Source: Leptolyngbya sp. BC1307
GTDB taxonomy: Bacteria; Cyanobacteriota; Cyanobacteriia; Phormidesmidales; Phormidesmidaceae
Direction of reading: 5' to 3'
Length of the DNA: 64,000 nt
NCBI RefSeq assembly: GCF_002286735.1
Contig: NZ_NRTA01000002.1
Coordinates: forward strand, 186,001 to 250,000
Below, piece by piece: positions 1-64,000 of this stretch. The position numbers and the translations under genes are program-made. The notes under the pieces were generated by a model. That model saw only the letters and a program-made list of their open reading frames with translations. It was not told where the DNA came from and did not search any database. The stretch's first letter is position 1. Each line of letters starts with the position of its first letter.

Positions 1-75
1 TCGCAACAGCTGAAACACAAACCGATCCGCCTCGACCGACGTATCAATAGATTGGGCCTTGTACATAACATCCAT
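1..75 (-). CDS. Hypothetical protein, N-terminal fragment cut by the window edge
   Basis: An ATG at 75-73 on the minus strand opens a frame that stays open for 25 codons to the window edge. The visible start, MDVMYKAQSIDTSVEADRF, has the look of a short cyanobacterial protein whose first residues precede a small helical region, but I cannot name the family. No domain can be judged from 25 residues. It is divergent from the small gene starting at 374, so the roughly 300 bases between them must hold both promoters. Confidence 0.45.
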   Translation of the reverse strand, partial: MDVMYKAQSIDTSVEADRFVFQLLR

Positions 76-303
76 TCTACGAGCGATTATCAAGCGGCGA
101 AATTGCCAAGATTCCCTGTCAAAGATAGTTGACGTTTTTAAAAGAACACTGGTACTCTAAGTCTCACAGCTATTGCGTGTAAGGCGCGATCGCTCAACCG
201 CCCGAAAATTTAGCAGTCGCAGCCAATGATTGGTAGGACAATCACTGACTGCTCGCCCCCTCGCTGACGAGACCAGCAAGGCGGTTATGGTCATGATGCC
301 ATA

Positions 304-334
304 GCCACCCTGACTCTTAGCAAGTTGGGGTGGC
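304..334 (+). promoter_or_regulatory. Stem-loop in the leader of the small gene at 374
   Basis: GCCACCC (304-310) pairs perfectly with GGGTGGC (328-334), and a short T-rich stretch follows. A second weaker hairpin (around 283-306) lies just before it. The structure sits about 40 bases upstream of the ATG at 374, so it is either an attenuator-like leader element or a terminator for an upstream transcript. Function is inference. Confidence 0.35.
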
Positions 335-373
335 TAAATTTTGGGTTTTTCTAACCACCACACTGGAGAAACC

Positions 374-667
374 ATGAAAACGACCGCTTATCTCACTAGC
401 GATCTGTTGAATCCTGACCCAGAGGGCAGACAGACCGCACCCGCCGCGCTGCGAATTGGGCCCGGTTTTAGCAGCAGCCCGCACAGAGAAGAACTGAGAC
501 ACATTCTGCTAGGGACTCCCGAGGCTATCCAGCAAGCCATCCATCAGCTCCACGTTTTGAACTATGCCGAAACAGTGCTGTGGAGCCCGGTGATGCCCGT
601 TGGCGAACAGATCATTTTAACCACGACGCAAGGAGAGGCGATTAGTTTGCTGCGGCGATCGCTGTAA
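374..667 (+). CDS. Conserved small cyanobacterial protein of unknown function (97 aa)
   Basis: The frame is open from a TTG at 341, but the ATG at 374 is preceded by GGAGAA (365-370) at a good distance, so I place the start there. The C-terminal two thirds (from about HREELRHILLGTPEAIQQAI) is a compact segment with predicted helix then strand character and resembles short proteins widespread in cyanobacteria; the first 40 residues look disordered. No catalytic motif is visible. It ends convergently with secA, and a hairpin at 686-715 separates the two. Function unknown. Confidence 0.7.
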   Translation: MKTTAYLTSDLLNPDPEGRQTAPAALRIGPGFSSSPHREELRHILLGTPEAIQQAIHQLHVLNYAETVLWSPVMPVGEQIILTTTQGEAISLLRRSL

Positions 668-685
668 TCCTCTGTATTAATATGG

Positions 686-715
686 GGCCATCTTTGTCAA
701 AAAGCAGAGATGGCC
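686..715. terminator. Convergent stem-loop between the small gene and secA
   Basis: GGCCATCT (686-693) pairs perfectly with AGATGGCC (708-715) around a 14-base loop. It lies between two converging stop codons (667 and 740). There is no clear T-run on either side, so it could be a poor intrinsic terminator or a 3'-end stabilising hairpin. Confidence 0.4.
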
Positions 716-739
716 GAGAGGGGAAGGGCGATCGCCGTT

Positions 740-3532
740 TTATACCCTTTGCTCCGACTGTCTGACCGCTGGCTGCGGCTGCGGCTGGAACTGGAAGAGC
801 GTATAGACAACGTTGCGGCGAATGCCGGTCATCATATCGAGAAAGACTTCGTAGCCTTCGCTCTTGTACTCAATCAGCGGATCTTTTTGACCGTAGCCGC
901 GCAGCCCTACGGTTTCTCTTAGAGCATCCATCTGCTGAAGGTGCTCGCGCCAGAGGCTGTCGATCTGCTGAAGGATAAAGAAACGCTCAGCTTCTCGCAT
1001 CAGCCCAGACTTGATCGAATCTACCTGAGCCTCTTTGAGATCGTAAGCAATTCGTACCTGTTCAATTAAGAAGGTTTTGATTTCTCCCATCGAGAGATTT
1101 TCGAGCTGATCGGGGGTGAGGTCGGCCAACAGGTAAACAAATTCTTGCACCTTAGCAACAACACTCTCTAAATCCCATTCTTCTGAGGGCAGTTCTGGAT
1201 TGACATAGGCTTCAACAATGTCGTTCATAGTCTGCTCGGCATAGCCCAGCACCAGCTCTTTGAGCGCATCTCCTTCTAGCACCCGTCGTCGCTCGGCGTA
1301 GATGGCGCGGCGCTGGTTATTCATTACTTCGTCATATTCAAAGACTTGCTTACGAATGTCGTAGTAGTAGGTTTCAACCTTCTTTTGTGCGCCCTCAAGC
1401 GATCGCGTCAGCATTCCTGACTCAATCGGCATGTCTTCTTCGACGCGGAAGGCATTCATGAGTCCGGCAACGCGATCGCCGCCAAAAATCCGCAGCAGGT
1501 TATCTTCTAAGCTCAAGAAGAACTTCGTCGAACCCGGGTCACCCTGACGGCCTGCCCGGCCTCTGAGCTGATTGTCTACCCGGCGCGACTCGTGACGCTC
1601 GGTACCAATGACGTGCAGACCACCAAGTTCGACTACTTCGTCATGGGCTGTCGAAGTGATGCTTTCGTAAACTTTGAGCACCTGATTATAAACGTCGCGC
1701 AGCTTTTGAATCACCGGATCATCGGTTGGGGCTTTTTCGGCAGCCACAGCGATCTTATCTTCGGCAGCAAGTTCAGACAGACTTTGCTCCCCATAGGTTT
1801 TGACGGCAAAAGACACCGCTTCTTTGAGCACTGATTTTAGCTCGGGCGAAAGCTCGGTCGGGAAAATTTGAGGAGACGCCTTCCAGGTCTTTGGCTTCTT
1901 GCCACCAGCGAACCCCTGAGCCTGACTGCCGCTTTTAGCCGCCGCAACTTGAGCCACGCCAAACTTTTCGTCATCTTCAGGCTTCACCAGACGGGGCATG
2001 AAGTACTCTCGCACCTTGAGCCGGGCCATGTAGTCGGCGTTACCACCCAAGATGATGTCTGTACCGCGTCCGGCCATGTTGGTGGCAATAGTCACCGAGC
2101 CACGCCGCCCGGCCTGAGCGACGATTTCTGACTCGCGCTCTACGTTCTCGGGCTTGGCGTTAAGCAGGTTGTGGGTAACGTTGAGGTCGCTGAGCAAAAG
2201 TGAGAGGACTTCAGATTTTTCCACGCTAGTGGTACCCACCAACACCGGGCGACCGGTTTCATTCATGTCAGCGCATTCTTGAGCGATCGCATCCCACTTA
2301 GCGTTTTCAGTCTTGTACACCACGTCTGCCAGGTCGCGCCGCTGAGAAGGGCGATTGGTCGGGATGATCGTGACTTCTAGCTTGTAGATTTTCTCGAACT
2401 CGGCCTCTTCCGTTTTGGCCGTACCCGTCATTCCTGAAAGCTTGGGATAGAGCAGAAAGAAATTTTGATAGGTAATCGAAGCCAGAGTTTGAGTTTCTGG
2501 CTGAATCTCGACATGCTCTTTCGCTTCAATCGCCTGGTGTAGGCCATCGCTCCAGCGGCGACCGGTCATCACCCGCCCAGTGAATTCATCGACAATGACA
2601 ATCTCGTCATTGCGAACGATGTAGTTCACATCTTTAGTGAACAGTTCTTTTGCCTTAATAGCATTGAATATGTAGTGGGCCCAGGGGTCTTTAGGGTCGA
2701 ATAGATCGGTAACGTTGAGCAGATTTTCAGCTTTTTCAAAGCCCTCATCGGTCAGCAGCACGTTACGGGCTTTTTCATCGACCTCGTAGTCCACCTCGTC
2801 GCTCTCTAGCTGAGCGGCAACGACGGCGGCCTCAGTATATTTTTCGCCAGGGCGCTCTACCTGCCCTGAGATAATCAGCGGCGTGCGGGCCTCGTCAACC
2901 AGGATCGAATCCACCTCGTCAATGACGCAGAAGTTAAACGGGCGCTGCACTACATCGGCCATCTGCGTGCTCATGTTGTCACGCAGATAGTCAAAGCCAA
3001 ACTCGCTGTTGGTGCCGTAGGTGATGTCGCAGGCGTAATTTTTTTTGCGCTCAGTGGGGCTCATGCCCTGCTGAATTAAACCGACGCTCAGCCCCAAGAA
3101 GCGGTGGACCTGGCCCATCCACTCAGCGTCACGGCGGGCCAGATAGTCGTTTACCGTCACAATATGGACGCCTTTGCCCGACAGCGCATTCAAGTAAGCA
3201 GGCAGCGTAGAAACCAGGGTTTTGCCCTCACCGGTTTTCATCTCGGCAATCTGGCCGTCGTGGAGCACCATGCCGCCGACTAACTGCACGTCGTAATGGC
3301 GCAGTGCGAGCACCCGTTTCGCAGCTTCGCGCACAACGGCAAAAGCTTCGGTTAGCAAGTCTTCAATATCTTCACCCTTCTCCAGGCGCTGCCGAAACTC
3401 AACCGTTTTCCCAGCTAGCTCATCATCCGAAAGCGCCTGCATGTCTTCTTCCAGCAGGTTTATTTCCTTGACATCGGGCTGATATCGTTTGAGCTTACGG
3501 GCGTTAGGATCGCCTAAGAGTCTTTTTAGCAT
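740..3532 (-). CDS. secA: Preprotein translocase ATPase SecA
   Basis: SecA is the ATP-driven motor that pushes unfolded preproteins through SecYEG; in cyanobacteria it serves both plasma and thylakoid membranes. From the ATG at 3532 the protein begins [10 protein letters not shown] and is 930 residues, a normal cyanobacterial length; the frame extends 15 codons further upstream without a better start. Walker A is MKTGEGKT (residues 98-105), Walker B ends in DEVD (205-208), and the DEAD motor, preprotein cross-linking region and helicase-type second nucleotide domain follow in order. The C-terminal Cys/His zinc site that binds SecB in proteobacteria is absent; the tail is Gln/Pro-rich. This fits the lack of SecB in cyanobacteria. 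Monocistronic by position. Confidence 0.98.
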
Positions 3533-3661
3533 GTCAAGCCGGAGAAACGACGGGCGGGAGGCACAGGGAGTCCTCACGTTTAATTGTATCTAATCTTATG
3601 GGGAGAAAATGCCCTCTCGGAAGGCGGTATCCGGGCGGGTTACCCTACAGCGCTTATGGTA

Positions 3662-4171
3662 TCACCTGGGTCTGTAACCTTGCTTAGCTGCGCCTCTGTA
3701 ATTTTGCTCGGCTGCTCCGAGGTGACAGCCCACACAGCTGCCAAGATTGAGCGGCTGGGGCAGGGCGACATTGGGATGTAGCGCTTGAAAATAAGCCGAC
3801 TCTTCAAGGCGATAGGGCACCGATTCGCGGCCCTGATGAGCGCGTGAGTATACCTGCAGGTAGTTGATCATGAGCTGCTGGTCAAACTGGGTAATTGCAG
3901 GTAGAGCCACACCGTAATGGGCGGGGTCGATAACGAGCGTTTGCCAGGTTTGAGTAGGCAGTACGGCGGGAGGCAAAGCGACATGGCAAGTGGCGCACTG
4001 GCTGAGATAGAGGCTGTAGCCAGCAGCATAGCGGTCGTCTACTGGATCGACCATGCCATAAGGGTCGGTCACAGCGCGGGCTAGGCCAATGCCCAAGAGA
4101 CTGCTGATGGCAAAAGCCAGTAGGCCCATCAGCAGAGTCTTAAATGAAAAGGGCCGAAGAAAACAGAGCAT
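3662..4171 (-). CDS. Secreted diheme cytochrome c family protein
   Basis: A 169-residue protein (ATG at 4171; the frame also opens from a TTG at 4207). Residues 11-33 form a hydrophobic signal or anchor helix. Two c-type heme motifs are visible: CATCH at 59-63 and CVGCH at 146-150. The product should therefore be exported and carry two covalent hemes, acting in electron transfer on the lumenal or periplasmic side. It resembles cyanobacterial diheme cytochromes of unknown partner rather than c6, cM or PsbV, which have one heme. It is divergent from the GNAT gene and follows secA on the same strand with a gap, so no operon is evident. Confidence 0.85.
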   Translation of the reverse strand: MLCFLRPFSFKTLLMGLLAFAISSLLGIGLARAVTDPYGMVDPVDDRYAAGYSLYLSQCATCHVALPPAVLPTQTWQTLVIDPAHYGVALPAITQFDQQLMINYLQVYSRAHQGRESVPYRLEESAYFQALHPNVALPQPLNLGSCVGCHLGAAEQNYRGAAKQGYRPR

Positions 4172-4426
4172 GGAGGATCGCTCGGGTGATAAGCAAGGAA
4201 TGATCAAGCGCGTCTGAACGGACTGGCTGGGTAGGAGGCGATCGCTCTCATCAGACCTCAGTGGAATTATTTAGTCATGAAAGCGTCACTTTTGCGGAGA
4301 TCGCAGAAAAAACGCCGTTACTGTCTTTATTATCAAGTTAGATTTACATCAATTAAAGATTAGGGATGTTTATCTGCATCTCAAGTCTCAATGCCCATTT
4401 CTCAACGCCTATTAGAGAGGAGCGAT

Positions 4427-4912
4427 ATGGACAGTCGGCATATTCAGTTTCGCTATACAGAGATGCTGAGTCCAAGTCAGCTGATTCAGCTATGCGATTT
4501 ATTTGTAGCAGCGGCTTTTTGGGCTGAGCATCGCCAGGCTGATGATATCGCGAAGGCGATCGCTCACAGTAAGCCGGTGGTCACCGCTTGGGGCGATCAG
4601 CGGCTAATTGGCTTTGCTCGCGCCACCTCTGATGGCTGTTTTCGCGCCACTATCTGGGACGTGGTGATTCATCCTGACTACCAGGGCGTGGGCCTGGGCC
4701 GTAGATTAGTCGAAACGCTGATTGCTCACCCTCATATGAACCGGGTGGAGCGCACCTACTTAATGACCACCCATCAGCAGAGCTTCTACGAGCGCATTGG
4801 CTTTGAGCAAAACACCACAACGACGATGGTGCTACATAATCAGCCGCTGTCTGACTGTCTTTTGGGCGTGACCGAGACCCGCCGAGTGAGCGCAGACGCC
4901 GCCAGTAGATAG
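4427..4912 (+). CDS. GNAT-family N-acetyltransferase
   Basis: An acetyl-CoA-dependent N-acetyltransferase of about 161 residues. The acetyl-CoA binding signature is clear in VIHPDYQGVGLGRRLVETLI (the Q/R-x-x-G-x-G loop and following helix), and the C-terminal FYERIGF element is typical of GNAT folds. It resembles the cyanobacterial/plastid (Ycf52/NSI-like) branch; the substrate is unknown. An ATG at 4391 is also in frame, but the ATG at 4427 has a GAGAGGAG ribosome site seven or so bases upstream and is preferred. Flanked by AT-rich intergenic DNA on the left and a convergent small gene on the right. Confidence 0.88.
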   Translation: MDSRHIQFRYTEMLSPSQLIQLCDLFVAAAFWAEHRQADDIAKAIAHSKPVVTAWGDQRLIGFARATSDGCFRATIWDVVIHPDYQGVGLGRRLVETLIAHPHMNRVERTYLMTTHQQSFYERIGFEQNTTTTMVLHNQPLSDCLLGVTETRRVSADAASR

Positions 4913-4925
4913 CCTCGCCGTCGGC

Positions 4926-5183
4926 CTAGTCGGGTGTATTGGCTTCTTCGGATTCGAGCTTTTCGCGAGAGTCGCCCCAGTAGGCACTATACGTCCATTC
5001 TTCGCTGTTGCCCTTGTCTACAGTAGACCAGCGATAGATCACGCCTTTATTAGGGTTAACGCCGATTTCTAAGAGCTTGGCTCCCATGTAGTATTCGGTT
5101 TGCTTGAGGGTGCGATCGCGCGTAAAAGCACTCTCATTTTTAGGCAGGGTCTTAGAGATATGGGCCTGGGTATGTTTTGCCAT
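4926..5183 (-). CDS. Hypothetical small protein (85 aa)
   Basis: A complete 85-residue frame from ATG 5183, ending only 13 bases from the convergent GNAT stop. The sequence is polar with a plausible short beta-rich core (TEYYMGAKLLEIGVNPNKG followed by a Trp/Tyr-rich segment) and an acidic tail. I recognise no family. The compositional match to neighbours and the tidy fit between the GNAT gene and the next gene favour a real gene over a shadow. Confidence 0.6.
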   Translation of the reverse strand: MAKHTQAHISKTLPKNESAFTRDRTLKQTEYYMGAKLLEIGVNPNKGVIYRWSTVDKGNSEEWTYSAYWGDSREKLESEEANTPD

Positions 5184-5373
5184 GAGCTGTCAGGAAGGAA
5201 TGAGCTGTCAATGTGGTTTTGCCTCCGTGATTTTATTATGCTTTTTGATCGATTGTCAGATCTAGCGTCGCCGCTGAACCGTAAACTCTTGAAGGGTGAC
5301 TCCATGCCAGGCCGGAAAACCGAGCGCGGCTCACCGGTCAGGACAGGGGCGCAAATAGGACAGTGAGGATACT

Positions 5374-6345
5374 GTGAGGCGATCGCAATTTTTAAAAAAA
5401 TCTCTAAAGCGCGGGCTGATTGGGCTAGCGATAGTGGCCGGGCTCCCCAGCGCAGTGACGGCTTATCGCCGGTTAAGCTCTAAGCAGTCAGTATCAGAGC
5501 CATCAACCGCTGAGCCATCCACTCCTCAGTCAGATACTCAGGCAGCGGCTAGCTCTGTCGCTGCCGCCGAATCTTCTTCAGAGCCGCCATCGGCTGAAGA
5601 CGAGTGGCGAGTGGCGATCGCGCCTGGCGTAGCCCCCTTTGTCATCCAAAAAGGCGATCGGCTAGTAGGCTTTGATGTCGATTTGATTCAAGCCATCGGT
5701 GCTGCCTGCGGCGCGACCTTACAAATAAAGCCTCAGCCCTTTGATGCGCTAGCGCCCCTGGTTCAGGCAGGCAGTATTGACGTTGCCATCGGCGCAATTC
5801 CGATCCTCCCGGCGCGAGTAGAACCAACGAATTTTTCTCAGCCCTATTTTCGCTCTGGCATTGCGATTGTGGCACTGCCGGAGAATGAACAATTCGACAG
5901 CCTGAGAGCACTGAGAGATAAAACCATCGCCGTCCAGTTAGAGACTGCTGGCGCACGGCTAGCGATTGACATTCAAGGATCAAACATTCTCACATTCGAC
6001 GCAGCATCAGACACGTTAAAAGCCGTAGAAGACAGGAACGCCGACGTTGCACTGGTCACACTGCCGGTGCTACTGGACGGCTTAAAAACCGATAGCGTGG
6101 CGGGCGTGCAGCAAATGGGCGAGCTGATAGAAACCTACGACTTCGGTATTATCGTGCGGCCCACCGATCCTGAAGCAGAGAGAGAAGACAGTGACCCAGT
6201 GGAGGAAAAAAGCGATCGCAAAGCCAAAGCCACTTCCGAAGAAAATCGCCTCAACGTCATCAACGCCGCTCTCGACACCCTGATAGAAGACGGCACCTAC
6301 ACCAAAATCTACCAGCGCTGGCTCGGCATCGAACCACCCTCATAG
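5374..6345 (+). CDS. Family-3 extracellular solute-binding protein (amino-acid type)
   Basis: A periplasmic binding protein of 323 residues with a GTG start at 5374 and GAGG at 5365-5368. Residues 1-12 are basic (RRSQFLKKSLKR), residues 14-27 are hydrophobic, giving a signal or anchor. A Ser/Pro/Glu-rich linker (about 35-70) precedes the SBP_bac_3 core, which starts at WRVAIAPGVAPFVI and includes the family hallmark VGFDVDLIQAIGAACGA. A charged insertion near 270-290 is unusual. No ABC permease or ATPase is adjacent, so it either works with a distant transporter or acts as a sensor or orphan binding protein. Confidence 0.87.
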   Translation: MRRSQFLKKSLKRGLIGLAIVAGLPSAVTAYRRLSSKQSVSEPSTAEPSTPQSDTQAAASSVAAAESSSEPPSAEDEWRVAIAPGVAPFVIQKGDRLVGFDVDLIQAIGAACGATLQIKPQPFDALAPLVQAGSIDVAIGAIPILPARVEPTNFSQPYFRSGIAIVALPENEQFDSLRALRDKTIAVQLETAGARLAIDIQGSNILTFDAASDTLKAVEDRNADVALVTLPVLLDGLKTDSVAGVQQMGELIETYDFGIIVRPTDPEAEREDSDPVEEKSDRKAKATSEENRLNVINAALDTLIEDGTYTKIYQRWLGIEPPS

Positions 6346-6357
6346 TCTGCTGTTCCA

Positions 6358-6403
<46 letters not shown>

Positions 6404-6416
6404 GTTCCCCCTTCCC

Positions 6417-7121
6417 CTACGGCGACCACTCCAAACTAATCCCCACCCGACTATCCCCTTCATCAGCAGTCCGCTGCCATTCCAAATCAGTCGAGAGGCG
6501 CAGGTTTTGAGAAAAGGCATAGCCCACATTGAGCTGAGTGATGCCCAGCCCTTCGCTGTCACCCACCACCCAAGATTGATCCAGCGTCAAATCAGCAGCG
6601 CCCGTCCGGGTAGGCACAAATCGCAGCCGCACGCCCACATTGGCCCCGCTCACCTGATAGTCATCACCGGCCCTGGCATGGCGATAGCCCAGTGTCGGCG
6701 CTACGTTGAAGTATCTGCCCAGTGGCAGCACATAGTAGTGCAAATCTGCGCCGTAGGATTGGCGATCGCCCCTAAAATTTTGCTGATAGTCAGCGCTCAC
6801 GGTGAGCGGCGTACTGCCAATAAACCAATCATCCACCCCCACAGCGAAGCCGCCCGTCCCCTCAGAAGACGGGAAAAAGCTATAGCCCGCCTGCACTCGG
6901 GTGTTGAAGCTCGGATCGTTGCGAATATCGGCCTGCACATCGGGAATGGCTTCTAGCCAGCGCTGCAGCACCGGGCTTTGCTCAATCACCTCAGGCGACA
7001 GATTAAGCGGCGCATCCGGTAGGGTCATCTCTACAGATGGCGTGTCCGCATAGGCGCTAGAGGCGATAAGCACAGTCATCGCGCCTGATAAATAGCTAAA
7101 GATCCGATATCTCATAGCCAT
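6417..7121 (-). CDS. Outer-membrane beta-barrel-type protein
   Basis: A 234-residue exported protein. Residues 3-24 form a signal peptide with likely cleavage after AYA. After a short linker, the remaining 160 or so residues alternate hydrophobic and polar residues in strand-length blocks separated by Gly/Asp/Asn turns, and the protein ends in an aromatic-rich strand (ISLEWSP), as expected for a small outer-membrane barrel. No enzymatic motif is seen, and I cannot assign a specific porin family. The start may be ATG 7121 or ATG 7115. It lies downstream of the M23 peptidase gene on the same strand (71-base gap), so the two could be co-transcribed envelope genes. Confidence 0.75.
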   Translation of the reverse strand: MAMRYRIFSYLSGAMTVLIASSAYADTPSVEMTLPDAPLNLSPEVIEQSPVLQRWLEAIPDVQADIRNDPSFNTRVQAGYSFFPSSEGTGGFAVGVDDWFIGSTPLTVSADYQQNFRGDRQSYGADLHYYVLPLGRYFNVAPTLGYRHARAGDDYQVSGANVGVRLRFVPTRTGAADLTLDQSWVVGDSEGLGITQLNVGYAFSQNLRLSTDLEWQRTADEGDSRVGISLEWSP

Positions 7122-7192
7122 AGACTAGCCGCCCCCTGCCCAAAAGTCAGCCTGTCAGAGATCAGAAGCTTGGGCAATCGACAGCAGCTAGA

Positions 7193-8425
7193 TTAGAGAA
7201 AGGCCATTGGGTCAGTCGGCTCGCCATTGTGCCGAACTTCAAAGTGCAGATGGGGGCCGGTAGAGAGCCCGGTTGTGCCAACAGCAGCGATCGCATCGCC
7301 CTGTTTCACCGCTTCCCCCTCCTGTACATTGAGCCGACTCGCGTGACCGTAGAGCGTCGTTACTCCCGCGCCATGGTCAATAATCACCGCATTGCCGTAG
7401 CCGCCATACCAGCCCGCAAAAATCACCACCCCCGACTCAGCCGCCAGGATTGGGGTGCCATGCGCCGCGCCAAAGTCAGTACCCGCATGAAAACGGCTGT
7501 AGCCTAAAACAGGATGGAAGCGCCGGCCAAACTGACTGGTGATCGGCCCTAGACTAGGGCGCACCATGCGGCCAGAAGAGCGAGCGGCGCGCAGGGCTTC
7601 TTCTCTGGCCATTTTGGAGTTGATGCCATCGGCGGCGGCTACTCGCTCTAAAATCAGCTCGGTCAGATTGGCAGAGTCTTTGTCTAGCTGGTTAATGGCC
7701 GCTGATAGCGCCCCTCGGTTTTCCTGCAGGCGGGTCATCATTTCAGACTGCTGCTGTACCTGAGCGGCGTACTGCTGACGGCTCGCCATGAGCTGCTGGC
7801 GCAAGAGAGCAATAGAATTTTTCTGCTGCTCGACCCCTTCTTGCTGAGCGACCAGCTCTGCTGCTGCTGCCTCTAGCGCCATCAGTGCCGTCCGGTCGGT
7901 TTGATAGACCTGCTTCAGCCGGTAGCGCCGATCTAAAAAGTCGTTCAGATTTTGGCTTTGTAGCAGCAGCGCCCAGCCTTGAGCCTCCTGCTGACGCTGC
8001 ATAAATTGGAGCCGACCCACTGCTGCCGTGCGCGACTCTTCGTAGGTTTGCTGGTTGCTTGTGAGGTCGGCCTGGAGCTGATTGAGCCGCCGCTCAGCTT
8101 CGCCGAGCTGATATTCGGTATCGCTAATCCAGGCGTCGGTACCCTGAATTGTCTTAGAGAGATCGCGCAGTTGCTGATCGGCTTGTTGCTCAGCGGTTTG
8201 GTAGCGCTGGTCAGTCTGGTCATAGATCTTGAGCTGCTGATCGACTTGATCGCGCTGCTGCCGCAGATTGTCTAGTGTCTGAGCCTGAGCCGCTGCCCCG
8301 TGGCCCGACGGCTGCCAGCCGTGAGCAAAGTCTCCAGTGATTAGGCAAAAGGCGAGGGCGATCGCCAACCCAAACCCAACGTATCTCTGCCAGCCTCTCT
8401 GCCAGCGCTGATGCAGCAAAACCAT
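7193..8425 (-). CDS. Murein hydrolase activator / M23 peptidase with coiled coil (EnvC/NlpD type)
   Basis: A 410-residue envelope protein. A basic N-terminus and hydrophobic stretch (about 16-35) form a signal. Residues 50-265 are Gln/Glu-rich heptads, a long coiled coil like that of EnvC. The C-terminal M23 (LytM) domain keeps the zinc-site signatures: HAGTD with H313 and D317, and HLH at 392-394. Proteins of this type either cleave peptidoglycan crosslinks or activate amidases at the division septum. Because the zinc ligands are intact, catalytic activity is plausible here, unlike the degenerate LytM domain of E. coli EnvC. It lies between lysE and the barrel gene on the same strand. Confidence 0.92.
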   Translation of the reverse strand: MVLLHQRWQRGWQRYVGFGLAIALAFCLITGDFAHGWQPSGHGAAAQAQTLDNLRQQRDQVDQQLKIYDQTDQRYQTAEQQADQQLRDLSKTIQGTDAWISDTEYQLGEAERRLNQLQADLTSNQQTYEESRTAAVGRLQFMQRQQEAQGWALLLQSQNLNDFLDRRYRLKQVYQTDRTALMALEAAAAELVAQQEGVEQQKNSIALLRQQLMASRQQYAAQVQQQSEMMTRLQENRGALSAAINQLDKDSANLTELILERVAAADGINSKMAREEALRAARSSGRMVRPSLGPITSQFGRRFHPVLGYSRFHAGTDFGAAHGTPILAAESGVVIFAGWYGGYGNAVIIDHGAGVTTLYGHASRLNVQEGEAVKQGDAIAAVGTTGLSTGPHLHFEVRHNGEPTDPMAFL

Positions 8426-8477
8426 GTTTGGAGACCTGTTTTATCGGTTTCTTTGAAGCTGTCTAATTGAGCGCAAG

Positions 8478-9119
8478 CTAAGCCAGCAGGGCAACCACCC
8501 CAAAGCCAAAGATCAGCGCCCCAAAAACTTTGTTAGCGCTCTGGTTGAAGCGAAACAGTCGCTGCGGCGTTAGCTGACGGCGCAGATAGGTTACCCCAGA
8601 CACTAGCATGAGCCACCATAGGACTGAGCCCGTAAATACGCCAAACACAAGGGTTACAGAACTCAGATAGGATGTCTGCGTAATACCTAAACCGGCAAAA
8701 ATAGCAATAAAGGAAAGGACGGTAGCCGGGTTAGTTAACGTGAGCGCCAGTGTGGAGCCGTAGGCGCTGAGGACGGTCAGGTTAGCAGTGCTCGTGGGGG
8801 CGTTAAGCGAGTCGCTTTGGGTCAGGGCGATCGCCGGTTTAGCCCGAAAGGTCGTTAAGCCCAGATAGCAGAGAAATAGACCGCCTATGAGCTGCAAATA
8901 ATCGGTGTTGGCGACTAAACGATCAGACAGGGCAGTCAGCCCAAACGCCGCGACTACACCATACAAACCATCTGCTGTCGCCGCGCCAAAGCCAGACACC
9001 AGCCCCACCACCCGCCCCTGAGTCAGCGTTCGGCGAATGCACAGCAGCGCAATCGGGCCGACCGGGGCGGCGATCGCCAGTCCCAGCAAAATTCCCTTTA
9101 ATAAAATAAATAGCAGCAT
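8478..9119 (-). CDS. LysE/RhtB-family amino-acid exporter
   Basis: A 213-residue integral membrane protein with about six hydrophobic segments. The N-terminal signature (GILLGLAIAAPVGPIALLCI, then a basic loop with RRTLTQG and a G-rich helix) is typical of LysE-type exporters, which expel amino acids such as lysine, arginine, threonine or homoserine. It lies 71 bases downstream of an Lrp/AsnC regulator on the same strand. That pairing is common and suggests that the regulator senses an amino acid and controls its export. Substrate not readable. Confidence 0.92.
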   Translation of the reverse strand: MLLFILLKGILLGLAIAAPVGPIALLCIRRTLTQGRVVGLVSGFGAATADGLYGVVAAFGLTALSDRLVANTDYLQLIGGLFLCYLGLTTFRAKPAIALTQSDSLNAPTSTANLTVLSAYGSTLALTLTNPATVLSFIAIFAGLGITQTSYLSSVTLVFGVFTGSVLWWLMLVSGVTYLRRQLTPQRLFRFNQSANKVFGALIFGFGVVALLA

Positions 9120-9190
9120 AATCTATCCTCAAACGGCTGATGAGTTAGCAGGTGTTAGCAAAGGTGGCTCGTAATGCAGCTAAGAGCGAC

Positions 9191-9646
9191 TTACAGAATC
9201 GGTAGAACAGCCGTGTCTTTAACCATTGAGAGCGCAATTGTGGTGCGGGTTTGCTGAATACCCGGCAGGGCTTTGAGCTCTTCGCTAAGAATGCGCTCTA
9301 GATCGGCAGTAGAGCGACAGCAAATTTTCAGCAGGTAGTCGCCCTCGCCGACTATGTGGTGGCAAGACTGCACGTTTTCACAGGCTTGCACATAGTCGAT
9401 CAGGCGCTGGCGGTATTGAGGATGCTCTAGCATCACCAAGACGAATGCGCTGAGGCTGAGACCCAGCTTTTCAGCATCTAGCCGAGCTGCGTAGCCTGTC
9501 ACTACGCCCTCTTTTTCTAATCGACGTACTCGGTCGGCGATCGCCGGAGCCGATACCCCTAGTTGCTCAGCTAGAGCTGACCACCGCACCCGCCCTTCAC
9601 GACTCAAGATCGACAGGATTTTGCAATCTAGCTCATCGAATTCCAT
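9191..9646 (-). CDS. Lrp/AsnC-family transcriptional regulator
   Basis: A 151-residue regulator. Residues 1-60 carry the AsnC-type winged HTH (LDCKILSILSREGRVRWSAL then a recognition helix starting at SAPAIADRVRRLEKEG). Residues 65-145 form the RAM ligand-binding domain, with the G-x-G-D-Y-L turn (VGEGDYLLKI). Such proteins oligomerise and respond to amino acids. It is the first gene of a likely two-gene unit with the LysE exporter. A perfect 9-bp inverted repeat lies 25-57 bases upstream of its start, a good candidate for autoregulation. Confidence 0.94.
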   Translation of the reverse strand: MEFDELDCKILSILSREGRVRWSALAEQLGVSAPAIADRVRRLEKEGVVTGYAARLDAEKLGLSLSAFVLVMLEHPQYRQRLIDYVQACENVQSCHHIVGEGDYLLKICCRSTADLERILSEELKALPGIQQTRTTIALSMVKDTAVLPIL

Positions 9647-9670
9647 GTGCTTATTTTTAGAGACAATATC

Positions 9671-9703
9671 TGCCTTATGACTTCATTTATAAGCCATAAG
9701 GCA
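9671..9703. promoter_or_regulatory. Inverted-repeat operator candidate upstream of the Lrp-type regulator
   Basis: TGCCTTATG (9671-9679) and CATAAGGCA (9695-9703) are perfect reverse complements with a 15-base AT-rich spacer, so equivalent positions are 24 bp apart. The element lies between the regulator start (9646) and the tldD gene, a sensible position for repression by the regulator itself. Binding is inference. Confidence 0.55.
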
Positions 9704-9944
9704 AACAGTAGAATCATTTATAATCCAAAAATTACACAATGGCTAATAAAATATTATGCAGGGCAGCGAGGTGGTCAATCAATAATGACGCTAAGGAAGC
9801 CGTCAGTCGCCTCAGAATCCTTAACACTAGGGATGGCATTTGTTGACCCAGGCCGAAACGTGATGAGGCATGATTAGAAGTGGGCAATCCCCGCCGCCAG
9901 CTACGAGCATCTACAGGCATCTATTGCGAGTCTCGAAATTTCTT

Positions 9945-11381
9945 ATGATTGGGCATCTCATCGCGACCCTTGAGCAAATTGACCTTCCCGCCGATTGGAT
10001 TGGCATTCGGGCCATGCGGGAGACCAGCAGTTGGCGAGCCGTCCGCGACGGCCATCCTCAGCAAAACGAAACCGGACTGAATCAGGGAGCCATGATAGAA
10101 GTATTGGCTCAAGGACAATTTGGCTACAGCGCCACCAACCGGTTGACTACAGAGGCTTTGCAGGCCGCCGCCAGCCGCGCCTATCGCCAGGCAGTCGCCG
10201 CCAGCCGCTGGACTCTTCATCGCTTCACCCAGGCTGTCCGCCCGCCGGTAACTGGAGAATACGTTTCGCCTTATCAACAGCCCCTGAGCGGACTAGGTGT
10301 GAGCGAAATTAATGATCTTTTGCGTCAGCTATGCGCGCAGCTCAAGGTGTCGGCGGCGGTCGTGCGGACTATTGCTGCTGCCCGTACTCACGAGGTGGAG
10401 TCGTGGTTTGTCAGCAGCAATGGCTCTAAGATCTATCAAAAACTGATGCTGTTAGAGAGCCATTTGGGGGCGATCGCCCAAGCCCCGGGCGTCACCCAAT
10501 CGCGCACAGACAATGGCTATCTAGCCCGTAGCTATCAGGGCGGTTGGGAGATTTTGGCCGGCGCTGAGGAAAGGGCGACGCGCATTGGCGAACAGGCTGT
10601 AGAACTGCTGAGCGCACCAGACTGCCCCGATACTGCGACCACCCTCGTCCTCGCGCCTGACCAGATGATGCTGCAGCTCCACGAGAGCGTCGGGCATCCG
10701 TTGGAGCTAGACCGGATTTTGGGAGACGAGCGCAACTATGCGGGGGGCAGCTTTGTGCGGCCTCAAGACTTTGGTAGCCTGGTGTATGGCTCGCCGCTCA
10801 TGAACGTTACCTTTGACGCGACGATGCCTGGCGAACTGGCTAGCTACCGCTTTGACGATACGGGTACGCCAGCTGAGCGTCAGCACCTGATTCGCAGGGG
10901 TGTTTTAGAGCGGGGCTTAGGCGGGCTAGAGAGTCAGGCCCGATTGCAGGTACCCGGTGTAGCCTGTACCCGCGCCTGTAGCTGGAATCGTCCGGCGATT
11001 GACCGCATGGCCAATATCAACCTAGAGCCCGGCGAGACCGATTTTGACACGCTGATCGGCAGCATTGAGAACGGTGTCTATATGGAATCGAATCGATCCT
11101 GGTCAATTGACGATCAGCGTCACAAATTTCAATTTGGCTGTGAGTATGCTCGCAAAATTGAAAACGGGCAGCTGACAACGACCCTAAAAAATCCTAACTA
11201 CCGGGCGACGACGCCTCAGTTTTGGGGCAGTCTGGCCCAAGTGGGCGATCGCCAAACCCTGGAAATGTACGGCACTCCCTACTGCGGCAAGGGTGAACCC
11301 AATCAGCTCATTCGCGTTGGCCACGCTTCACCCGTTTGCGCTTTTGACCAGATCGAAGTGTTTGGAGGCGCGCAATCATGA
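9945..11381 (+). CDS. tldD: TldD-type metalloprotease subunit
   Basis: TldD pairs with TldE (PmbA) to form a heterodimeric zinc protease that degrades unfolded peptides and matures some ribosomal peptides. The active-site HExxxH is present as HESVGH, with H246, E247 and H251 when counted from the ATG at 9945. The frame also opens at ATG 9870, but the extra 25 residues look non-conserved. Length (478 aa) is normal. The stop overlaps the start of the following gene by four bases (ATGA), which indicates translational coupling with its partner. No RiPP precursor is visible nearby, so a general proteolytic role is more likely. Confidence 0.93.
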   Translation: MIGHLIATLEQIDLPADWIGIRAMRETSSWRAVRDGHPQQNETGLNQGAMIEVLAQGQFGYSATNRLTTEALQAAASRAYRQAVAASRWTLHRFTQAVRPPVTGEYVSPYQQPLSGLGVSEINDLLRQLCAQLKVSAAVVRTIAAARTHEVESWFVSSNGSKIYQKLMLLESHLGAIAQAPGVTQSRTDNGYLARSYQGGWEILAGAEERATRIGEQAVELLSAPDCPDTATTLVLAPDQMMLQLHESVGHPLELDRILGDERNYAGGSFVRPQDFGSLVYGSPLMNVTFDATMPGELASYRFDDTGTPAERQHLIRRGVLERGLGGLESQARLQVPGVACTRACSWNRPAIDRMANINLEPGETDFDTLIGSIENGVYMESNRSWSIDDQRHKFQFGCEYARKIENGQLTTTLKNPNYRATTPQFWGSLAQVGDRQTLEMYGTPYCGKGEPNQLIRVGHASPVCAFDQIEVFGGAQS

Positions 11382-12799
11382 CCTTACGCTCGTCGGATGT
11401 CAGTACCCACCCGTCGGCGGATAGCGCTGCCAGTAGCACTCATCACGCTCGCAGCAGCTACGAGACGGTGTTTAATCGCTTAACCGAAGCTGTGGGTGAT
11501 CGCCTCTCCCCCGATCACCATTTCACCCTCTCTATCGCCGGCGAAGACAGCCAGTTCACCCGCTTTAACCAGGCTAAAGTGCGGCAGACCGGTCAAGTAT
11601 GCGACGGGCAACTGCGGCTAACGCTGATGACAGCGACTCAGACTGCTGCTGCGACTGTTCCTTTTATCGGCGAATTTGACACAGATTGGGCCATCGCTCA
11701 GCAAGCCTTGACGACCCTACAGGCAGAGCTGCCTCATCTGCCTGTCGACCCGTACATTGTGCTGCCGTCGCCTGCTGATGTGCCTGCCAATGGACGCAGC
11801 CGTGAAGTGCGCGGGGGTGATCTGCTGCCTGCCAAGGCGATCGCCGAGACGCTGCTCAGTCCGGTGCAGATGCTCGATTTTTCGGGACTCTATGCAGCCG
11901 GACTCTCTTACCGGGCTTACAGCGACTCGGCGGGCAAGCGCCACTGGTTTGAGACCTCGTCTTTTACCCTGGACTATTCTCTGTTTGGCGATCGCCCCCA
12001 CCAGGCCGTCAAAGGCACGCTGGCGGGCCGCCACTGGCACCGGCAAACCTACCAGCAAAACATCGCTGCCGCCCAGCAGCAGCTCGCACTATCCCTGCGT
12101 CCGATCAAAGCAATTCCTAAAGGACGCTATCGCACTTATTTAGCGCCAGCAGCGGTGGCCGATTTGATGGAAACCGTTATCTACGGCGGACTGGGCGAAG
12201 CTGCTCTGCGCCAGGGCAATAGCGCCTTTAGCAAGCTAGAGCAGGGTGAGGCCATCCTCTCTGAGCAGTTCTCACTCGGTGAAGATTTTCAGCGGGCAGG
12301 CGTGCCCCGGTTTAATACCAGTGGTCAGGTAGCCCCAACCCAGCTTCCTATTATTCAGGCAGGCCGCTGGAATACCTCACTGGTTAATGCCCGCAGCGCC
12401 AAAGAATACGGCCAGCCCAGCAACGCCGCCAATGCCAGGGAGACCCTGCGGGCACCTGCTTTAGCGCCGGGCCAGCTACACACTGACCAGGTGCTCGCCG
12501 AGCTGGGCACTGGCCTATACCTCTCTAACTTGCACTACCTCAACTGGAGCGATTTGACCGCCGGACGGATCACCGGAATGACCCGCTATGCCTGCTTTTG
12601 GGTCGAAGACGGTGAGATTGTCGCCCCGATAGAAAATTTGCGGTTTGATGATGAATTTTATCGTTTTCTCGGCGAAGGGCTGATTGCACTGAGCGATCGC
12701 CTCACCTTTTTACCGGCAGTGGGTACCTATGAGCGGCGATCGCTGGGCGGCATGTGGATGCCCGGCATGTTGATAGACCAGTTTCGATATACGCTTTAG
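11378..12799 (+). CDS. TldD/PmbA-family protein, TldE-type partner subunit
   Basis: A 473-residue member of the same superfamily as the preceding gene but without an HExxxH motif, as expected for the non-catalytic TldE/PmbA subunit. The start ATG (11378) overlaps the tldD stop, and GGAGG sits eight or nine bases upstream inside tldD. The C-terminal Asn/Gly-rich region (SNLHYLNWSDLTAGRITGMT and the following acidic strand) is typical of the family and would line the shared cavity. The arrangement supports assembly of an obligate TldD-TldE complex. The first 30 residues are Ser-rich and probably flexible. Confidence 0.9.
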   Translation: MTLRSSDVSTHPSADSAASSTHHARSSYETVFNRLTEAVGDRLSPDHHFTLSIAGEDSQFTRFNQAKVRQTGQVCDGQLRLTLMTATQTAAATVPFIGEFDTDWAIAQQALTTLQAELPHLPVDPYIVLPSPADVPANGRSREVRGGDLLPAKAIAETLLSPVQMLDFSGLYAAGLSYRAYSDSAGKRHWFETSSFTLDYSLFGDRPHQAVKGTLAGRHWHRQTYQQNIAAAQQQLALSLRPIKAIPKGRYRTYLAPAAVADLMETVIYGGLGEAALRQGNSAFSKLEQGEAILSEQFSLGEDFQRAGVPRFNTSGQVAPTQLPIIQAGRWNTSLVNARSAKEYGQPSNAANARETLRAPALAPGQLHTDQVLAELGTGLYLSNLHYLNWSDLTAGRITGMTRYACFWVEDGEIVAPIENLRFDDEFYRFLGEGLIALSDRLTFLPAVGTYERRSLGGMWMPGMLIDQFRYTL

Positions 12800-12819
12800 C
12801 TTCATCTTTTTCCAACCCT

Positions 12820-13902
12820 ATGGCTTCTGAACAGCGACTGTCTATCTCTCTGAGTGGCGTTCTGGTGGTATTTGCCGCGATCACGACGGCGATCATAGGC
12901 TGGCAGTTGAGAGGACTGCTGCTGCTGGTGATGATTTCCGTCGTACTGGCTTGCTCTATCGCCCCGATTGTCAACTGGGCCGAACAGTATCGAGTCCCGC
13001 GCTGGCTGAGCGCTGTGCTCACCTACCTAGCGATTATCGGTACGTTGGTAGGGGTCGCCGTCCTGATTGGCCCCACCGTACTCGAACAAATTCAGCTATT
13101 GGTCAGGCAGCTACCTGTGCTCCTGCGTAAGGCAGCGACCCAAATAGAAGTGTGGGTGCTTGCGCTCAATGACAGCCGCCCCGATTTAACCGATCAGGTG
13201 TTTGGCCAGCTCGATGTACAGGCGATCGCCGCTTGGGCAATTCGCTCGACTCGCCAGGTGGCGCTACGCTCTTACAATCTCACAGCCGATATTTTGGGCA
13301 CGCTGCTGAGTCTGGTGCTGGCTATTTTCATCTCGGGCTACATGCTGGCCGATAGCCGCACCCTGACCACCAATTTTGTGCGGCTGATACCCGCCCCCTG
13401 GGATCAGCGCGTCAGCGAGCAACTGCCAGAGATAGCCAGCCGCATTGGCAGCTATATTCGCGGTCGGGTGCTTGTCTCGGGCACACTCGCCTTGATTACC
13501 GGTATTGGCTTGAGCTTTTTGGGCTTGAAAGATTTTGCTATTGGCTTAGGGGCGATCGCAGGCGTCACCAATCTGATTCCCTTTCTCGGCCCTATCTTAG
13601 GCGCGATTCCCGCCCTGCTGGTTGCGATTCCTCTAGGGGGCTGGGCCGTGCTGTGGCTGGTTATTTTCTACGCCATTATTCAAAACATTGAGACCTATCT
13701 GCTCGATCCGCTGCTGGTGGGTTCCTCAGTGGGCGTTCATCCGCTGTATCAGCTGCTGGCAGTGCTGGGCGGCGCTCAGGTATTGGGCATTGTTGGCGCG
13801 CTGATTGTGCCGCCCTGGGTAGCCGGGGGGGCCGTCCTGATTGAGGCGCTATATTTACAGCCCAAGCTGAAGGCAGAAGAGCACCCGGAACTCATCGTCT
13901 AA
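12820..13902 (+). CDS. AI-2E family transporter (UPF0118)
   Basis: A 360-residue polytopic membrane protein. After a short polar N-terminus (MASEQRLSISL) come paired hydrophobic helices, an amphipathic middle region (about 90-160) and four or five further helices including the conserved GVTNLIPFLGPILGAIPALL segment. The family has been called AI-2 exporters but includes ion/proton antiporters and many members of unknown substrate. The ATG at 12820 matches the usual N-terminus; an in-frame ATG at 12754 would overlap tldE. It follows tldE by 20 bases and could be part of the same transcript. Confidence 0.9.
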   Translation: MASEQRLSISLSGVLVVFAAITTAIIGWQLRGLLLLVMISVVLACSIAPIVNWAEQYRVPRWLSAVLTYLAIIGTLVGVAVLIGPTVLEQIQLLVRQLPVLLRKAATQIEVWVLALNDSRPDLTDQVFGQLDVQAIAAWAIRSTRQVALRSYNLTADILGTLLSLVLAIFISGYMLADSRTLTTNFVRLIPAPWDQRVSEQLPEIASRIGSYIRGRVLVSGTLALITGIGLSFLGLKDFAIGLGAIAGVTNLIPFLGPILGAIPALLVAIPLGGWAVLWLVIFYAIIQNIETYLLDPLLVGSSVGVHPLYQLLAVLGGAQVLGIVGALIVPPWVAGGAVLIEALYLQPKLKAEEHPELIV

Positions 13903-13936
13903 GCCATGAGTCGATAGTGTTTAGTCTCTAAACGGC

Positions 13937-13967
13937 CTCTATCCGGGTGGCACCTGTCCGGATAGAG
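13937..13967 (+). terminator. Stem-loop terminator after the AI-2E family gene
   Basis: CTCTATCCGG (13937-13946) pairs perfectly with CCGGATAGAG (13958-13967) around an 11-base loop, 35 bases after the stop codon. There is no T-run, so it would act as a factor-assisted terminator or 3'-end stabiliser. Confidence 0.5.
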
Positions 13968-14102
13968 ACCCAATCGCATGAACGTAGAAAATAACTGCAC
14001 ACACCTGCAGAACATTTTCAGCACATCTGCACAGCAAACCAAATTGCGATCAGCCGCCTTAATGAGTAAAATCGCATATGCCTCGACGGATACTCTAACC
14101 CT

Positions 14103-15887
14103 ATGAGCATCGTTTTAACCCTGAGCGTGACGGCGATCGCCTTAGTGCTATTCATAGTCGAAAGATTTCCCTCTGACATCACAGCCTTAGGGGTGATGGT
14201 GTCGCTAATCTTGCTCAAACAGGTAACACCTCAAGAGGGGATTGCAGGCTTTAGCAACCCGGCGACGATTACGGTGATGGCGATGTTTATCCTCAGCGCT
14301 GGCATCGCCCGCACCGGCGTACTGCAAAATGCCAGTAGCTGGCTAATTCGCTGGGGCGGCAAACGGCTCAGCCAGCAGATTATCACCTTGGGCATTATTG
14401 TCGGCCCCCTATCTGGCCTGATCAACAACACCGCCATTGTGTCTGTTTTTTTACCCATTGTCGAAGACTTTTGCCAGCAGCACCGGATCTCTCCTTCTAA
14501 ACTGCTGATGCCGCTCTCCTTCGCCACTATCTTAGGCGGTATGATCACCGTTATTGGTACTTCTACCAGCGTTTTAGCCAGTGGCCTAGCGGGTGACTTG
14601 GGCCTGGGCGAATTCTCTCTGTTTCAGTTCACCGCGCTGGGCATGATCACCTTTATTGTGGGTCTAGCTTACTTGGGGCTGGTGGCTCCCTGGCTGCTGC
14701 CCAATCGGCAAGTAGATGATCGCGGCCTCAGCCAAAAATACGGCATGAAAGATTACGTCAGTGAGCTGGTGATTACGCCCCGCTCTAGCTTGGTCGGGCA
14801 GACGCTGCGAGCCAGTCAGCTCCAGCGCCGCTTTGATGTAGACGTACTGGAGCTGATCCGCAACGACACTCATTTTCCTCAGCCCTTTGCCGATAAAACA
14901 CTCGCGGCCAGCGATATTTTGCTCGCTCGGGGCGGCAAGCAAGACCTGCTCAAAATTCGTGAGAGTGAGGGGCTAGAGATATTGCCCGATGTGCAGTTCG
15001 GGCAAAAATCCTGGCAGCGCGATGTCAGCGAAGAAGAGGGCATTGCCGAAGCGCTCGTGATTGCTAACTCCAACATGATCGGCTCTACGCTCAAAGACAT
15101 GCGATTTCGCCAGCGCTACAACGTCACGGTGCTTGCTATTCGTCGGGGGCAAGAGCTGCTGCGCGATCGCATGGGCAAAGTCTCGCTTCGCTTTGGCGAC
15201 CTGCTGCTGGTACAAGGCCCCAAACAAAGCCTGGTCGGGATTCAAACTAGCCGCAACCTGCTGCTGCTAGAGCAGCGCGACCTAGACACACTGCGCACGG
15301 GCAAAGCTAACATTGCCCTGGCCATTGGCCTGGCAGTGATAGTCGCCACTGTCGTCACCGACTATCCAATTTTGGTCTCAGCCCTAGCAGGCGTCTTAGC
15401 AATGGTAGTCACCGGCTGTCTGAAGCCCGGCGAACTCTACCAGGCAGTCCGCTGGGATGTCATCTTTTTGCTAGCCTGTCTGATTCCTTTAGGCACCGCC
15501 ATGCAAAATTCTGGCGCGACCGAGTGGCTATCTGACCAGCTCGTACAGGTCAGCGGCGACCTCTCCAGCTACTGGCTGCTGACATTAATCTATGTCTTAA
15601 CAGTCCTTTTAACCGCTGTGCTGTCTAACAATGCCTCGGTAATCTTGCTGCTACCCATTGGCGCTCAGGTCGCTCAGTCCATCGGCATCAGCCCGCTCAC
15701 CGTCATTTTCGTTATCACCTTTGCCGCCTCCAACAGCTTTATGACCCCCATTGGCTACCAAACCAACACCATGGTCTACGGCGCTGGCGGCTACCGCTTC
15801 CTTGACTTTCTCAGAGTAGGCGGCCCCCTCAGCTTACTGATGGCCATCATTACCCCCCCGCTAGCCATCTGGATCTACGGACTCTAA
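14103..15887 (+). CDS. SLC13-family sodium/anion permease with two TrkA-C domains (likely sulfate-type)
   Basis: A 594-residue transporter. Two blocks of hydrophobic helices (about 1-205 and 395-594) flank a soluble middle region with two RCK_C/TrkA-C repeats, each beginning with a phrase like SSLVGQTLRASQLQRRF or SNMIGSTLKDMRFRQRY. The SNNASVILLLPIG segment is the substrate/sodium-binding signature of the SLC13/DASS superfamily. Homologues with this soluble insert include cyanobacterial sodium/sulfate-type symporters and algal SAC1-like proteins. Immediately downstream (131 bases) lies cysC, which makes sulfate the best guess for substrate. Confidence 0.9.
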   Translation: MSIVLTLSVTAIALVLFIVERFPSDITALGVMVSLILLKQVTPQEGIAGFSNPATITVMAMFILSAGIARTGVLQNASSWLIRWGGKRLSQQIITLGIIVGPLSGLINNTAIVSVFLPIVEDFCQQHRISPSKLLMPLSFATILGGMITVIGTSTSVLASGLAGDLGLGEFSLFQFTALGMITFIVGLAYLGLVAPWLLPNRQVDDRGLSQKYGMKDYVSELVITPRSSLVGQTLRASQLQRRFDVDVLELIRNDTHFPQPFADKTLAASDILLARGGKQDLLKIRESEGLEILPDVQFGQKSWQRDVSEEEGIAEALVIANSNMIGSTLKDMRFRQRYNVTVLAIRRGQELLRDRMGKVSLRFGDLLLVQGPKQSLVGIQTSRNLLLLEQRDLDTLRTGKANIALAIGLAVIVATVVTDYPILVSALAGVLAMVVTGCLKPGELYQAVRWDVIFLLACLIPLGTAMQNSGATEWLSDQLVQVSGDLSSYWLLTLIYVLTVLLTAVLSNNASVILLLPIGAQVAQSIGISPLTVIFVITFAASNSFMTPIGYQTNTMVYGAGGYRFLDFLRVGGPLSLLMAIITPPLAIWIYGL

Positions 15888-16017
15888 GCACAGCGACCAC
15901 CCACCCCCTTCTCCCTACTGCCCACTGTCTACTGCCTTCCCCCTTCCCCGGGCCTGCCGGTGCCCTCCATCAGGTAAAACCAGCACTTCAACTCGACTGT
16001 TAGGAGATAATACAAAC

Positions 16018-16569
16018 ATGTCATCACAACAACGCGGCGTCACTATCTGGTTCACCGGGCTCAGTGGCGCAGGCAAAACCACTATCAACGACGCGCTAAC
16101 AAAAGAACTGCGCGATCGCAACCTCAAGTTAGAAGTACTAGACGGCGACATCGTTCGCACCAACCTGACTAAAGGGTTGGGCTTCAGCAAAGAAGACCGC
16201 GATGAGAACGTGCGGCGCATTGGGTTTGTCTCTAACTTGCTAACGCGCAACGGGGTAATCGTCTTAGTTGCCGCCATTTCTCCTTACAGAGCTATTCGTG
16301 AAGAAGTGCGCGATCGCATCGGTGATTTTGTTGAAGTATACGTCAGCGCCCCGGTAGAAGTGTGCGAACAGCGCGATGTAAAGGGGCTATATGCCAAGGC
16401 CCGCTCTGGCGAAATCAAACAGTTCACTGGCATCAGCGACCCCTATGAGCCCCCAAGCAATCCTGAGGTCAACTGTGAGACTCACAAAGAAACGCTTCAA
16501 GAGAGCGTCAATAAAGTGATCGCCAAGCTAGAAGAAATGGGCTATCTGCCTGCTAGCGTCGTCGCCTAG
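16018..16569 (+). CDS. cysC: Adenylylsulfate (APS) kinase
   Basis: CysC phosphorylates adenosine 5'-phosphosulfate to PAPS, the activated sulfate used for assimilation and sulfation. The P-loop is GLSGAGKTT (residues 14-22), followed by the LDGDIVRTNL substrate-binding element and the FSKEDRDENVRRIG region characteristic of APS kinases. Length (183 aa) is standard for the stand-alone enzyme. GGAG lies about 12 bases before the ATG. Upstream is the SLC13 permease, so transport and activation of sulfate may be co-expressed. Its TAG stop overlaps that of the convergent amidohydrolase inside a shared CTAG. Confidence 0.97.
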   Translation: MSSQQRGVTIWFTGLSGAGKTTINDALTKELRDRNLKLEVLDGDIVRTNLTKGLGFSKEDRDENVRRIGFVSNLLTRNGVIVLVAAISPYRAIREEVRDRIGDFVEVYVSAPVEVCEQRDVKGLYAKARSGEIKQFTGISDPYEPPSNPEVNCETHKETLQESVNKVIAKLEEMGYLPASVVA

Positions 16570-17903
16570 CGCATCAGGTCATCGAGTTCGGCGTAGTCGG
16601 GCAGGGTGGTATCGATCTGTTTTCCCTGACGGATGACAGTGCGATCGCTCTGCCCCCTCGCTAACAATTCATTAAAGCTGCGTGCCTTAAACACGACCAA
16701 ATCGGCAGTCACTCCCTCACCAATCTTCCCAACATCACGCAGCCCCATCATCTCCGCTGGAACGCTGGTCACCGACTGAGCCCAGTCATCTATAGGATGG
16801 TCAAGCTGAGCGATGCGAACCGACTGAGTAAAGACTTCTAAGCCGTCGTGATCGCCATAGGCAAAAAACGGGTCACGGCAATTATCAGAAGCCAATGCGC
16901 ACTTTACTCCTGCTGCCTTCAGCTCGCGCAAAATAGTCACCCCCCGGTATCGCGGCGTTCTCTCCGGCTGACGGTCTTGCAGATACAGATTGCACATGGG
17001 CAGACTGACGATAGCCACACTTGCTTGTTTAACCGCCGCTATTGTCTGGTGCGCTTCGCTCTCAGACTGCACAGACAGACTACAGCAATGACCGCAGGTA
17101 ATCTGCCCGGTGAACTGATGGCGAATGGCCGCTTCTGCTACATAGCGCAAGGTAATATCGCTAGCGTCCAAGCTCTCATCCGTATGAAAATCCAGGTCTA
17201 AGCCTCTCTCTTTTGCTAGCTCAAATATTCGGTCGATCTGTTGAACAACATTCGGGTTCATATAGGCTACACCACCCAAAACGCCGCTCGAATCAGCTAC
17301 CAGATCGGCTAATTTCTCTCCTTTTTGCCCTATAAAATAGCCTAGAGAGACTAAACAAGCCGCCTGCAGAAAAATTTTGTTCTTCCACTCCTTGCGCAGC
17401 TGACGAAATACTTCAAAACTAATCTCTCCCTGACCATCAAGCGCATCCAGGTGAGTGCGAACAGCCTGCGTACCATGGGCATAGCTACATTTCAGCCCAA
17501 ATGCCATGCGCCGATAGATATCTTCCGCTTGCCATCGCTGAGCGCGATCTTGTTGCACATTTTTTAGCGCCCCTTCAAAAGTACCGTCTGGATTAGGACT
17601 GCGCGACCAAATATGCCCTTTATCTAAATGGGTATGCATATCGACAAAGCAAGGCCAGATCAGCCCCGATTGCGCATCGACAGTGGGTACCTCAACTGAT
17701 TGACCGGCGATCGCAGGCTGCACTCGCCCGACTGTTCCATCGCGCACCTCTATATCGACTGCCACTAAAGATTCTCTATACTGACCCCTTTGAAACTGTT
17801 CAACTAGTGGCCAGTTGAAAGATCCGTTGGTAAGTAATGTCAGCGGCACTCGGGCATTACTCAGCCAATAGTGAGACTCAGCTGGAATCTGTAAAAAGGG
17901 CAT
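16566..17903 (-). CDS. Cytosine deaminase-like metal-dependent amidohydrolase
   Basis: A 445-residue amidohydrolase-superfamily enzyme. Metal-site signatures are all visible: DMHTHLDKGH (first His pair), HTDES (third His with the following acidic residues), GHCCSL, and SDNCRDPF with the catalytic Asp. The HTHLDK/GHCCSL/SDNCRDPF set fits the cytosine deaminase (CodA) group better than dihydropyrimidinases or guanine deaminases. A cytosine to uracil plus ammonia reaction is the default assignment, but members also deaminate isoguanine, creatinine-like and triazine rings. It is divergent from a Uma2 gene and convergent with cysC. No permease is adjacent, but an ABC/amidohydrolase cluster lies 34 kb away. 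Confidence 0.85.
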   Translation of the reverse strand: MPFLQIPAESHYWLSNARVPLTLLTNGSFNWPLVEQFQRGQYRESLVAVDIEVRDGTVGRVQPAIAGQSVEVPTVDAQSGLIWPCFVDMHTHLDKGHIWSRSPNPDGTFEGALKNVQQDRAQRWQAEDIYRRMAFGLKCSYAHGTQAVRTHLDALDGQGEISFEVFRQLRKEWKNKIFLQAACLVSLGYFIGQKGEKLADLVADSSGVLGGVAYMNPNVVQQIDRIFELAKERGLDLDFHTDESLDASDITLRYVAEAAIRHQFTGQITCGHCCSLSVQSESEAHQTIAAVKQASVAIVSLPMCNLYLQDRQPERTPRYRGVTILRELKAAGVKCALASDNCRDPFFAYGDHDGLEVFTQSVRIAQLDHPIDDWAQSVTSVPAEMMGLRDVGKIGEGVTADLVVFKARSFNELLARGQSDRTVIRQGKQIDTTLPDYAELDDLMR

Positions 17904-18008
17904 CGTTATCTGTCATCGTAATGAGCCTTTAAATTAACGTTTTTGGGCGGGCGATCGCCTCACCTTCTCTGTTAGCTACACTAGGTCTAGCCGCTCAGCA
18001 GGTTGGTT

Positions 18009-18716
18009 ATGGTTCAGCAGCTTCCCAAAACGGACATTGTCTATCCCGATGGCGACGGCCAACCCATGTCGGATAATACCTTACAGTTCCAGTGGATCGT
18101 CAATATCAAAGAAAACTTAGAAGCTATCTATGCTAACGACCCGAATGTCTTTGTCGCGGGCGATCTGCTGTGGTATCCGGTCGAGGGCAGTAATAGCATC
18201 CGTCAGGCACCAGATGCGATGATCGCTTTTGGGCGGCCTAAAGGCGATCGCAGCTCATATATGCAGTGGAAAGAAGGCGATATTGCCCCACAGGTTGTCT
18301 TTGAAATTCTCTCACCGGGCAATCGTGGCGGTGAACTGGCTAAAAAATTTCAGTTCTATCAACGCTATGGCGTTCAAGAATACTACGTTTACGATCCTGA
18401 CGATGTAGAGCTGATCGGGTGGCAGCGAGCAGGTCAGTATTTAGAGGTTATTGAGGATGTCAATGGTTGGACTAGCCCGCTGCTAAAAGTGCGTTTCGTC
18501 GTCCAGCCAGACACCTTAGAAATTTATCGGCCAGACGGTGAGCCCTTCTTAAGTCTGACCGATACTCGCAGAGAGCGTGACGCTGCCCAGCAGGAACGGG
18601 ATGCCGCCCAGCAAGAACGTGACGCTGCCCAGCAGGAACGCAATATAGCCCAAGCTAAAGCTGAGCGTCTGGCGGCGCGACTCAGAGAACTGGGGATCGA
18701 CCCAACCGAGGCTTAA
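18009..18716 (+). CDS. Uma2-family (DUF820) putative endonuclease with C-terminal heptad repeats
   Basis: A 235-residue member of the Uma2 family, which expanded in cyanobacteria and has a PD-(D/E)XK nuclease-like fold. The core includes PDAMIAFG, then PQVVFEILSPGNRGGEL with the acidic strand, and KFQFYQRYGVQEYYVYDPD, as in other members. Start is ATG 18009 (a TTG lies six bases upstream). The tail holds three near-identical copies of a seven-residue unit (RDAAQQE), encoded by 21-bp DNA repeats at 18579-18641, then a Leu/Arg-rich helix: a short coiled coil that could vary in copy number. Biological role of the family is unresolved. Confidence 0.9.
   Translation: MVQQLPKTDIVYPDGDGQPMSDNTLQFQWIVNIKENLEAIYANDPNVFVAGDLLWYPVEGSNSIRQAPDAMIAFGRPKGDRSSYMQWKEGDIAPQVVFEILSPGNRGGELAKKFQFYQRYGVQEYYVYDPDDVELIGWQRAGQYLEVIEDVNGWTSPLLKVRFVVQPDTLEIYRPDGEPFLSLTDTRRERDAAQQERDAAQQERDAAQQERNIAQAKAERLAARLRELGIDPTEA
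18579..18641 (+). repeat. In-frame 21-bp tandem repeat in the Uma2 tail
   Basis: Three 21-base units (18579-18599, 18600-18620, 18621-18641), units 1 and 3 differing only at the last base. Each encodes seven residues of a coiled-coil tail, so copy-number change would keep the frame. Confidence 0.9.
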
Positions 18717-18748
18717 CTACAGTTGGGTGTTACGTTGACCGCTACCCG

Positions 18749-19714
18749 CTATGGACGCGATTTCTCTGCCCACTTCACAACCTGGTTGCCCAGGCGCACG
18801 CCATCTAGCCGGTCGATCTCGCGGATGCCGGTAGGACTGGTCACATTAATCTCAGTGAGATAGCCCCCAATGATATCAATGCCCACAAAGATCAGGCCAT
18901 CTCTGCGGACAGCGGGGGCTACCTGCCGGCAAATCTCCAAATCACGAGCGGTGATTTCGGTTTTCTCACTGCGACCGCCAACCGCCATATTGCCGCGAAA
19001 TTCTTTACCTGTCGGCACCCGGTTGACTGCGCCAATGGGTTCCCCGCTAAGCAAGATCACGCGCTTATCGCCTGCTTTTGCTGCTGGCAGATAAGTTTGC
19101 ACCATCACCGGTTCTTTGCCTCGCTGAGTACTCACTTCGATAATGGAGTTGAAGTTGCGATCGCTCCCCTCCAAAAACAAAATTCCCTCTCCAGCCTTGC
19201 CGCCCAGCGGCTTTAGCACCCCCGCACCCCACCGTTCGACGGCTGCTCTAATCACCTGCTTATCAGCACTGACAATCGTTTCTGGAATGGCATCGGTAAA
19301 CTGTAAGGCATACATTTTTTCATTCGCCGTCCGCAGCCCCTTCGGAGAGTTGATCACCTGAGTCTTGCGGCTATCGACGTAGTCAAGAATATACGTCACA
19401 TAGAGATAGGGCACAGTCACTGGCGGATCGGTACGCATAAAGACAACGTCCATCTGCTCTAAAGGACGCCACTTCGATTCTCCTAAGCGGTACCAGTCAG
19501 ACTCGGCCACCCAGCGATCGCCCTGTTGCACAACCGGCTTCATCGTTATCGGCTGCAGCCAGCCATAGGCGCGGCTACCGACAACGCCCAGCCGGTCGGA
19601 CTGGGTGATAAACACTTCGTGCTTTAGTATCTGCGCCGCTTCCATAATCGCCACACTCGTATCGTGGCCAGGGTCCAATCGCGCAATCGGATCAATGATG
19701 AAAGCAAATTTCAA
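18749..19714 (-). CDS. gshB: Glutathione synthetase
   Basis: GshB ligates glycine to gamma-glutamylcysteine with ATP, giving glutathione. The protein is an ATP-grasp ligase with the family N-terminus KFAFIIDPIARLDPGHDTS, the NSPKGLRTANEKMYALQF segment, the glycine-rich KPLGGKAGEGILFL loop and the metal/ATP-binding VGIDIIGGYLTEINVTSPTG near the C-terminus. I choose the TTG at 19714 as start: it gives the conserved M-KFAFIIDP beginning and has GGGAGAG five or six bases upstream, whereas the first possible start at 19747 adds 11 non-conserved residues. Length 321 aa is normal. Confidence 0.95.
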   Translation of the reverse strand: MKFAFIIDPIARLDPGHDTSVAIMEAAQILKHEVFITQSDRLGVVGSRAYGWLQPITMKPVVQQGDRWVAESDWYRLGESKWRPLEQMDVVFMRTDPPVTVPYLYVTYILDYVDSRKTQVINSPKGLRTANEKMYALQFTDAIPETIVSADKQVIRAAVERWGAGVLKPLGGKAGEGILFLEGSDRNFNSIIEVSTQRGKEPVMVQTYLPAAKAGDKRVILLSGEPIGAVNRVPTGKEFRGNMAVGGRSEKTEITARDLEICRQVAPAVRRDGLIFVGIDIIGGYLTEINVTSPTGIREIDRLDGVRLGNQVVKWAEKSRP

Positions 19715-19747
19715 AAGAACTCTCCCAAGCGAATGCTCTAAAAGCAT

Positions 19748-20112
19748 AGGCCAAAATATCTGCTTAAGCCGTCAAACGACCCCTGGCTCATACCAGGTTT
19801 ACTAGCGCCGCGCTGGTAGAGAGCCCAAGAGCCCTAGCAGTAGCGCTTACCTGCCCTATCAAACATTCGTAAAATCTTTATTGGAGATACACCTGAGCGA
19901 GCAAATAGCAAGCTAGTTTGAACATGTATTTTTGAGAGGGTGCATTTAGGCATAGCGCGAGCCGGAGAACCGGGCATGAGACGACCTGACCCCTTGATTT
20001 TTAATGAAAAATCGCGGCTACTGTGCCAATTCAGATTGGGTAACATTACCGATTCGCCTGTCTATTTAGACTCATTAATCTAAGCGAGAGCTAGGGTGAG
20101 AGGAAATTACAA
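19748..20112. other. Intergenic region between gshB and a small membrane ORF
   Basis: About 365 bases with no convincing long frame. A 70-codon minus-strand frame (19834-20046) is basic, Cys-containing and without a ribosome site, so I do not accept it. The divergent promoters of gshB and of the small ORF at 20113 must lie here. Confidence 0.5.
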
Positions 20113-20262
20113 ATGTTCGTCAGATTAACGCAGGCCACCACAATTACACTGGTCCTATACGTTTTGCTAGGTCTCAATAACTTTCAGAATAGAAACGCCA
20201 GCGAGCAGGTAGCCCCTGCCGAAGCGCTAGTTGCCTTTAAGCAAGCGCTCGTTCGGCGCTAG
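20113..20262 (+). CDS. Small single-span membrane protein (49 aa)
   Basis: ATG at 20113, TAG at 20260-20262. AGAGGA lies about eight bases before the start. The product begins MFVRLTQATTITLVLYVLLG: a basic start followed by a hydrophobic helix (about residues 8-21), then an Asn/Gln-rich segment and an Ala-rich amphipathic helix with a KQALVRR end. No family recognised. The good ribosome site, the clean membrane segment and the lack of any overlapping gene make it a credible small gene. Confidence 0.5.
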   Translation: MFVRLTQATTITLVLYVLLGLNNFQNRNASEQVAPAEALVAFKQALVRR

Positions 20263-20379
20263 AGTTTTATAGCCTCAGCTAGCGCAAGCGTTCAGTTAAA
20301 GCTGCTGGCAAGGCAACGTCTCGCGGCAATTTCTATGACGTTGGGCATTGTCTGGTCTGAGGTAAGGGCCTGCTGTGAG

Positions 20380-20517
20380 TCACGATTTAGTCGCTAAATA
20401 ATTGCCGCTATCAAAGAAGGACTTGCTAGGATCACGGATTTCCTCAGGCGAATCCAGCGCTATAACAGGTAATGCCATAAAAGATAGCGCCGCCGAAAGC
20501 AGAGCCAACACCCTCAT
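20380..20517 (-). CDS. Small secreted peptide precursor (45 aa)
   Basis: ATG at 20517-20515, TGA at 20382-20380 on the minus strand. The N-terminus MRVLALLSAALSFMALPVIA is a textbook signal peptide (n-, h- and c-regions) with likely cleavage after VIA. The remaining 25 residues are acidic then polar. GAGGGG sits a few bases upstream of the ATG. It is preceded by a perfect terminator hairpin (20575-20607) that ends the upstream minus-strand gene, so it would need its own promoter. Function unknown; no homologue recognised by eye. Confidence 0.5.
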   Translation of the reverse strand: MRVLALLSAALSFMALPVIALDSPEEIRDPSKSFFDSGNYLATKS

Positions 20518-20574
20518 TTACCCCTCGCCAGCAGCAACCGGGATAGTGGCAGACAGGACGGCTGCAAAGCATAC

Positions 20575-20607
20575 AAAAGCGCACCCTTGATAATGGAGTG
20601 CGCTTTT
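20575..20607. terminator. Bidirectional intrinsic terminator
   Basis: AAAAGCGCAC (20575-20584) and GTGCGCTTTT (20598-20607) form a perfect 10-bp stem that carries its own A-run and T-run, so it works in both directions. It lies 53 bases past the stop of the zinc-ribbon gene (minus strand). Confidence 0.75.
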
Positions 20608-20660
20608 ATGGTGGGTTTAGCTTGGCCTGAAAGGAACCTGCTGGCCTGACGTTTGCTCTA

Positions 20661-20939
20661 TTACCCCATTGCTGGAGAAGCCGCCAATGCAGCAGGCGAA
20701 AAACTGGGCGCATATGCCTCAATCACCTGGCCGGTCTCAATGCAAATACTCATTAAGTAGTCGCAGTGGGAGCACTGAGTGCGCATGATGCCATCTTCTT
20801 TGAGATGGTAACGTTCAGCAGATCTGCCACAGGTGGGGCAGTGCACTCTCTGCACAGTAGCGATAGCAGGAACCTTTTTGGTATCTTCTGACAAAAAAGA
20901 CTCCAAAAAGGACTTCGCCGGTCTTTCCATAGCCTTCAT
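20661..20939 (-). CDS. Small zinc-ribbon protein (often mislabelled as replication restart helicase PriA)
   Basis: A 92-residue protein with two CxxC pairs, CPTCG and CSHC, spaced like a zinc ribbon (RVHCPTCGRSAERYHLKEDG, then MRTQCSHCDYLM). Cyanobacterial genomes commonly hold a short protein with exactly this core that databases label as PriA because of zinc-finger similarity; it lacks any helicase domain. The likely role is nucleic-acid or protein binding through the ribbon. Start could be ATG 20939 or ATG 20930. A strong terminator follows the gene. Confidence 0.8.
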   Translation of the reverse strand: MKAMERPAKSFLESFLSEDTKKVPAIATVQRVHCPTCGRSAERYHLKEDGIMRTQCSHCDYLMSICIETGQVIEAYAPSFSPAALAASPAMG

Positions 20940-21411
20940 AGTTCTTATGACTTATTCAAAGGTCAGAGACATCGTTTCTTAAAAGCTAGTTGCATACGGC
21001 GCGTAGACTTTTGATTCGCAACATCAATGATTAACTCATTTATTATGGCAACTTATCTGAGTAGCCGCAAAGAACCTAAAGATAGACAAAAACCGGGGAT
21101 CGCCCATCACAAGCTTGATCCCAACTTACTAGAACACCTGCCGGGGCAAGGATAGATGGTATTTGTGCGTCCCGCAAAGGCGCTAGCGATCCCCAACTAC
21201 CGGCTTTAAAGCCCTTCAAATAAAAGGTTTACTTTATATTCCTCTCTCATTATCGTTACGCTTCTCAACATGTTTCTATGTCATTACCTGCACATTATTA
21301 AAAGAAGCTTAAGCTATAAATTTTCAGAGAAAACGTGTATTTAATACGACACTTCTAGGGCTAGTCCTATAGGTGCAGCCTTTTCTCTCAGAACTATTTC
21401 TTTTGATTAAC
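20940..21411. other. AT-rich intergenic region downstream of uvrC
   Basis: About 470 bases between two minus-strand genes. It holds the promoter of the zinc-ribbon gene. A 36-codon frame (21045-21155, plus strand) lacks a ribosome site. GGGATC/GATCCC form a weak inverted repeat near 21097-21123. I see no RNA gene or mobile element. Confidence 0.5.
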
Positions 21412-23310
21412 TTAAGAAACCGTAGAAGGGTGGAAGTATTCGTAGATTTGCTGAGCTAGCTGTGGGCCAATGCCGTCTACGGTAGCGAGCTGCTTAGGAG
21501 ATGCTTCGCGGATATAGTCAATAGAGCGAAAGTTAGCCAGCAGCTGCTTGCGCCGATGATGACCTAAGCCGGGAATGTCTTCTAGGCGCGATCGCCGCAT
21601 TCTATCGGTGCGTTTTCTCCGGTGAAAGCTCACTGCAAACCGGTGGGCCTCGTCTCGCAAGCGCCGCAATAGCTGAACGCCTGGCTGATCAGCTGTGGTT
21701 TCTAAAGGTTTCTTTTCGTTAGGCAAAAAGATTTCCTCACGCTGTTTGGCTAAGCTGACGACTCGCAGAGCGCTGAGCAAATTCATCTGCTCTAATTCGG
21801 CGACGACTGCTGAGAGCTGGCCTTTGCCACCGTCGATCATGACTAAATCTGGCCAGTCAGAATTGCCTACCCGCTGCAAATCAGGATCTTCGGCATAGCG
21901 GCGAAAGCGACGGCGGATCACTTCTGCCATGCTGGCAAAATCGTCTGAGTGGCCGCTGGTAACCGTCGGATTTTTGATTTTGTAGGTGCGATAGTGCTGC
22001 TTGGCCGGGAGTCCATCGACAAAGACTACCTGAGAAGCTACCGCATCAGAGCCCTGAATATGCGAAATATCGTAGCCCTCAATGCGTTTGGGCGGGCCGG
22101 GCAAATCGGCTAGCTCGGACAAGTCTTGCATGGCCTGAGTGTTGCGGTCGGCAAACCTTTGAGTGCGGGCCAGCTCATACTGAGCATTGCGCTCTACCAT
22201 TTCTACTAGTTCGGCCTTCATCTGGCGCTGGGGCATTTCGATAGAGACTTTGCGGCCTTTTTGCTCGCTCAAAAATTCTGCCAGCATGTCGCTCTCAGGT
22301 AGCGCGTGCTGGGCCAAAATCTCAGCAGGGATTTCCACCGGGTCTACTAGCCGGTAATGCTCCTCTAATACGCGCTGCAAGATCTCGCCGGGGGTGCCCG
22401 ACTGAGCATCGGCGACAAAGCCCAAACGCCCAACTAGCCGACCGGCTCGCACCTGAAATAGCTGGACGCAGGCGTGCTGATCGTCTGAGGAGAGCGCGAT
22501 CGCATCTCTAGAGATCGTATCGTCAGGTAGGGCTACCTTTTGATTGGCGCTGAGCGTTTCTAACCCCTTGAGCTGGTCGCGAATCAAAGCAGCTTTCTCA
22601 AAGTCCAGATTTTCGGCAGCTTGCTCCATCTGCGCAGTGAGGATGTCAATCAGCTCGTGCGATCGCCCCTGAAATACCATCGCCACCCGCTGCACGATTT
22701 TGTGATAGTCCTCGGGGGCAATCAGCTGCTGGCACACGCCCGGACATTGGCCAATGCTGTAGTTCAGGCAGGGGCGATCTTTAAACAAAGGTTGGCGGCG
22801 CTGACGCAGCGGAAAGATCCGCTTGGCAATTTGCAACGTTCGCCGCAGCAGCCCGGTATCGACATAGGGGCCGTAGTAGCGATTTTTAGCGTTTTTACGG
22901 CGCTGGCGGGTGATAAAAATGCGCGGATAGTCTTCTGACCAGGTAATGCAAAGGTAGGGGTACTTTTTGTCGTCTTTGAGCAGCACGTTGAAGTGGGGCT
23001 GATGCTGCTTAATCAAGTTGGCCTCTAGGGCCAGGGCTTCAGCTTCGGTATCGGTGACGATAAACTCAATCTCAGATACCTTGGTCACCATCGTGGCAAT
23101 GCGGGGCGAATGGTGATGAGCCGCATCTCGGAAGTACGAGCGAACGCGCGATCGCAAACTTTTAGACTTGCCAATGTAGAGGATCTGGTCAGTCTCGTCC
23201 TTCATGAAGTAGACCCCCGGCTCTTGAGGAATCTCCTTCAGCCGGCTTTCTAGCCTGCTCGGATCTTGTAAAAGGACTTTAGCGATAGACGAAGTAGGCA
23301 CAGCTGACAC
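21412..23310 (-). CDS. uvrC: Excinuclease ABC subunit C
   Basis: UvrC makes both incisions around a lesion in nucleotide excision repair after loading by UvrAB. Domain order is complete: N-terminal GIY-YIG nuclease ([20 protein letters not shown], about residues 31-52), the Cys-containing region ([13 protein letters not shown]), the UVR motif (about 215-250, with [14 protein letters not shown]), the RNase H-like 5' nuclease ([16 protein letters not shown] and [12 protein letters not shown]), and two C-terminal helix-hairpin-helix motifs ([16 protein letters not shown] and [19 protein letters not shown]). Length 632 aa is standard. Single gene with AT-rich flanks. Confidence 0.98.
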
Positions 23311-23835
23311 AACTCAAACGTAGATAGGTATTTAGCAAAAACAAAAAAGGACGCAGATAAACTAACGAAAAAAGGGCTAAGCCTACTTGAAAAAACGGAG
23401 AAAAGTATAAATTTGAGATATCAGGAAACGAGATATCAAACCCAAAAATCCCGTCTCAAAGTATCCGTACTATTTGTATCGGGCTTAAACCATTCTTTAA
23501 AAAAGTGACGCAGACCACGAAGATTCAGCAGGAATCTGGCCCGAAGCTCCATGCGAAAGGAAATATGTGTATAAATTATTACATCTACTTTCACAGCATC
23601 TATAGTCCTCTACCCTATTTTAGCGAAGCCTTGTCCTGACTGCTATTGCGCCAATATCCTGATGGGTCTGAGCGGGGTATCTCAAGTGGGCGCATGTCGG
23701 CGGCAATGAATCGTTTTTTGGCGCTTTGCAATTCGGCCAGCGAGTAACCACCAGCTGCTTTTTCCCAATATCGGCAGCGACAGCCAAACCTGAAGCGAAG
23801 ACGCTAGCGCCTATATTCTTATCTATTGAGCAATT
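23311..23835. other. Intergenic region upstream of uvrC
   Basis: About 525 bases, AT-rich at its uvrC end, with two GATATC-containing repeats (near 23417-23440). A minus-strand frame (23620-23868) overlaps the start of the next gene and has no recognisable domain. The uvrC promoter should be here; I cannot pinpoint it. Confidence 0.5.
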
Positions 23836-24042
23836 GTGAACATCCAAGAATTTGAAAGTCAGTATCAAGAGTCTGTAAGTCAGATCCTCAACGAACTCCA
23901 GTCAATGGCCATCATCTCCAGTCGGCTAGAATCTAACATCGTAGAAGTTGGCACAGCGGTGCAAGGGCTCAGCCAGATGGTAGAGAGCTTTGTACGGCAG
24001 CAGAGAGAGCAGTCGCCGCCGTCTAACCATTTGCGCAGCTAG
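23836..24042 (+). CDS. Small helical protein (68 aa), conserved cyanobacterial type
   Basis: GTG start at 23836; MNIQEFESQYQESVSQILNE then a long run of heptad-like residues and a polar Gln/Arg/Pro tail. The whole protein looks like one or two amphipathic helices that could form a coiled coil. Short proteins of this style occur in many cyanobacteria without a known role. It ends convergently with the receiver-domain gene, with a hairpin between them. Confidence 0.6.
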   Translation: MNIQEFESQYQESVSQILNELQSMAIISSRLESNIVEVGTAVQGLSQMVESFVRQQREQSPPSNHLRS

Positions 24043-24062
24043 AGAGCGTCGAACCCGGTTGT

Positions 24063-24107
24063 CTGAGCGCAGCGCTAACCCAGTAGTTGAGCGACCGCTG
24101 CGCTCAG
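24063..24107. terminator. Convergent 12-bp stem-loop between the small helical protein and the receiver protein
   Basis: CTGAGCGCAGCG (24063-24074) pairs perfectly with CGCTGCGCTCAG (24096-24107). The right arm lies inside the last codons of the receiver gene. There is no T-run. It belongs to a family of CTGAGCGCAG-containing motifs seen elsewhere in the window. Confidence 0.45.
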
Positions 24108-24452
24108 GTCATGAGGCAAAATTGGCTTGGTCAAGTAGGCATTGGCACCTACCTGATAGGCTTTGCGCTGATTTTCGGCGGTGACATAGCCGCTCACTAC
24201 CAGCACGGGCAAGGCGTGCCATCGGGTATGGCTACGGAGCTGCTCAATAATGGTAAGTCCATCTATGACGGGCAGTCTTAAGTTGAGAATCAGCAAATCA
24301 GGCTGGAAAACTTCCAGGCTCTCGAAGACTTGTTGCTCATCTGAGAGAGGAAGCACCCGGTAGCCACAGTGCTCAAGGTAGTCTGCAAAGAGAATGCGGT
24401 TGCTGTAGTCAATTTCTAAAATGAGTACCCGGCCCAAAGCTGAAGAAGACAT
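24075..24452 (-). CDS. Stand-alone receiver-domain protein with Asn at the phosphorylation site
   Basis: A 125-residue single-domain response regulator fold. Alignment to canonical receivers is clear: VLILEID at the first strand, PDLLILNLRLPVIDG at the third, VVSGY (conserved Ser) and LTKP (conserved Lys). The phosphoacceptor Asp is replaced by Asn (codon AAC), and the second acidic-pocket residue is Ile (E-I-D instead of D-D-D/E-D-D). The Ser and Lys switch residues remain. It is therefore probably not phosphorylated in the normal way and may act as a constitutive binding partner. No kinase or output domain is adjacent. Confidence 0.88.
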   Translation of the reverse strand: MSSSALGRVLILEIDYSNRILFADYLEHCGYRVLPLSDEQQVFESLEVFQPDLLILNLRLPVIDGLTIIEQLRSHTRWHALPVLVVSGYVTAENQRKAYQVGANAYLTKPILPHDLSAAVAQLLG

Positions 24453-24594
24453 ACTTTAATAAGGAACTGGCCTTAGCCAGTGATCTCTATCCTGCGAGGA
24501 TATGGTAGATTCTTGCGCTAAACGGTAACCCGTTTTCTGTAGGGGGCATCAGCCAGGCGACATCATTCGCATTTGGCCGGTACTAAGAGTAATA

Positions 24595-25782
24595 TTAGGC
24601 GCAGCTAGTCACAAGTTCACCCATTTTCTGAATTGCAGCGGTCAGTACCGCTGGCGGATGAACCAGGGCAAAGCGGACATAGCCTTCGCCCGACTTACCA
24701 AATCCTCGACCGGGTGAGAGGGCGACGCCGGTCTGCGCTACCAGCTCCGTACAAAAATCGATAGAGTGATTGGCCCAGTCGTTTGGCAGATGGTCGGGCA
24801 GTTTTACCCAGATATACATGGTCGCATCGGGTGTGGGCACTGGCCAGCCGATGGCCCGTAGTGCTGAGACTGCCGCGTCACGCCGGGCAGCGAAGGTATT
24901 GACCATGTGAATAACACAGTCTTGAGGGCCGGTGAGGGCAGCGATCGCCCCGCGCAAAATGCCCCGATATTGGTTAAAGTCTACCGTCGCTTTCACCTGT
25001 CGCAGCGCTTTGATGATACGCGCATTGCCAATGGCGTACCCTACCCGAAAGCCGCCCATATTGTACGACTTAGACAGGGTAAAAAATTCTATCGAGACTG
25101 TCTTTTGGGGGTCTGCCTGGAGAACTGAGGGGGCGGGCTCCCCAGCAAAGTCTAGATCGACATAGGGAAAGTCGTGAACCAAGACAATGCCATGCTGCTG
25201 ACAGAAGGCGACCGCTGCTTGAAAGAAGGATAGAGAGGCGATCGCTGTCGTTGGGTTGTGCGGATAGCTGAGCACCATCATCGTCGCCTGCTCAACTACC
25301 GACTGAGGAATCTCAGCAAATACGGGCAAAAAGTCATTTTCGGCCACAATCGGCATCGGATAGATGTCGCCGCCTGCTAGATACACACCGCCCGCGTGAG
25401 ACGGATAGCCCGGATCTAGCAGCAGGGCCACATCGCCAGGATTCATCACCGCTAACGGCAAGTGAGCAGTCCCTTCTTGAGAGCCAATTAAGGGCAGTAC
25501 CTCAGTTTCGGGGTCAACGGCCAGACCGAACTTTTGCTCATACCACTGAGCGGCAGCTATCCGAAAGTCTTTGGTGCTGTTGAAGAGGGCATAGCCGTGG
25601 GTTGCCGGGTCGTGTAGAGCTTCGGCGATCACAGCTAGCACATGCGGCGGCGTAGGTAAGTCAGACGACCCTAGCGACAGGTCTATGATTGGCTTGCCAG
25701 CAGCGATCGCCTGCGCCTTAGCCCGGTCCATATCGGCAAAGACATTGGTTTGTAGAGGGGCAAGGCGATCAGCAATTTGCAT
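24595..25782 (-). CDS. PLP-dependent class I aminotransferase (LL-diaminopimelate aminotransferase-like)
   Basis: A 395-residue fold-type I aminotransferase. Recognisable elements are the N-terminal IDLSLGSSDLPTPPHV, the YPHNPTTA segment, and the PLP-lysine motif TLSKSYNMGGFRVG; the C-terminal RFALVHPP contains the carboxylate-binding Arg. The sequence style is closest to cyanobacterial LL-diaminopimelate/aspartate-type aminotransferases, so lysine biosynthesis is possible, but substrate specificity cannot be read and a general amino-acid or succinyl-DAP transaminase is an alternative. It follows vipp1 on the same strand after a hairpin. Confidence 0.87.
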   Translation of the reverse strand: MQIADRLAPLQTNVFADMDRAKAQAIAAGKPIIDLSLGSSDLPTPPHVLAVIAEALHDPATHGYALFNSTKDFRIAAAQWYEQKFGLAVDPETEVLPLIGSQEGTAHLPLAVMNPGDVALLLDPGYPSHAGGVYLAGGDIYPMPIVAENDFLPVFAEIPQSVVEQATMMVLSYPHNPTTAIASLSFFQAAVAFCQQHGIVLVHDFPYVDLDFAGEPAPSVLQADPQKTVSIEFFTLSKSYNMGGFRVGYAIGNARIIKALRQVKATVDFNQYRGILRGAIAALTGPQDCVIHMVNTFAARRDAAVSALRAIGWPVPTPDATMYIWVKLPDHLPNDWANHSIDFCTELVAQTGVALSPGRGFGKSGEGYVRFALVHPPAVLTAAIQKMGELVTSCA

Positions 25783-25833
25783 AGCGATGAGGTAGAGGGA
25801 AAAGCAGTCAGCTCAGTCAAAACCAATAAATGT

Positions 25834-25860
25834 CCCCACCTAGAGAAAGTCCAAGTGGGG
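25834..25860 (-). terminator. Hairpin terminator after vipp1
   Basis: On the minus strand CCCCACTTGGA pairs with TCTAGGTGGGG (with two G-T wobbles) around a 5-base loop, 59 bases after the vipp1 stop and before the aminotransferase start. Followed by a moderately T-rich stretch. Confidence 0.5.
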
Positions 25861-25918
25861 TTTAGTTAACTAAAGCCATATCTATCAAGGTTAATAGATT
25901 AAGCCATAATCAGGTGCT

Positions 25919-26695
25919 TTACAGGCTGTCTAATTCAGACTTGAGCGCTTCTAGCTCTGCATCGACAGCCTCATCTTTGGGCGGCGCGACAGCCGGTTCA
26001 TCACCCGCCGGCAGGGCTTCTTGAGCAGGCGCTGAGCCACCCAGCATTTGGGCTTTCATCGCTTCTAGCTCGTAGTCTACGTCGTCGCCAGATTCTAGTC
26101 GGGCAAACTGGCTCTCTAGATCTGCGCCCGCCAGCTCAGCAGCGGCTTCACCACTGGCTTCCATTTGCAGTACTTTGTCTTCCATGCGCTCAAAAGCACC
26201 CATGGCGCTGCTGGTACCGAGGGTGCCGACAGTTTTTTGCAGCTGCTCGTTGGCCTTAGCCGCACTGGCGCGGGCTTTAAGCATGTCTTTTTTGGTTTTG
26301 GCTTCAGAGATTTTGCTCTCCAGGCCAATTAGCTGACGCTTGATCGTAGAAACTGAGGCGCTTTGCTGTTCGAGCTGAGCTTTGAGAGCATTGGCCGTTT
26401 CGGCCTGAGTCTTTTTACGAACGAGGGCTTCGCGGGCCAGATCTTCTTGGCCTTTTTGCAAGGCGAGCTGAGCGCGCTGTTGCCAGCTAGTAGCCGCTGA
26501 TTGGGCCTGCTCCGCCTGGCGCTCTACCCGCTTTTGAGAAGCGATCGCCTGAGCGACGGCCTGGCGCATATTCACCAGGTCTTCTTGCATGTCAATGATG
26601 GCCTGATCGAGGATCTTTTCAGGATCTTCAGCCGAACTCACCGCCGCATTTAGGTTGGAGCGCACCACCCGGCTAACGCGATCAAACAGTCCCAT
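25919..26695 (-). CDS. vipp1: Vipp1/IM30 (PspA-family ESCRT-III-like membrane remodelling protein)
   Basis: Vipp1 forms rings and rods that remodel and protect thylakoid and plasma membranes. The 258-residue sequence is almost wholly helical: amphipathic helix 0 (MGLFDRVSRVVRSNLNAAVS), the long hairpin helices 1-2 (about 25-145) with the KKTQAET and GLESKISEAKTKKDML regions, and helices 4-5. The C-terminal extension ending DAELEALKSELDSL is helix 6/7, which distinguishes Vipp1 from bacterial PspA; both belong to the family, so Vipp1 is the better call. No psp partner genes are nearby. Confidence 0.95.
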   Translation of the reverse strand: MGLFDRVSRVVRSNLNAAVSSAEDPEKILDQAIIDMQEDLVNMRQAVAQAIASQKRVERQAEQAQSAATSWQQRAQLALQKGQEDLAREALVRKKTQAETANALKAQLEQQSASVSTIKRQLIGLESKISEAKTKKDMLKARASAAKANEQLQKTVGTLGTSSAMGAFERMEDKVLQMEASGEAAAELAGADLESQFARLESGDDVDYELEAMKAQMLGGSAPAQEALPAGDEPAVAPPKDEAVDAELEALKSELDSL

Positions 26696-26839
26696 GTCGT
26701 TTTTTCCTCAGTTCTCTTCTGCGTTAATGACTAACCTAACCTTATGCTGCTAGCTGACCGATGACCTCAGCAAGGGTTTATCAAAGGTTCTGTTCTAGTA
26801 TATACAGCATCTTAGAGGGGCAACCGTACTGACTCAATT

Positions 26840-27931
26840 TTACTGGCTCAATTCTATCTGAGGTAGCGCTGGTAATGACTGCATGTGAGGCCGTAGCGCA
26901 CTTGGCGCAACCCCCGCTCGGTAGGCCGCGATCGCCCCGACTGCTTCTAAATAAGTATTGACGGCGATCGCCCGAATGCCCAGATCAGCCGCGCTGACGG
27001 CCATCGCCGTGACATTTTCCTCAACGGCAATCACCTGCGCCGCCCGCTGCGCCAAACTCATCACCGCACTGCCGCCAAAAGCCGTAGCGGGCGCGATCAC
27101 TGTATCAACCTGGTCAGCGCTAATCACCACAGCCTGCGTCCGCTCGGATGAATCGTTACCCAGGCCGACAAATTGCGGTGCCCGGCTCAAGCCAGCTAGA
27201 ACGCAGGGTAAAAAGGTATGGCCAATCTCTTCGGCGGCGGAACGGGGAGAGATCGTCGGGTCGAGTGGCAGCGGGGAGAGGGCAGGCGCGTGGGCGCAGG
27301 GGAGCTTAAAGGTACGCACTACCAGGTGACTGATAACGGCTTCGGCTCCGGCTAACGGGTCAACGCCTTGGCCCTGACGGTAGGCAGCGAGGGCAGCGGC
27401 ATCTTCATCTTCAGGGAAGCGGGCAATGACGGCGATCGCTTTTACCCGCGCCTCATGGATCAATCGCTCTGCCGCTCGCAGCAGACTGCCCGGATTTTCT
27501 AATGTGCCCCAAGACGCGCCCGACTGAGTGGTTTTGAGGCTGACCTGCAAAGGCATGTCGGTCACGACATGTGCTCTGATGTCCAGACCAAGCGTAGCCC
27601 GAGCCGCATCGGCTGCCTGCAAGTGTCGCCAGCGCAGCTCGGATTCTACCGCTTGGTCAATTACCAGGCCAATCGGATTTTGATGCACCGGTCGTAGTCC
27701 CCAGTGCCCAGCGGCAAACTGATCCAGGCCGTAGCCCTCGACGTAGTCGGCATTTTCTATCGGCCAGTAGAGCTGCGCCCCATTGAGCACGTTGGGATGG
27801 GTGATCAGTCGGTCGGTGACTGTCGATAGCGTACGAGCAACGGGCAGAGCATCTCCGGCGTAGCCCCCGATGGCCGCGCCGACGCCAGTGGGGATAATCA
27901 GCACCGTCGTATGCGGTTTTTTTACGGTCAT
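26840..27931 (-). CDS. DUF3326 domain protein
   Basis: A 363-residue soluble protein with the features of DUF3326: N-terminal TTVLIIPTGVGAAIGGYAGDA and a mid-sequence NGAQLYWPIENADYVEGYGL, then a C-terminal AFGGSAVMSLAQRA region with Rossmann-like character. No catalytic site is established for the family. Its start overlaps the stop of a 73-residue gene by four bases, and a [2Fe-2S] ferredoxin lies just upstream, so the three form a tight operon. The company suggests a redox or cofactor-related role, but this is inference. Confidence 0.85.
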   Translation of the reverse strand: MTVKKPHTTVLIIPTGVGAAIGGYAGDALPVARTLSTVTDRLITHPNVLNGAQLYWPIENADYVEGYGLDQFAAGHWGLRPVHQNPIGLVIDQAVESELRWRHLQAADAARATLGLDIRAHVVTDMPLQVSLKTTQSGASWGTLENPGSLLRAAERLIHEARVKAIAVIARFPEDEDAAALAAYRQGQGVDPLAGAEAVISHLVVRTFKLPCAHAPALSPLPLDPTISPRSAAEEIGHTFLPCVLAGLSRAPQFVGLGNDSSERTQAVVISADQVDTVIAPATAFGGSAVMSLAQRAAQVIAVEENVTAMAVSAADLGIRAIAVNTYLEAVGAIAAYRAGVAPSALRPHMQSLPALPQIELSQ

Positions 27932-28149
27932 TTGATGAGGGTGACGACCGCTTCCACATGGGCGGTCTGATTGTCTTTGTCGATGGCGGTAATGGCCCAG
28001 CGGAGAGGGTCACCGTGGTCTGAAAGGGTGGTTTCGATGTGCGATCGCAGCGCATCTGAACGCATCACATCAGAGCCCGCTACAGCAGCGCGTAGTTTGC
28101 CGGGGGGCGCTAGCAAAGACACCTCTATCGTGATTAGTTTGGTCTGCAT
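27928..28149 (-). CDS. Small conserved protein in the ferredoxin-DUF3326 operon (73 aa)
   Basis: A 73-residue frame that begins 13 bases after the ferredoxin stop and ends with a four-base ATGA overlap into the DUF3326 gene. It has a simple alternating strand-helix-strand look (TKLITIEVSLLAPPG, then a helix with charged residues, then AHVEAVVTLIK), compatible with a small ferredoxin-like or PII-like fold. No family name recognised. Operon position makes it a real gene. Confidence 0.78.
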   Translation of the reverse strand: MQTKLITIEVSLLAPPGKLRAAVAGSDVMRSDALRSHIETTLSDHGDPLRWAITAIDKDNQTAHVEAVVTLIK

Positions 28150-28162
28150 CGTGGTTGCCTAG

Positions 28163-28483
28163 CTAGCCCGGCTGACCGAACTGACGGGCGTAGACTTCGT
28201 CCTCTTTTTCAGTTTCTAGCTTCAGATCTGAAGTGGGAAAAGCTACGCAGAGCAACGCATAGCCATCGGCCTGCAGCTCTGTGCTCACACCCATCCCGTC
28301 GGTCTGATCGACAGTGCCCTCTGTAATCAGCGCGGCACAAGTCGTACAGACGCCCGCACTACAAGAGAACGGTAGATCTAGCCCAGCGAACTGAGCCGCC
28401 TCTAGCACCGTTTGGTCTTCGGGTACTGGAATGCTGTGAATCTTGCCCTGATGATGAATTTCGGCTGTAAAGGTTTTACCCAT
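28163..28483 (-). CDS. Plant-type [2Fe-2S] ferredoxin
   Basis: A 106-residue electron carrier. The cluster ligands are visible in PFSCSAGVCTTCAALI (C-x4-C-x2-C) with the fourth Cys in ALLCVAFP. The rest is a beta-grasp fold with DQTVLEAAQFAGLDLP before the cluster loop, and the C-terminal extension EKEDEVYARQFGQPG is longer than in PetF. It is probably a specialised, not the bulk photosynthetic, ferredoxin. First gene of the three-gene unit with the 73-residue protein and DUF3326. Confidence 0.93.
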   Translation of the reverse strand: MGKTFTAEIHHQGKIHSIPVPEDQTVLEAAQFAGLDLPFSCSAGVCTTCAALITEGTVDQTDGMGVSTELQADGYALLCVAFPTSDLKLETEKEDEVYARQFGQPG

Positions 28484-28536
28484 CTTTAGTGCTTACCTGC
28501 GTCCCTTTGGCTGCGTTTCTCTATGACGCTACCTCT

Positions 28537-28719
28537 CTATGACGCTACTTGAGAAGGGAAAGCGCGGTCAAATTCTTCGAGCAGGTCATCGATTTCTTCT
28601 AGCGCCTGGTTAACGTCGATGCGCAAAGTCCCGATGCCGGGCTGCTCTAACAAACGTAGCAGCGATTGCCGCTTAGTGCGGATCAGCTCAATTCTGGTTT
28701 GAAGAGCGGCAAATTCCAT
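28537..28719 (-). CDS. Small charged helical protein (60 aa)
   Basis: ATG at 28719, with GGAG about 12 bases upstream. The protein is a continuous charged helix (LQTRIELIRTKRQSLLRLLE, then ALEEIDDLLEEFDRAF) with leucine heptads, so it should form a helical hairpin or coiled coil. It precedes the ferredoxin operon by 53 bases on the same strand and may be its first gene. Unknown function. Confidence 0.62.
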   Translation of the reverse strand: MEFAALQTRIELIRTKRQSLLRLLEQPGIGTLRIDVNQALEEIDDLLEEFDRAFPSQVAS

Positions 28720-28833
28720 ATCAAACGGGTCTCCGAGATGAGTTACATTTCTTTATAGGATTATAGGATAAATACATCCGGGGCTGAGCGCATCTGCACC
28801 TCTGCCTATTTCGAGCGATTTAAAAAAAGGAAA

Positions 28834-29379
28834 ATGACCATGCTGCGCAAAATTCCCCTGGGATCTGTCCTCCTCATCGCTGGCGGCCTTCTGACGATTA
28901 TTGGCTTTGTCGCCTATGCCCAAGAAAAAGCCACGCTCAACCTGATTGGCTTTTTCTATGGGGTACCCATTTTGCTGGGGGGATTAGCCCTGCGCGCCGC
29001 TGAGCTAACGCCTGTACCCTACACACAGCTACCCAGTGCGGCGGTGATCGCCCTGCGCCAGCAGGCCACTCAAACCCAAACCCAAGTGCGCCAGGACGTT
29101 ACCCGCTACCGCTACGGACAAGAGGCTCACCTGGATGAAACCCTGGAGCGGCTCGGCCTCAGCCCCAACGACACGCAGCGCCCGGTGCTATCAGGTATTC
29201 ATGAAGAGCAGCGAGATGGCGCGTACACGCTGGTATTAGAGTTTGACTCGCCCTATGTGCCGTTTGAAAAATGGCAGGAGAAGCAGCCCAAGATTGAAGC
29301 CTTCTTTGGCCCTGGCATCGTGGCCGAAGTGAGCCAGCCCGCTGAGAAGAAGGTAGCGCTGGCGATGAAGACAGTGTGA
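28834..29379 (+). CDS. DUF2854 membrane protein
   Basis: A 181-residue protein of the DUF2854 family shared by cyanobacteria and plastids. Two hydrophobic segments lie at about 7-27 and 35-54 (VLLIAGGLLTIIGFVAYA; NLIGFFYGVPILLGGLAL). The following region is soluble: a Gln/Thr-rich helix and a mixed domain with YVPFEKWQEKQPKIEAFFGPG. Starts possible at ATG 28834 or 28840; GGAAAATG gives a weak ribosome site. It probably sits in thylakoid or plasma membrane; its role is not established. Confidence 0.86.
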   Translation: MTMLRKIPLGSVLLIAGGLLTIIGFVAYAQEKATLNLIGFFYGVPILLGGLALRAAELTPVPYTQLPSAAVIALRQQATQTQTQVRQDVTRYRYGQEAHLDETLERLGLSPNDTQRPVLSGIHEEQRDGAYTLVLEFDSPYVPFEKWQEKQPKIEAFFGPGIVAEVSQPAEKKVALAMKTV

Positions 29380-29381
29380 TC

Positions 29382-29479
29382 TCGACTGCGCTCGGCCACC
29401 GGGATTTTGGCTACGCTTAGCCACCGGGCAGTGCTCCCCAGCCCCTATCGCCCCAAACCAGGTAGCTGAGCGCAGTCGA
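29382..29479. repeat. Inverted repeat with TCGACTGCGCTC / GAGCGCAGTCGA arms
   Basis: TCGACTGCGCTC (29382-29393) and GAGCGCAGTCGA (29468-29479) are perfect reverse complements 74 bases apart, in the gap between DUF2854 and crr7 (convergent). The arm GCTGAGCGCAGTC also occurs at 62855-62867, so it is a dispersed intergenic motif. Could act as a weak bidirectional terminator. Confidence 0.65.
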
Positions 29480-29481
29480 AG

Positions 29482-29739
29482 CTACTTTTCTAACCTGACC
29501 GCATACCACTGCACGGCTTCACCGGGTGCAGTTTCAAATTCGCAGTGGGTTTCCATCAGATACTGAGCCCGTTTTTCATCCGATGAAATCTTTTTCAAGT
29601 CGGGCGGCAGATTGTCTGAGTGTTGGGCCAGCACTGCCTTTAGCTGATCGAGCAGTTCGGCGGGTGTCAGGAAAGTCTCACTGGCATCAGGGGTGAGAAA
29701 GACAAACATCTCCTCGCTATACATCATCGAATCGGCCAT
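29482..29739 (-). CDS. crr7: Chlororespiratory reduction protein 7 (CRR7)
   Basis: An 85-residue protein shared by cyanobacteria and chloroplasts, needed for assembly or stability of the NDH-1 (photosynthetic complex I) hydrophilic subcomplex. It matches the family throughout: N-terminal MYSEEMFVFLTPDASETFLT, the LPPDLKK segment, YLMETHCEFETAPGE and the C-terminal VQWYAVRLEK. AGGAG is eight bases before the ATG. Encoded divergently from sir and convergently with DUF2854. Confidence 0.9.
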   Translation of the reverse strand: MADSMMYSEEMFVFLTPDASETFLTPAELLDQLKAVLAQHSDNLPPDLKKISSDEKRAQYLMETHCEFETAPGEAVQWYAVRLEK

Positions 29740-29937
29740 GGGTGGGGCTCCTAGAGCGATCGCTCAAACACTCAGTAACATTGAACTACTCGATACAAAA
29801 TAAGTCGAATCTTTTCCAGGCAACCCCCTTGATCAAACTACGGTGATAAAATTTCTATAGATACACCGACATCCCGACCGGATTACCGGACATTCACTCG
29901 CTCAACTATTCATCACGCTCCTCAAATCAAACTTCCC

Positions 29938-31842
29938 ATGGTTCAAACGCCCATTCAACCCGCCGAAAAAAAGGTTTCTAAGCTTGAAGGCATTAAAGAG
30001 CGCAGCCAGTTTCTGCGGGAGCCTGTGGCGACTGAGCTAAAGCAAGATACCACTCACTTTACCGAAGCCGGCATTCAGATCCTCAAGTTTCACGGCTCCT
30101 ACCAGCAGGATAACCGCGACAATCGCATTCGAGGCCAGGAAAAGGACTATCAGATGATGCTCCGCCTGCGCAATCCCGGCGGCTATATTTCTCCTGAGCT
30201 ATATCTCACCCTGGATGATATCTCGAATAAGTATGGGAATGGCACGCTGCGGGCGACCACCCGTCAGGCTTTTCAGCTCCACGGCATTCTCAAGAAAAAT
30301 CTCAAGGCGACGCTAGCTGAGATTATTCGCAGCATGGGCTCGACCTTAGGAGCCTGCGGCGACCTCAGCCGTAATGTGATGGCTCCGCCCGCCCCTTACA
30401 AAAATAAACCTGAGTACATCCTGGCTCGTCAGTACGCCACTAACATTGCCGACTTGCTCACGCCTCAGACCCCGGCCTATTACGAAATTTGGCTAGATGG
30501 TGAAAAGGTGGTGACCACCGCAGAAGATCCGGCTGTCGTCGCTGCCCGACAGGGCCGAGCCGGTCATGTAGACGGAGAGCCTCATCCGGTAGAGCCGATT
30601 TACGGGGTGCAGTATATGCCTCGCAAATTTAAGTGTGCGGTCACCGTTCCGGGCGACAACTCAGTCGATGCCTACACGCAAGATGTCACCCTGGTCGTGA
30701 TCACTGATGACGGCGGCGAACTGCAGGGCTTTAACGTGATGGCAGGCGGCGGCATGGGCCGCACCCATAACAAAGAAGAAACCTTTGCTCGAATTGCCGA
30801 TCATATTGGCTATGTGAATAAGGACGATATCTATGACCTGATCAAAGCGATTGTCTTTACACAAAGAGACTATGGCGAACGGTACAACCGCCGCGTGTCT
30901 CGGATGAAATATCTCGTTCATCGCTGGGGTCTGCCGAAGTTTATTGCCGAAGTTGAAAAGAGATTTGGCAAAAAGCTGGAGCCTTATAGAGATCTACCCG
31001 AATGGAAGTTTGAAGACTATTTGGGCTGGCACGAGCAGGGCGATGGCAAGCTGTTTGTTGGGGTGCATGTCCGCAATGGCCGGGTGCACAACCAGGGCAA
31101 ACTCCGTAACAAAGCGGCGCTCAAAGAGATTGTCGAAAAGTTTCAGCTACCGATGCGGGTAACCCCAAATCAGAGCGTGGTTCTCTGCGATATTGATCCG
31201 GCTGACAAGGCCGCAATTCAGGCGATTTTAGACCGTGACGGCATCACGCCTGACAGCAAAGTGGACTCTTTAGAGCGCTATGCGATGGCCTGCCCGGCGC
31301 TGCCGACCTGCGGCCTGGCGGTGACAGAGTCGGAGCGAATTATCCCAAGTATGTTGGAGCGGATTCGCAAGCTGTTGAACAAATTAGGGCTGAGGAACGA
31401 GACATTTGTCACTCGTATGACGGGCTGCCCTAACGGCTGCGCTCGCCCTTATATGGCCGAACTCGGGTTTGTCGGCAGTGCGCCCGATAGCTATCAGCTG
31501 TGGCTGGGCGGATCGCCTAACCAGATCCGACTGGCTCGGCCTTACATGGAGCGCTTGCATGTAGACCATTTAGAAAAAGAGCTGGAGCCGCTGTTTGCTT
31601 GCTTTAAGCAAAATCGGAATACAGGAGAGAGTTTTGGTGATTTTTGCGATCGCTACACCTTTGATGCCCTCCGCCAATTCAGCGAAACCTACACGCCAGC
31701 CAAAGCAATCGGTTCAGGCCGTCGTCGTAACCGGGTAGGCGTCTCCGACGAGCTGTTTGCCAAGATCAAGGCAAAAGCAACGGCCGAGGGTAAGAGCATG
31801 GCAGACGTACTTGAAGATGCGATCAAAGCAGGCATCGATTAG
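29938..31842 (+). CDS. sir: Ferredoxin-dependent sulfite reductase
   Basis: Sir reduces sulfite to sulfide with six electrons from ferredoxin, using siroheme bridged to a [4Fe-4S] cluster. Duplicated nitrite/sulfite reductase half-domains are present, and the four cluster Cys lie in [15 protein letters not shown] (C-x5-C) and [17 protein letters not shown] (C-x3-C). Length 634 aa is typical. The last 40 residues ([20 protein letters not shown] followed by a [11 protein letters not shown] helix) resemble a ribbon-helix-helix DNA-binding element; plant Sir also binds plastid nucleoids. Together with cysC and the SLC13 permease in this window it covers three steps of sulfate assimilation, though not in one operon. 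Confidence 0.95.
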
Positions 31843-31914
31843 GAAAGGCTGGCTCACTGGTGACGGTTGATCGGTCGAGTACGATAGAAAGGCGAGTCAA
31901 ATACTGTAAGCCCG

Positions 31915-32535
31915 ATGAAACGTACCCACAAGCGAAACGATCTCATTCAAGCTGGCCGCGATATTGTGATCCGACAGGGATTTAACGCGGCTGGACTCAA
32001 TGACATATTGACGACCGCAGGCGTGCCCAAAGGTTCGTTTTACTACTACTTTGCGAGCAAAGAAGACTTTGGGCTCGCGATCATTGAGGATTTTGCCCTC
32101 AAGTACGGCGAGAGACTACAAGCCACGCTAGAAGATGGGCGGTTTTCGCCGCTAACGCGCCTGAACAACTATTTTGAGATGGGTATTGCTGAGATGAGGG
32201 CCTGTCAGTGTGCCAATGGCTGCCTGATCGGCAACCTCGCTCAGGAGCTATCTGCCCAAAATGAGCTGTTTCGCGATCGCCTCAATCAAATCCTATCTGA
32301 CTGGGAACAGCAGTTTGCCAAGTGCCTGCAAGCCGCCTATGAGAGTGGAGAGATTGCTGGTGACCGTAACTGGACAGATTTAGCCAAATTCACCCTGTCT
32401 GGCTGGGAAGGCGCTATATTGCAGGCAAAGGTGACCAAGTCCGTAGCGCCCATGCAAACTTTCGTTCAGGTGCTATTCGCTCAGGTCTTTAACAGATCTA
32501 ATCTAACTAGCGGTAGATCTAAAATAGTCGATTAA
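31915..32535 (+). CDS. TetR/AcrR-family regulator (NemR-like)
   Basis: A 206-residue repressor. The HTH is at 7-50 (NDLIQAGRDIVIRQGFNAAG, then DILTTAGVPKGSFYYYFASKEDFG). The ligand domain contains MRACQCANGCLIGNLAQELS with three closely spaced Cys; the GCLIGNL phrase is shared with thiol-sensing NemR-type proteins, so detection of electrophiles through Cys is likely. It is followed by an SDR and an Old Yellow Enzyme, with a palindrome (32551-32575) between. NemR in E. coli likewise controls an Old Yellow Enzyme, supporting the assignment. Confidence 0.9.
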   Translation: MKRTHKRNDLIQAGRDIVIRQGFNAAGLNDILTTAGVPKGSFYYYFASKEDFGLAIIEDFALKYGERLQATLEDGRFSPLTRLNNYFEMGIAEMRACQCANGCLIGNLAQELSAQNELFRDRLNQILSDWEQQFAKCLQAAYESGEIAGDRNWTDLAKFTLSGWEGAILQAKVTKSVAPMQTFVQVLFAQVFNRSNLTSGRSKIVD

Positions 32536-32550
32536 AACATACCATTAAGC

Positions 32551-32575
32551 ATTGGTAGACGACTGGTCTACTAAT
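32551..32575. promoter_or_regulatory. TetR-type operator candidate
   Basis: ATTGGTAGAC (32551-32560) and GTCTACTAAT (32566-32575) are reverse complements at 9 of 10 positions with a 5-base spacer; the core TAGAC-N5-GTCTA is perfect. It sits 15 bases after the TetR stop and about 108 bases before the SDR start, where a repressor of the SDR-OYE pair would bind. Confidence 0.65.
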
Positions 32576-32682
32576 GTTCCTATTCACAATTTTAGAGAAA
32601 ATGAGCGGCCAAGTTAGCAGTCCTGTTCGTAGCTTGTTCGGACTAGCCAGGCCGCTGATACACACCATAGAAAGGATTCATT

Positions 32683-33420
32683 ATGTCTGAGATACAGAAC
32701 AAAGTCGTTATCATCACGGGTGCTAGCAGCGGCCTGGGTGAGGCGACCGCTCGCCGGTTAGCAAAAGGCGGGGCTAAGCTCATGCTGGCCGCTAGAAGAG
32801 AAGATCGGCTGAAAGAACTGGCTGATGATATTAACAAAGCGGGCGGCACAGCCAAATATCAGCTGACCGATGTGACCGACCGCAGTCAGGTCGAAGCGCT
32901 GGCTAAGGCGACTCATCAGGCCTATGGCCAGATAGACGTACTGGTAAACAACGCTGGACTAATGCCTCTATCGCCTCTAGCCGCCCTCAAGGTAGATGAG
33001 TGGGACAAGATGATCGATGTCAATATCAAAGGCGTGCTGTACGGCGTAGCAGCGGTACTGCCGATTATGAAACAGCAAAAGTCTGGTCATATTATCAATC
33101 TCTCTTCCGTTGCAGGGCATCAGGTTTTTCCATCTGGTGTGGTCTACTGTGCGACTAAGTTTGCAGTGAAAGCTATTTCTGAGGGCATTCGGCTAGAGGG
33201 CAACGGTGAAATTCGCTCGACTAATATTTCTCCTGGCGCTGTAGACACTGAGCTAACCAGCACTATCTCTCACGAAGAAAGTGCAAAAAATGCCGATCAG
33301 ATGTATGGCGTTGCGATTGATGCAGATGCGATCGCCCGAGCCATTGCCTACGCCATCGAACAGCCTAGCGATGTCGATATCAACGAGATGATCATCCGCC
33401 CAACCAAGCAAGAGCTGTAA
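32683..33420 (+). CDS. Short-chain dehydrogenase/reductase
   Basis: A 245-residue classical SDR. NAD(P) binding is by TGASSGLG (residues 12-19), NNAG follows the fourth strand, Ser is in NLSSVAG, and the catalytic pair is Y155 and K159 (YCATK). The AARREDRL phrase with two Arg after strand 2 favours NADP. Likely an aldehyde or ketone reductase of the serine/3-hydroxy-acid type. It is the first gene after the palindromic operator and is 11 bases upstream of the Old Yellow Enzyme gene, so they form an operon. Confidence 0.93.
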   Translation: MSEIQNKVVIITGASSGLGEATARRLAKGGAKLMLAARREDRLKELADDINKAGGTAKYQLTDVTDRSQVEALAKATHQAYGQIDVLVNNAGLMPLSPLAALKVDEWDKMIDVNIKGVLYGVAAVLPIMKQQKSGHIINLSSVAGHQVFPSGVVYCATKFAVKAISEGIRLEGNGEIRSTNISPGAVDTELTSTISHEESAKNADQMYGVAIDADAIARAIAYAIEQPSDVDINEMIIRPTKQEL

Positions 33421-33431
33421 TTATTTTCACT

Positions 33432-34550
33432 ATGACTTCTTCGACAAACGTTCCTCATCTCCTCAGTTCTTTTAATCTCAAAGATCTCTCTTTAAAAAAT
33501 CGCGTGGCCATGGCTCCGCTGACTCGGGCCCGCGCTGGCGCAGAGAGAATGCCCAATGAGCTGATGGCGGAGTACTACGCTCAGCGGGCGGGCGCTGGCC
33601 TGATCATTGCCGAAGGGACTGCGCCATCCCTTCAGGGCAATGGCTGGCAGCATGCCCCGGGTATATATACCGCCGAACAAGCGGCAGCTTGGAAACCGGT
33701 AGTGGATGCGGTTCATGCGAAAGGAACGTCCTTTTTCTTACAGCTGTGGCATACCGGCAGAGCTTCTCACAGCAGTTTTCAAGCCAACGGCCAGCTACCG
33801 GTTGCGCCCTCGGCGATTAAGATTGAAGGCTCTGAAGCGCATACGCCCAGCGGCAGTCAGCCTTATGAAGTACCCCGAGCGTTAACGACTGAAGAAGTTC
33901 CTCAGGTGGTAGAAGACTATCGCCAGGCGACTGAAAACGCGAAAAAAGCGGGCTTCGATGGCGTCGAAATTCATGCTGCGAATGGCTATTTGATCGATGA
34001 ATTTTTGCAGTCTAAGACCAATCAGCGGACTGATCGGTACGGCGGCAGCGTGGAAAATCGCTATCGGTTTTTGCAGGAAATCATTGAGGCCATTCTCACG
34101 GTATGGCCTGCCGGTAGAGTGGGCGTGAGACTTGCACCCAACGGCAACTTCAACGATATGGGTTCACCCGACTACCGGGAGACGTTTACCTACGTCGCCA
34201 AGCAGCTCAATCAATACAGTCTGGGCTATCTGCATGTGCTGGATGGATTAGCGTTTGGCTTTCATGAGCTGGGCGAGCCGATGATGCTCGCTGAATTTCG
34301 GCAGGTATATGACGGGGCGCTCATTGGTAACTGTGGCTATGATCGGGAGATGGCAGAGCAGGCGATCGCATCTGGAGATGCCGACCTAATTGCCTTTGGC
34401 CGCCCGTTCATCAGCAACCCTGACCTGGTTGCCCGCTTTGAAAATAACTGGCCGCTCAATGCTGACCCCGATCAGGCGATCTGGTATTCCTTTGACGCGG
34501 CGGGATACACAGACTTCCCCACCTATGAGGCAGCTAAAGTAGCTGCTTAA
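33432..34550 (+). CDS. Old Yellow Enzyme family alkene reductase (NemA/XenB type)
   Basis: A 372-residue FMN-dependent ene-reductase that reduces activated C=C bonds (N-ethylmaleimide, enals) and some nitro compounds with NADPH. Features are the N-terminal LKNRVAMAPLTRARA, the LQLWHTGRASH segment, HAANGYLIDEFLQ with the His/Asn substrate pair, TDRYGGSVENR, and FMN-phosphate binding at GNCGYDREMAE and AFGRPFISNPDL. It lies directly behind the SDR and under a NemR-like regulator, a standard electrophile-stress arrangement. A strong terminator follows. Confidence 0.95.
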   Translation: MTSSTNVPHLLSSFNLKDLSLKNRVAMAPLTRARAGAERMPNELMAEYYAQRAGAGLIIAEGTAPSLQGNGWQHAPGIYTAEQAAAWKPVVDAVHAKGTSFFLQLWHTGRASHSSFQANGQLPVAPSAIKIEGSEAHTPSGSQPYEVPRALTTEEVPQVVEDYRQATENAKKAGFDGVEIHAANGYLIDEFLQSKTNQRTDRYGGSVENRYRFLQEIIEAILTVWPAGRVGVRLAPNGNFNDMGSPDYRETFTYVAKQLNQYSLGYLHVLDGLAFGFHELGEPMMLAEFRQVYDGALIGNCGYDREMAEQAIASGDADLIAFGRPFISNPDLVARFENNWPLNADPDQAIWYSFDAAGYTDFPTYEAAKVAA

Positions 34551-34618
34551 GCAAGCATTGTCCTAAGTGCTTTAGCGGCTACGTTGGGGCAACTGACTAA
34601 CATCCTAAAGACGGGATT

Positions 34619-34648
34619 ATAGGGGGCGTTCTTCGGAGCGTCCCCTAT
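34619..34648 (+). terminator. Strong terminator with cUUCGg tetraloop after the Old Yellow Enzyme gene
   Basis: ATAGGGGGCGTTC (34619-34631) pairs with GAGCGTCCCCTAT (34636-34648) with a few G-T wobbles, capped by a C(TTCG)G tetraloop. It closes the SDR-OYE operon 68 bases after the stop. Confidence 0.8.
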
Positions 34649-34686
34649 GCTCTTAGAGAGCCGTTTATCTATGAAAAACTCAAACC

Positions 34687-35232
34687 GTGAAATTTAAAAG
34701 TACACCCAATCGCTGTGTCAACGTTGACGGCGCAGAAATCTGGATCAGCCGCAGCGTGACTGTTTTACCCGTTCTCTTCTTTGTCAGCAAAGGCGTCAAG
34801 TACGTGCCGCTGGGGCTGCGCGGCGAAGATCTGCCCGAAGGCGTTGGGCAGTGGGGTCTGCCCGGTGGCTATCTCGACTATGACGAAACTGCGACTGAAG
34901 CCGTCTACCGCGAAGTCTGGGAAGAGCTGGGTCTAGATATTCCACAGCTGATTCAAGACTTTCGCTTTGAAGGCAACCTTGACCATCCGTATGAGGTTTA
35001 CAGTACGCCGCTGCGCCGCCAGAATGTCACGCTCAAGTATGCGCTGATGTTTCATCTCGGCGAGGCCAACCTGCCCCCGCTCGATCCGCAAGTTTCTCAG
35101 GGTGAGGTGGTCGAAGCGCGATGGTTTGACGTGGCGACTGCTTTGACGATGCCGCTGGCCTTTAATCATCATCAGGTGATGAGGGAATGTCTGGAGCGCT
35201 ATTACGCCGAACCTTCGCGCCAGCAGGCATAG
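34687..35232 (+). CDS. Nudix hydrolase
   Basis: A 181-residue pyrophosphohydrolase. The Nudix box is complete: GGYLDYDETATEAVYREVWEELG, reading G-x5-E-x7-R-E-x2-E-E-x-G (about residues 57-80; the motif here exceeds the usual only by a Leu). The preceding GVGQWGLPGG is the usual lead-in. The N-terminus has a small Cys/Asp/Ile beta region. GTG start at 34687; no ATG in frame nearby. Substrate not readable; NDP-sugars, NUDT-type nucleotides and ADP-ribose are all possible. It is 72 bases ahead of an alpha/beta-fold gene. Confidence 0.9.
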   Translation: MKFKSTPNRCVNVDGAEIWISRSVTVLPVLFFVSKGVKYVPLGLRGEDLPEGVGQWGLPGGYLDYDETATEAVYREVWEELGLDIPQLIQDFRFEGNLDHPYEVYSTPLRRQNVTLKYALMFHLGEANLPPLDPQVSQGEVVEARWFDVATALTMPLAFNHHQVMRECLERYYAEPSRQQA

Positions 35233-35304
35233 ATCTTTCTTCAGCTATAGTGTCTAGCCTCGGCGGTTCGATACGATCAGGCTCAGTCGCTATTGGTAGC
35301 CCCT

Positions 35305-36201
35305 ATGCTCAAAATTCCTTTCGTCGATCAAAAAAGTGTGGAAACGCAGCTAGGGAAGATTATCTATTACGTTCCTACGCTGCCACAGTATCCAGGTCAG
35401 CGCCCAATTGATGAGCGAGAGACGCTGATGTTTTTGCACGGCTTTGGCGGCGGGTCTTCGGCCTATGAGTGGTCGAAAGTATTTCCCGCTTTTGCGAGCG
35501 ACTATCGTGTTATTGCTCCGGATCTGATCGGCTGGGGCCGCTCTGCGCACCTTGAGCGCGACTATACAATTAGCGACTACCTCAGCAACATTCCTGAATT
35601 TATTCAGGCGGTTTGCCCAGAAAAACCGGTGACCGTGGTAGCTTCGGCACTGACGGCAGCTTTTATGGTGAGAATTGCGATCGCTCAACCCAATCTCTTC
35701 AAGTCGCTCATTTTGATGACGCCTGCCGGTCTCTCTGACTTTGGCAATGACTATACCCGTAGCCCGTTTGCGCAGATTGTCAGTACGCCGGTTTTAGATA
35801 AGCTGCTGTATAGCGGGGCGATCGCCACTCGCTTCGGCATCGAAAACTTTTTGAAAAATCGCCAGTTTGCCGACCCCAGCCGCATCTCTGACGATATCGT
35901 GCAAGCTTACCTGCAGTCTGCTCAGCAGCCCAACGCCGAATATACCGCCCTTTCATTCGTTCGCGGCGACCTGTGCTTTGACCTAGCTGACTACATCGGT
36001 CAGCTAGCAGTGCCGACGACGCTGCTATGGGGAGAAAAAGCGTCATTCACCGGACCAGATTTGGGCCGCAAGCTAGCGCAGAGAAACCCAACTGCAATCA
36101 AGCTGTTTGAGGTGATCAGATCGACCGGTCTGACTCCGCAGCTAGAGCTACCGGCTGTCACCATCGGCATGATTCGCATCTGCCTAGAAGTGCTGGCATA
36201 G
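35305..36201 (+). CDS. Alpha/beta-hydrolase fold protein with degenerate catalytic triad
   Basis: A 299-residue alpha/beta-hydrolase (ATG 35305; a TTG lies 12 bases upstream). The oxyanion-region HGFGGGSSAYEW and DLIGWGRSA are typical. The nucleophile elbow reads VVASALTAA: Ser is kept but both flanking Gly are lost. The Asp region is GEKASFTGP, without the expected acid, and the usual Gly-His before PQLE is Gly-Leu (STGLTPQLELP). So two of three triad residues appear missing, and the protein may bind rather than hydrolyse a ligand. Similar cyanobacterial/plastid homologues exist, but their function is unclear to me. Confidence 0.82.
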   Translation: MLKIPFVDQKSVETQLGKIIYYVPTLPQYPGQRPIDERETLMFLHGFGGGSSAYEWSKVFPAFASDYRVIAPDLIGWGRSAHLERDYTISDYLSNIPEFIQAVCPEKPVTVVASALTAAFMVRIAIAQPNLFKSLILMTPAGLSDFGNDYTRSPFAQIVSTPVLDKLLYSGAIATRFGIENFLKNRQFADPSRISDDIVQAYLQSAQQPNAEYTALSFVRGDLCFDLADYIGQLAVPTTLLWGEKASFTGPDLGRKLAQRNPTAIKLFEVIRSTGLTPQLELPAVTIGMIRICLEVLA

Positions 36202-36329
36202 AGGCTTTGGATGAGCAGGGAAGGGAAGGTTCTGGCCGCGACGCAATATACCGGAACCCACCTCACCCTGGGCGCAGTCCGCTCCGATAGAGGGGATCAG
36301 GCGGCGGCGGCGATGTCTTGGGCAAAGCT

Positions 36330-37199
36330 CTACGCTTTCTCCTGCGTGGTAGGCTCAGCGTTTACAGCGGCTACCGATTCTGGATCGGCAGGCATTGCCG
36401 TCGTCGCACCTGTCCCTACACCGCTGTTGACTTTCTCAATGACTTCAGATTCAGCGGCTTCGGCGGCAGCAGTAGACTCTTCTGAGGTAGCCACTTCATC
36501 GGGCTCTGAAGACAGCGTTTGCATCTCGTCAGACTCATCGGCCAACAGGGCATCTGCCTCACCAGACTCTGGTGAAGTAGCAGCGACTTCGGGGGCGACT
36601 ACCGCGTTGTTCACATTGTCAGGGTTGGGGGTTGACATTGTTGTTTCATCTTCATCTTCACTCACGACGCTAGCATCAGTGGCGGCAGCGGCGGTATTAT
36701 CTTCGGGCATATTCTCAGCTGTTTCAGACTCTTCCTCAGCGGAGAGGTTGGCAGTCTTTGCTGGCGTATCTTCTACTTCGGGTTCGGAACCTGTTGCATC
36801 GGCTGTCTTTTCAGGCGAACCAGCTTTGGCAGGCTCGACGACTGTCTGAGCAGACTTATTCACTTTTTTAGAGATAGTTTCCGTCGGCAGCGCTTCTGGA
36901 ATATTAAATTCTGCTGACCAGTCCTGCTTAAATCTCAGCTTGCGGATGACCCCTGCATCCAGATTTTGCTGATTGCTCTCTTTTGATAGCGCTACAATCT
37001 TTTGCCCTAGCGCTGTCCCGACTGCCTTTACCTGCGCGTCTGAGTCGAAGGGAGCTGCGAGAATTTCTTTGACTAAAAAGCTCAGCTCTTTGTTGCCACT
37101 GCGGGTGCTGGTGATACTGCTTTGAGAAATTGCCTGCTTGATGCGTTTGGTCAACATTTTCTCAACCTGACCGGGAAATAGCTGCTGGGTATCGACCAT
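36330..37199 (-). CDS. Hypothetical protein with long acidic disordered tail
   Basis: A 289-residue protein. Residues 1-105 are a basic, mixed helical domain (MVDTQQLFPGQVEKMLTKRI, KELSFLVKEILAAPFD, GQKIVALSKESNQQNL). Residues 120-289 are low-complexity, rich in Glu, Ala, Ser and Thr with almost no hydrophobic core, clearly disordered and strongly acidic. The opposite-strand frame over the same DNA is a Ser/Ala-rich shadow. No family recognised. A charge-split protein like this suggests scaffold or nucleic-acid-adjacent roles, but nothing more specific can be said. Confidence 0.72.
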   Translation of the reverse strand: MVDTQQLFPGQVEKMLTKRIKQAISQSSITSTRSGNKELSFLVKEILAAPFDSDAQVKAVGTALGQKIVALSKESNQQNLDAGVIRKLRFKQDWSAEFNIPEALPTETISKKVNKSAQTVVEPAKAGSPEKTADATGSEPEVEDTPAKTANLSAEEESETAENMPEDNTAAAATDASVVSEDEDETTMSTPNPDNVNNAVVAPEVAATSPESGEADALLADESDEMQTLSSEPDEVATSEESTAAAEAAESEVIEKVNSGVGTGATTAMPADPESVAAVNAEPTTQEKA

Positions 37200-37345
37200 A
37201 AATAGACTGCTAAGTAAGCTACAAATTCAAGGTACAGCAATCCCTCAGCTTTACTATGCAGTTTTAGATACATTGACCGCTACATTCGCTACAAAGCCGC
37301 TAGCTGGTCACAAACTCCCTGTCAGGATAAAGCATTGATTTTGCT

Positions 37346-37414
37346 ATGAACGGAGCGATCGCAGAACTCCTCTCAGCCTTAGTGAAAAGTAGCCAAGGAG
37401 GCATCCGATTATGA
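37346..37414 (+). CDS. Leader ORF (22 aa) overlapping the next small ORF
   Basis: ATG 37346 to TGA 37412-37414 encodes MNGAIAELLSALVKSSQGGI plus two residues. Its stop overlaps the ATG of the 55-residue ORF by four bases (ATGA), a hallmark of translational coupling. No good ribosome site is seen for the leader itself. Existence is tentative. Confidence 0.3.
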   Translation: MNGAIAELLSALVKSSQGGIRL

Positions 37415-37578
37415 ACCATCTCACCCAGTATAACCAGCGTCAGGCCAGCCTCAGAATATTCGTATGGCTGGCCCTGGAAATACTGTTCAATCTGGCAGGA
37501 ACGGACAACCTAGCAGACTACAGCGAGTTTGTTTTTGAGCGCTGCTATTCGAGTGCAGCAATTGTTCAGTTAGCTTAG
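37411..37578 (+). CDS. Small hypothetical protein (55 aa)
   Basis: ATG at 37411 with a near-perfect AAGGAGG (37395-37401) nine bases upstream; TAG at 37576-37578. The product starts MNHLTQYNQRQASLRIFVWL, continues with a hydrophobic helix (about 15-29) and ends with an acidic then small-residue segment. It ends 20 bases before the convergent flavin-reductase stop. No family recognised, but the ribosome site is among the best in the window. Confidence 0.55.
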   Translation: MNHLTQYNQRQASLRIFVWLALEILFNLAGTDNLADYSEFVFERCYSSAAIVQLA

Positions 37579-37597
37579 CTCAGTTAGCTTAACCTCT

Positions 37598-38080
37598 CTA
37601 TCCGCCGTAGTTCCAGCCAGTATCTTCTAACAGCAGCGGCTTACCCTCACGGTGTTCGCCCGCGCCAATTACTTCCCCGACAAATACCGTATGGTCACCC
37701 TGCTCAACTGTGCCCACTACCTTGCATTCCACATAGCCGAGAGAATCTTTAATAATTGGGCAGCCAGTCTCTTCACCCAGATAAAATTCGATATCTTCAA
37801 ACTTGTTGCCCGTGCGTCGCAATGGCTTAAAAAAGTTTTGCGCAATCTGTTTTTGATTGTCTTCTAAAATACTCAGCGAAAATACGCTGCTGGCTTTCGC
37901 CATCGCGTGAGAAGTCGAGTCGTTCTTAATGCAGGTCACCACCATCGGTGGCTCAAAAGAAGACTGCATCACCCAGCTGGCCGTAAAGCCATTTACGTCT
38001 TCACCATCTTTTACTCCGCAAACATAGAGCCCATGAGGGATTTTGCGGAGCATAGTTTTCTTAGCTGCTTCGTTAAGCAC
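37598..38080 (-). CDS. Flavin reductase-like FMN-binding protein
   Basis: A 160-residue protein of the flavin reductase superfamily (split-barrel FMN binding). Characteristic parts are NGFTASWVMQSSFEPPMVVT, then the short Ser/Thr-rich strand region and the late VFVGEVIGAGEHREGKPLL. It closely resembles the flavin-reductase module found at the C-terminus of cyanobacterial flavodiiron proteins, here as a stand-alone gene. It could supply reduced FMN to a monooxygenase or act as a small NAD(P)H:flavin reductase. Malic enzyme lies upstream on the same strand, 76 bases away. Confidence 0.9.
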   Translation of the reverse strand: MLNEAAKKTMLRKIPHGLYVCGVKDGEDVNGFTASWVMQSSFEPPMVVTCIKNDSTSHAMAKASSVFSLSILEDNQKQIAQNFFKPLRRTGNKFEDIEFYLGEETGCPIIKDSLGYVECKVVGTVEQGDHTVFVGEVIGAGEHREGKPLLLEDTGWNYGG

Positions 38081-38156
38081 AGATTAGTTCCTCGTTACGT
38101 TCTGCTTAGTAGTCTATGGCAAAGGGTAGATCTCAGTGCTCTACCTGGGGTTACAG

Positions 38157-39548
38157 CTATTTTTTGGCAATCCCAGCCGCGCGAGCCACTTCTTTGACAG
38201 CCGCTGCCACTGCCGGAGCCACTCGCCGGTCAAACACTGACGGCACAATTTTATCGGCACTGAGTTCTGTCTCGGAGACAAGAGAGGCGATCGCCTTGCT
38301 TGCCGCTAAAAACATCTCGGTGGTAATCGCCTGCGCCCGGCAGTCTACCGCGCCACGAATCACGCCTGGAAAAGCCAGCACATTATTAATCTGGTTGGGG
38401 TAGTCGCTGCGCCCGGTCGCCATCACTGCCGCAATGCCGGCCACCAGCTCAGGCTGAATTTCGGGCACGGGGTTGGCCATAGCAAATACAATCGGGTCAG
38501 CTGCCATAGCGCGCACCATCTCCACGCTGACCACGCCTGGCGCACTTACCCCCATAAACACATCTGCGCCCTGCATGGCATCGGCCAATGAGCCTGACTG
38601 CGGCACTGCAAACTCTTTTTTAGCCTCGGTTAGGTCAGAGCGATCGCTCCCAATAATCCCTTTAGAATCGCAGATAATCAGCTGCTGCACCCCCGCCTGA
38701 CGGAACAGCCGGCCCATCGACAGCCCCGCTGCCCCGGCCCCATTGATCACCAGGCGAATATCACCAATCTGCTTGCCCACCACCTTCAGCGCATTCGTCA
38801 GCGCTGCCAGACTGACAATCGCGGTACCGTGCTGATCATCGTGAAAAATGGGAATGTCTAAATCAGCCTGCAGGCGTTTTTCAATTTCAAAGCAGCGCGG
38901 CGCGCTAATATCCTCTAGATTCACCGCCCCAAAGACCGGCGCAATCCGCTTTACCGTCTCAATGATTTCTTCGGTATCTTGCGTATCTAGGCAAATCGGA
39001 AAGGCATCGAGCCCGGCAAACTCTTTAAACAGCATGGCTTTACCTTCCATCACCGGCATGGAGGCTGCTGCGCCCAAATTGCCCAGCCCTAGCACCGCAC
39101 TGCCATCGCTGACAATCGCCACCGTATTGCCCTTGATCGTCAGGTCGTAAACGCGCTCTGGATGCTGGGCAATCTCAACGCATACTCGTCCGACGCCTGG
39201 CGTATAGGCCATCGCCAGATCGTCTTGTTCGCGCAGCGGAATCTTGGGCTCTACGCGCAGCTTGCCGCCCCGATGCAGAGCAAACGTCCGATCATCTACC
39301 GACTGCACCTCAATTGTTTTTATAGCGCGCACGGCAGCCTCTATACTATTGGCGGCTTCTGTGCTGGCTGCATCGACCGAAATTTCTCTGATGATAAACT
39401 CGCGGCTTTTTTCGATGACTTCGATATTGCCAAGATTACCGCCCGCCTGGGCGATCGCCTCAATCACCGCCGCCAGCCGACTCACCTGATTTGGCAGCTT
39501 GATCCGGAGGGTTAAACTGTAGCTAGGATTCGGCGTCAAACTAACCAT
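38157..39548 (-). CDS. NAD(P)-dependent malic enzyme with N-terminal ACT domain
   Basis: Decarboxylates malate to pyruvate and CO2. Residues 8-85 form an ACT domain (SLTLRIKLPNQVSRLAAVIE then IVVREISV-like strand), suggesting allosteric control by a small metabolite. The catalytic core follows: AYTPGVGRVC with the catalytic Tyr, GLGNLGAAASMPVMEGKA with Lys, the metal-binding ED/D region (NLEDISAPRCFEIE and PIFHDDQHGT), and the dinucleotide fold INGAGAAGLSMGRL. Length 463 aa is typical of cyanobacterial malic enzymes. Cofactor preference is not decided here. Confidence 0.95.
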   Translation of the reverse strand: MVSLTPNPSYSLTLRIKLPNQVSRLAAVIEAIAQAGGNLGNIEVIEKSREFIIREISVDAASTEAANSIEAAVRAIKTIEVQSVDDRTFALHRGGKLRVEPKIPLREQDDLAMAYTPGVGRVCVEIAQHPERVYDLTIKGNTVAIVSDGSAVLGLGNLGAAASMPVMEGKAMLFKEFAGLDAFPICLDTQDTEEIIETVKRIAPVFGAVNLEDISAPRCFEIEKRLQADLDIPIFHDDQHGTAIVSLAALTNALKVVGKQIGDIRLVINGAGAAGLSMGRLFRQAGVQQLIICDSKGIIGSDRSDLTEAKKEFAVPQSGSLADAMQGADVFMGVSAPGVVSVEMVRAMAADPIVFAMANPVPEIQPELVAGIAAVMATGRSDYPNQINNVLAFPGVIRGAVDCRAQAITTEMFLAASKAIASLVSETELSADKIVPSVFDRRVAPAVAAAVKEVARAAGIAKK

Positions 39549-39561
39549 GAGTTATAAAGAT

Positions 39562-39691
39562 GAAGTAGGAAGGATGAATGATGAGTAAAAGACTATCGCT
39601 TTTTCATACACTTCGAGCAGAGACACGCCGGGAAACCTAAAGACCTATCCTGATCTTGCCTTCATCGTTCATCGTTCACCCTTCCTACTTC
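39562..39691. repeat. 12-bp inverted repeat and heptamer repeats between malic enzyme and SRPBCC genes
   Basis: GAAGTAGGAAGG (39562-39573) and CCTTCCTACTTC (39680-39691) are perfect reverse complements. Next to the right arm ATCGTTC is tandemly repeated with period 7 (39665-39678). The element spans the divergent promoter region and resembles STRR-type sequence. Confidence 0.65.
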
Positions 39692-39693
39692 CA

Positions 39694-40317
39694 ATGCCTA
39701 CCCTCTACGCCGAAATCGACATCAACGCGCCGCAAAGCGTCGTCTGGGATGCCCTCATCCGCAAAGAACAGTGGCGCTTTTGGAATACTTTTCTCTATGA
39801 CTGCAACCCCAGCTTGCAAATCGCTCGGGGTAACGAAATCTTCCTGTCAATGCAGCGACTAGAAGGCGACGAAGAAACCGAATTTCAGCCGATTATCACG
39901 ATGCTGCGCCCTCCCTACCTGATGCGGTGGGTCTCGACCATTCCCGGTCTGCGCAGTGAGCACCTGTTTGAACTGCAAGAAACGGTACCGGGCCGAACGC
40001 ACTATATTCACCGGGAGGTGTTTTCAGGCATTCTCTCTAAGGTGTTTCTACCGTTCATCCGGCGAGATGAGCGTCAGGGGCTAAGACGCATGGCCCAGCA
40101 GCTCAAGATGCATGTGGAGGGTACGATGTTGAGCGATCGCCCGCAAAGCCACCCCGACGACCGCCACCCCGACGACCGCCGCCCGGACTACGATGGTCGT
40201 AGCTATGACAGCAGAGACAGCCGCCGCGACTATCCGCGTGACCATGATCCGCGTGACTACGATCCGCGCGATTATGATCGCCGTGACTACGACTACAGGC
40301 CCCGCCGTCCACGCTAG
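39694..40317 (+). CDS. SRPBCC (START-like) domain protein with repetitive Arg/Asp/Tyr tail
   Basis: A 207-residue protein. Residues 1-140 are a polyketide-cyclase/START-like domain (YAEIDINAPQSVVWDALI, FWNTFLYDC, then alternating strands, and a final long helix RQGLRRMAQQLKMHVEG) that binds a hydrophobic ligand. Residues 145-207 are low complexity, with repeated RDYD/PRDYD units and alternating charges, probably disordered and possibly phase-separating. The tail is encoded by imperfect 9-12-bp repeats (about 40224-40290). Ligand unknown. Confidence 0.85.
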   Translation: MPTLYAEIDINAPQSVVWDALIRKEQWRFWNTFLYDCNPSLQIARGNEIFLSMQRLEGDEETEFQPIITMLRPPYLMRWVSTIPGLRSEHLFELQETVPGRTHYIHREVFSGILSKVFLPFIRRDERQGLRRMAQQLKMHVEGTMLSDRPQSHPDDRHPDDRRPDYDGRSYDSRDSRRDYPRDHDPRDYDPRDYDRRDYDYRPRRPR

Positions 40318-40344
40318 TAAGCCTGCTCAGAAAGGCTCTAAGCC

Positions 40345-41193
40345 CTATCGGTTGTACGCATCGACCGAGCTAAACGATAGCTGATACCGGTAGAGAGCCA
40401 CCGGCTGGTCTCGGGTCTTAAAGTAGTTGGGGTCTTGAGGCGAGAGGTAAATAGCTGTGATTTGGTCAGCGCCAATTGGGAAATTTGGGTCTGAGCGCTT
40501 GCGGTAAAAAGTCGTATTTTCGACCTCGTTGAGATAGATCGCAGGCTCGCGGTCGGGAGTTTTAAGGTTGCGAAAAAATTGCTGAAAGACTTCTGTGGTC
40601 GCAAAAGATCCTGAGTTTGGCTCTTCTACCTTGCGGCCTGTCACCGTAGAGATCAGCTGCTGGTTACCCTGCAAAAAAGTGATCTGTCGATTGGGGTTAT
40701 CCGGGTCTACCTTGACCGCTTTTACCCCCTCTTCACCCAGATAGGCCCGCGCCAGGCTGAGCCCATTAAACGCCCGGTCTGCAATGATTTGCACTTCGTC
40801 ATCATCGCCGCCCGGTATTGCCCGATCTAAAAAGCTCCCTTTCGGAAGCGTGTGAGGGATAAACCGCACAATCGCCTCGATGGGCCGATACAAAAACTGC
40901 CGATTGCCTTCAAACCCCGGCGTCACAATTTCTGGCGCAAAGGGGGCCACCATATCTACTAGCGTAGAGGTCATGCGCCAGCTGCCTGACATCCAGCTAG
41001 GATAAGCCAGATCGCCGTCAGAAACTTGCACAGGCGGCTTGTTCTGCCAGTTGGGATAAGCCTGCTGGCGTTCGGTCAGGGTTTCTGCGCCTGCCTGCCC
41101 GCTGCAGGTTAGCCAGACTAGGGCCAGCAAGCTCAGCCATACCAGGTTGCGTCGCACTCGCTTCCACAGCAGTTGTTTTCCGACTGGTTCCAT
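40345..41193 (-). CDS. DUF6816-like thylakoid-lumen/periplasmic protein
   Basis: A 282-residue exported protein. The N-terminus is basic then hydrophobic (RRNLVWLSLLALVWLTCSGQ) with cleavage likely after AGA. The mature part contains WMSGSWRMTSTLVDMVAPFA and a long mixed domain ending SFSSVDAYNR. It resembles a family of cyanobacterial proteins shared with plastid thylakoid lumen (DUF6816 in current nomenclature, from memory). No cofactor motif is seen. Divergent neighbours are an SRPBCC protein and DUF3352. Confidence 0.75.
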   Translation of the reverse strand: MEPVGKQLLWKRVRRNLVWLSLLALVWLTCSGQAGAETLTERQQAYPNWQNKPPVQVSDGDLAYPSWMSGSWRMTSTLVDMVAPFAPEIVTPGFEGNRQFLYRPIEAIVRFIPHTLPKGSFLDRAIPGGDDDEVQIIADRAFNGLSLARAYLGEEGVKAVKVDPDNPNRQITFLQGNQQLISTVTGRKVEEPNSGSFATTEVFQQFFRNLKTPDREPAIYLNEVENTTFYRKRSDPNFPIGADQITAIYLSPQDPNYFKTRDQPVALYRYQLSFSSVDAYNR

Positions 41194-41278
41194 TGCTTCA
41201 GCGGATTAGCCGCCCTCACTTCTTTCAAGCCTGTCTTTTAGCTTAGCTTAGCGCGATCGCCTATCCATCCCAACCAGC

Positions 41279-43375
41279 CTACTCAGCCGTCGGTTCTACT
41301 GCGGGTTCGACGATGACCGGTTCGACTGTGACCGGTTCTGCCATGGGCGCAGCGAGCGGCTGTCCCGCCTGCACTGGAGCTAAATTCATCAGCGAATCTA
41401 GCTGCCAGTAGTCGCGGGTGCTAGAGGTAGTGCTGCCAAAGCTGCGGATCGTTCCTAAAAAGCTCTTAACGGTTTGAAAAAACGGATCGTTTGGGGGCAC
41501 GGCCAACCAACTGCTCAGCAAACTGTAGATTAAAGACAGCGTAGAGCCAGCGTTGAGATACGAATAGCCATTATTCGGATGAGGCAGCGAGCCAGTCGTC
41601 TCTATGAAAGTAGAAGAGCGCTCTATTGACTGGAAATCGGGCACATTCAGTAGCTGTGCCATCGCCCGAGTGCCAGAGGTAAACACCACCGTATCTTCAG
41701 AAATCCAGCTGTGAGCAAGCACACTGAGCGGCTGAGTCGGGCCAAAGTAGGCTGGAATCTGCCAGCTAACTGCCGGGATATCATTGATATTAGTGGTCGT
41801 AACGCTCAGGGTTCGCCCCACCACGTCGCTACTGCCAACAAAAGTATCCAGCGCGTCCAGTGCCTTTTGCGCCGTCGCCCGGTCGCTCGTCTGAATGGCT
41901 ATCCCCGTTTCAAGATTAAACTCGGGCCGAAAGCTGCCACCGCCCGCATTAGGGACAAAGAACAGTACGATTTCTTTGTCCATCCAGCCCAATAGCTCTG
42001 TGTCCAGATCCAGCCCTAAGAACGTCGAAACTGTGTTGCGCGCCTGCTGTAAAAATTCGCGAGTAGGTTCGCTCAGGGCTAGACTTGCCGCAATCTGCCG
42101 CCACAGCCCGGCCAGATCGCGACCGCTATTGAGCGAATAGGCGGGGGCCGGGACAAAGCTCAGCGCTGAATCCGCCTCTGGCAGCTCGGGAGTAGCGACG
42201 CTGCGCACCAGGTCGTTGCCGTAGAGTCGTCCCTGGAGCCGGATGCCTTCTGCCTGCAGGTAAATCAGGCTGTCAATGGTTACCCCTTGTAAGGCGCTGG
42301 CGGTGAGCGATCGCGCTTCTAAAGGCAACGTCAGCTGCGGTATGAGTTCGGGCAATCCCGGAAAAGGAGTCGGGAGCCCTGGTAGCGGTGAGTTGAAGCC
42401 AGATAGTCCGCCGTCGAGGTTGAACTTAACGGTTTCTGACAAGTTGGCATAAAAGCGAGCGATCGCTCCTTCTGAGTCGGTGTATTGCGATCGCAAAAAC
42501 AAGGCACTGTCGGCCAGCGAGGGCTTAGCTAACTGCTGATAGTCAATCAGCGTTTTTAAGGCGGCTGGCTCCTGAGCGAATACCAGGTAGTTGTCTAAGA
42601 TGGCAACCGCAAGGCCCGGTATCCGGTAGATATAGTCTCCTTCTTCGAATTCACCGGGTACGGGCAATCGCTGAGGAGTCGGCGGAGAGACTGCTTTGGC
42701 AGCGCCTACTGCTGGGGGATCTGTCGTCGGCTCAGGTAGCGGTGCGGGCTGCTCGTAATCATCGTCAGCGCAATCTGCTTCGTAGCAATCGTCGTCATAG
42801 TAATCGTCATAGCTTTCGGTGCGAGTCGGCCATACCCATAGCGCTACTCCCTCGTAAGTGCTCTTTTCAGGAACTTCGTCAGCGCGGGCAGTTTCCAAGC
42901 GTTCTAAGAAAGGCGGTAGTGCCTGTTGATTGGCGACCGGAACGACCGTCAGCGTGGTAGCGGCAATATCGCTGACGGCAATGCTGCGGGGCGTGGTATC
43001 GGGTAAGACGGCGATCGCCACCTGCTCACCAATCCAGGGCTGAACGTCGCGGGCATAGTCTATGCCCGGCAGTAGAATTGGCAAATTCAGCGGACTGACG
43101 CCGCCGCCGGTAAAGGCGGCAATCTTAGCAAATAGCTCAAACTGTTCTAGCGCCTGCCAGTCTGCCGCTTGCGTAGTCAGAAAAAAGGCAATGGGGGTGT
43201 TTTCTGGCAACATCTGCGCAACGTGCGGCTGACGAGATGCGGCAGGGTCATCAACGCCTCTCTGGGCCAGCGCTGGCGCTGAAAGAGCAGGCAGCGCACT
43301 CAGGGCAAAAAGACAGGCTGCCAACCGCCGGGGGCGATCGCTTTTGAGCAGGAGCGCTATATCCCCAAAAGTCAT
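41279..43375 (-). CDS. DUF3352 exported protein
   Basis: A 698-residue secreted protein. Residues 15-37 form a signal peptide with cleavage likely after ALA. DUF3352 features include MLPENTPIAFFLTTQAADWQ, AIAVLPDTTPRS, and the LNSGRDLAGLWRQIAAS and YSYLNAGSTLSLIYSL regions. Residues 190-215 hold a strongly acidic insert with repeated Asp/Tyr and two Cys (YDDYYDDDCYEADCADDD), and a Pro-rich linker follows, so metal binding is conceivable. The family is widespread in cyanobacteria and of unknown function. Confidence 0.85.
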   Translation of the reverse strand: MTFGDIALLLKSDRPRRLAACLFALSALPALSAPALAQRGVDDPAASRQPHVAQMLPENTPIAFFLTTQAADWQALEQFELFAKIAAFTGGGVSPLNLPILLPGIDYARDVQPWIGEQVAIAVLPDTTPRSIAVSDIAATTLTVVPVANQQALPPFLERLETARADEVPEKSTYEGVALWVWPTRTESYDDYYDDDCYEADCADDDYEQPAPLPEPTTDPPAVGAAKAVSPPTPQRLPVPGEFEEGDYIYRIPGLAVAILDNYLVFAQEPAALKTLIDYQQLAKPSLADSALFLRSQYTDSEGAIARFYANLSETVKFNLDGGLSGFNSPLPGLPTPFPGLPELIPQLTLPLEARSLTASALQGVTIDSLIYLQAEGIRLQGRLYGNDLVRSVATPELPEADSALSFVPAPAYSLNSGRDLAGLWRQIAASLALSEPTREFLQQARNTVSTFLGLDLDTELLGWMDKEIVLFFVPNAGGGSFRPEFNLETGIAIQTSDRATAQKALDALDTFVGSSDVVGRTLSVTTTNINDIPAVSWQIPAYFGPTQPLSVLAHSWISEDTVVFTSGTRAMAQLLNVPDFQSIERSSTFIETTGSLPHPNNGYSYLNAGSTLSLIYSLLSSWLAVPPNDPFFQTVKSFLGTIRSFGSTTSSTRDYWQLDSLMNLAPVQAGQPLAAPMAEPVTVEPVIVEPAVEPTAE

Positions 43376-43860
43376 GCTTAAGGTCCTGTGAAGTAAATAG
43401 CAGTTTGGTCTTTTCGTCAGCGCCTGTTCGTCAGCGTTAGTAGAGCCATCAGGCGAGCGAGGTAGCTCACCTAGAGCTTTCGCCCCAAAAGTTCGTAAAT
43501 CCGCACGGGTTTACCGTATCACCGGCACTGTAGACTGACGCTGTAGACAGCAGAGCAGCTTTAGGGCGTTTAAATCAACTGTAAAAATAACAATTTGCAG
43601 AAAAATGAGCCGCTCAAGACAGTTCTCCTCATTTACTCTGCTGCTAGTTCTACGAGTGAAGTTAGGGCGCTGGTGTAGCGCTAGTTGATGCGGGATGAAT
43701 TTTCACCGTCCTAACTAACGTCTTTTTTTTGTGTCGCTTGCCATCGTAGAATCGCTACACAGCGAATGCTCAACAGCTGATATGACTAGTGGACCCATCA
43801 GCTTTTTTGCCAGTCACTGACCTTCTCTGTCATGCATAGTGACTAACTTGTGACTAAACT
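43376..43860. other. Intergenic region between DUF3352 and the PlsY-dikinase fusion
   Basis: About 485 bases, divergent, so it must hold two promoters. A T-run (43723-43730) follows a weak GGA/TCC stem. Two direct copies of GTGACTAA (about 43840-43857) lie immediately before the fusion start and could be a protein-binding site. Only very short frames (up to 27 codons) without ribosome sites are present. Confidence 0.5.
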
Positions 43861-46800
43861 ATGGCTCAAGTCATCGGCGCACTGCTGATTTTTACGCTGG
43901 TTCCGGTGCTGGGTGCGCTGCCGCTGACAGGCTGGATTGTCCGGCTGCTGACGGGTAAGCAGCTCGCCAAAATTGGGACAGGCAATGTGGGTGTCTCTGC
44001 CGCTTTCTATCATGGGGGCACAGCTGTTGGCTTGCTTTCTGTGGCGGCTGAGGCGATGAAAGGCATCGTCGCCGTGCTGATTGCCCGCTATTTTTTTGGC
44101 GGTGACCCGATCTGGCCGGTGCTTTCTCTCATATTTTTAGTGATGGGCCGGTACTGGGGCAGTCAGGGAGCGGGCACAACGAATGTCGCCTGGGGTTTTC
44201 TGGTCTACGATCCGGTGGTGACAGGTCTGGTCTTCTTGATTAGTCTGTTTGGCTTTACCGTTTTTCGAATGCGGCAGCAGGGGCGACTGCTGGTGCTGGT
44301 GCTGATGCCAGTGCTCACCGCGCTGCGACATCCTGCGGATGGAATGCGGGTGCTGATAGTGGCCTGTCTATCTGGGCTGATTGCCTGGATTTATCAAAAA
44401 ATACCGGATGATCTAGAGATGCCTGCGACCCAAAGTGCCGGAAACTCACGGCGGCTGTTTCGGTTTTTTCAAGGCGATCGCGCCCTCAAATCCCTATCTA
44501 CCGTTTTGTCGGCTGACGAAGTTGGCAATAAAGCCGCGACCCTGTCTCAGCTCTACGCCTGGGGCTATCCGGTGCCGCCGGGCTATGTGCTGCCTGCGGG
44601 TGATGATCCAGCAGCGCTGATTGCAGCGGTTTCACCGAGCGCAGCAGACCCGGTCGTCGCCAGATCTTCCGCTATTGGCGAAGATAGTCTCACCGCTTCA
44701 GCAGCCGGTCAGTACGTCTCAGTCACTGAAATTATGAGCACAGCGGCTTTGGGCCAAGCGATCGCCGTCTGTTTTGAAGCTTACAACCGACCTAGCGCCC
44801 TTCGCTACCGCCGGGATCGGGGCCTGCCCGAGGGCAAAATGACAGTGCTGGTGCAGCCCTACATCACCGGGGTATTTTCGGGCGTTGCTTTTAGCCGCGA
44901 CCCGATCACTCAAGCCAGCGAGGTGGTGGCAGTAGAGGCGCTGCCAGGCGGCGCTGATCGGGTGGTTTCGGGGCAGATTACACCGGAGCGCTATCAGGTC
45001 AGTGTGAGCGAGCCGTCAGCCCATTCAGCGGCCCATTCAGGGACGTGGGAGCTGCCGCCAGAAGAGACGCTGCCTGTGAACGGTCAGGGGCAGGTGCCGC
45101 TGCGGCTGATTCAGCAGGTGGCTTATCTCGCGCGTCATATCGAAAATAGCTGTCATGGCGTGCCGCAAGACATTGAGTGGACCTTTGATGGCGAGCAGCT
45201 CTGGGTGTTGCAAAGCCGCCCGATCACCACATTGCTACCGATCTGGACGCGAAAAATCGCTGCTGAGGTGATTCCGGGCGTCATCCGCCCGCTCACCTGG
45301 TCGATTAATCAGCCGCTGACCTGTGGCGTTTGGGGCGATCTGTTTACAACCGTGCTTAAAAATCGAGCCGCCGATCTCGACTTTTCGCAAACGGCCACGC
45401 TGCACTATGCCCGCGCCTACTTTAATGCCACGCTGCTGGGCGATATCTTCACCCGCATGGGCCTGCCGCCCGACAGTCTGGAGTTTTTGACCCGAGGGGC
45501 TAAGTTTAGCCGCCCGCCGCTGCTGGTCACCCTGCGCAATGCGCCGGGGCTGCTGCGATTACTGCGGCAAGAGATGTCGCTACCGGCTGAGTTTGCCCAG
45601 GCCGATCAGAGCGTCTTTAGCCCGGCCCTGCAGCACTGGCGGCAGCAACCTTTGGCACAGCTCTCAGAAGGTGCGATCGCCGAACGCATTACCGAAGTCC
45701 TCTCTCTGCTGGAGCAAGCCACTTACTTCAATATTTTGGCTCCGCTGAGCTTAGCCTTGCGGCAGGCCATCTTCAAGGTAGATTTGGCCGCGCTTGACAG
45801 TCGCCGCAATCCCGAATTGCGAGCGCTGGAAGATTTAAAGAAAATGGCGACTCAGCTGCGATCGCTCCTCCCCGAACTCGGCTTAAGTTCAGATATCAGT
45901 ACAGACCCTGATTCCGATACGCGCACGCCGCCGAGCAACGGAGCCTCTTTGTTTGCAGCTCTTTCTGAGCATCCCGACGGTCAGCTAGCTTTTGACCAGC
46001 TTGACCAGTTCTTAGATGAATATGGCTACTTGAGCGAAGTCGCGACTGATATTGCAGTGCCCACCTGGCGCGAGTCGCCGCAGCCTGTCCGCGAACTGCT
46101 GACTCAATATCTGTTTGACCCACCCGCGCCGCCTGCTGAGCGTAAAGCGGTGACCGGATGGCGCGATCGCCAGGTGCAGGCCCGCTTAGACTTAAAAGGC
46201 CGGGTCGCAGAAGTCTACGACCGGCTGCTAGCCGTTCTGCGAAGCTGCTTTGTCACCTTAGAAAGCCACTGGCTGAAGTCAGGCAAACTAGCGCTGCAAG
46301 GCGATATCTTTTTCCTCACCTGGACCGATATTCGCACCCAAATAACCGCCCCTCTACCTGCCGCCGAGCTGCAGCTTAAAGTGGATACCGCCAAAGCGCT
46401 CTGGCAGCGTCAGGGTAAGTACCGGGCTCCCTACCTGGTCTACGGTCAGGCCCCGCCAGTACCCGTTGCCGCTAAGCCCCTGATCTCAGCAGGCATTTTG
46501 CGCGGTATTGGGGCCAGTGCCGGACAGATTGAAGGCACCGTGCGCGTGTTAGAAAATCTGGCAGATGCCGCCGACTTCAGCGCCCCGTCAGCTAGCTCCT
46601 CAACTCAGGATTTCCCAACTGTCGAGGCCCAGACTGTCGATGCCCAGACTATTGATGCCCAAACCATTTTAGTAGTGCCCTACACCGATGCTGGCTGGTC
46701 GCCTCTACTAGCTCGCATCGGTGGACTGGTCGCGGAAGTCGGCGGTCAGCTCTCGCATGGAGCCATCGTCGCCCGCGAGTACGGCATTCCTGCTGTGATG

Positions 46801-46884
46801 GATGTCACCGACGCCACTCAGCGACTGACGACTGGCCAGCGTGTCCGTATTGATGGACAGCAAGGAACTATCGAAATCTTGTAG
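43861..46884 (+). CDS. PlsY-like membrane domain fused to PEP-synthase-type dikinase (ATP-grasp + phosphohistidine)
   Basis: A 1007-residue fusion. Residues 1-185 contain about five membrane helices with PlsY (acyl-phosphate:glycerol-3-phosphate acyltransferase) landmarks: KIGTGNVG, EAMKG and GSQGAGTTNVAWG, though the canonical Asn/Arg and GGKG residues are altered. Residues 210-470 are a pyruvate-phosphate-dikinase N-terminal ATP-grasp (VVARSSAIGEDSLTASAAGQY; LVQPYITGVFSGVAFSRDP; ending LWVLQSRPI). A long helical middle follows (480-830). The end holds a phosphohistidine domain with GGQLSHGAIVAREYGIPAV. The PEP-binding TIM barrel is absent, as in rifampin phosphotransferase-like enzymes. A short Val-Asp-Ala-Gln-Thr repeat lies near 925. 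The lipase-like neighbour suggests a lipid or polyol substrate (inference). Confidence 0.88.
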   Translation: MAQVIGALLIFTLVPVLGALPLTGWIVRLLTGKQLAKIGTGNVGVSAAFYHGGTAVGLLSVAAEAMKGIVAVLIARYFFGGDPIWPVLSLIFLVMGRYWGSQGAGTTNVAWGFLVYDPVVTGLVFLISLFGFTVFRMRQQGRLLVLVLMPVLTALRHPADGMRVLIVACLSGLIAWIYQKIPDDLEMPATQSAGNSRRLFRFFQGDRALKSLSTVLSADEVGNKAATLSQLYAWGYPVPPGYVLPAGDDPAALIAAVSPSAADPVVARSSAIGEDSLTASAAGQYVSVTEIMSTAALGQAIAVCFEAYNRPSALRYRRDRGLPEGKMTVLVQPYITGVFSGVAFSRDPITQASEVVAVEALPGGADRVVSGQITPERYQVSVSEPSAHSAAHSGTWELPPEETLPVNGQGQVPLRLIQQVAYLARHIENSCHGVPQDIEWTFDGEQLWVLQSRPITTLLPIWTRKIAAEVIPGVIRPLTWSINQPLTCGVWGDLFTTVLKNRAADLDFSQTATLHYARAYFNATLLGDIFTRMGLPPDSLEFLTRGAKFSRPPLLVTLRNAPGLLRLLRQEMSLPAEFAQADQSVFSPALQHWRQQPLAQLSEGAIAERITEVLSLLEQATYFNILAPLSLALRQAIFKVDLAALDSRRNPELRALEDLKKMATQLRSLLPELGLSSDISTDPDSDTRTPPSNGASLFAALSEHPDGQLAFDQLDQFLDEYGYLSEVATDIAVPTWRESPQPVRELLTQYLFDPPAPPAERKAVTGWRDRQVQARLDLKGRVAEVYDRLLAVLRSCFVTLESHWLKSGKLALQGDIFFLTWTDIRTQITAPLPAAELQLKVDTAKALWQRQGKYRAPYLVYGQAPPVPVAAKPLISAGILRGIGASAGQIEGTVRVLENLADAADFSAPSASSSTQDFPTVEAQTVDAQTIDAQTILVVPYTDAGWSPLLARIGGLVAEVGGQLSHGAIVAREYGIPAVMDVTDATQRLTTGQRVRIDGQQGTIEIL

Positions 46885-46981
46885 ATTGAGTACAGAGTAA
46901 ACTGTGATACACCAGACACTCAAAATAGACCTGAAGACACCGCTCTGAATACGTCACTAGAATACGCCTGATTTAGCCGTA

Positions 46982-47935
46982 ATGACCTCGACCCAAACTT
47001 CTTCACAAGGTGTCTCTGAGGGCACCTTTAGCGGCTCAAATTCTCTCCAGCTTTTCTACCAGAGCTGGTATCCGCCTTCGCTGACAGAAACGACGGCTGA
47101 TATATCAGCTGCAGACGCTAATCCATCAGCCACAGCCGGATCACCAATCCGAGGCGTATTGGCTTTGATACATGGCCTGGGCGAACACTCGGGGCGCTAT
47201 TGCAATGTGGTCAAGGCACTGACAGCAGAGGGCTACGCGGTTTTTGCTTTTGACAATCAGGGGCACGGTCGGTCTGAAGGGCAGCGGGGGCATATCGACC
47301 ACTGGCAGGACTATCGCAAAAATACTCAGGCTTTTCTACAGATGGTTCGCCAACAGGAGCCAACCGCGCCCTTGTTTCTGATGGGGCACAGTCTAGGCGG
47401 TCTGATTGTGCTTGACTATGTGCTGCGCGGCGCTCAGTCACCTCAGTTTCAAGCGGTAAACGTTCGGGGGATCGTAGTCAGCGCGCCGCCTATTCAGCCT
47501 TTTAACAGCACGGCTAGTTCGGCGCGAATTGCACTGGCTCGTCTGCTCTCCGGACTTTTACCGCGTCTGACGCTGCGCATGGGGCTCGATAAAAGTGGCC
47601 TTTCTCGCTGCCCGGAAGTAACTGATCAGATTGCCGACGATCCGCTGGTTCACTCCTGTGTGACGCTGCGTTGGGGCACCGAGACCCTTGATACCATTCA
47701 GTGGGTAAAAGCTCATATTGATCAGCTACAGCTGCCAATTTTGCTGATCCACGGAGAAGCTGATCCGATCATCGCACCCGCTGGCAGCCATCAGATTTTT
47801 CAGCAGATTCAAACGCCTGATAAGACGCTCAATCTCTACCCTGGTAGCTACCACGAGCCTCATAATGACCTCGATGCCGAGGTGGTAACTGCTGACCTGG
47901 TTAACTGGCTGAATGGCTGCCTGGCAGAGACTTAG
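46982..47935 (+). CDS. Alpha/beta hydrolase, monoacylglycerol lipase-like
   Basis: A 317-residue Hydrolase_4 (serine aminopeptidase S33/MGLL-type) enzyme with an intact triad: Ser in GHSLGG, Asp in LIHGEADPIIA, His in SYHEPHND. LIHGLGEHSGRYCNVVKALT is the characteristic oxyanion region and FDNQGHGRSEGQRGHI the lid-proximal motif of monoacylglycerol lipases. The first 45 residues are low complexity. Starts 97 bases after the PlsY-dikinase fusion on the same strand, so co-expression is plausible, and the substrate may be a glycerolipid. Confidence 0.9.
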   Translation: MTSTQTSSQGVSEGTFSGSNSLQLFYQSWYPPSLTETTADISAADANPSATAGSPIRGVLALIHGLGEHSGRYCNVVKALTAEGYAVFAFDNQGHGRSEGQRGHIDHWQDYRKNTQAFLQMVRQQEPTAPLFLMGHSLGGLIVLDYVLRGAQSPQFQAVNVRGIVVSAPPIQPFNSTASSARIALARLLSGLLPRLTLRMGLDKSGLSRCPEVTDQIADDPLVHSCVTLRWGTETLDTIQWVKAHIDQLQLPILLIHGEADPIIAPAGSHQIFQQIQTPDKTLNLYPGSYHEPHNDLDAEVVTADLVNWLNGCLAET

Positions 47936-48153
47936 GCAGACGACGTTAGTGACGACTTGCGGCAATACCGCCTTTCCTTCAAAAGTCTGTTAGGATGGTG
48001 CCTTGGCTGCGCATCTAGTCTGCGCGAGTGCCAGAAGCGATATTTGCTTACGGGCGGGCTAACCAGTCACCGCTAGCAATGCTTCAAACCCTTTTATGAC
48101 TTCTGCTCTTAGGCTAGTCCCGTGCACTGCGTTTGGGATAGGGCACCTCAGAC

Positions 48154-48175
48154 AATTGCTTAGGAGCAATTTTTT
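48154..48175 (+). promoter_or_regulatory. Hairpin with T-run directly before the DEAD-box gene start
   Basis: AATTGCT (48154-48160) and AGCAATT (48165-48171) form a 7-bp stem with a TAGG loop, followed by six T (48170-48175) and then, six bases later, the ATG at 48182. The only AGGAG ribosome site (48162-48166) lies inside the loop and 3' arm, 15 bases from the start. So the element could both terminate transcription and hide the ribosome site. Confidence 0.55.
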
Positions 48176-48181
48176 CAGCTT

Positions 48182-49600
48182 ATGACTTTCGATACTCTCG
48201 GTCTACGGGCCGAACTTTTGCGCGCAGTTAGCGAGCAAGGCTACAGCGAACCTACACCCATTCAGCGCCAGTCTATTCCGGTAATTGCGCAGGGCCGCGA
48301 CGTGATGGCCAGCGCTCAGACAGGCACCGGTAAAACAGCGGGCTTTACCCTACCGCTGCTGCAAAGGCTCTGTGAGAACCTGCCAGCCCAATCTGCCCAG
48401 GAGATGGCTGCGGCTACTGCCCAACCGGCAGGCAAACGGGCCGCTAAGTCGTCTGGCCCGATCATCAAGTCTCGGTCGGCCCAGGCTCAGACCGGACACC
48501 GCTCGATTCGGGCGCTGATAATCACGCCGACTCGTGAGCTAGCCGCTCAGGTAGGAGAAAGCGTTGCCACCTACGGTAAGTACCTGCCGCTGCGCTCAAC
48601 GGTCGTCTTTGGCGGGGTAAAGATCAATCCGCAGATTTCTAAGCTACGCCAGGGCGTCGATATCTTAATCGCCACGCCGGGTCGTCTGCTCGACCATGTC
48701 AATCAGCAAACGGTCGATCTGTCTCAGGTGGAGATCTTGGTGCTCGATGAAGCTGATCGCATGTTGGACATGGGCTTTATCCACGACATTCGCAAGATTT
48801 TGACGCTGGTTTCTGAGCAGCGGCAGACGCTGTTATTTTCGGCAACTTTTTCAGGGCCGATCAAAAAGCTGGCCGATAGTTTTTTGCGATCGCCCCAGCT
48901 CATAGAAGTCGCCCGCGCTAACGCCCCTGCCGAAAGCGTCGATCAGCTTGTGTATCCAGTAGATCGCCATCGCAAGAGCGAGCTGCTCTCATTTATTATC
49001 GGCTCTCGCAACTGGCAGCAGGTGCTGGTGTTTACTCGCACCAAGCACGGCGCAAATCGCCTGACCAAGCATCTGGAAAAAGACGGCCTCACGGCTGCGG
49101 CTATTCACGGCAATAAAAGCCAGGGAGCGCGCACTCGGGCACTCGCTGCCTTTAAAGCGGGGAACGTGCGGGTTTTAGTCGCTACAGACATTGCCGCTCG
49201 CGGTTTGGACATTGACATGCTGCCTCATGTCGTCAATTTTGAATTACCCAACGTCTCTGAAGACTACGTACATCGGATTGGCCGCACTGGGCGGGCCGGT
49301 AACGAGGGTCAGGCAGTCTCTCTGGTCTGCGTAGATGAGAAATCGCTGCTCAGAGATATTGAGCGGCTGCTCAAACGAGAGATTCCCAAGGAAGTGATTG
49401 CTGGCTACGACCCAGATCCGTCGATTCCGCCTGAGCCGATTCCCAATGGACGTAACAATCCGCGTGATGGCGGGAGATCTTCAAGTGGCGGCAGTCGCGG
49501 TCGGTCGTCTTCTCGGCCAAGTGGGAGTGGGCGATCGCCCACTCCGGTCATCAAGAGTCGCTCCGGCAGCGCTCAGCCTCGCCGCTCATCATCTAGATAA
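48182..49600 (+). CDS. DEAD-box RNA helicase (RhlE-type)
   Basis: A 472-residue ATP-dependent RNA helicase. Motifs appear in order: Q motif ([14 protein letters not shown]), motif I AQTGTGKT, Ia PTRELA, GG, TPGR, II DEAD ([11 protein letters not shown]), III SAT, then ARGLDI and HRIGRTGR. Between motif I and Ia is an insertion of about 35 residues (Ala/Gln/Lys-rich) containing IIKSRS; a matching VIKSRS occurs in the Arg/Gly/Ser-rich C-terminal tail, which resembles RNA-binding RGG regions. Cyanobacterial helicases of this group are often cold- or redox-regulated; the hairpin before the start codon fits post-transcriptional control. Confidence 0.95.
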
Positions 49601-49640
49601 CATAGTCAGATCATGTCAGATCAGTCGAGCCTACTGGAGA

Positions 49641-50135
49641 TTACAGGTTAGGTTCGACTAGCCCACTGGCTTCACCCGGATAAAAACTTTCTGACAAAAT
49701 GGCCTCTAGCGAGTACGTTACGCCAGTCAGAAACGTTTTCTGAGGTAGATCGGTTTCTTTCATGGCCAGCATTATCCCTTTGCGATAGGCAGTTTCTAAA
49801 GCTTCGCTGAGGTAGGGCTTAAGGCTTGGGTTGTCTGCGATCAGTTCGCTGATGTCCAATCGCTGAATGCTGATGGTCGCCAGCCAGCTACGACTGCGTT
49901 TCTCGCGCTGATATTCCCACTTCAAGAGGTGACCTATTAGCACCGCTAGGCGATTTCGCAGTTCTTGTCTTTGTTGCCTGCCCAAAGACTCAATCTCCTC
50001 AATCACATTGACCAGGTCTATTTGTTGCCACTGCTGGTTGCGCAAAAGTAAAGACTGTCGCTGCGTCCAAGCGTAAAAATCGCTCTCGTAGAGACTGTCA
50101 GACTCAGGCGCTACTTCTGAATTGGGAGAGGCCAT
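49641..50135 (-). CDS. DUF29 family protein
   Basis: A 164-residue protein of the DUF29 family, common in cyanobacteria and often in several copies. The core is recognisable: LYESDFYAWTQRQSLLLRNQ, then IDLVNVIEEIESLGRQQRQE and HLLKWEYQREKRSRSW. All helical, no known activity. Start is the ATG at 50135 with GGAG nine bases upstream; the frame also runs from a TTG at 50150. It is on the same strand as the downstream-listed Uma2 gene, 70 bases away. Confidence 0.88.
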   Translation of the reverse strand: MASPNSEVAPESDSLYESDFYAWTQRQSLLLRNQQWQQIDLVNVIEEIESLGRQQRQELRNRLAVLIGHLLKWEYQREKRSRSWLATISIQRLDISELIADNPSLKPYLSEALETAYRKGIMLAMKETDLPQKTFLTGVTYSLEAILSESFYPGEASGLVEPNL

Positions 50136-50205
50136 TTCAAGTGACTCCAAACATACTCAAATTTAGCTGACATCAGCATCTAAACCCGTCCTCAAAAGCC
50201 GCCGC

Positions 50206-50865
50206 TCATCCTAAATCGGCCAGTCGCTTGCGCACCTGTTGACGCAACTCCCTAACGGCTCGGCCTTGGCCCACTTCTCTGGCTCTGGCCATGTATTTAT
50301 CAGCAAGTTCAACGATTGGCCAGCCGGGAAAGGTAGGGCTTTCCTCGACCTGAACATATCGCCCTGCCTGCAAAACATCTATGCGAAGGCAGTCTTGATC
50401 GTATCGCCACAGTTCTGGAACGCCCAAGGCTGCGTAAAGGTTCGCCTGAGTTTTAGAGGTGAGATTTACCTCAATCGCAAGATCCGGTGGTGGATCGACC
50501 GTAAGATCGATTCGGTCTTTGTTGAGTACCCGCTCGTAGTTTTGAATGTAGAATGAGTCATCTGGCTCAACGCCTTTACCCCGATCCTGGCGCTTCAGGG
50601 TTGTAGAAGCGGATGAATCATAGTCGATGTTTTGTTCATCTAGCAAAACTTTGACAATATCGCCTAAGGCAACTTTAGATTTTTCATGCCGAAAGAGAGG
50701 GGCCACAATCGTCAGCGTATTGTTATTGTAGGCAATGCGAGTACTGCGACTTTCTCCTAGTTCAGCTAAGATGGCTTCAAATTCTGACCAGCCGATGCCT
50801 TCCAAATCAACACGTTGACTTGGCAATACTTTGATTTGTCTAAGCTGTAGGGTTACCATAGGCAT
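50206..50865 (-). CDS. Uma2-family (DUF820) putative endonuclease
   Basis: A 219-residue Uma2 protein, with starts possible at ATG 50865 or 50859; the longer frame to 51054 is Pro/Ser-rich and unlikely to be translated. Core landmarks: GIGWSEFEAILAELGESR, LTIVAPLFRHEK, then EPDDSFYIQN, DPPPDLAIEVNLTSKTQ (the acidic active-site strand) and YAALGVPELWRYD. Unlike the copy at 18009 it has no heptad tail. Family role unresolved; nuclease fold inferred. Confidence 0.9.
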   Translation of the reverse strand: MPMVTLQLRQIKVLPSQRVDLEGIGWSEFEAILAELGESRSTRIAYNNNTLTIVAPLFRHEKSKVALGDIVKVLLDEQNIDYDSSASTTLKRQDRGKGVEPDDSFYIQNYERVLNKDRIDLTVDPPPDLAIEVNLTSKTQANLYAALGVPELWRYDQDCLRIDVLQAGRYVQVEESPTFPGWPIVELADKYMARAREVGQGRAVRELRQQVRKRLADLG

Positions 50866-51077
50866 CCGATGATCGCTCTTGTTCTCATTATAAAGCGATA
50901 CTCCGAAGGAGGAGCCAACAACCGGTTTTGGGATGGAATTTATATCATTTACCGGCTGGGGTGACACAGCGGCTGCAGAGTATGAACATAGAGAAGGCGC
51001 TACTGCCGGTATTACCGATACTGTTGGCGCAGGTCTTGCGGGCGACGATGGCAAGGACGCTTTTTTCCGCTGATTTT

Positions 51078-51476
51078 CTATTGCTGCGCTTTATAGGCTG
51101 CCCAGCCGCCAATGTCGGAAATGTCGGGCCAGCCGCCTTCGTCTATGAGGGCTTTGGGATAGAGCATGGCGATCGCCTTTTCCCCATCCTCTAGCGTCAC
51201 CTCTGCCGGGTACATATCGGGCGGCTCTGTCGAAACCAGATAGTTATACTGCTCTGCTGTGAGTTCGTACACTTCACCAGGAATCGAGATGCCGTTTGTC
51301 TCGGTCTGATAAATGCCAGGATGCCAGCCGTCTTTAACCGCATGCAGCCGGTAGCTGGGCGCTGTTTTAGCTTCGCGCAGGAAGGTCGCAGACTGGAGGT
51401 TTTGATGGTCGGGCTGACCGCGCAGGGCTGAGCCGCAAATGAAAACATGTTTAACTGCCGAAGCCGCGTCGGACAT
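51078..51476 (-). CDS. Stand-alone allophanate-hydrolase C-terminal-domain-like protein (gamma-glutamylcyclotransferase fold)
   Basis: A 132-residue protein with the hallmark strand HVFICGSALRGQPDHQNL, then SATFLREAKTAPSYRLHAV and DGWHPGIY. This pattern matches the C-terminal domain of allophanate hydrolases (AtzF/DUR1-type), which belongs to the AIG2/gamma-glutamylcyclotransferase fold; the N-terminal amidase domain is absent. The C-domain is thought to finish the breakdown of the product of the amidase. Here it lies divergently 437 bases from an M20 amidohydrolase plus ABC transporter, so a role in ureido-nitrogen use is likely but not shown. Confidence 0.82.
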   Translation of the reverse strand: MSDAASAVKHVFICGSALRGQPDHQNLQSATFLREAKTAPSYRLHAVKDGWHPGIYQTETNGISIPGEVYELTAEQYNYLVSTEPPDMYPAEVTLEDGEKAIAMLYPKALIDEGGWPDISDIGGWAAYKAQQ

Positions 51477-51643
51477 TATGCACTACCTCTGAGAAATTGA
51501 GAGAAATATAAGCTTAAAACGAGACGAGAAGTAAGCGCGGATGTAGCACTTGGCGGATTTCTCGGTATGCAGACAGGCTATTTCATAAGTCAATCGCTGC
51601 ACCTGAGGCACAATCAGCCAAGCATCACTAATCAGCCACCCGT

Positions 51644-51752
51644 TCTATAGCGTTGGCCACTTGGCTTGAATACAGCAACGCAGGTAAAACCTTTGCATAA
51701 CAACAGGCCAAGTGACTCGCGTTACCCGAATGCATCCGGGTAACGCTATAGA
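51644..51752. repeat. 109-bp fold-back element with mutually exclusive hairpins
   Basis: TCTATAGCGTT (51644-51654) is a perfect reverse complement of AACGCTATAGA (51742-51752), and CACTTGGC (51658-51665) of GCCAAGTG (51707-51714). Inside the right arm GCGTTACCCG (51719-51728) pairs with CGGGTAACGC (51737-51746), using the same bases as the outer stem, so the two folds compete. It could be a MITE-like inverted-repeat insertion or a structured RNA switch. No target duplication is obvious. Confidence 0.6.
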
Positions 51753-51782
51753 TAAACCTGATACAGTTTCGCTGCCTGATCA

Positions 51783-51809
51783 ATTGTATACAGTATACAT
51801 ATATACAAT
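51783..51809. promoter_or_regulatory. GTATAC-rich palindrome with GTA-N8-TAC match, upstream of the amidohydrolase
   Basis: ATTGTATA (51783-51790) and TATACAAT (51802-51809) are perfect inverted repeats around GTATAC (51793-51798). Within it GTA-N8-TAC (51793-51806) matches the NtcA nitrogen-regulator consensus, though a clear TAN3T at the usual spacing is not found. GTATAC palindromes are also typical of GntR-family operators. It lies 105 bases upstream of the GTG start. Confidence 0.5.
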
Positions 51810-51844
51810 GTCGGGAAGAAAAAGCCTCAAGCAGTATCCTATTA

Positions 51845-51864
51845 CCCAGAAAATTGTTTCTGGG
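51845..51864 (+). promoter_or_regulatory. Leader hairpin before the M20 amidohydrolase
   Basis: CCCAGAAA (51845-51852) pairs perfectly with TTTCTGGG (51857-51864) around a 4-base loop, 38 bases before the AGGAGG ribosome site (51902-51907). No T-run follows, so a structured leader is more likely than a terminator. Confidence 0.5.
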
Positions 51865-51913
51865 GGTATTAAAGATCGTTTACAGAGCATCTACAACCCT
51901 CAGGAGGGCATGA

Positions 51914-53170
51914 GTGGTAAGTCTCGTTTCAAAGCTTCAGGTCGACCAAGACCGGCTGATGGAAAGTATCGCTGATCTGGCCAATATCGGCGCGCTGCCT
52001 AATGGGGGTGTGCAGCGCCTTGCCTTTAGCCCAGAAGACTGTCTTGCTCGCGACCTGATTCAGCAGTGGATGCGCGAGTCGGGTATGCAGGTGCGGATTG
52101 ACCCGGCAGGCAATATTATCGGACGCTATCCGGGGCGATTTGAACAAGCGCCGGCGCTCACCACTGGCTCTCACATTGATACAGTACCCAATGCTGGGCA
52201 CTATGACGGTACTTATGGCGTCTTGGCGGGGCTGGAAGTGATCCGGACGCTGCGCGATCGCCGCCATAGCTTAGACCATCCGCTCGATCTGATTGTCTTT
52301 GCTGACGAGGAGCGCACTATGGTTGGCTGCAAAGCCCTTTCTGGCAACCTGGGCAGCGATGCCCTACCCTATCGCAGCACCGATGGCGAACCCATTCAAA
52401 GCTGTCTGGCCAGGGTCGGCGGCGACTGGTCAAAACGAGCCGATGTCCGGCTGACCTCGGCTGAGTTGGCTGCTTTTGTAGAGCTGCATATAGAACAGGG
52501 GCCAGTCTTAGAAAGCGCTCAAAAAGAGATTGGCATTGTCACCGGAATCGTCGCTCAGCAGCGCTACATCTTCACCGTAGAAGGTCGGGGCAGTCACGCC
52601 GGGACAACGCCTATGCATCTGCGGCAAGATGCGCTGGTAGCGGCCTCTCGGCTAGTGCTAGCGGTTCACGCTCTGGGCAATCGGCCCGGCGATCAGGTGG
52701 CAACCGTCGGGCAGCTAGACGTAGCTCCCAACGTAGCCAATACGATTCCAGATCGGGTAGAGCTATCGCTCGATATTCGCGATCTCGATGAAGACCATCT
52801 AGATCAGCTGATGACAAAGCTAGAAGCTGAAATGGCTCAGATCGCCGCCGAAACAGAAACCCGCATTCAGCTGTCGCCACTGTTGCGCAACCAGTCGGCC
52901 CTGGCGAATTCTCGCATTCAGACGGCGATCGCTCAGGTGTGTGAAGACCTCTCGCTGAGCTACATGCAGTTGCCCAGCCGGGCCAGCCACGACGCCCAGG
53001 AGATGGCCCAAATCACCGATATGGGCATGATTTTTGTGCCCAGCGAAGCCGGTATTAGCCACGCCGAAACCGAGTACACCTCTCCGGAGCACTGCGCCCA
53101 GGGAGCCAACGTTTTGCTACACACGCTCATTCGCCTCGACCAGCACTATCGCTGCTCAACTGCAGGTTAA
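51914..53170 (+). CDS. Zn-dependent M20-family amidohydrolase (allantoate / N-carbamoyl-amino-acid hydrolase type)
   Basis: A 418-residue dinuclear-zinc amidase. Ligand signatures: TTGSHIDTVPNAGHYDGTYGV (His and Asp), FADEERTM (Glu), ELHIEQGPVLE (His) and SHAETEYTSPEH (final His). The family contains allantoate amidohydrolase, ureidoglycolate hydrolases and N-carbamoyl-L-amino-acid hydrolases; SHAGTTPM is the dimerisation-domain motif. GTG start at 51914 with AGGAGG six bases upstream; an ATG at 51910 is out of frame. It is followed eight bases later by an ABC ATPase, and the whole five-gene set reads as uptake plus hydrolysis of a ureido or amide nitrogen source. Confidence 0.9.
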   Translation: MVSLVSKLQVDQDRLMESIADLANIGALPNGGVQRLAFSPEDCLARDLIQQWMRESGMQVRIDPAGNIIGRYPGRFEQAPALTTGSHIDTVPNAGHYDGTYGVLAGLEVIRTLRDRRHSLDHPLDLIVFADEERTMVGCKALSGNLGSDALPYRSTDGEPIQSCLARVGGDWSKRADVRLTSAELAAFVELHIEQGPVLESAQKEIGIVTGIVAQQRYIFTVEGRGSHAGTTPMHLRQDALVAASRLVLAVHALGNRPGDQVATVGQLDVAPNVANTIPDRVELSLDIRDLDEDHLDQLMTKLEAEMAQIAAETETRIQLSPLLRNQSALANSRIQTAIAQVCEDLSLSYMQLPSRASHDAQEMAQITDMGMIFVPSEAGISHAETEYTSPEHCAQGANVLLHTLIRLDQHYRCSTAG

Positions 53171-53178
53171 TAATTCTC

Positions 53179-54366
53179 ATGAAAACAACTACTGAGCCTC
53201 AGTCTCCGCTTACCCAGTCTGAAGCAATCTCCCCAGCGATCTCGCAGAAGAGCGCTGCTGCAGGTGTCTCGCTACGGTCGGTGACCAAAAAATATGGCGC
53301 TGTTACTGCCATTGAAAATATCACGTTAGATATTCCGGCAGGGGCCTACTGCTGTTTGCTCGGGCCGAGCGGCTGCGGTAAGACAACGGCGCTACGGATG
53401 ATTGCCGGGCACGAGAGTGTGACCAGCGGCGAGGTGTATATCGGCGATCGCCCCGTCACCCACCTGCCGCCCGCCCAGCGCAACACCGCCATGATGTTTC
53501 AAAACTATGCGCTTTTCCCACACAAAACCATCTGGCAAAACATCGAATTTGGCCTGAAGATGAAAGGCATTGCCAAAGCCGAACGCACCCAGCGCGTCGA
53601 TGATATTTTAGAGCTAGTCGGGCTGAGCCACACCGCCGGGCGTAAGCCCAGTATGCTCAGCGGCGGTCAGCAGCAGCGCATTGCCCTGGCCCGAGCCTTA
53701 GTCAATCGCCCGCAGGTGCTCATGCTCGATGAGCCGCTGAGTGCCCTAGATGAGAACCTGCGGGTGCGAATGCGCGGCGAACTCAGAAAAATCCAGCAAC
53801 GGTTCGGGCTCACTTTTTTACAAGTCACTCACGACGTAGAAGAAGCTTTTTCGCTCTCCGATCAGATTGTGGTGATGAATCACGGCCATATCGACCAGGT
53901 GGCGACGCCCGCAGAGCTGTTTAATACGCCAGCTTCGCAGTTTGTCGCCAAATTTATCGGTGACAACAACATTTTTAGCGGCACCGTCGTCAATGCTGTA
54001 CCCGACGAAAAGGGCAAAGACCTCATTGAATTAGACGCCGATGGTTTAGGTACTTTCTTCTGTCAGGGTACAGCTACACTGGCGGGCTCAGTCGCCGCCT
54101 GCTCTGTCCGTCCCGATTTGATTCACCTCACTGCGCAGTCGGACTCATCGACTGCGCCTGTTCCCTACGCTAATCACCTGACAGCCCGGATTACCGATGT
54201 CGAGCTGACTGGCTACGTCACCCGTGTCACACTCAGGGTAGAAGCCACTGACCAGATGCTGCTACATAAGGTGCGAACGACAGACTGGGTGACATCCGAG
54301 CTAGCAGTAGGGCAACCGGTGACCGTTCGCTGGTCAGCTCAGGAGTGTGTTTTTCTGCCGTATTGA
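53179..54366 (+). CDS. ABC transporter ATP-binding protein (PotA-type)
   Basis: A 395-residue ATPase. Walker A is GPSGCGKTT (about 62-70), signature LSGGQQQR (about 160), Walker B VLMLDEP, and the H-loop His follows in QVTHDVEEAF. The C-terminal third is a TOBE/OB regulatory domain, as in PotA and FbpC-type importers. It energises the two permeases downstream. It starts eight bases after the amidohydrolase stop; an imperfect 17-bp stem-loop follows before the binding-protein gene. Substrate is not polyamine by necessity: PotA-like ATPases also serve other cationic or neutral ligands. Confidence 0.95.
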   Translation: MKTTTEPQSPLTQSEAISPAISQKSAAAGVSLRSVTKKYGAVTAIENITLDIPAGAYCCLLGPSGCGKTTALRMIAGHESVTSGEVYIGDRPVTHLPPAQRNTAMMFQNYALFPHKTIWQNIEFGLKMKGIAKAERTQRVDDILELVGLSHTAGRKPSMLSGGQQQRIALARALVNRPQVLMLDEPLSALDENLRVRMRGELRKIQQRFGLTFLQVTHDVEEAFSLSDQIVVMNHGHIDQVATPAELFNTPASQFVAKFIGDNNIFSGTVVNAVPDEKGKDLIELDADGLGTFFCQGTATLAGSVAACSVRPDLIHLTAQSDSSTAPVPYANHLTARITDVELTGYVTRVTLRVEATDQMLLHKVRTTDWVTSELAVGQPVTVRWSAQECVFLPY

Positions 54367-54383
54367 GCCCGTGACTCTCAAAG

Positions 54384-54431
54384 CTTAAGCTAAGGCAAAG
54401 AAATCGTCTCTTTACTTTTGCTTAACCTAAG
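54384..54431 (+). other. Intercistronic stem-loop between ABC ATPase and binding-protein genes
   Basis: Positions 54384-54400 and 54415-54431 form an imperfect inverted repeat (13 of 17 paired) with a 14-base loop. Such hairpins often stabilise the mRNA ends so that the binding protein is made in excess; that role is inference. Confidence 0.45.
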
Positions 54432-54494
54432 TTGTTTACGGCTTCGATGTTTACTGCCCAAAGTTGTTCATTCATTGTTTAGTAATTCAAGCGC

Positions 54495-55811
54495 ATGCCT
54501 AAATTTACTCGCCGACGACTGATTCAAACCGGACTTGCTACGGGCGCAGCTCTTGCCACTGCTCGCTGCACCAAGCCTGAGACCGCTGCCGAGGGCACAC
54601 CCGACAATCCGGCCACTGGCCCCGAAGTCAACGCCAACAAGACTAAAGATGTGACGCTGCGACTAATTGGTACTGGCGTTTCGCAAATCAACGAGATCCG
54701 CGATAAAGCACAAGAAGATCTGGGCTTTAAGCTAGATATGCGAGCGCTCAGCACCGAAGAAAATAATCAGATCGCCATCACTCAGCCCGGTCAGTACGAT
54801 ATCTTCGATGGAGAATATTTCAGCCTGCCCCTAGTCGTACCTTCGGGCAATCTTCAGCCGATTGAGGTGGCCAGGATCAAGAACTGGGATAAGATCGTCC
54901 CTTTCTTTACCGCTGGCGAGTTTGAAGGGATGCCGGTTGAGACTTCTCAAGGGACCGCGCCTTACAGGGTGATGTACGTAAACGGGCCAGATGCGACCGA
55001 ATTTTCTCCGACGCCGACTGACTACGCGACGCTGATTCCTTTTCAGTACAATGCGGACACGTTGGGCTACCGCCCCGATCTGGTCGGCAAAGAGATCCAG
55101 AGCTGGGGTGAACTGTTTGACGAGGAATTTAAGGGTAAAACCGCTATTCTGGACATCCCTCAAATTGGCATTATGGATGCGGCGATGGTAGCGGAGTCGC
55201 TGGGTCTGATGACCTTTGCCGACAAGGGCAACATGACCCAAGCCGAAATCGATCAGATCATAGACATTCTTAAAGAACAAAAAGCCAACGGTCAGTTTCG
55301 TGCCTTCTGGAAGACGTTTGATGAGTCGGTCAATCTGATGACCTCTGGCGAAGTAATACTACAGTCAATGTGGTCACCAGCGGTTACGGCCGTTCAGTCT
55401 CAAGGCATTGAGTGTGTCTATGCGCCGCTTAAGGAGGGCTATCGCGGCTGGGGTGGCGGTGTGGGTCTTTCTAAAAATCTGGATGGGGTTGAGCTAGATG
55501 CGGCCTACGAGTATTTTAACTGGATGCTAGATGGCTGGGTGGGCGCGTTCTTAGGGCGTCAGGGATACTACAGCGCGGTTCCTGAAACGACTAAGAAGTT
55601 TATGTCTCCGGCTGAGTGGGCTTACTGGTATGAGGGCAAAGCTGCCCCCGAAGATATTGTTGATCCTTTTGGGAAGACGCTGGCAAAGGCTGGCGCTGAG
55701 CGCGATGGCGGTTCTTTTGAAGAGCGCTTTGGCAATATTGTGGTTTGGAACTCGACGATGGATGAGAATACGTATCTGGTGCAAAAGTGGAACGAGTTTA
55801 TTGCTTCATAG
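54495..55811 (+). CDS. Extracellular solute-binding protein, PotD/family-1 type, Tat-exported
   Basis: A 438-residue binding protein. The N-terminus carries a twin-arginine motif (TRRRLIQTG) and an AARC-like lipobox (ATARCTKPE), suggesting a Tat-exported lipoprotein. The mature part has the two-domain periplasmic-binding fold with NADTLGYRPDLVGKEIQSWG and WGGGVGLSKNLDGVELDAAY, as in PotD-like proteins. It precedes two permease genes. A Tat signal in a binding protein is uncommon and would imply folding, perhaps with bound cofactor or ligand, before export. Confidence 0.9.
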   Translation: MPKFTRRRLIQTGLATGAALATARCTKPETAAEGTPDNPATGPEVNANKTKDVTLRLIGTGVSQINEIRDKAQEDLGFKLDMRALSTEENNQIAITQPGQYDIFDGEYFSLPLVVPSGNLQPIEVARIKNWDKIVPFFTAGEFEGMPVETSQGTAPYRVMYVNGPDATEFSPTPTDYATLIPFQYNADTLGYRPDLVGKEIQSWGELFDEEFKGKTAILDIPQIGIMDAAMVAESLGLMTFADKGNMTQAEIDQIIDILKEQKANGQFRAFWKTFDESVNLMTSGEVILQSMWSPAVTAVQSQGIECVYAPLKEGYRGWGGGVGLSKNLDGVELDAAYEYFNWMLDGWVGAFLGRQGYYSAVPETTKKFMSPAEWAYWYEGKAAPEDIVDPFGKTLAKAGAERDGGSFEERFGNIVVWNSTMDENTYLVQKWNEFIAS

Positions 55812-55828
55812 ATTAGCTGACTGTTGTG

Positions 55829-55884
55829 ATTGGCTGATTGCTATTGGCTGATTGTGATTGGCTGGTTGCCATTGGCTGATGATG
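55829..55884. repeat. 14-bp tandem repeat after the binding-protein gene
   Basis: Four units beginning ATTGGCTGATTG start at 55829, 55843, 55857 and 55871, a strict 14-base period (twice 7) with small differences. It lies in the gap before the first permease. Confidence 0.85.
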
Positions 55885-55969
55885 GGCTATCGGGGCGTAC
55901 CGTCGTGCGCCCTATCAAGCTTCTGCGGCAAAATATCGGATACAGGCCACTCTCTCACTAAGTACTCCC

Positions 55970-56827
55970 ATGACTAGATCCTGGTCAACTTTAAAGCCTT
56001 ATTTCCTAGCGGCACCGCAGGCGATCGCACTCGCCCTGTTCCTGGTTTTTCCCATTGTCCTGATTGGCGTCGTCAGCTTTTGGGAGTTTAATGGCTACTC
56101 CATGACGCCCGCTTTTACGCTAGATAATTACATCGGCATTTTTACGTCTGATGTCACGCTTAAGACCTATCTCAACACCTTTAAGTTTGTCGGCTTAGTG
56201 TGGCTGTTTACGCTGCTGATTGGCTATCCGGTGGCTTACTTTTTGGCGTTTTGCGTTAAGGAACTGCGCTGGCAAGTGCTGCTGTTTTTGGTCTGCACGA
56301 TTCCTTTTTGGACATCTAACGTGATTCGCATGATCTCCTGGCTGCCGCTGTTAGGCCGGGAGGGCCTGGTCAACCAACTGCTGCAAGGGGCCGGACTGAT
56401 TAACCAGCCGCTTGAGTTTTTGCTCTATTCAGACTTTGCGGTAGTGCTGGGGATGGTGCATCTGTACATCATTTTTATGATTGCGCCTATCTTTAATAGC
56501 CTGATGCGAATTGATCGCACTCTAATTACGGCTGCTGAAGACATGGGCGCATCGGGGCTTGATGTTTTTAGAGAAGTGACTTTACCGCTGTCAGCTCCCG
56601 GTATTGCCATTGGCTCAATTTTTATTGTGACGCTGGTGATGGGAGAATTTATTACGGTGCGGCTGATGGGCGGCGGGCAGGCGGCTTCGGTAGGGAAGCT
56701 CATTCAGACGCAGATCGGCAGTTTGCAGTATCCGCTGGCGGCGGCTAACGCGATTGTGTTGCTGATAGTGACAATGCTGCTGGTTATATCGATTTTGCGT
56801 GTGGTCAATATTCGTAAAGAGCTGTAG
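55970..56827 (+). CDS. ABC transporter permease (PotB-type)
   Basis: A 285-residue inner-membrane permease with about six helices. The EAA loop that docks on the ATPase is present as DMGASGLDVFREVTLPLSAPG. It resembles PotB/PotH in its long first periplasmic loop and the SNVIRMISWLPLLG segment. Forms the channel with the next gene product. Confidence 0.94.
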   Translation: MTRSWSTLKPYFLAAPQAIALALFLVFPIVLIGVVSFWEFNGYSMTPAFTLDNYIGIFTSDVTLKTYLNTFKFVGLVWLFTLLIGYPVAYFLAFCVKELRWQVLLFLVCTIPFWTSNVIRMISWLPLLGREGLVNQLLQGAGLINQPLEFLLYSDFAVVLGMVHLYIIFMIAPIFNSLMRIDRTLITAAEDMGASGLDVFREVTLPLSAPGIAIGSIFIVTLVMGEFITVRLMGGGQAASVGKLIQTQIGSLQYPLAAANAIVLLIVTMLLVISILRVVNIRKEL

Positions 56828-56833
56828 AGAGTT

Positions 56834-56878
56834 GAGAATTTAGTTGGGAATTTAGTTGGGAATTTAGTTGGGAATTTA
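56834..56878. repeat. 12-bp tandem repeat between the two permease genes
   Basis: GGGAATTTAGTT repeats with period 12: one imperfect copy at 56834, perfect copies at 56846 and 56858, and a partial copy at 56870. It fills most of the 57-base gap between the permease genes, so copy-number change would alter their spacing. Confidence 0.85.
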
Positions 56879-56884
56879 ATATTG

Positions 56885-57691
56885 ATGAAAAAGCGATCGC
56901 TCTCCTTCTACCTACTTGCGGCCTTCTTTGGCCTGTTTATTTTGTTCCTCTACGGCCCGATGATCACCATCTTCATCTTGTCGCTGCAGGGGCCTGATGG
57001 CAATTTGACTTTTCCGGTGCGCAGCTTTGGCGTTTACTGGCTAGGGCAGGTTTTTCAAGAGCAGCGAGTGGGCAACTTTATCGAGCCGTTTCAGCGATCG
57101 CTCATGTTAGGGGCCATTGTCACTGTACTGGTTGCCAGTATGTCGCTGCTGGCAGCAATGTCCTTTCGCCAGCGTTTTAGAGGCGCTACCCTGCTGTTTT
57201 ACCTGACGATTGCTAGCCTGATTGTGCCCAGCATTCTGATCTCTTTGGGACTCGGAGTGATGTTTCAGGTATTGGGGTGGCCGACCAACTGGTTTAGCTC
57301 TGGGTTGGGGGCTCATCTGACCTGGACACTGCCGATCGCCTTTTTAATTATGCTCGGCATCTTTAACCGGTTTAACCCCACTTACGAAGAAGCTGCTAAA
57401 GACCTGGGCGCAAACGATACCAAGACCTTTTGGGAGATTATTCTACCGCTGATTTTGCCCAGTCTGGTGGGCGTTGGCCTGCTTACCTTTACGCTCTCCT
57501 ACGACGAATTTACCCGGACTTCTCTCGTTTCCGGGCAGTACAACACGCTGCCTTTAGAGATCTTTGGCATGACGACCAATGTGACTTCTCCGGCACTGTA
57601 CGCGGTCGGCACGCTGACGACGCTGTTTTCCTTTAGTCTGATTGCGATCGCCTTCTTCGCCTATCGCCGCTTCTCTGAGAAAAGCAGCTAG
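56885..57691 (+). CDS. ABC transporter permease (PotC-type)
   Basis: A 268-residue permease with six hydrophobic helices and the ATPase-docking EAA loop DLGANDTKTFWEIILPLILP. The ATG at 56885 follows a TTG that also opens the frame. It completes the ATPase-binding protein-permease-permease set. The convergent reductase gene begins 25 bases after the stop. Confidence 0.94.
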   Translation: MKKRSLSFYLLAAFFGLFILFLYGPMITIFILSLQGPDGNLTFPVRSFGVYWLGQVFQEQRVGNFIEPFQRSLMLGAIVTVLVASMSLLAAMSFRQRFRGATLLFYLTIASLIVPSILISLGLGVMFQVLGWPTNWFSSGLGAHLTWTLPIAFLIMLGIFNRFNPTYEEAAKDLGANDTKTFWEIILPLILPSLVGVGLLTFTLSYDEFTRTSLVSGQYNTLPLEIFGMTTNVTSPALYAVGTLTTLFSFSLIAIAFFAYRRFSEKSS

Positions 57692-57716
57692 ACACAAAGC
57701 GGCTAATCGGCGCAGG

Positions 57717-59047
57717 CTAGAGACAAAATAGCTCTTCCCCTGTAGAAGGATGAATGCCAATAGTTTGCGCTAGCTCAGCAGCGGTAAGCCCTCGCTTTAG
57801 AGCCGGTACCAGCGCCTGTACCAGGTCAGCGGCTCGCGGCGCTGCCATATGAATGCCGATAATCTTTTGCGTCTTAGGATCGATGATCAGCTTGATCAGC
57901 GCCTCGATTGGGTTGCTGGTGATGGCGTATTTTAGCGGCGTGAAAGTGTTGCATTTGATCTCTATTTGACCGTAGCGATCGCGGGCCGCTTGCTCAGTCA
58001 GCCCAGCCATCGCCACTTCTGGATGCATGAACACCGCCGAAGGTATCCAATAGTAGTCCACCTGAGCTGAACTGTCGCCGAACATAGCCTCAGCTGCGGT
58101 GGTGCCTTCTGCCTTGGCGACGGGCGTTAGCAGCATCGTGGCCGTACAGTCGCCAATGGCAAAAATGTTAGGCTCCTGAGTACGTCCCTGCGGATCGACA
58201 ACAATCATCCCTTTTTCGGTGTCAATGTTTACCGCTGCCAGATTGAGCGTATCGGTGTTGGCCGTGCGACCTAGCGCGCAGAGAATCTGGTCGGTTTTTA
58301 CGATTTTACCATTGCTCAGATCGGCGGCTAAGCAGTCTGTTCCTTTTTCAATTTTTTTCAAGCGAGTGTCGTCCATGAGCGCTATTCCGTCATCTATCAG
58401 GGTTTGTTTGACTCGCGCCTGAATGTCTTGATCAAACCCGTTTAGCACGCAGGGATTTGACTCTACTAAGGTGACCTGACGACCATAGCAGCGCAGCACC
58501 TGGCTAAACTCGACCCCAATGTAGCCGCCGCCCGCGATTAAAAAAGAGTCGGGCAGCGTGTCTAAATTGAGAATTTGACGTGAGTCGATAGCGTGCTCTA
58601 TGCCCGGCAGATCTGGCATGGTCGGTCGGCCACCGACAGCGATGAGAACAAACTCACTGGTGACCTTTTGGCCCTCTATCTCTAGCGTATGGGCATCGAT
58701 AAACGTGGCTTGCCCGCGCAGGATATCAATGCCTTCCAGCTTCTCGATCTGTTTTTGCCGAATAGCGCGAACGTGATTGTCCATCGCTTGCTTAAAGCTG
58801 GGCCAGGCGAATTTTCCTTTGGGATTTATCCAGCCATAGCCGCTGGCGATCTCTTGTTGCTTGGCAAATTCGGCGGCGTAGATCATCAGCTTGGTAGGGA
58901 TGCAGCCGCGATTGACGCAGGTGCCGCCGATGACGTTTTTTTCGGCGATCGCCACCTTTTTACCCAACTTGTCTGCCCGCTTTGCCGTGATAGTCCGCCG
59001 GAGCCCGCCCCGATCACTACCAAATCATAATCGTATGCCGCTGCCAT
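57717..59047 (-). pseudogene. FAD-dependent disulfide reductase (glutathione/mercuric reductase family) with N-terminal frameshift
   Basis: The long frame (57717-58967) encodes a class I pyridine nucleotide-disulfide oxidoreductase with redox pair GGTCVNRGCIPTK, NAD(P)-binding AGGGYIGVEFSQ, FAD-binding AIGDC and C-terminal HPSTGEELFCL. It lacks the FAD-binding N-terminus. That segment is encoded just upstream in another frame: ATG at 59047-59045 gives a start ending VVIGAGSGGL (the G-x-G-x2-G loop), and joining it to KRADKLGKKV needs one extra base near 58990-58993. So the gene has a one-base deletion, or the sequence carries an error. The Glu after strand 2 (LVES) suggests NADH preference. 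Confidence 0.82.
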
Positions 59048-59387
59048 GCTGTTTTAAGGACCCGTTTTTGGGGTTTTGTTTGTCAGGTCTTGTTTGTTAG
59101 GTCTTGTCTGTCAAGGTAGATGAGCACGCTAGCCTAAACCCTCTGTCCGCAGGTGCAATTTGATTTAGCTTTCTCGGTGGTTAGCCGTGGTTACCAAATT
59201 TGTAACCTGGTTAGATTTGACACGGTCTCGTCATAGCCTGTAAGAGTTCAGCCGAGGGCTGGCTCGCGGCAGAAATCTGGAATCAGCTGCTGATAAGTTG
59301 ATGTAGAGAAGGTTTGCCCTATACGGCAGCTCGCAGACCGACAGGCCACTGATCGCCCAAGCGCTTTCACTCAGGAGGCAAAAACCC
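59048..59387. other. Intergenic region with a 14-bp triplicate repeat
   Basis: About 340 bases. Units of 14 bases beginning AGGTCTTGTTTGTT repeat three times at 59071-59112 (first copy diverged). The promoters for the divergent reductase and small-ORF genes must be here; a clear -10/-35 pair was not identified. Confidence 0.6.
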
Positions 59388-59585
59388 ATGTTTCGTCCGG
59401 TGCAAAACCAAAAATTGCGTTTTTTAAAAGCGCCTGCAAATGCCTTTCATGCCTGCATTGCCAACAGTCTGGGGGCTCCGTTGCTGCGCCAGCTGCCCTG
59501 GAAACAGGGTACGATTTTCCCTGAGAGGAACCCTGGCCCACCGAGCAGAGCGCCTCTGGCACTTACCCATAAAACAACGCTCTAA
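59388..59585 (+). CDS. Small basic hypothetical protein (65 aa)
   Basis: ATG at 59388 with a perfect AGGAGG (59373-59378) nine bases upstream. The 65-residue product is basic and Pro-rich (MFRPVQNQKLRFLKAPANAF at the start; PERNPGPPSRAPLAL near the end) with a Cys. It ends six bases before the ATG of the SH3 protein, so the two should be co-translated. No family recognised; composition is unusual, but the ribosome site and spacing favour a real gene. Confidence 0.5.
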   Translation: MFRPVQNQKLRFLKAPANAFHACIANSLGAPLLRQLPWKQGTIFPERNPGPPSRAPLALTHKTTL

Positions 59586-59591
59586 ATCGTC

Positions 59592-60302
59592 ATGAAACGT
59601 TTGATCTCTTTGCTCACGGGAGCCGGTCTCACGGCTGCGCTCTGCTTAGCTTTGCCCCAACATGCCTTTGCCCGACCTGCCGACGGCTGGGTATCGACCA
59701 CCCTCGACGGCGGCGGTGCCAATTTGCGGGCTGCGCCTTCTACCAATTCTGCTATTCAGGCAACGGCTGTCAACGGCACCCGCTTTAGCATTGTCGATCA
59801 GCAAAATGACCAGGCTGGCTATCGCTGGTATCAGGTGCGCCCCGTTTCAGTGAACCCGACTTCACCCGTATGGATTCGCTCTGATCTGGTGAGCTTTGCC
59901 GCGCCGATTGCAGCCCAGCCGCAAAGAAGCTGCGGCGAGGCGATCGCCCAAACCGAACAGCGTCTCAGAACCTTCCCCAATACCGAAATTAGAACGCGCA
60001 CTCAGCAACCCCACGGCTACACCGATGGCCCGGCTGGTCGGCCCAATGGCTATAGCTTCATTCTGACAGGCAGCGGCGCACCGAGCATTTTAGCCTCGCC
60101 CGCTGTTATGAACTCAATGGCCGCCCAGCTTATCGAAAACTGTTCGGAGGCGGGGCTGGTCTCTTTTGGTGCCACGCCTACTGATAGCAGCTATGCTAAC
60201 TACGGCTGGATGCCAGGGCGATTAGTGCGCCCGTTTCAGTGCAGACTGGGGACGAATAGCGATCGCCCACCTGCTAAGTGGGGAGAGCAAATCTGTCTGT
60301 AA
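59592..60302 (+). CDS. Exported SH3-domain protein
   Basis: A 236-residue secreted protein. Residues 1-27 form a signal peptide (cleaved after AFA). Residues 30-100 are a bacterial SH3 domain (GGGANLRAAPSTNSAI, then WYQVRPVS and WIRSDLVSF) that may bind peptidoglycan. The C-terminal part has two or three Cys (CGEAIAQTEQRL, IENCSEAG, FQCRLGT) likely in disulfides and an IRTRTQQ stretch. A cell-surface role is likely; partner unknown. Confidence 0.85.
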   Translation: MKRLISLLTGAGLTAALCLALPQHAFARPADGWVSTTLDGGGANLRAAPSTNSAIQATAVNGTRFSIVDQQNDQAGYRWYQVRPVSVNPTSPVWIRSDLVSFAAPIAAQPQRSCGEAIAQTEQRLRTFPNTEIRTRTQQPHGYTDGPAGRPNGYSFILTGSGAPSILASPAVMNSMAAQLIENCSEAGLVSFGATPTDSSYANYGWMPGRLVRPFQCRLGTNSDRPPAKWGEQICL

Positions 60303-60453
60303 AGGCTGACTCCTATAGCTTTGGCCACTCAGCTCACTATATGAGTGATCGCTAGAAGCACGCCATGGTTAGTCAGCACGCCATCGGCAGGAAATGATGA
60401 CAGCCAACGCAAAAGCCGTTCTGTCACACCAAAAGCGTGCAGCTAATGGCCAG

Positions 60454-62781
60454 CTAGGGTCGGCGGCGGTTGAAGCGATGCTTGAGATCTTCGGGATTGA
60501 GGGATTGGCTAGCAGGCGGAGACTGGTCAGCAGCAGCAGCTTTGCGCTGAGGTTTGTCAACTGCTGATGACTTGGATTTGTTAACGGTCGGGGTTGGTTT
60601 ATCGGCGCTCGGCGCATCACTTTTTGAGCCGACTTCGCCGTCCAACCGCATACTCAGACCAATGCGCTTGAGCTTTTCTTGTACTTCTAGTACCTGCACT
60701 TTGACTACCTGCCCCACTTGTACAATCTCTTTAGGATCTTTGACAAATCGGTCGGCCATTTGTGAAACATGAACAAGCCCGTCTTGATGGACGCCAATAT
60801 CGACAAATGCGCCAAAATTAGCCACGTTGGTGACGATGCCTTCTAAAACCATGCCTGGTCGCAAATCGCGGATCTCGTTGATGCCCGCCGCAAATTTGGC
60901 ATAGGTGAACTGCGCTCTGGGATCACGGCCTGGTTTTTCTAGCTCGCTGAGAATATCTCGGAGGGTGGGCTCTCCTACTTTCTCGGTGACATACTTTTTG
61001 AGGCTGAGCTGTTTGAGCTTGTCGGTAGCCTGGGGTATGGCTTTGAGCGGCACTTGCAAATCTTGAGCCATGGCTTTGACGACACTGTAGCTCTCAGGGT
61101 GGACGGCGGTATTGTCGAGCGGGTTGTCGCCATCTCGAATGCGTAAAAAGCCAGCGGCCTGCTCGTAGGCTTTGGGGCCTAGCTTACTCACCTTGAGCAG
61201 AGACCGGCGATCGCCAAACCGCCCCGCCTGATCGCGAAAGGCCACAATATTGTTGGCGATCGCCGCACTCACCCCCGACACATATTGCAACAGCTCACGC
61301 GAAGCCGTGTTTAGATCGACGCCGACATAGTTGACGCAGCTCTCTACGGTGTCATCAAGCTTTTGCTTCAGTCGCTTTTGGTCAACATCGTGCTGATATT
61401 GGCCGACGCCGATTGATTTGGGGTCGAGCTTGACCAGTTCGGCTAGCGGATCTTGCAGTCGCCGGGCAATGCTGATCGCGCCGCGCACGGTGATGTCTAG
61501 ATTGGGGAATTCGGCGATCGCCACCTCACTGGCCGAATAGATAGACGCGCCCGATTCATTAACCATGACTTTCGTAGGCGGCTGGTCTAGAGCAGCGATC
61601 ACTTCTCCGACAAATTCATCCGTCTCGCGGCTAGCCGTGCCATTTCCAATCGCGATCAGCTCAATTTTATGGGTGGTAATCAGGCGACGCAGCACCTTCG
61701 CAGCCTCGGCGCGGCGACCCTGACCCGTGTGCGGATAAATCGCTTCATACGCTAAAAACTGACCGGTCTCACCAATAGCCGCCACCTTACAGCCAGTGCG
61801 AAAGCCTGGATCGACGCCCAGGGTGGGCTTCATGCCAGCGGGCGCGGCAAGCATCAAGTTGCGCAGATTTTCGGCAAAGGTTTGAATCGAGGCTTCGTCA
61901 GCCCAGGCTTTTTTCTCCGCAATCACCTCATTGGTCAGCGAGGTTTTCATCAGCCGGTTAAAGCCATCTTTGACTAGGTCAGCATAAAACTGCCGCAGGG
62001 CCGGGTCGCGACTGCGAAGCTGCGTGCTCAGCAGATAGTCTAAAACGGCAGATTCATCAAAGGTCAGCGCCAGTTTGAGAATGCCTTCTTTATCGCCGCG
62101 CAGCAGAGCCAGCAGATTGTGAGGGGCAACTTTGCTCACGGCTATCTGGTAGCTGCGGTACATTTCGTATTTGGTAGTGCCTTCTGGGTAGGCAGATTTC
62201 ACCTTTGAGGTGAGCTGACCTTGGCGTAGAAGCAGACGGCGTACATAGGCTCGCAGCGGGGCTTGTTCTGCCATACTCTCTGCCAGGATATCGGCGGCAC
62301 CCTGCAAGGCAGCGTCCGGTGTTGCCACCTGCTCGCTCACGTAGGGCTGAGCAATCTTGGTGAGGTCGATGCCGCTTTGCCCGCTGGCGTTGAGCTGGGC
62401 AATCTTGGCAGATAAGGGCTCTAACCCCTGCTCTTTGGCGATGGTGGCGCGGGTACGGCGCTTGGGTTTGTAGGGGAGGTAGAGGTCTTCTAGCTCGGTT
62501 TTGCTCTGGCAGCGGTCAATTTTAGCCTGGAGGTCGGGGGTGAGGGCGTCTTGCTTGGCGATCGCCTCCAATACCGTCTGCTTACGCGCAGCCAGTTCGC
62601 TCAAATACTCATAGCGCTCAGCGATTTGCCGTAGCTGCACTTCATCGAGTTCGCCAGTGCACTCTTTGCGATAGCGGGCAATAAACGGGACGGTCGCGCC
62701 CTCGGCGAGCAGGGTCAAAGCCGCCTCTACCTGCTGAAGCTGGACTGACAGGTCTTGGGCAATGAGCTGGGAGGCGTTCAT
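60454..62781 (-). CDS. tex: Tex-family RNA-binding transcription factor
   Basis: Tex is a multi-domain S1 RNA-binding protein of bacteria related to eukaryotic Spt6. From the ATG at 62781 it is 775 residues; the frame starts at 62826 but the earlier 15 residues look non-native. Domains in order: N-terminal helical and HTH region (VPFIARYRKECTGELDEVQL), the YqgF/RNase H-like domain (TLGVDPGFRTGCKVAAIG), helix-hairpin-helix (LNTASRELLQYVSGV), and the S1 domain (GMVLEGIVTNVANFGAFVDI). The C-terminus has a charged low-complexity tail with Pro/Lys/Ser. Confidence 0.96.
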   Translation of the reverse strand: MNASQLIAQDLSVQLQQVEAALTLLAEGATVPFIARYRKECTGELDEVQLRQIAERYEYLSELAARKQTVLEAIAKQDALTPDLQAKIDRCQSKTELEDLYLPYKPKRRTRATIAKEQGLEPLSAKIAQLNASGQSGIDLTKIAQPYVSEQVATPDAALQGAADILAESMAEQAPLRAYVRRLLLRQGQLTSKVKSAYPEGTTKYEMYRSYQIAVSKVAPHNLLALLRGDKEGILKLALTFDESAVLDYLLSTQLRSRDPALRQFYADLVKDGFNRLMKTSLTNEVIAEKKAWADEASIQTFAENLRNLMLAAPAGMKPTLGVDPGFRTGCKVAAIGETGQFLAYEAIYPHTGQGRRAEAAKVLRRLITTHKIELIAIGNGTASRETDEFVGEVIAALDQPPTKVMVNESGASIYSASEVAIAEFPNLDITVRGAISIARRLQDPLAELVKLDPKSIGVGQYQHDVDQKRLKQKLDDTVESCVNYVGVDLNTASRELLQYVSGVSAAIANNIVAFRDQAGRFGDRRSLLKVSKLGPKAYEQAAGFLRIRDGDNPLDNTAVHPESYSVVKAMAQDLQVPLKAIPQATDKLKQLSLKKYVTEKVGEPTLRDILSELEKPGRDPRAQFTYAKFAAGINEIRDLRPGMVLEGIVTNVANFGAFVDIGVHQDGLVHVSQMADRFVKDPKEIVQVGQVVKVQVLEVQEKLKRIGLSMRLDGEVGSKSDAPSADKPTPTVNKSKSSAVDKPQRKAAAADQSPPASQSLNPEDLKHRFNRRRP

Positions 62782-62854
62782 AGGCGCAGGCAAAGTACTG
62801 GCTTGGATTTTATCACTGATGAACAATCGCCGAGCGCTGTCTACATGAGGAGAT

Positions 62855-62867
62855 GCTGAGCGCAGTC
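62855..62867. repeat. Dispersed GCTGAGCGCAGTC motif
   Basis: The 13-mer GCTGAGCGCAGTC is found here upstream of tex and at 29465-29477; its reverse complement core lies at 29382-29393. A related CTGAGCGCAGCG hairpin occurs at 24063-24107. All are intergenic or at gene ends. Confidence 0.6.
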
Positions 62868-63014
62868 TATAGGGCGCGATCGCATAGTCAAAGCTCAGAC
62901 GTAAAACTCTGTTGTTGATGTCGCGATAAGGGAAGGCCGCTGCCCGTATCTAATCTTGCCTGCTGGTAATCTCGCTAGACTAGAGGCATCTGTATGAAAA
63001 GGTGAAGGTCTGCG

Positions 63015-63617
63015 ATGAAACTAGGGCAGGGGTTATTGATTGTTGGCGCGGTGCTGACGGGAGCGCTGTTGTTTGGGGCGTATAGCGCGGCATCTGCGCC
63101 TTTGCCGGAAGGGTTTCCGGAGCCAACGGCAGATGGGAAAATTGAGGTGAAGCGGTATCCGGCGTATCGGGCAGCGACGGTGCAGGTGTCAGGAGACTTG
63201 GGGTCAGCATCTTCGCGCGGGTTTTCGCCGCTGTTTCGGCACATCAGCGACAATGACATCTCGATGACGGCTCCAGTAGAAGCGCAGTATCCGGTGGCAA
63301 CGCTGGAGACAGCGGCGACGCAAGGGGAAACGGCGGTTTCGTTTTTGTATCGGAGTGTAGAGATTGTGCCGCAGGCGGTGGCCGATGAGGTACAGGTAGA
63401 AGACAGTGCGCCGATGACGGTTGTCAGTTTGGGCGTGCGCGGCGGCTATGACTATGACATTTATACGAAAGGGATTGAGCGACTCAACAGTTGGCTAGCG
63501 GCGCATCCGGACTATGAAGTGGTAGGGTCGCCGAGGCGGTTTTTCTACGATGGGCCGTTTATCCCAGACGGACTAAAGCGGAGTGATATTCAGATTCCGG
63601 TTGAGCGAAAGTCTTGA
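63015..63617 (+). CDS. SOUL-family heme-binding protein
   Basis: A 200-residue SOUL/HEBP-like protein. The N-terminal hydrophobic stretch (about 6-22) is a signal or anchor. The SOUL core begins IEVKRYPAYRAATVQV and includes FSPLFRHISDNDISMTAPVE, RSVEIVPQ, YDYDIYTKGIERLNSWL and SPRRFFYDGPFIPDGLKRSD, all typical. Such proteins bind heme or other tetrapyrroles and may act in tetrapyrrole trafficking. Single gene. Confidence 0.93.
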   Translation: MKLGQGLLIVGAVLTGALLFGAYSAASAPLPEGFPEPTADGKIEVKRYPAYRAATVQVSGDLGSASSRGFSPLFRHISDNDISMTAPVEAQYPVATLETAATQGETAVSFLYRSVEIVPQAVADEVQVEDSAPMTVVSLGVRGGYDYDIYTKGIERLNSWLAAHPDYEVVGSPRRFFYDGPFIPDGLKRSDIQIPVERKS

Positions 63618-63923
63618 TGGCAGCAAGTTGGAGCGATGCTGAGCGCTGGCGAGCCATAAAATTCTTCAGACTGAAAATTCTTCAGACTGACGCAAATGGC
63701 TAACTTTTTGATAGTCCCTTCTCCTTCAGCACTGCAATTGACAAGCTGTGAAGCTGCGCACATCAGCAAAAACTGCTCCAAAGTGGCCAAAGCTATAATT
63801 CTTATTCCACAGCTGTTTTGAGATGACGAGACAGTCGCTTGACTGTGCGCTGGTCTGTGCGCCGGTTCGTTTTAGCAAGCCTGGCGGCAGCTCACCATAA
63901 TGCCTCTTAACTTTCTAATAACC
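63618..63923. other. Intergenic tail after the SOUL gene
   Basis: About 300 bases with no accepted gene. A short CTTCAGACTGA repeat occurs twice near 63662-63690. I see nothing else in it. Confidence 0.5.
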
Positions 63924-64000
63924 TTAAGCCAATGTGTGCTGTGGTTCCACTTCGGCTTTTTTGAATTTAGCTGTGCGAGTCTGAATAGGCATAGAGCTGT
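63924..64000 (-). CDS. Possible C-terminal fragment of a protein continuing past the window edge
   Basis: A minus-strand frame open from the window edge to TAA at 63926-63924 reads MPIQTRTAKFKKAEVEPQHTLA or continues from upstream. The Lys/Glu/Gln composition looks protein-like, but it also overlaps a hairpin (AAGCC 63926-63930 with GGCTT 63954-63958, then a T-run) that could equally be a plus-strand terminator for the SOUL gene. The two readings conflict and cannot be resolved here. Confidence 0.3.
   Translation of the reverse strand, partial: SSMPIQTRTAKFKKAEVEPQHTLA

Follow-up and report, generated by a model that had tools for sequence, protein, structure and literature searches.

The acyltransferase PlsY is a membrane protein of seven transmembrane helices whose acyl donor is an acyl phosphate. 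In the Aquifex enzyme the phosphate of glycerol 3-phosphate (G3P) is clamped by Ser35, Arg45, Lys104 and Asn180 and the 2-hydroxyl is contacted by Ser142 and His177; single changes at Arg45, Lys104 or His92 cost most of the activity, H92K leaving 2% and T41S 45% (PMC5700162). Among the dikinases, the catalytic residues of rifampin phosphotransferase (RPH) include Lys22, Arg117, Thr136 and His825, and the pair Arg666-Glu667 is needed in the second half-reaction (PMC4844700). The chemistry to be expected of such enzymes, RPH, HpeHI and PpsAB among them, passes phosphate from ATP through a phosphohistidine to the acceptor and releases AMP and Pi (PMC4844700, PMC12167813).

The window analysed here, a stretch of 64,000 nucleotides from Leptolyngbya sp. 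BC1307, carries on its forward strand a single gene (43861..46884) in which both kinds of protein are joined. We know of no instance of PlsY-type and dikinase-type enzymes working jointly, and a literature search, with subscription papers largely outside its reach, found no paper on this fusion or its function. The 1007-residue product consists of a PlsY-fold membrane domain (residues 1-183, 43861..44409), an ATP-grasp domain (213-460, 44497..45240), a helical acceptor domain of the RPH type recognized by alignment and Foldseek (461-870, 45241..46470) and a phosphohistidine swivel domain (930-1007, 46648..46881), all on the plus strand. Pfam profiles PF02660 (G3P_acyltransf; residues 15-177, 64 bits against a cut-off of 24.1), PF01326 (PPDK_N; 260-458, 123.5 bits) and PF00391 (PEP-utilizers; 932-1002, 78.9 bits) all matched well over cut-off, and the PEP/pyruvate barrel PF02896 had no match in the protein. 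The NCBIfam models for PEP synthase-like proteins, RPH and PigC/RedH all scored below their cut-offs, the RPH model NF041857 giving 210.7 bits against 999. The original prediction, a PlsY-like membrane domain followed by an ATP-grasp, a long helical substrate domain and a His swivel with no PEP barrel, was thus right as a whole, the open reading frame, Pfam and AlphaFold2 with Foldseek being in agreement, and its three proposed profile searches all succeeded. These results confirm the combination, RPH-like in the dikinase half and PlsY-like in the membrane half.

A model of the full protein was built with AlphaFold2 from 42 family members (pLDDT 82); at a pTM of 0.63 its interdomain geometry was set aside. 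The best Foldseek match of this model was the Listeria RPH (RPH-Lm, 5hv2; E 3e-27), and PlsY structures 5xj5-5xj8 were matched with E about 1e-4 and TM scores of 0.74-0.76 by PlsY length. The membrane domain (model pLDDT 89.5), modelled alone, superposes on PlsY 5xj7 with a VIA-align Z of 18.4 and an r.m.s.d. of 2.7 over 177 residues, the next unrelated chain reaching a Z of only 5.8. The modelled N-terminal helices are therefore related to PlsY, as had been proposed, and the earlier count of five helices has to be given up, PlsY being a seven-helix fold (PMC5700162).

The catalytic residues of RPH are retained in the alignment, Lys22 as Lys224, Arg117 as Arg268, Thr136 as Ser or Thr at 287, and His825 as the predicted catalytic His966 (46756..46758, within GGQLSHGAIVAREYG). 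Lys224, Arg268, Glu439, Gln451, Arg453 and His966 are present in nearly all of 160 aligned rows (Lys224 in 155, Arg268 in 160, His966 in 154). With these residues intact, the suggestion that phosphate passes through a His intermediate to a membrane-associated substrate is plausible. Two features depart from RPH: the Lys and Arg of the first ATP-grasp lobe stand about 44 residues apart, versus 95 from Lys22 to Arg117, and Arg666-Glu667, aligned through intermediate relatives, is replaced by Lys779-Gly780 (46195..46200; Lys in 153 of the 160 rows), so the second half-reaction may differ from that of RPH. The Arg-Glu pair is retained in two non-cyanobacterial relatives. No part of the protein is more conserved than the start of the acceptor domain (residues 461-580; 78% mean pairwise identity), and this argues for one conserved acceptor.

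The membrane domain has been rebuilt at the G3P pocket. By alignment, the clamp Ser35/Arg45/Lys104/Asn180 is replaced by Thr40/Tyr50/Gly105/Ile181 and the 2-hydroxyl contacts Ser142/His177 by Leu143/Tyr178, positions 105, 143, 178 and 181 being approximate as they lie after a shortened loop 3. The PlsY active residues had been predicted to be partly altered; altered they are, yet "partly" is too weak, since none of the six side chains of the G3P pocket is retained, although one replacement (Ser to Thr) is conservative. In addition, His92 is replaced by Arg97 and Thr41 by Ser46, and the protein scores 28.9 bits with the PlsY equivalog model TIGR00023, far short of its cut-off of 137.2. The family has near-invariant residues of its own, GTGN-x-x-VSAAFYHGG, EA-x-KG, GRYW and GAGTTN-x-x-WG. 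Motif I, GTGNVGVSAAFYHGG (residues 39-53, 43975..44019), takes the place of GSGNxGATNxxR, and motif II, GRYWGSQGAGTTNVAWG (residues 96-112, 44146..44196), defined from the family alignment, that of GH...GGKGVAT. Mean pairwise identity in the PlsY-like domain, 61.4%, equals that of the ATP-grasp domain (61.5%).

The fusion architecture was found in about 106 of 386 genomes of the phylum, counted among the matches listed and all from the class Cyanobacteriia; it was absent from the listed genomes of one small-genome family (f20). With about 100 genomes sharing this architecture, the fusion is not due to chance. A pattern-seeded scan of a separate collection yielded full-length matches at roughly 45 to 50 loci, all cyanobacterial but for one contig; as the one scan in which the fused PlsY-like domain was sought beyond the phylum, it may miss rare copies there. 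That contig (L084, JAAUUT010000001.1) carries a full-length fusion under the label Candidatus Gracilibacteria and is probably a mis-binned cyanobacterial contig. At another locus (L108, G215:C95:25000-29500) a frame change in the linker yields a PlsY-like reading frame of 215 residues and a dikinase frame of 836, and the split may be a sequencing error or a true fission.

A separate canonical PlsY is usually present in addition to the fusion. In Leptolyngbya sp. BC1307 it lies elsewhere in the genome (165.7 bits; 167 bits with TIGR00023), and each of the 20 genomes of the window's family has at least two PF02660 matches. Two near-complete assemblies (G051 and G064) lack canonical plsY; as its neighbour gene, present like plsY in sister genomes, is missing too, the gap is probably a masked stretch, and we rejected as improbable the idea that the fusion is the only PlsY of these genomes.

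To compare the fates of the two halves, 12 positions of the PlsY-like motif, eight ATP/His positions and six acceptor-domain positions were scored over 141 distinct sequences. Both halves are intact in 134 sequences and decayed in six, and one has a mild change in the dikinase only; decay of the motif alone was seen in none of the 141. Motif decay thus accompanies six of the seven decayed dikinases and none of the 134 intact ones (Fisher p 7e-10, which is no true probability since the sequences are related). The decayed sequences fall in about three lineages: family f14, two genera of family f7 (G174, and G091 in which Gln replaces His966), and genome G170, in which a second copy of the gene has its acceptor domain deleted. 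This second copy (L106, G170:C2:1158500-1162500) encodes 601 residues with PlsY-like, ATP-grasp and swivel domains, and two genomes of the same genus (G408 and G424) have three PF02660 matches each and may share it. The f14 genes (L100, L101 and L102, in genomes G058, G083 and G211) are still open, at 916-932 residues, and have lost the PlsY-like loops, Lys224 (to Asp or Gly) and His966 (to Gln), with 0-1 of the 12 motif positions remaining; judged by sequence, they probably encode a pseudo-dikinase. Since their membrane helices stay while the motif goes, anchoring and motif are separable. As scored here, the co-decay shows a shared constraint on the two halves and is silent on the nature of their coupling. 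The lineages with a decayed copy offer a natural control for tests.

Over 123 fusion loci there is no general neighbour gene. The hydrolase predicted downstream in the window (46982..47935, plus strand) is real (Hydrolase_4, an alpha/beta hydrolase, 249 bits), but it stands beside the fusion in six of the 123 loci only, all closest relatives; it probably lies outside the core system, and its pairing with the fusion for lipid salvage or remodelling was rejected as a core feature. A DAGK/YegS-like kinase follows on the same strand at four loci from three families, mostly within about 120 bp, and a PMT_2 glycosyltransferase at five loci, also from three families and including decayed f14 genes, these assignments resting on Pfam typing of two DAGK representatives and one PMT_2 representative. 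A PMT_2-type gene follows at least two of the three f14 fusions, and a GDSL-like hydrolase gene lies divergently upstream, mostly by 0.4-0.8 kb, at 18 loci (e.g. L137:4174-5343). Lipid-themed neighbours thus occur at nine of the 123 loci, apart from cases in close relatives, and a lipid or envelope theme is suggestive only. As DAGK (PF00781) occurs in nearly all larger cyanobacteria, whether the fusion is present or not, its co-occurrence is uninformative.

The C terminus of PlsY is cytoplasmic, so the dikinase would lie on the cytoplasmic side, directly at the membrane. This placement, together with the expected chemistry of the RPH, HpeHI and PpsAB type, favours a membrane-bound RPH-type ATP:acceptor dikinase with a lipid-type acceptor, for which the PlsY-like domain is the substrate or product site; we give this reading a probability of roughly 0.55. 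The fold and domain make-up, the retained RPH residues, the rebuilt but conserved PlsY-like site, the co-decay of the two halves, the recurring kinase and glycosyltransferase neighbours and the separate canonical PlsY all speak for it. ATP bound in the ATP-grasp domain would phosphorylate His966 with release of AMP and Pi, and the helical domain would hold the acceptor to which the swivel domain then carries this phosphate. The rebuilt PlsY-fold domain would serve as a specific site in the membrane where the amphiphilic acceptor or product is bound or passed on, and the acceptor is probably one conserved cyanobacterial molecule of lipid or polyprenyl type. Catalysis, the direction of the hand-over and the lipid nature of the acceptor are what we infer from these comparisons. 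Against this dikinase reading stand the lack of an operon partner in most genomes, the Lys-Gly pair in place of Arg-Glu, the small number of lipid-themed neighbours, and the co-decay itself, which follows equally if the whole gene simply loses function.

It is possible, if doubtful, that the membrane enzyme has two sites: its dikinase would make an acyl phosphate or an activated phospho-lipid and pass it directly to a rebuilt intramembrane site of the PlsY type, which would use it on a new acceptor. In a related and rather unlikely scheme the dikinase would turn a carboxylate such as a free fatty acid into an acyl phosphate, with which the PlsY-like domain would acylate an acceptor other than G3P. 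PlsY does use acyl phosphate (PMC5700162), and the acyl-phosphate side of its site is partly kept (Ser46 for Thr41, the Gly-rich loop, a basic Arg97 for His92), the lost part being the G3P clamp; His92 mutants of PlsY are nevertheless poor, even with lysine (PMC5700162), and the RPH-type enzymes studied phosphorylate hydroxyls (PMC4844700, PMC12167813). Such enzymes act on rifampin and phenolics (PMC4844700, PMC12167813), and this, with the loss of the G3P pocket, would suit a dikinase for a soluble hydrophobic antibiotic-like or phenolic compound, with a degenerate PlsY remnant tethering the enzyme to the membrane. We consider this unlikely: a mere anchor is disfavoured because the PlsY-like domain has a near-invariant polar motif of its own, equals the ATP-grasp domain in conservation and loses the motif only when the dikinase decays, in f14 with the helices kept, and a widespread, highly conserved acceptor domain is unlike xenobiotic resistance.

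The PF02660 match above cut-off and the PlsY fold might still suggest a bifunctional enzyme or second G3P acyltransferase, but R45Y, K104G, S142L, H177Y, N180I and H92R, read from the alignment, include the very positions at which single changes cost most PlsY activity (PMC5700162), and a canonical PlsY is present, the gaps in G051 and G064 likely being masked stretches. With its G3P pocket rebuilt, the fusion protein is very unlikely to be such an acyltransferase, and annotating this family as PlsY on the strength of Pfam is misleading. Still more improbable is a split PEP synthase or pyruvate dikinase of which the fusion would be one half and a free PEP-barrel protein the other: ATP-grasp and swivel domains are homologous to those of PEP synthase, but an RPH-type acceptor domain is present, and none of seven genomes tested has a free-standing barrel gene, all barrel matches lying in separate long reading frames of 747-854 residues, so that we rejected this candidate.

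Of the original prediction, then, the PlsY fold, the RPH-like dikinase, the phosphohistidine machinery and a plausible membrane acceptor stand, the hydrolase pair falls away, and the membrane anchor as sole role is disfavoured. A protein of about 1000 residues with its own active-site motif is kept across many cyanobacterial families, and the fusion would bring a phosphohistidine kinase powered by ATP to the membrane. Were the two-site scheme true, the PlsX-PlsY relay would have a counterpart fused into one protein and driven by ATP, and cyanobacterial lipid metabolism would include a step not yet described.

Among known systems, the prodigiosin ligases PigC and RedH, which are pyrrole ligases, belong by HMM to one broad family with the fusion as remote relatives, although the fusion matches their models far below the curated cut-offs and, to our knowledge, they have no PlsY-like domain. 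The two-component dikinases HpeHI, CreHI and PpsAB should share its chemistry, a phosphohistidine swivel moving between ATP-grasp and acceptor domains, but they are built of two soluble subunits with no membrane domain and act on phenolics. RPH (PDB 5FBS, 5HV1-3) has the ATP-grasp, helical acceptor and C-terminal His swivel domains in the same order, with conserved ATP residues and His and no PEP barrel; unlike the fusion it is soluble and without a membrane domain, its first ATP-grasp lobe is about 50 residues longer, its transfer pair is Arg666-Glu667 rather than Lys-Gly, and the acceptor domains are only remotely similar. The acyl-phosphate:G3P acyltransferase PlsY (PDB 5XJ5-5XJ9) shares the whole membrane fold (Z 18.4), the GxGN loop and the Gly-rich loop, whereas the fusion has every G3P-pocket side chain changed, a shorter loop 3, conserved motifs of its own and a dikinase attached.
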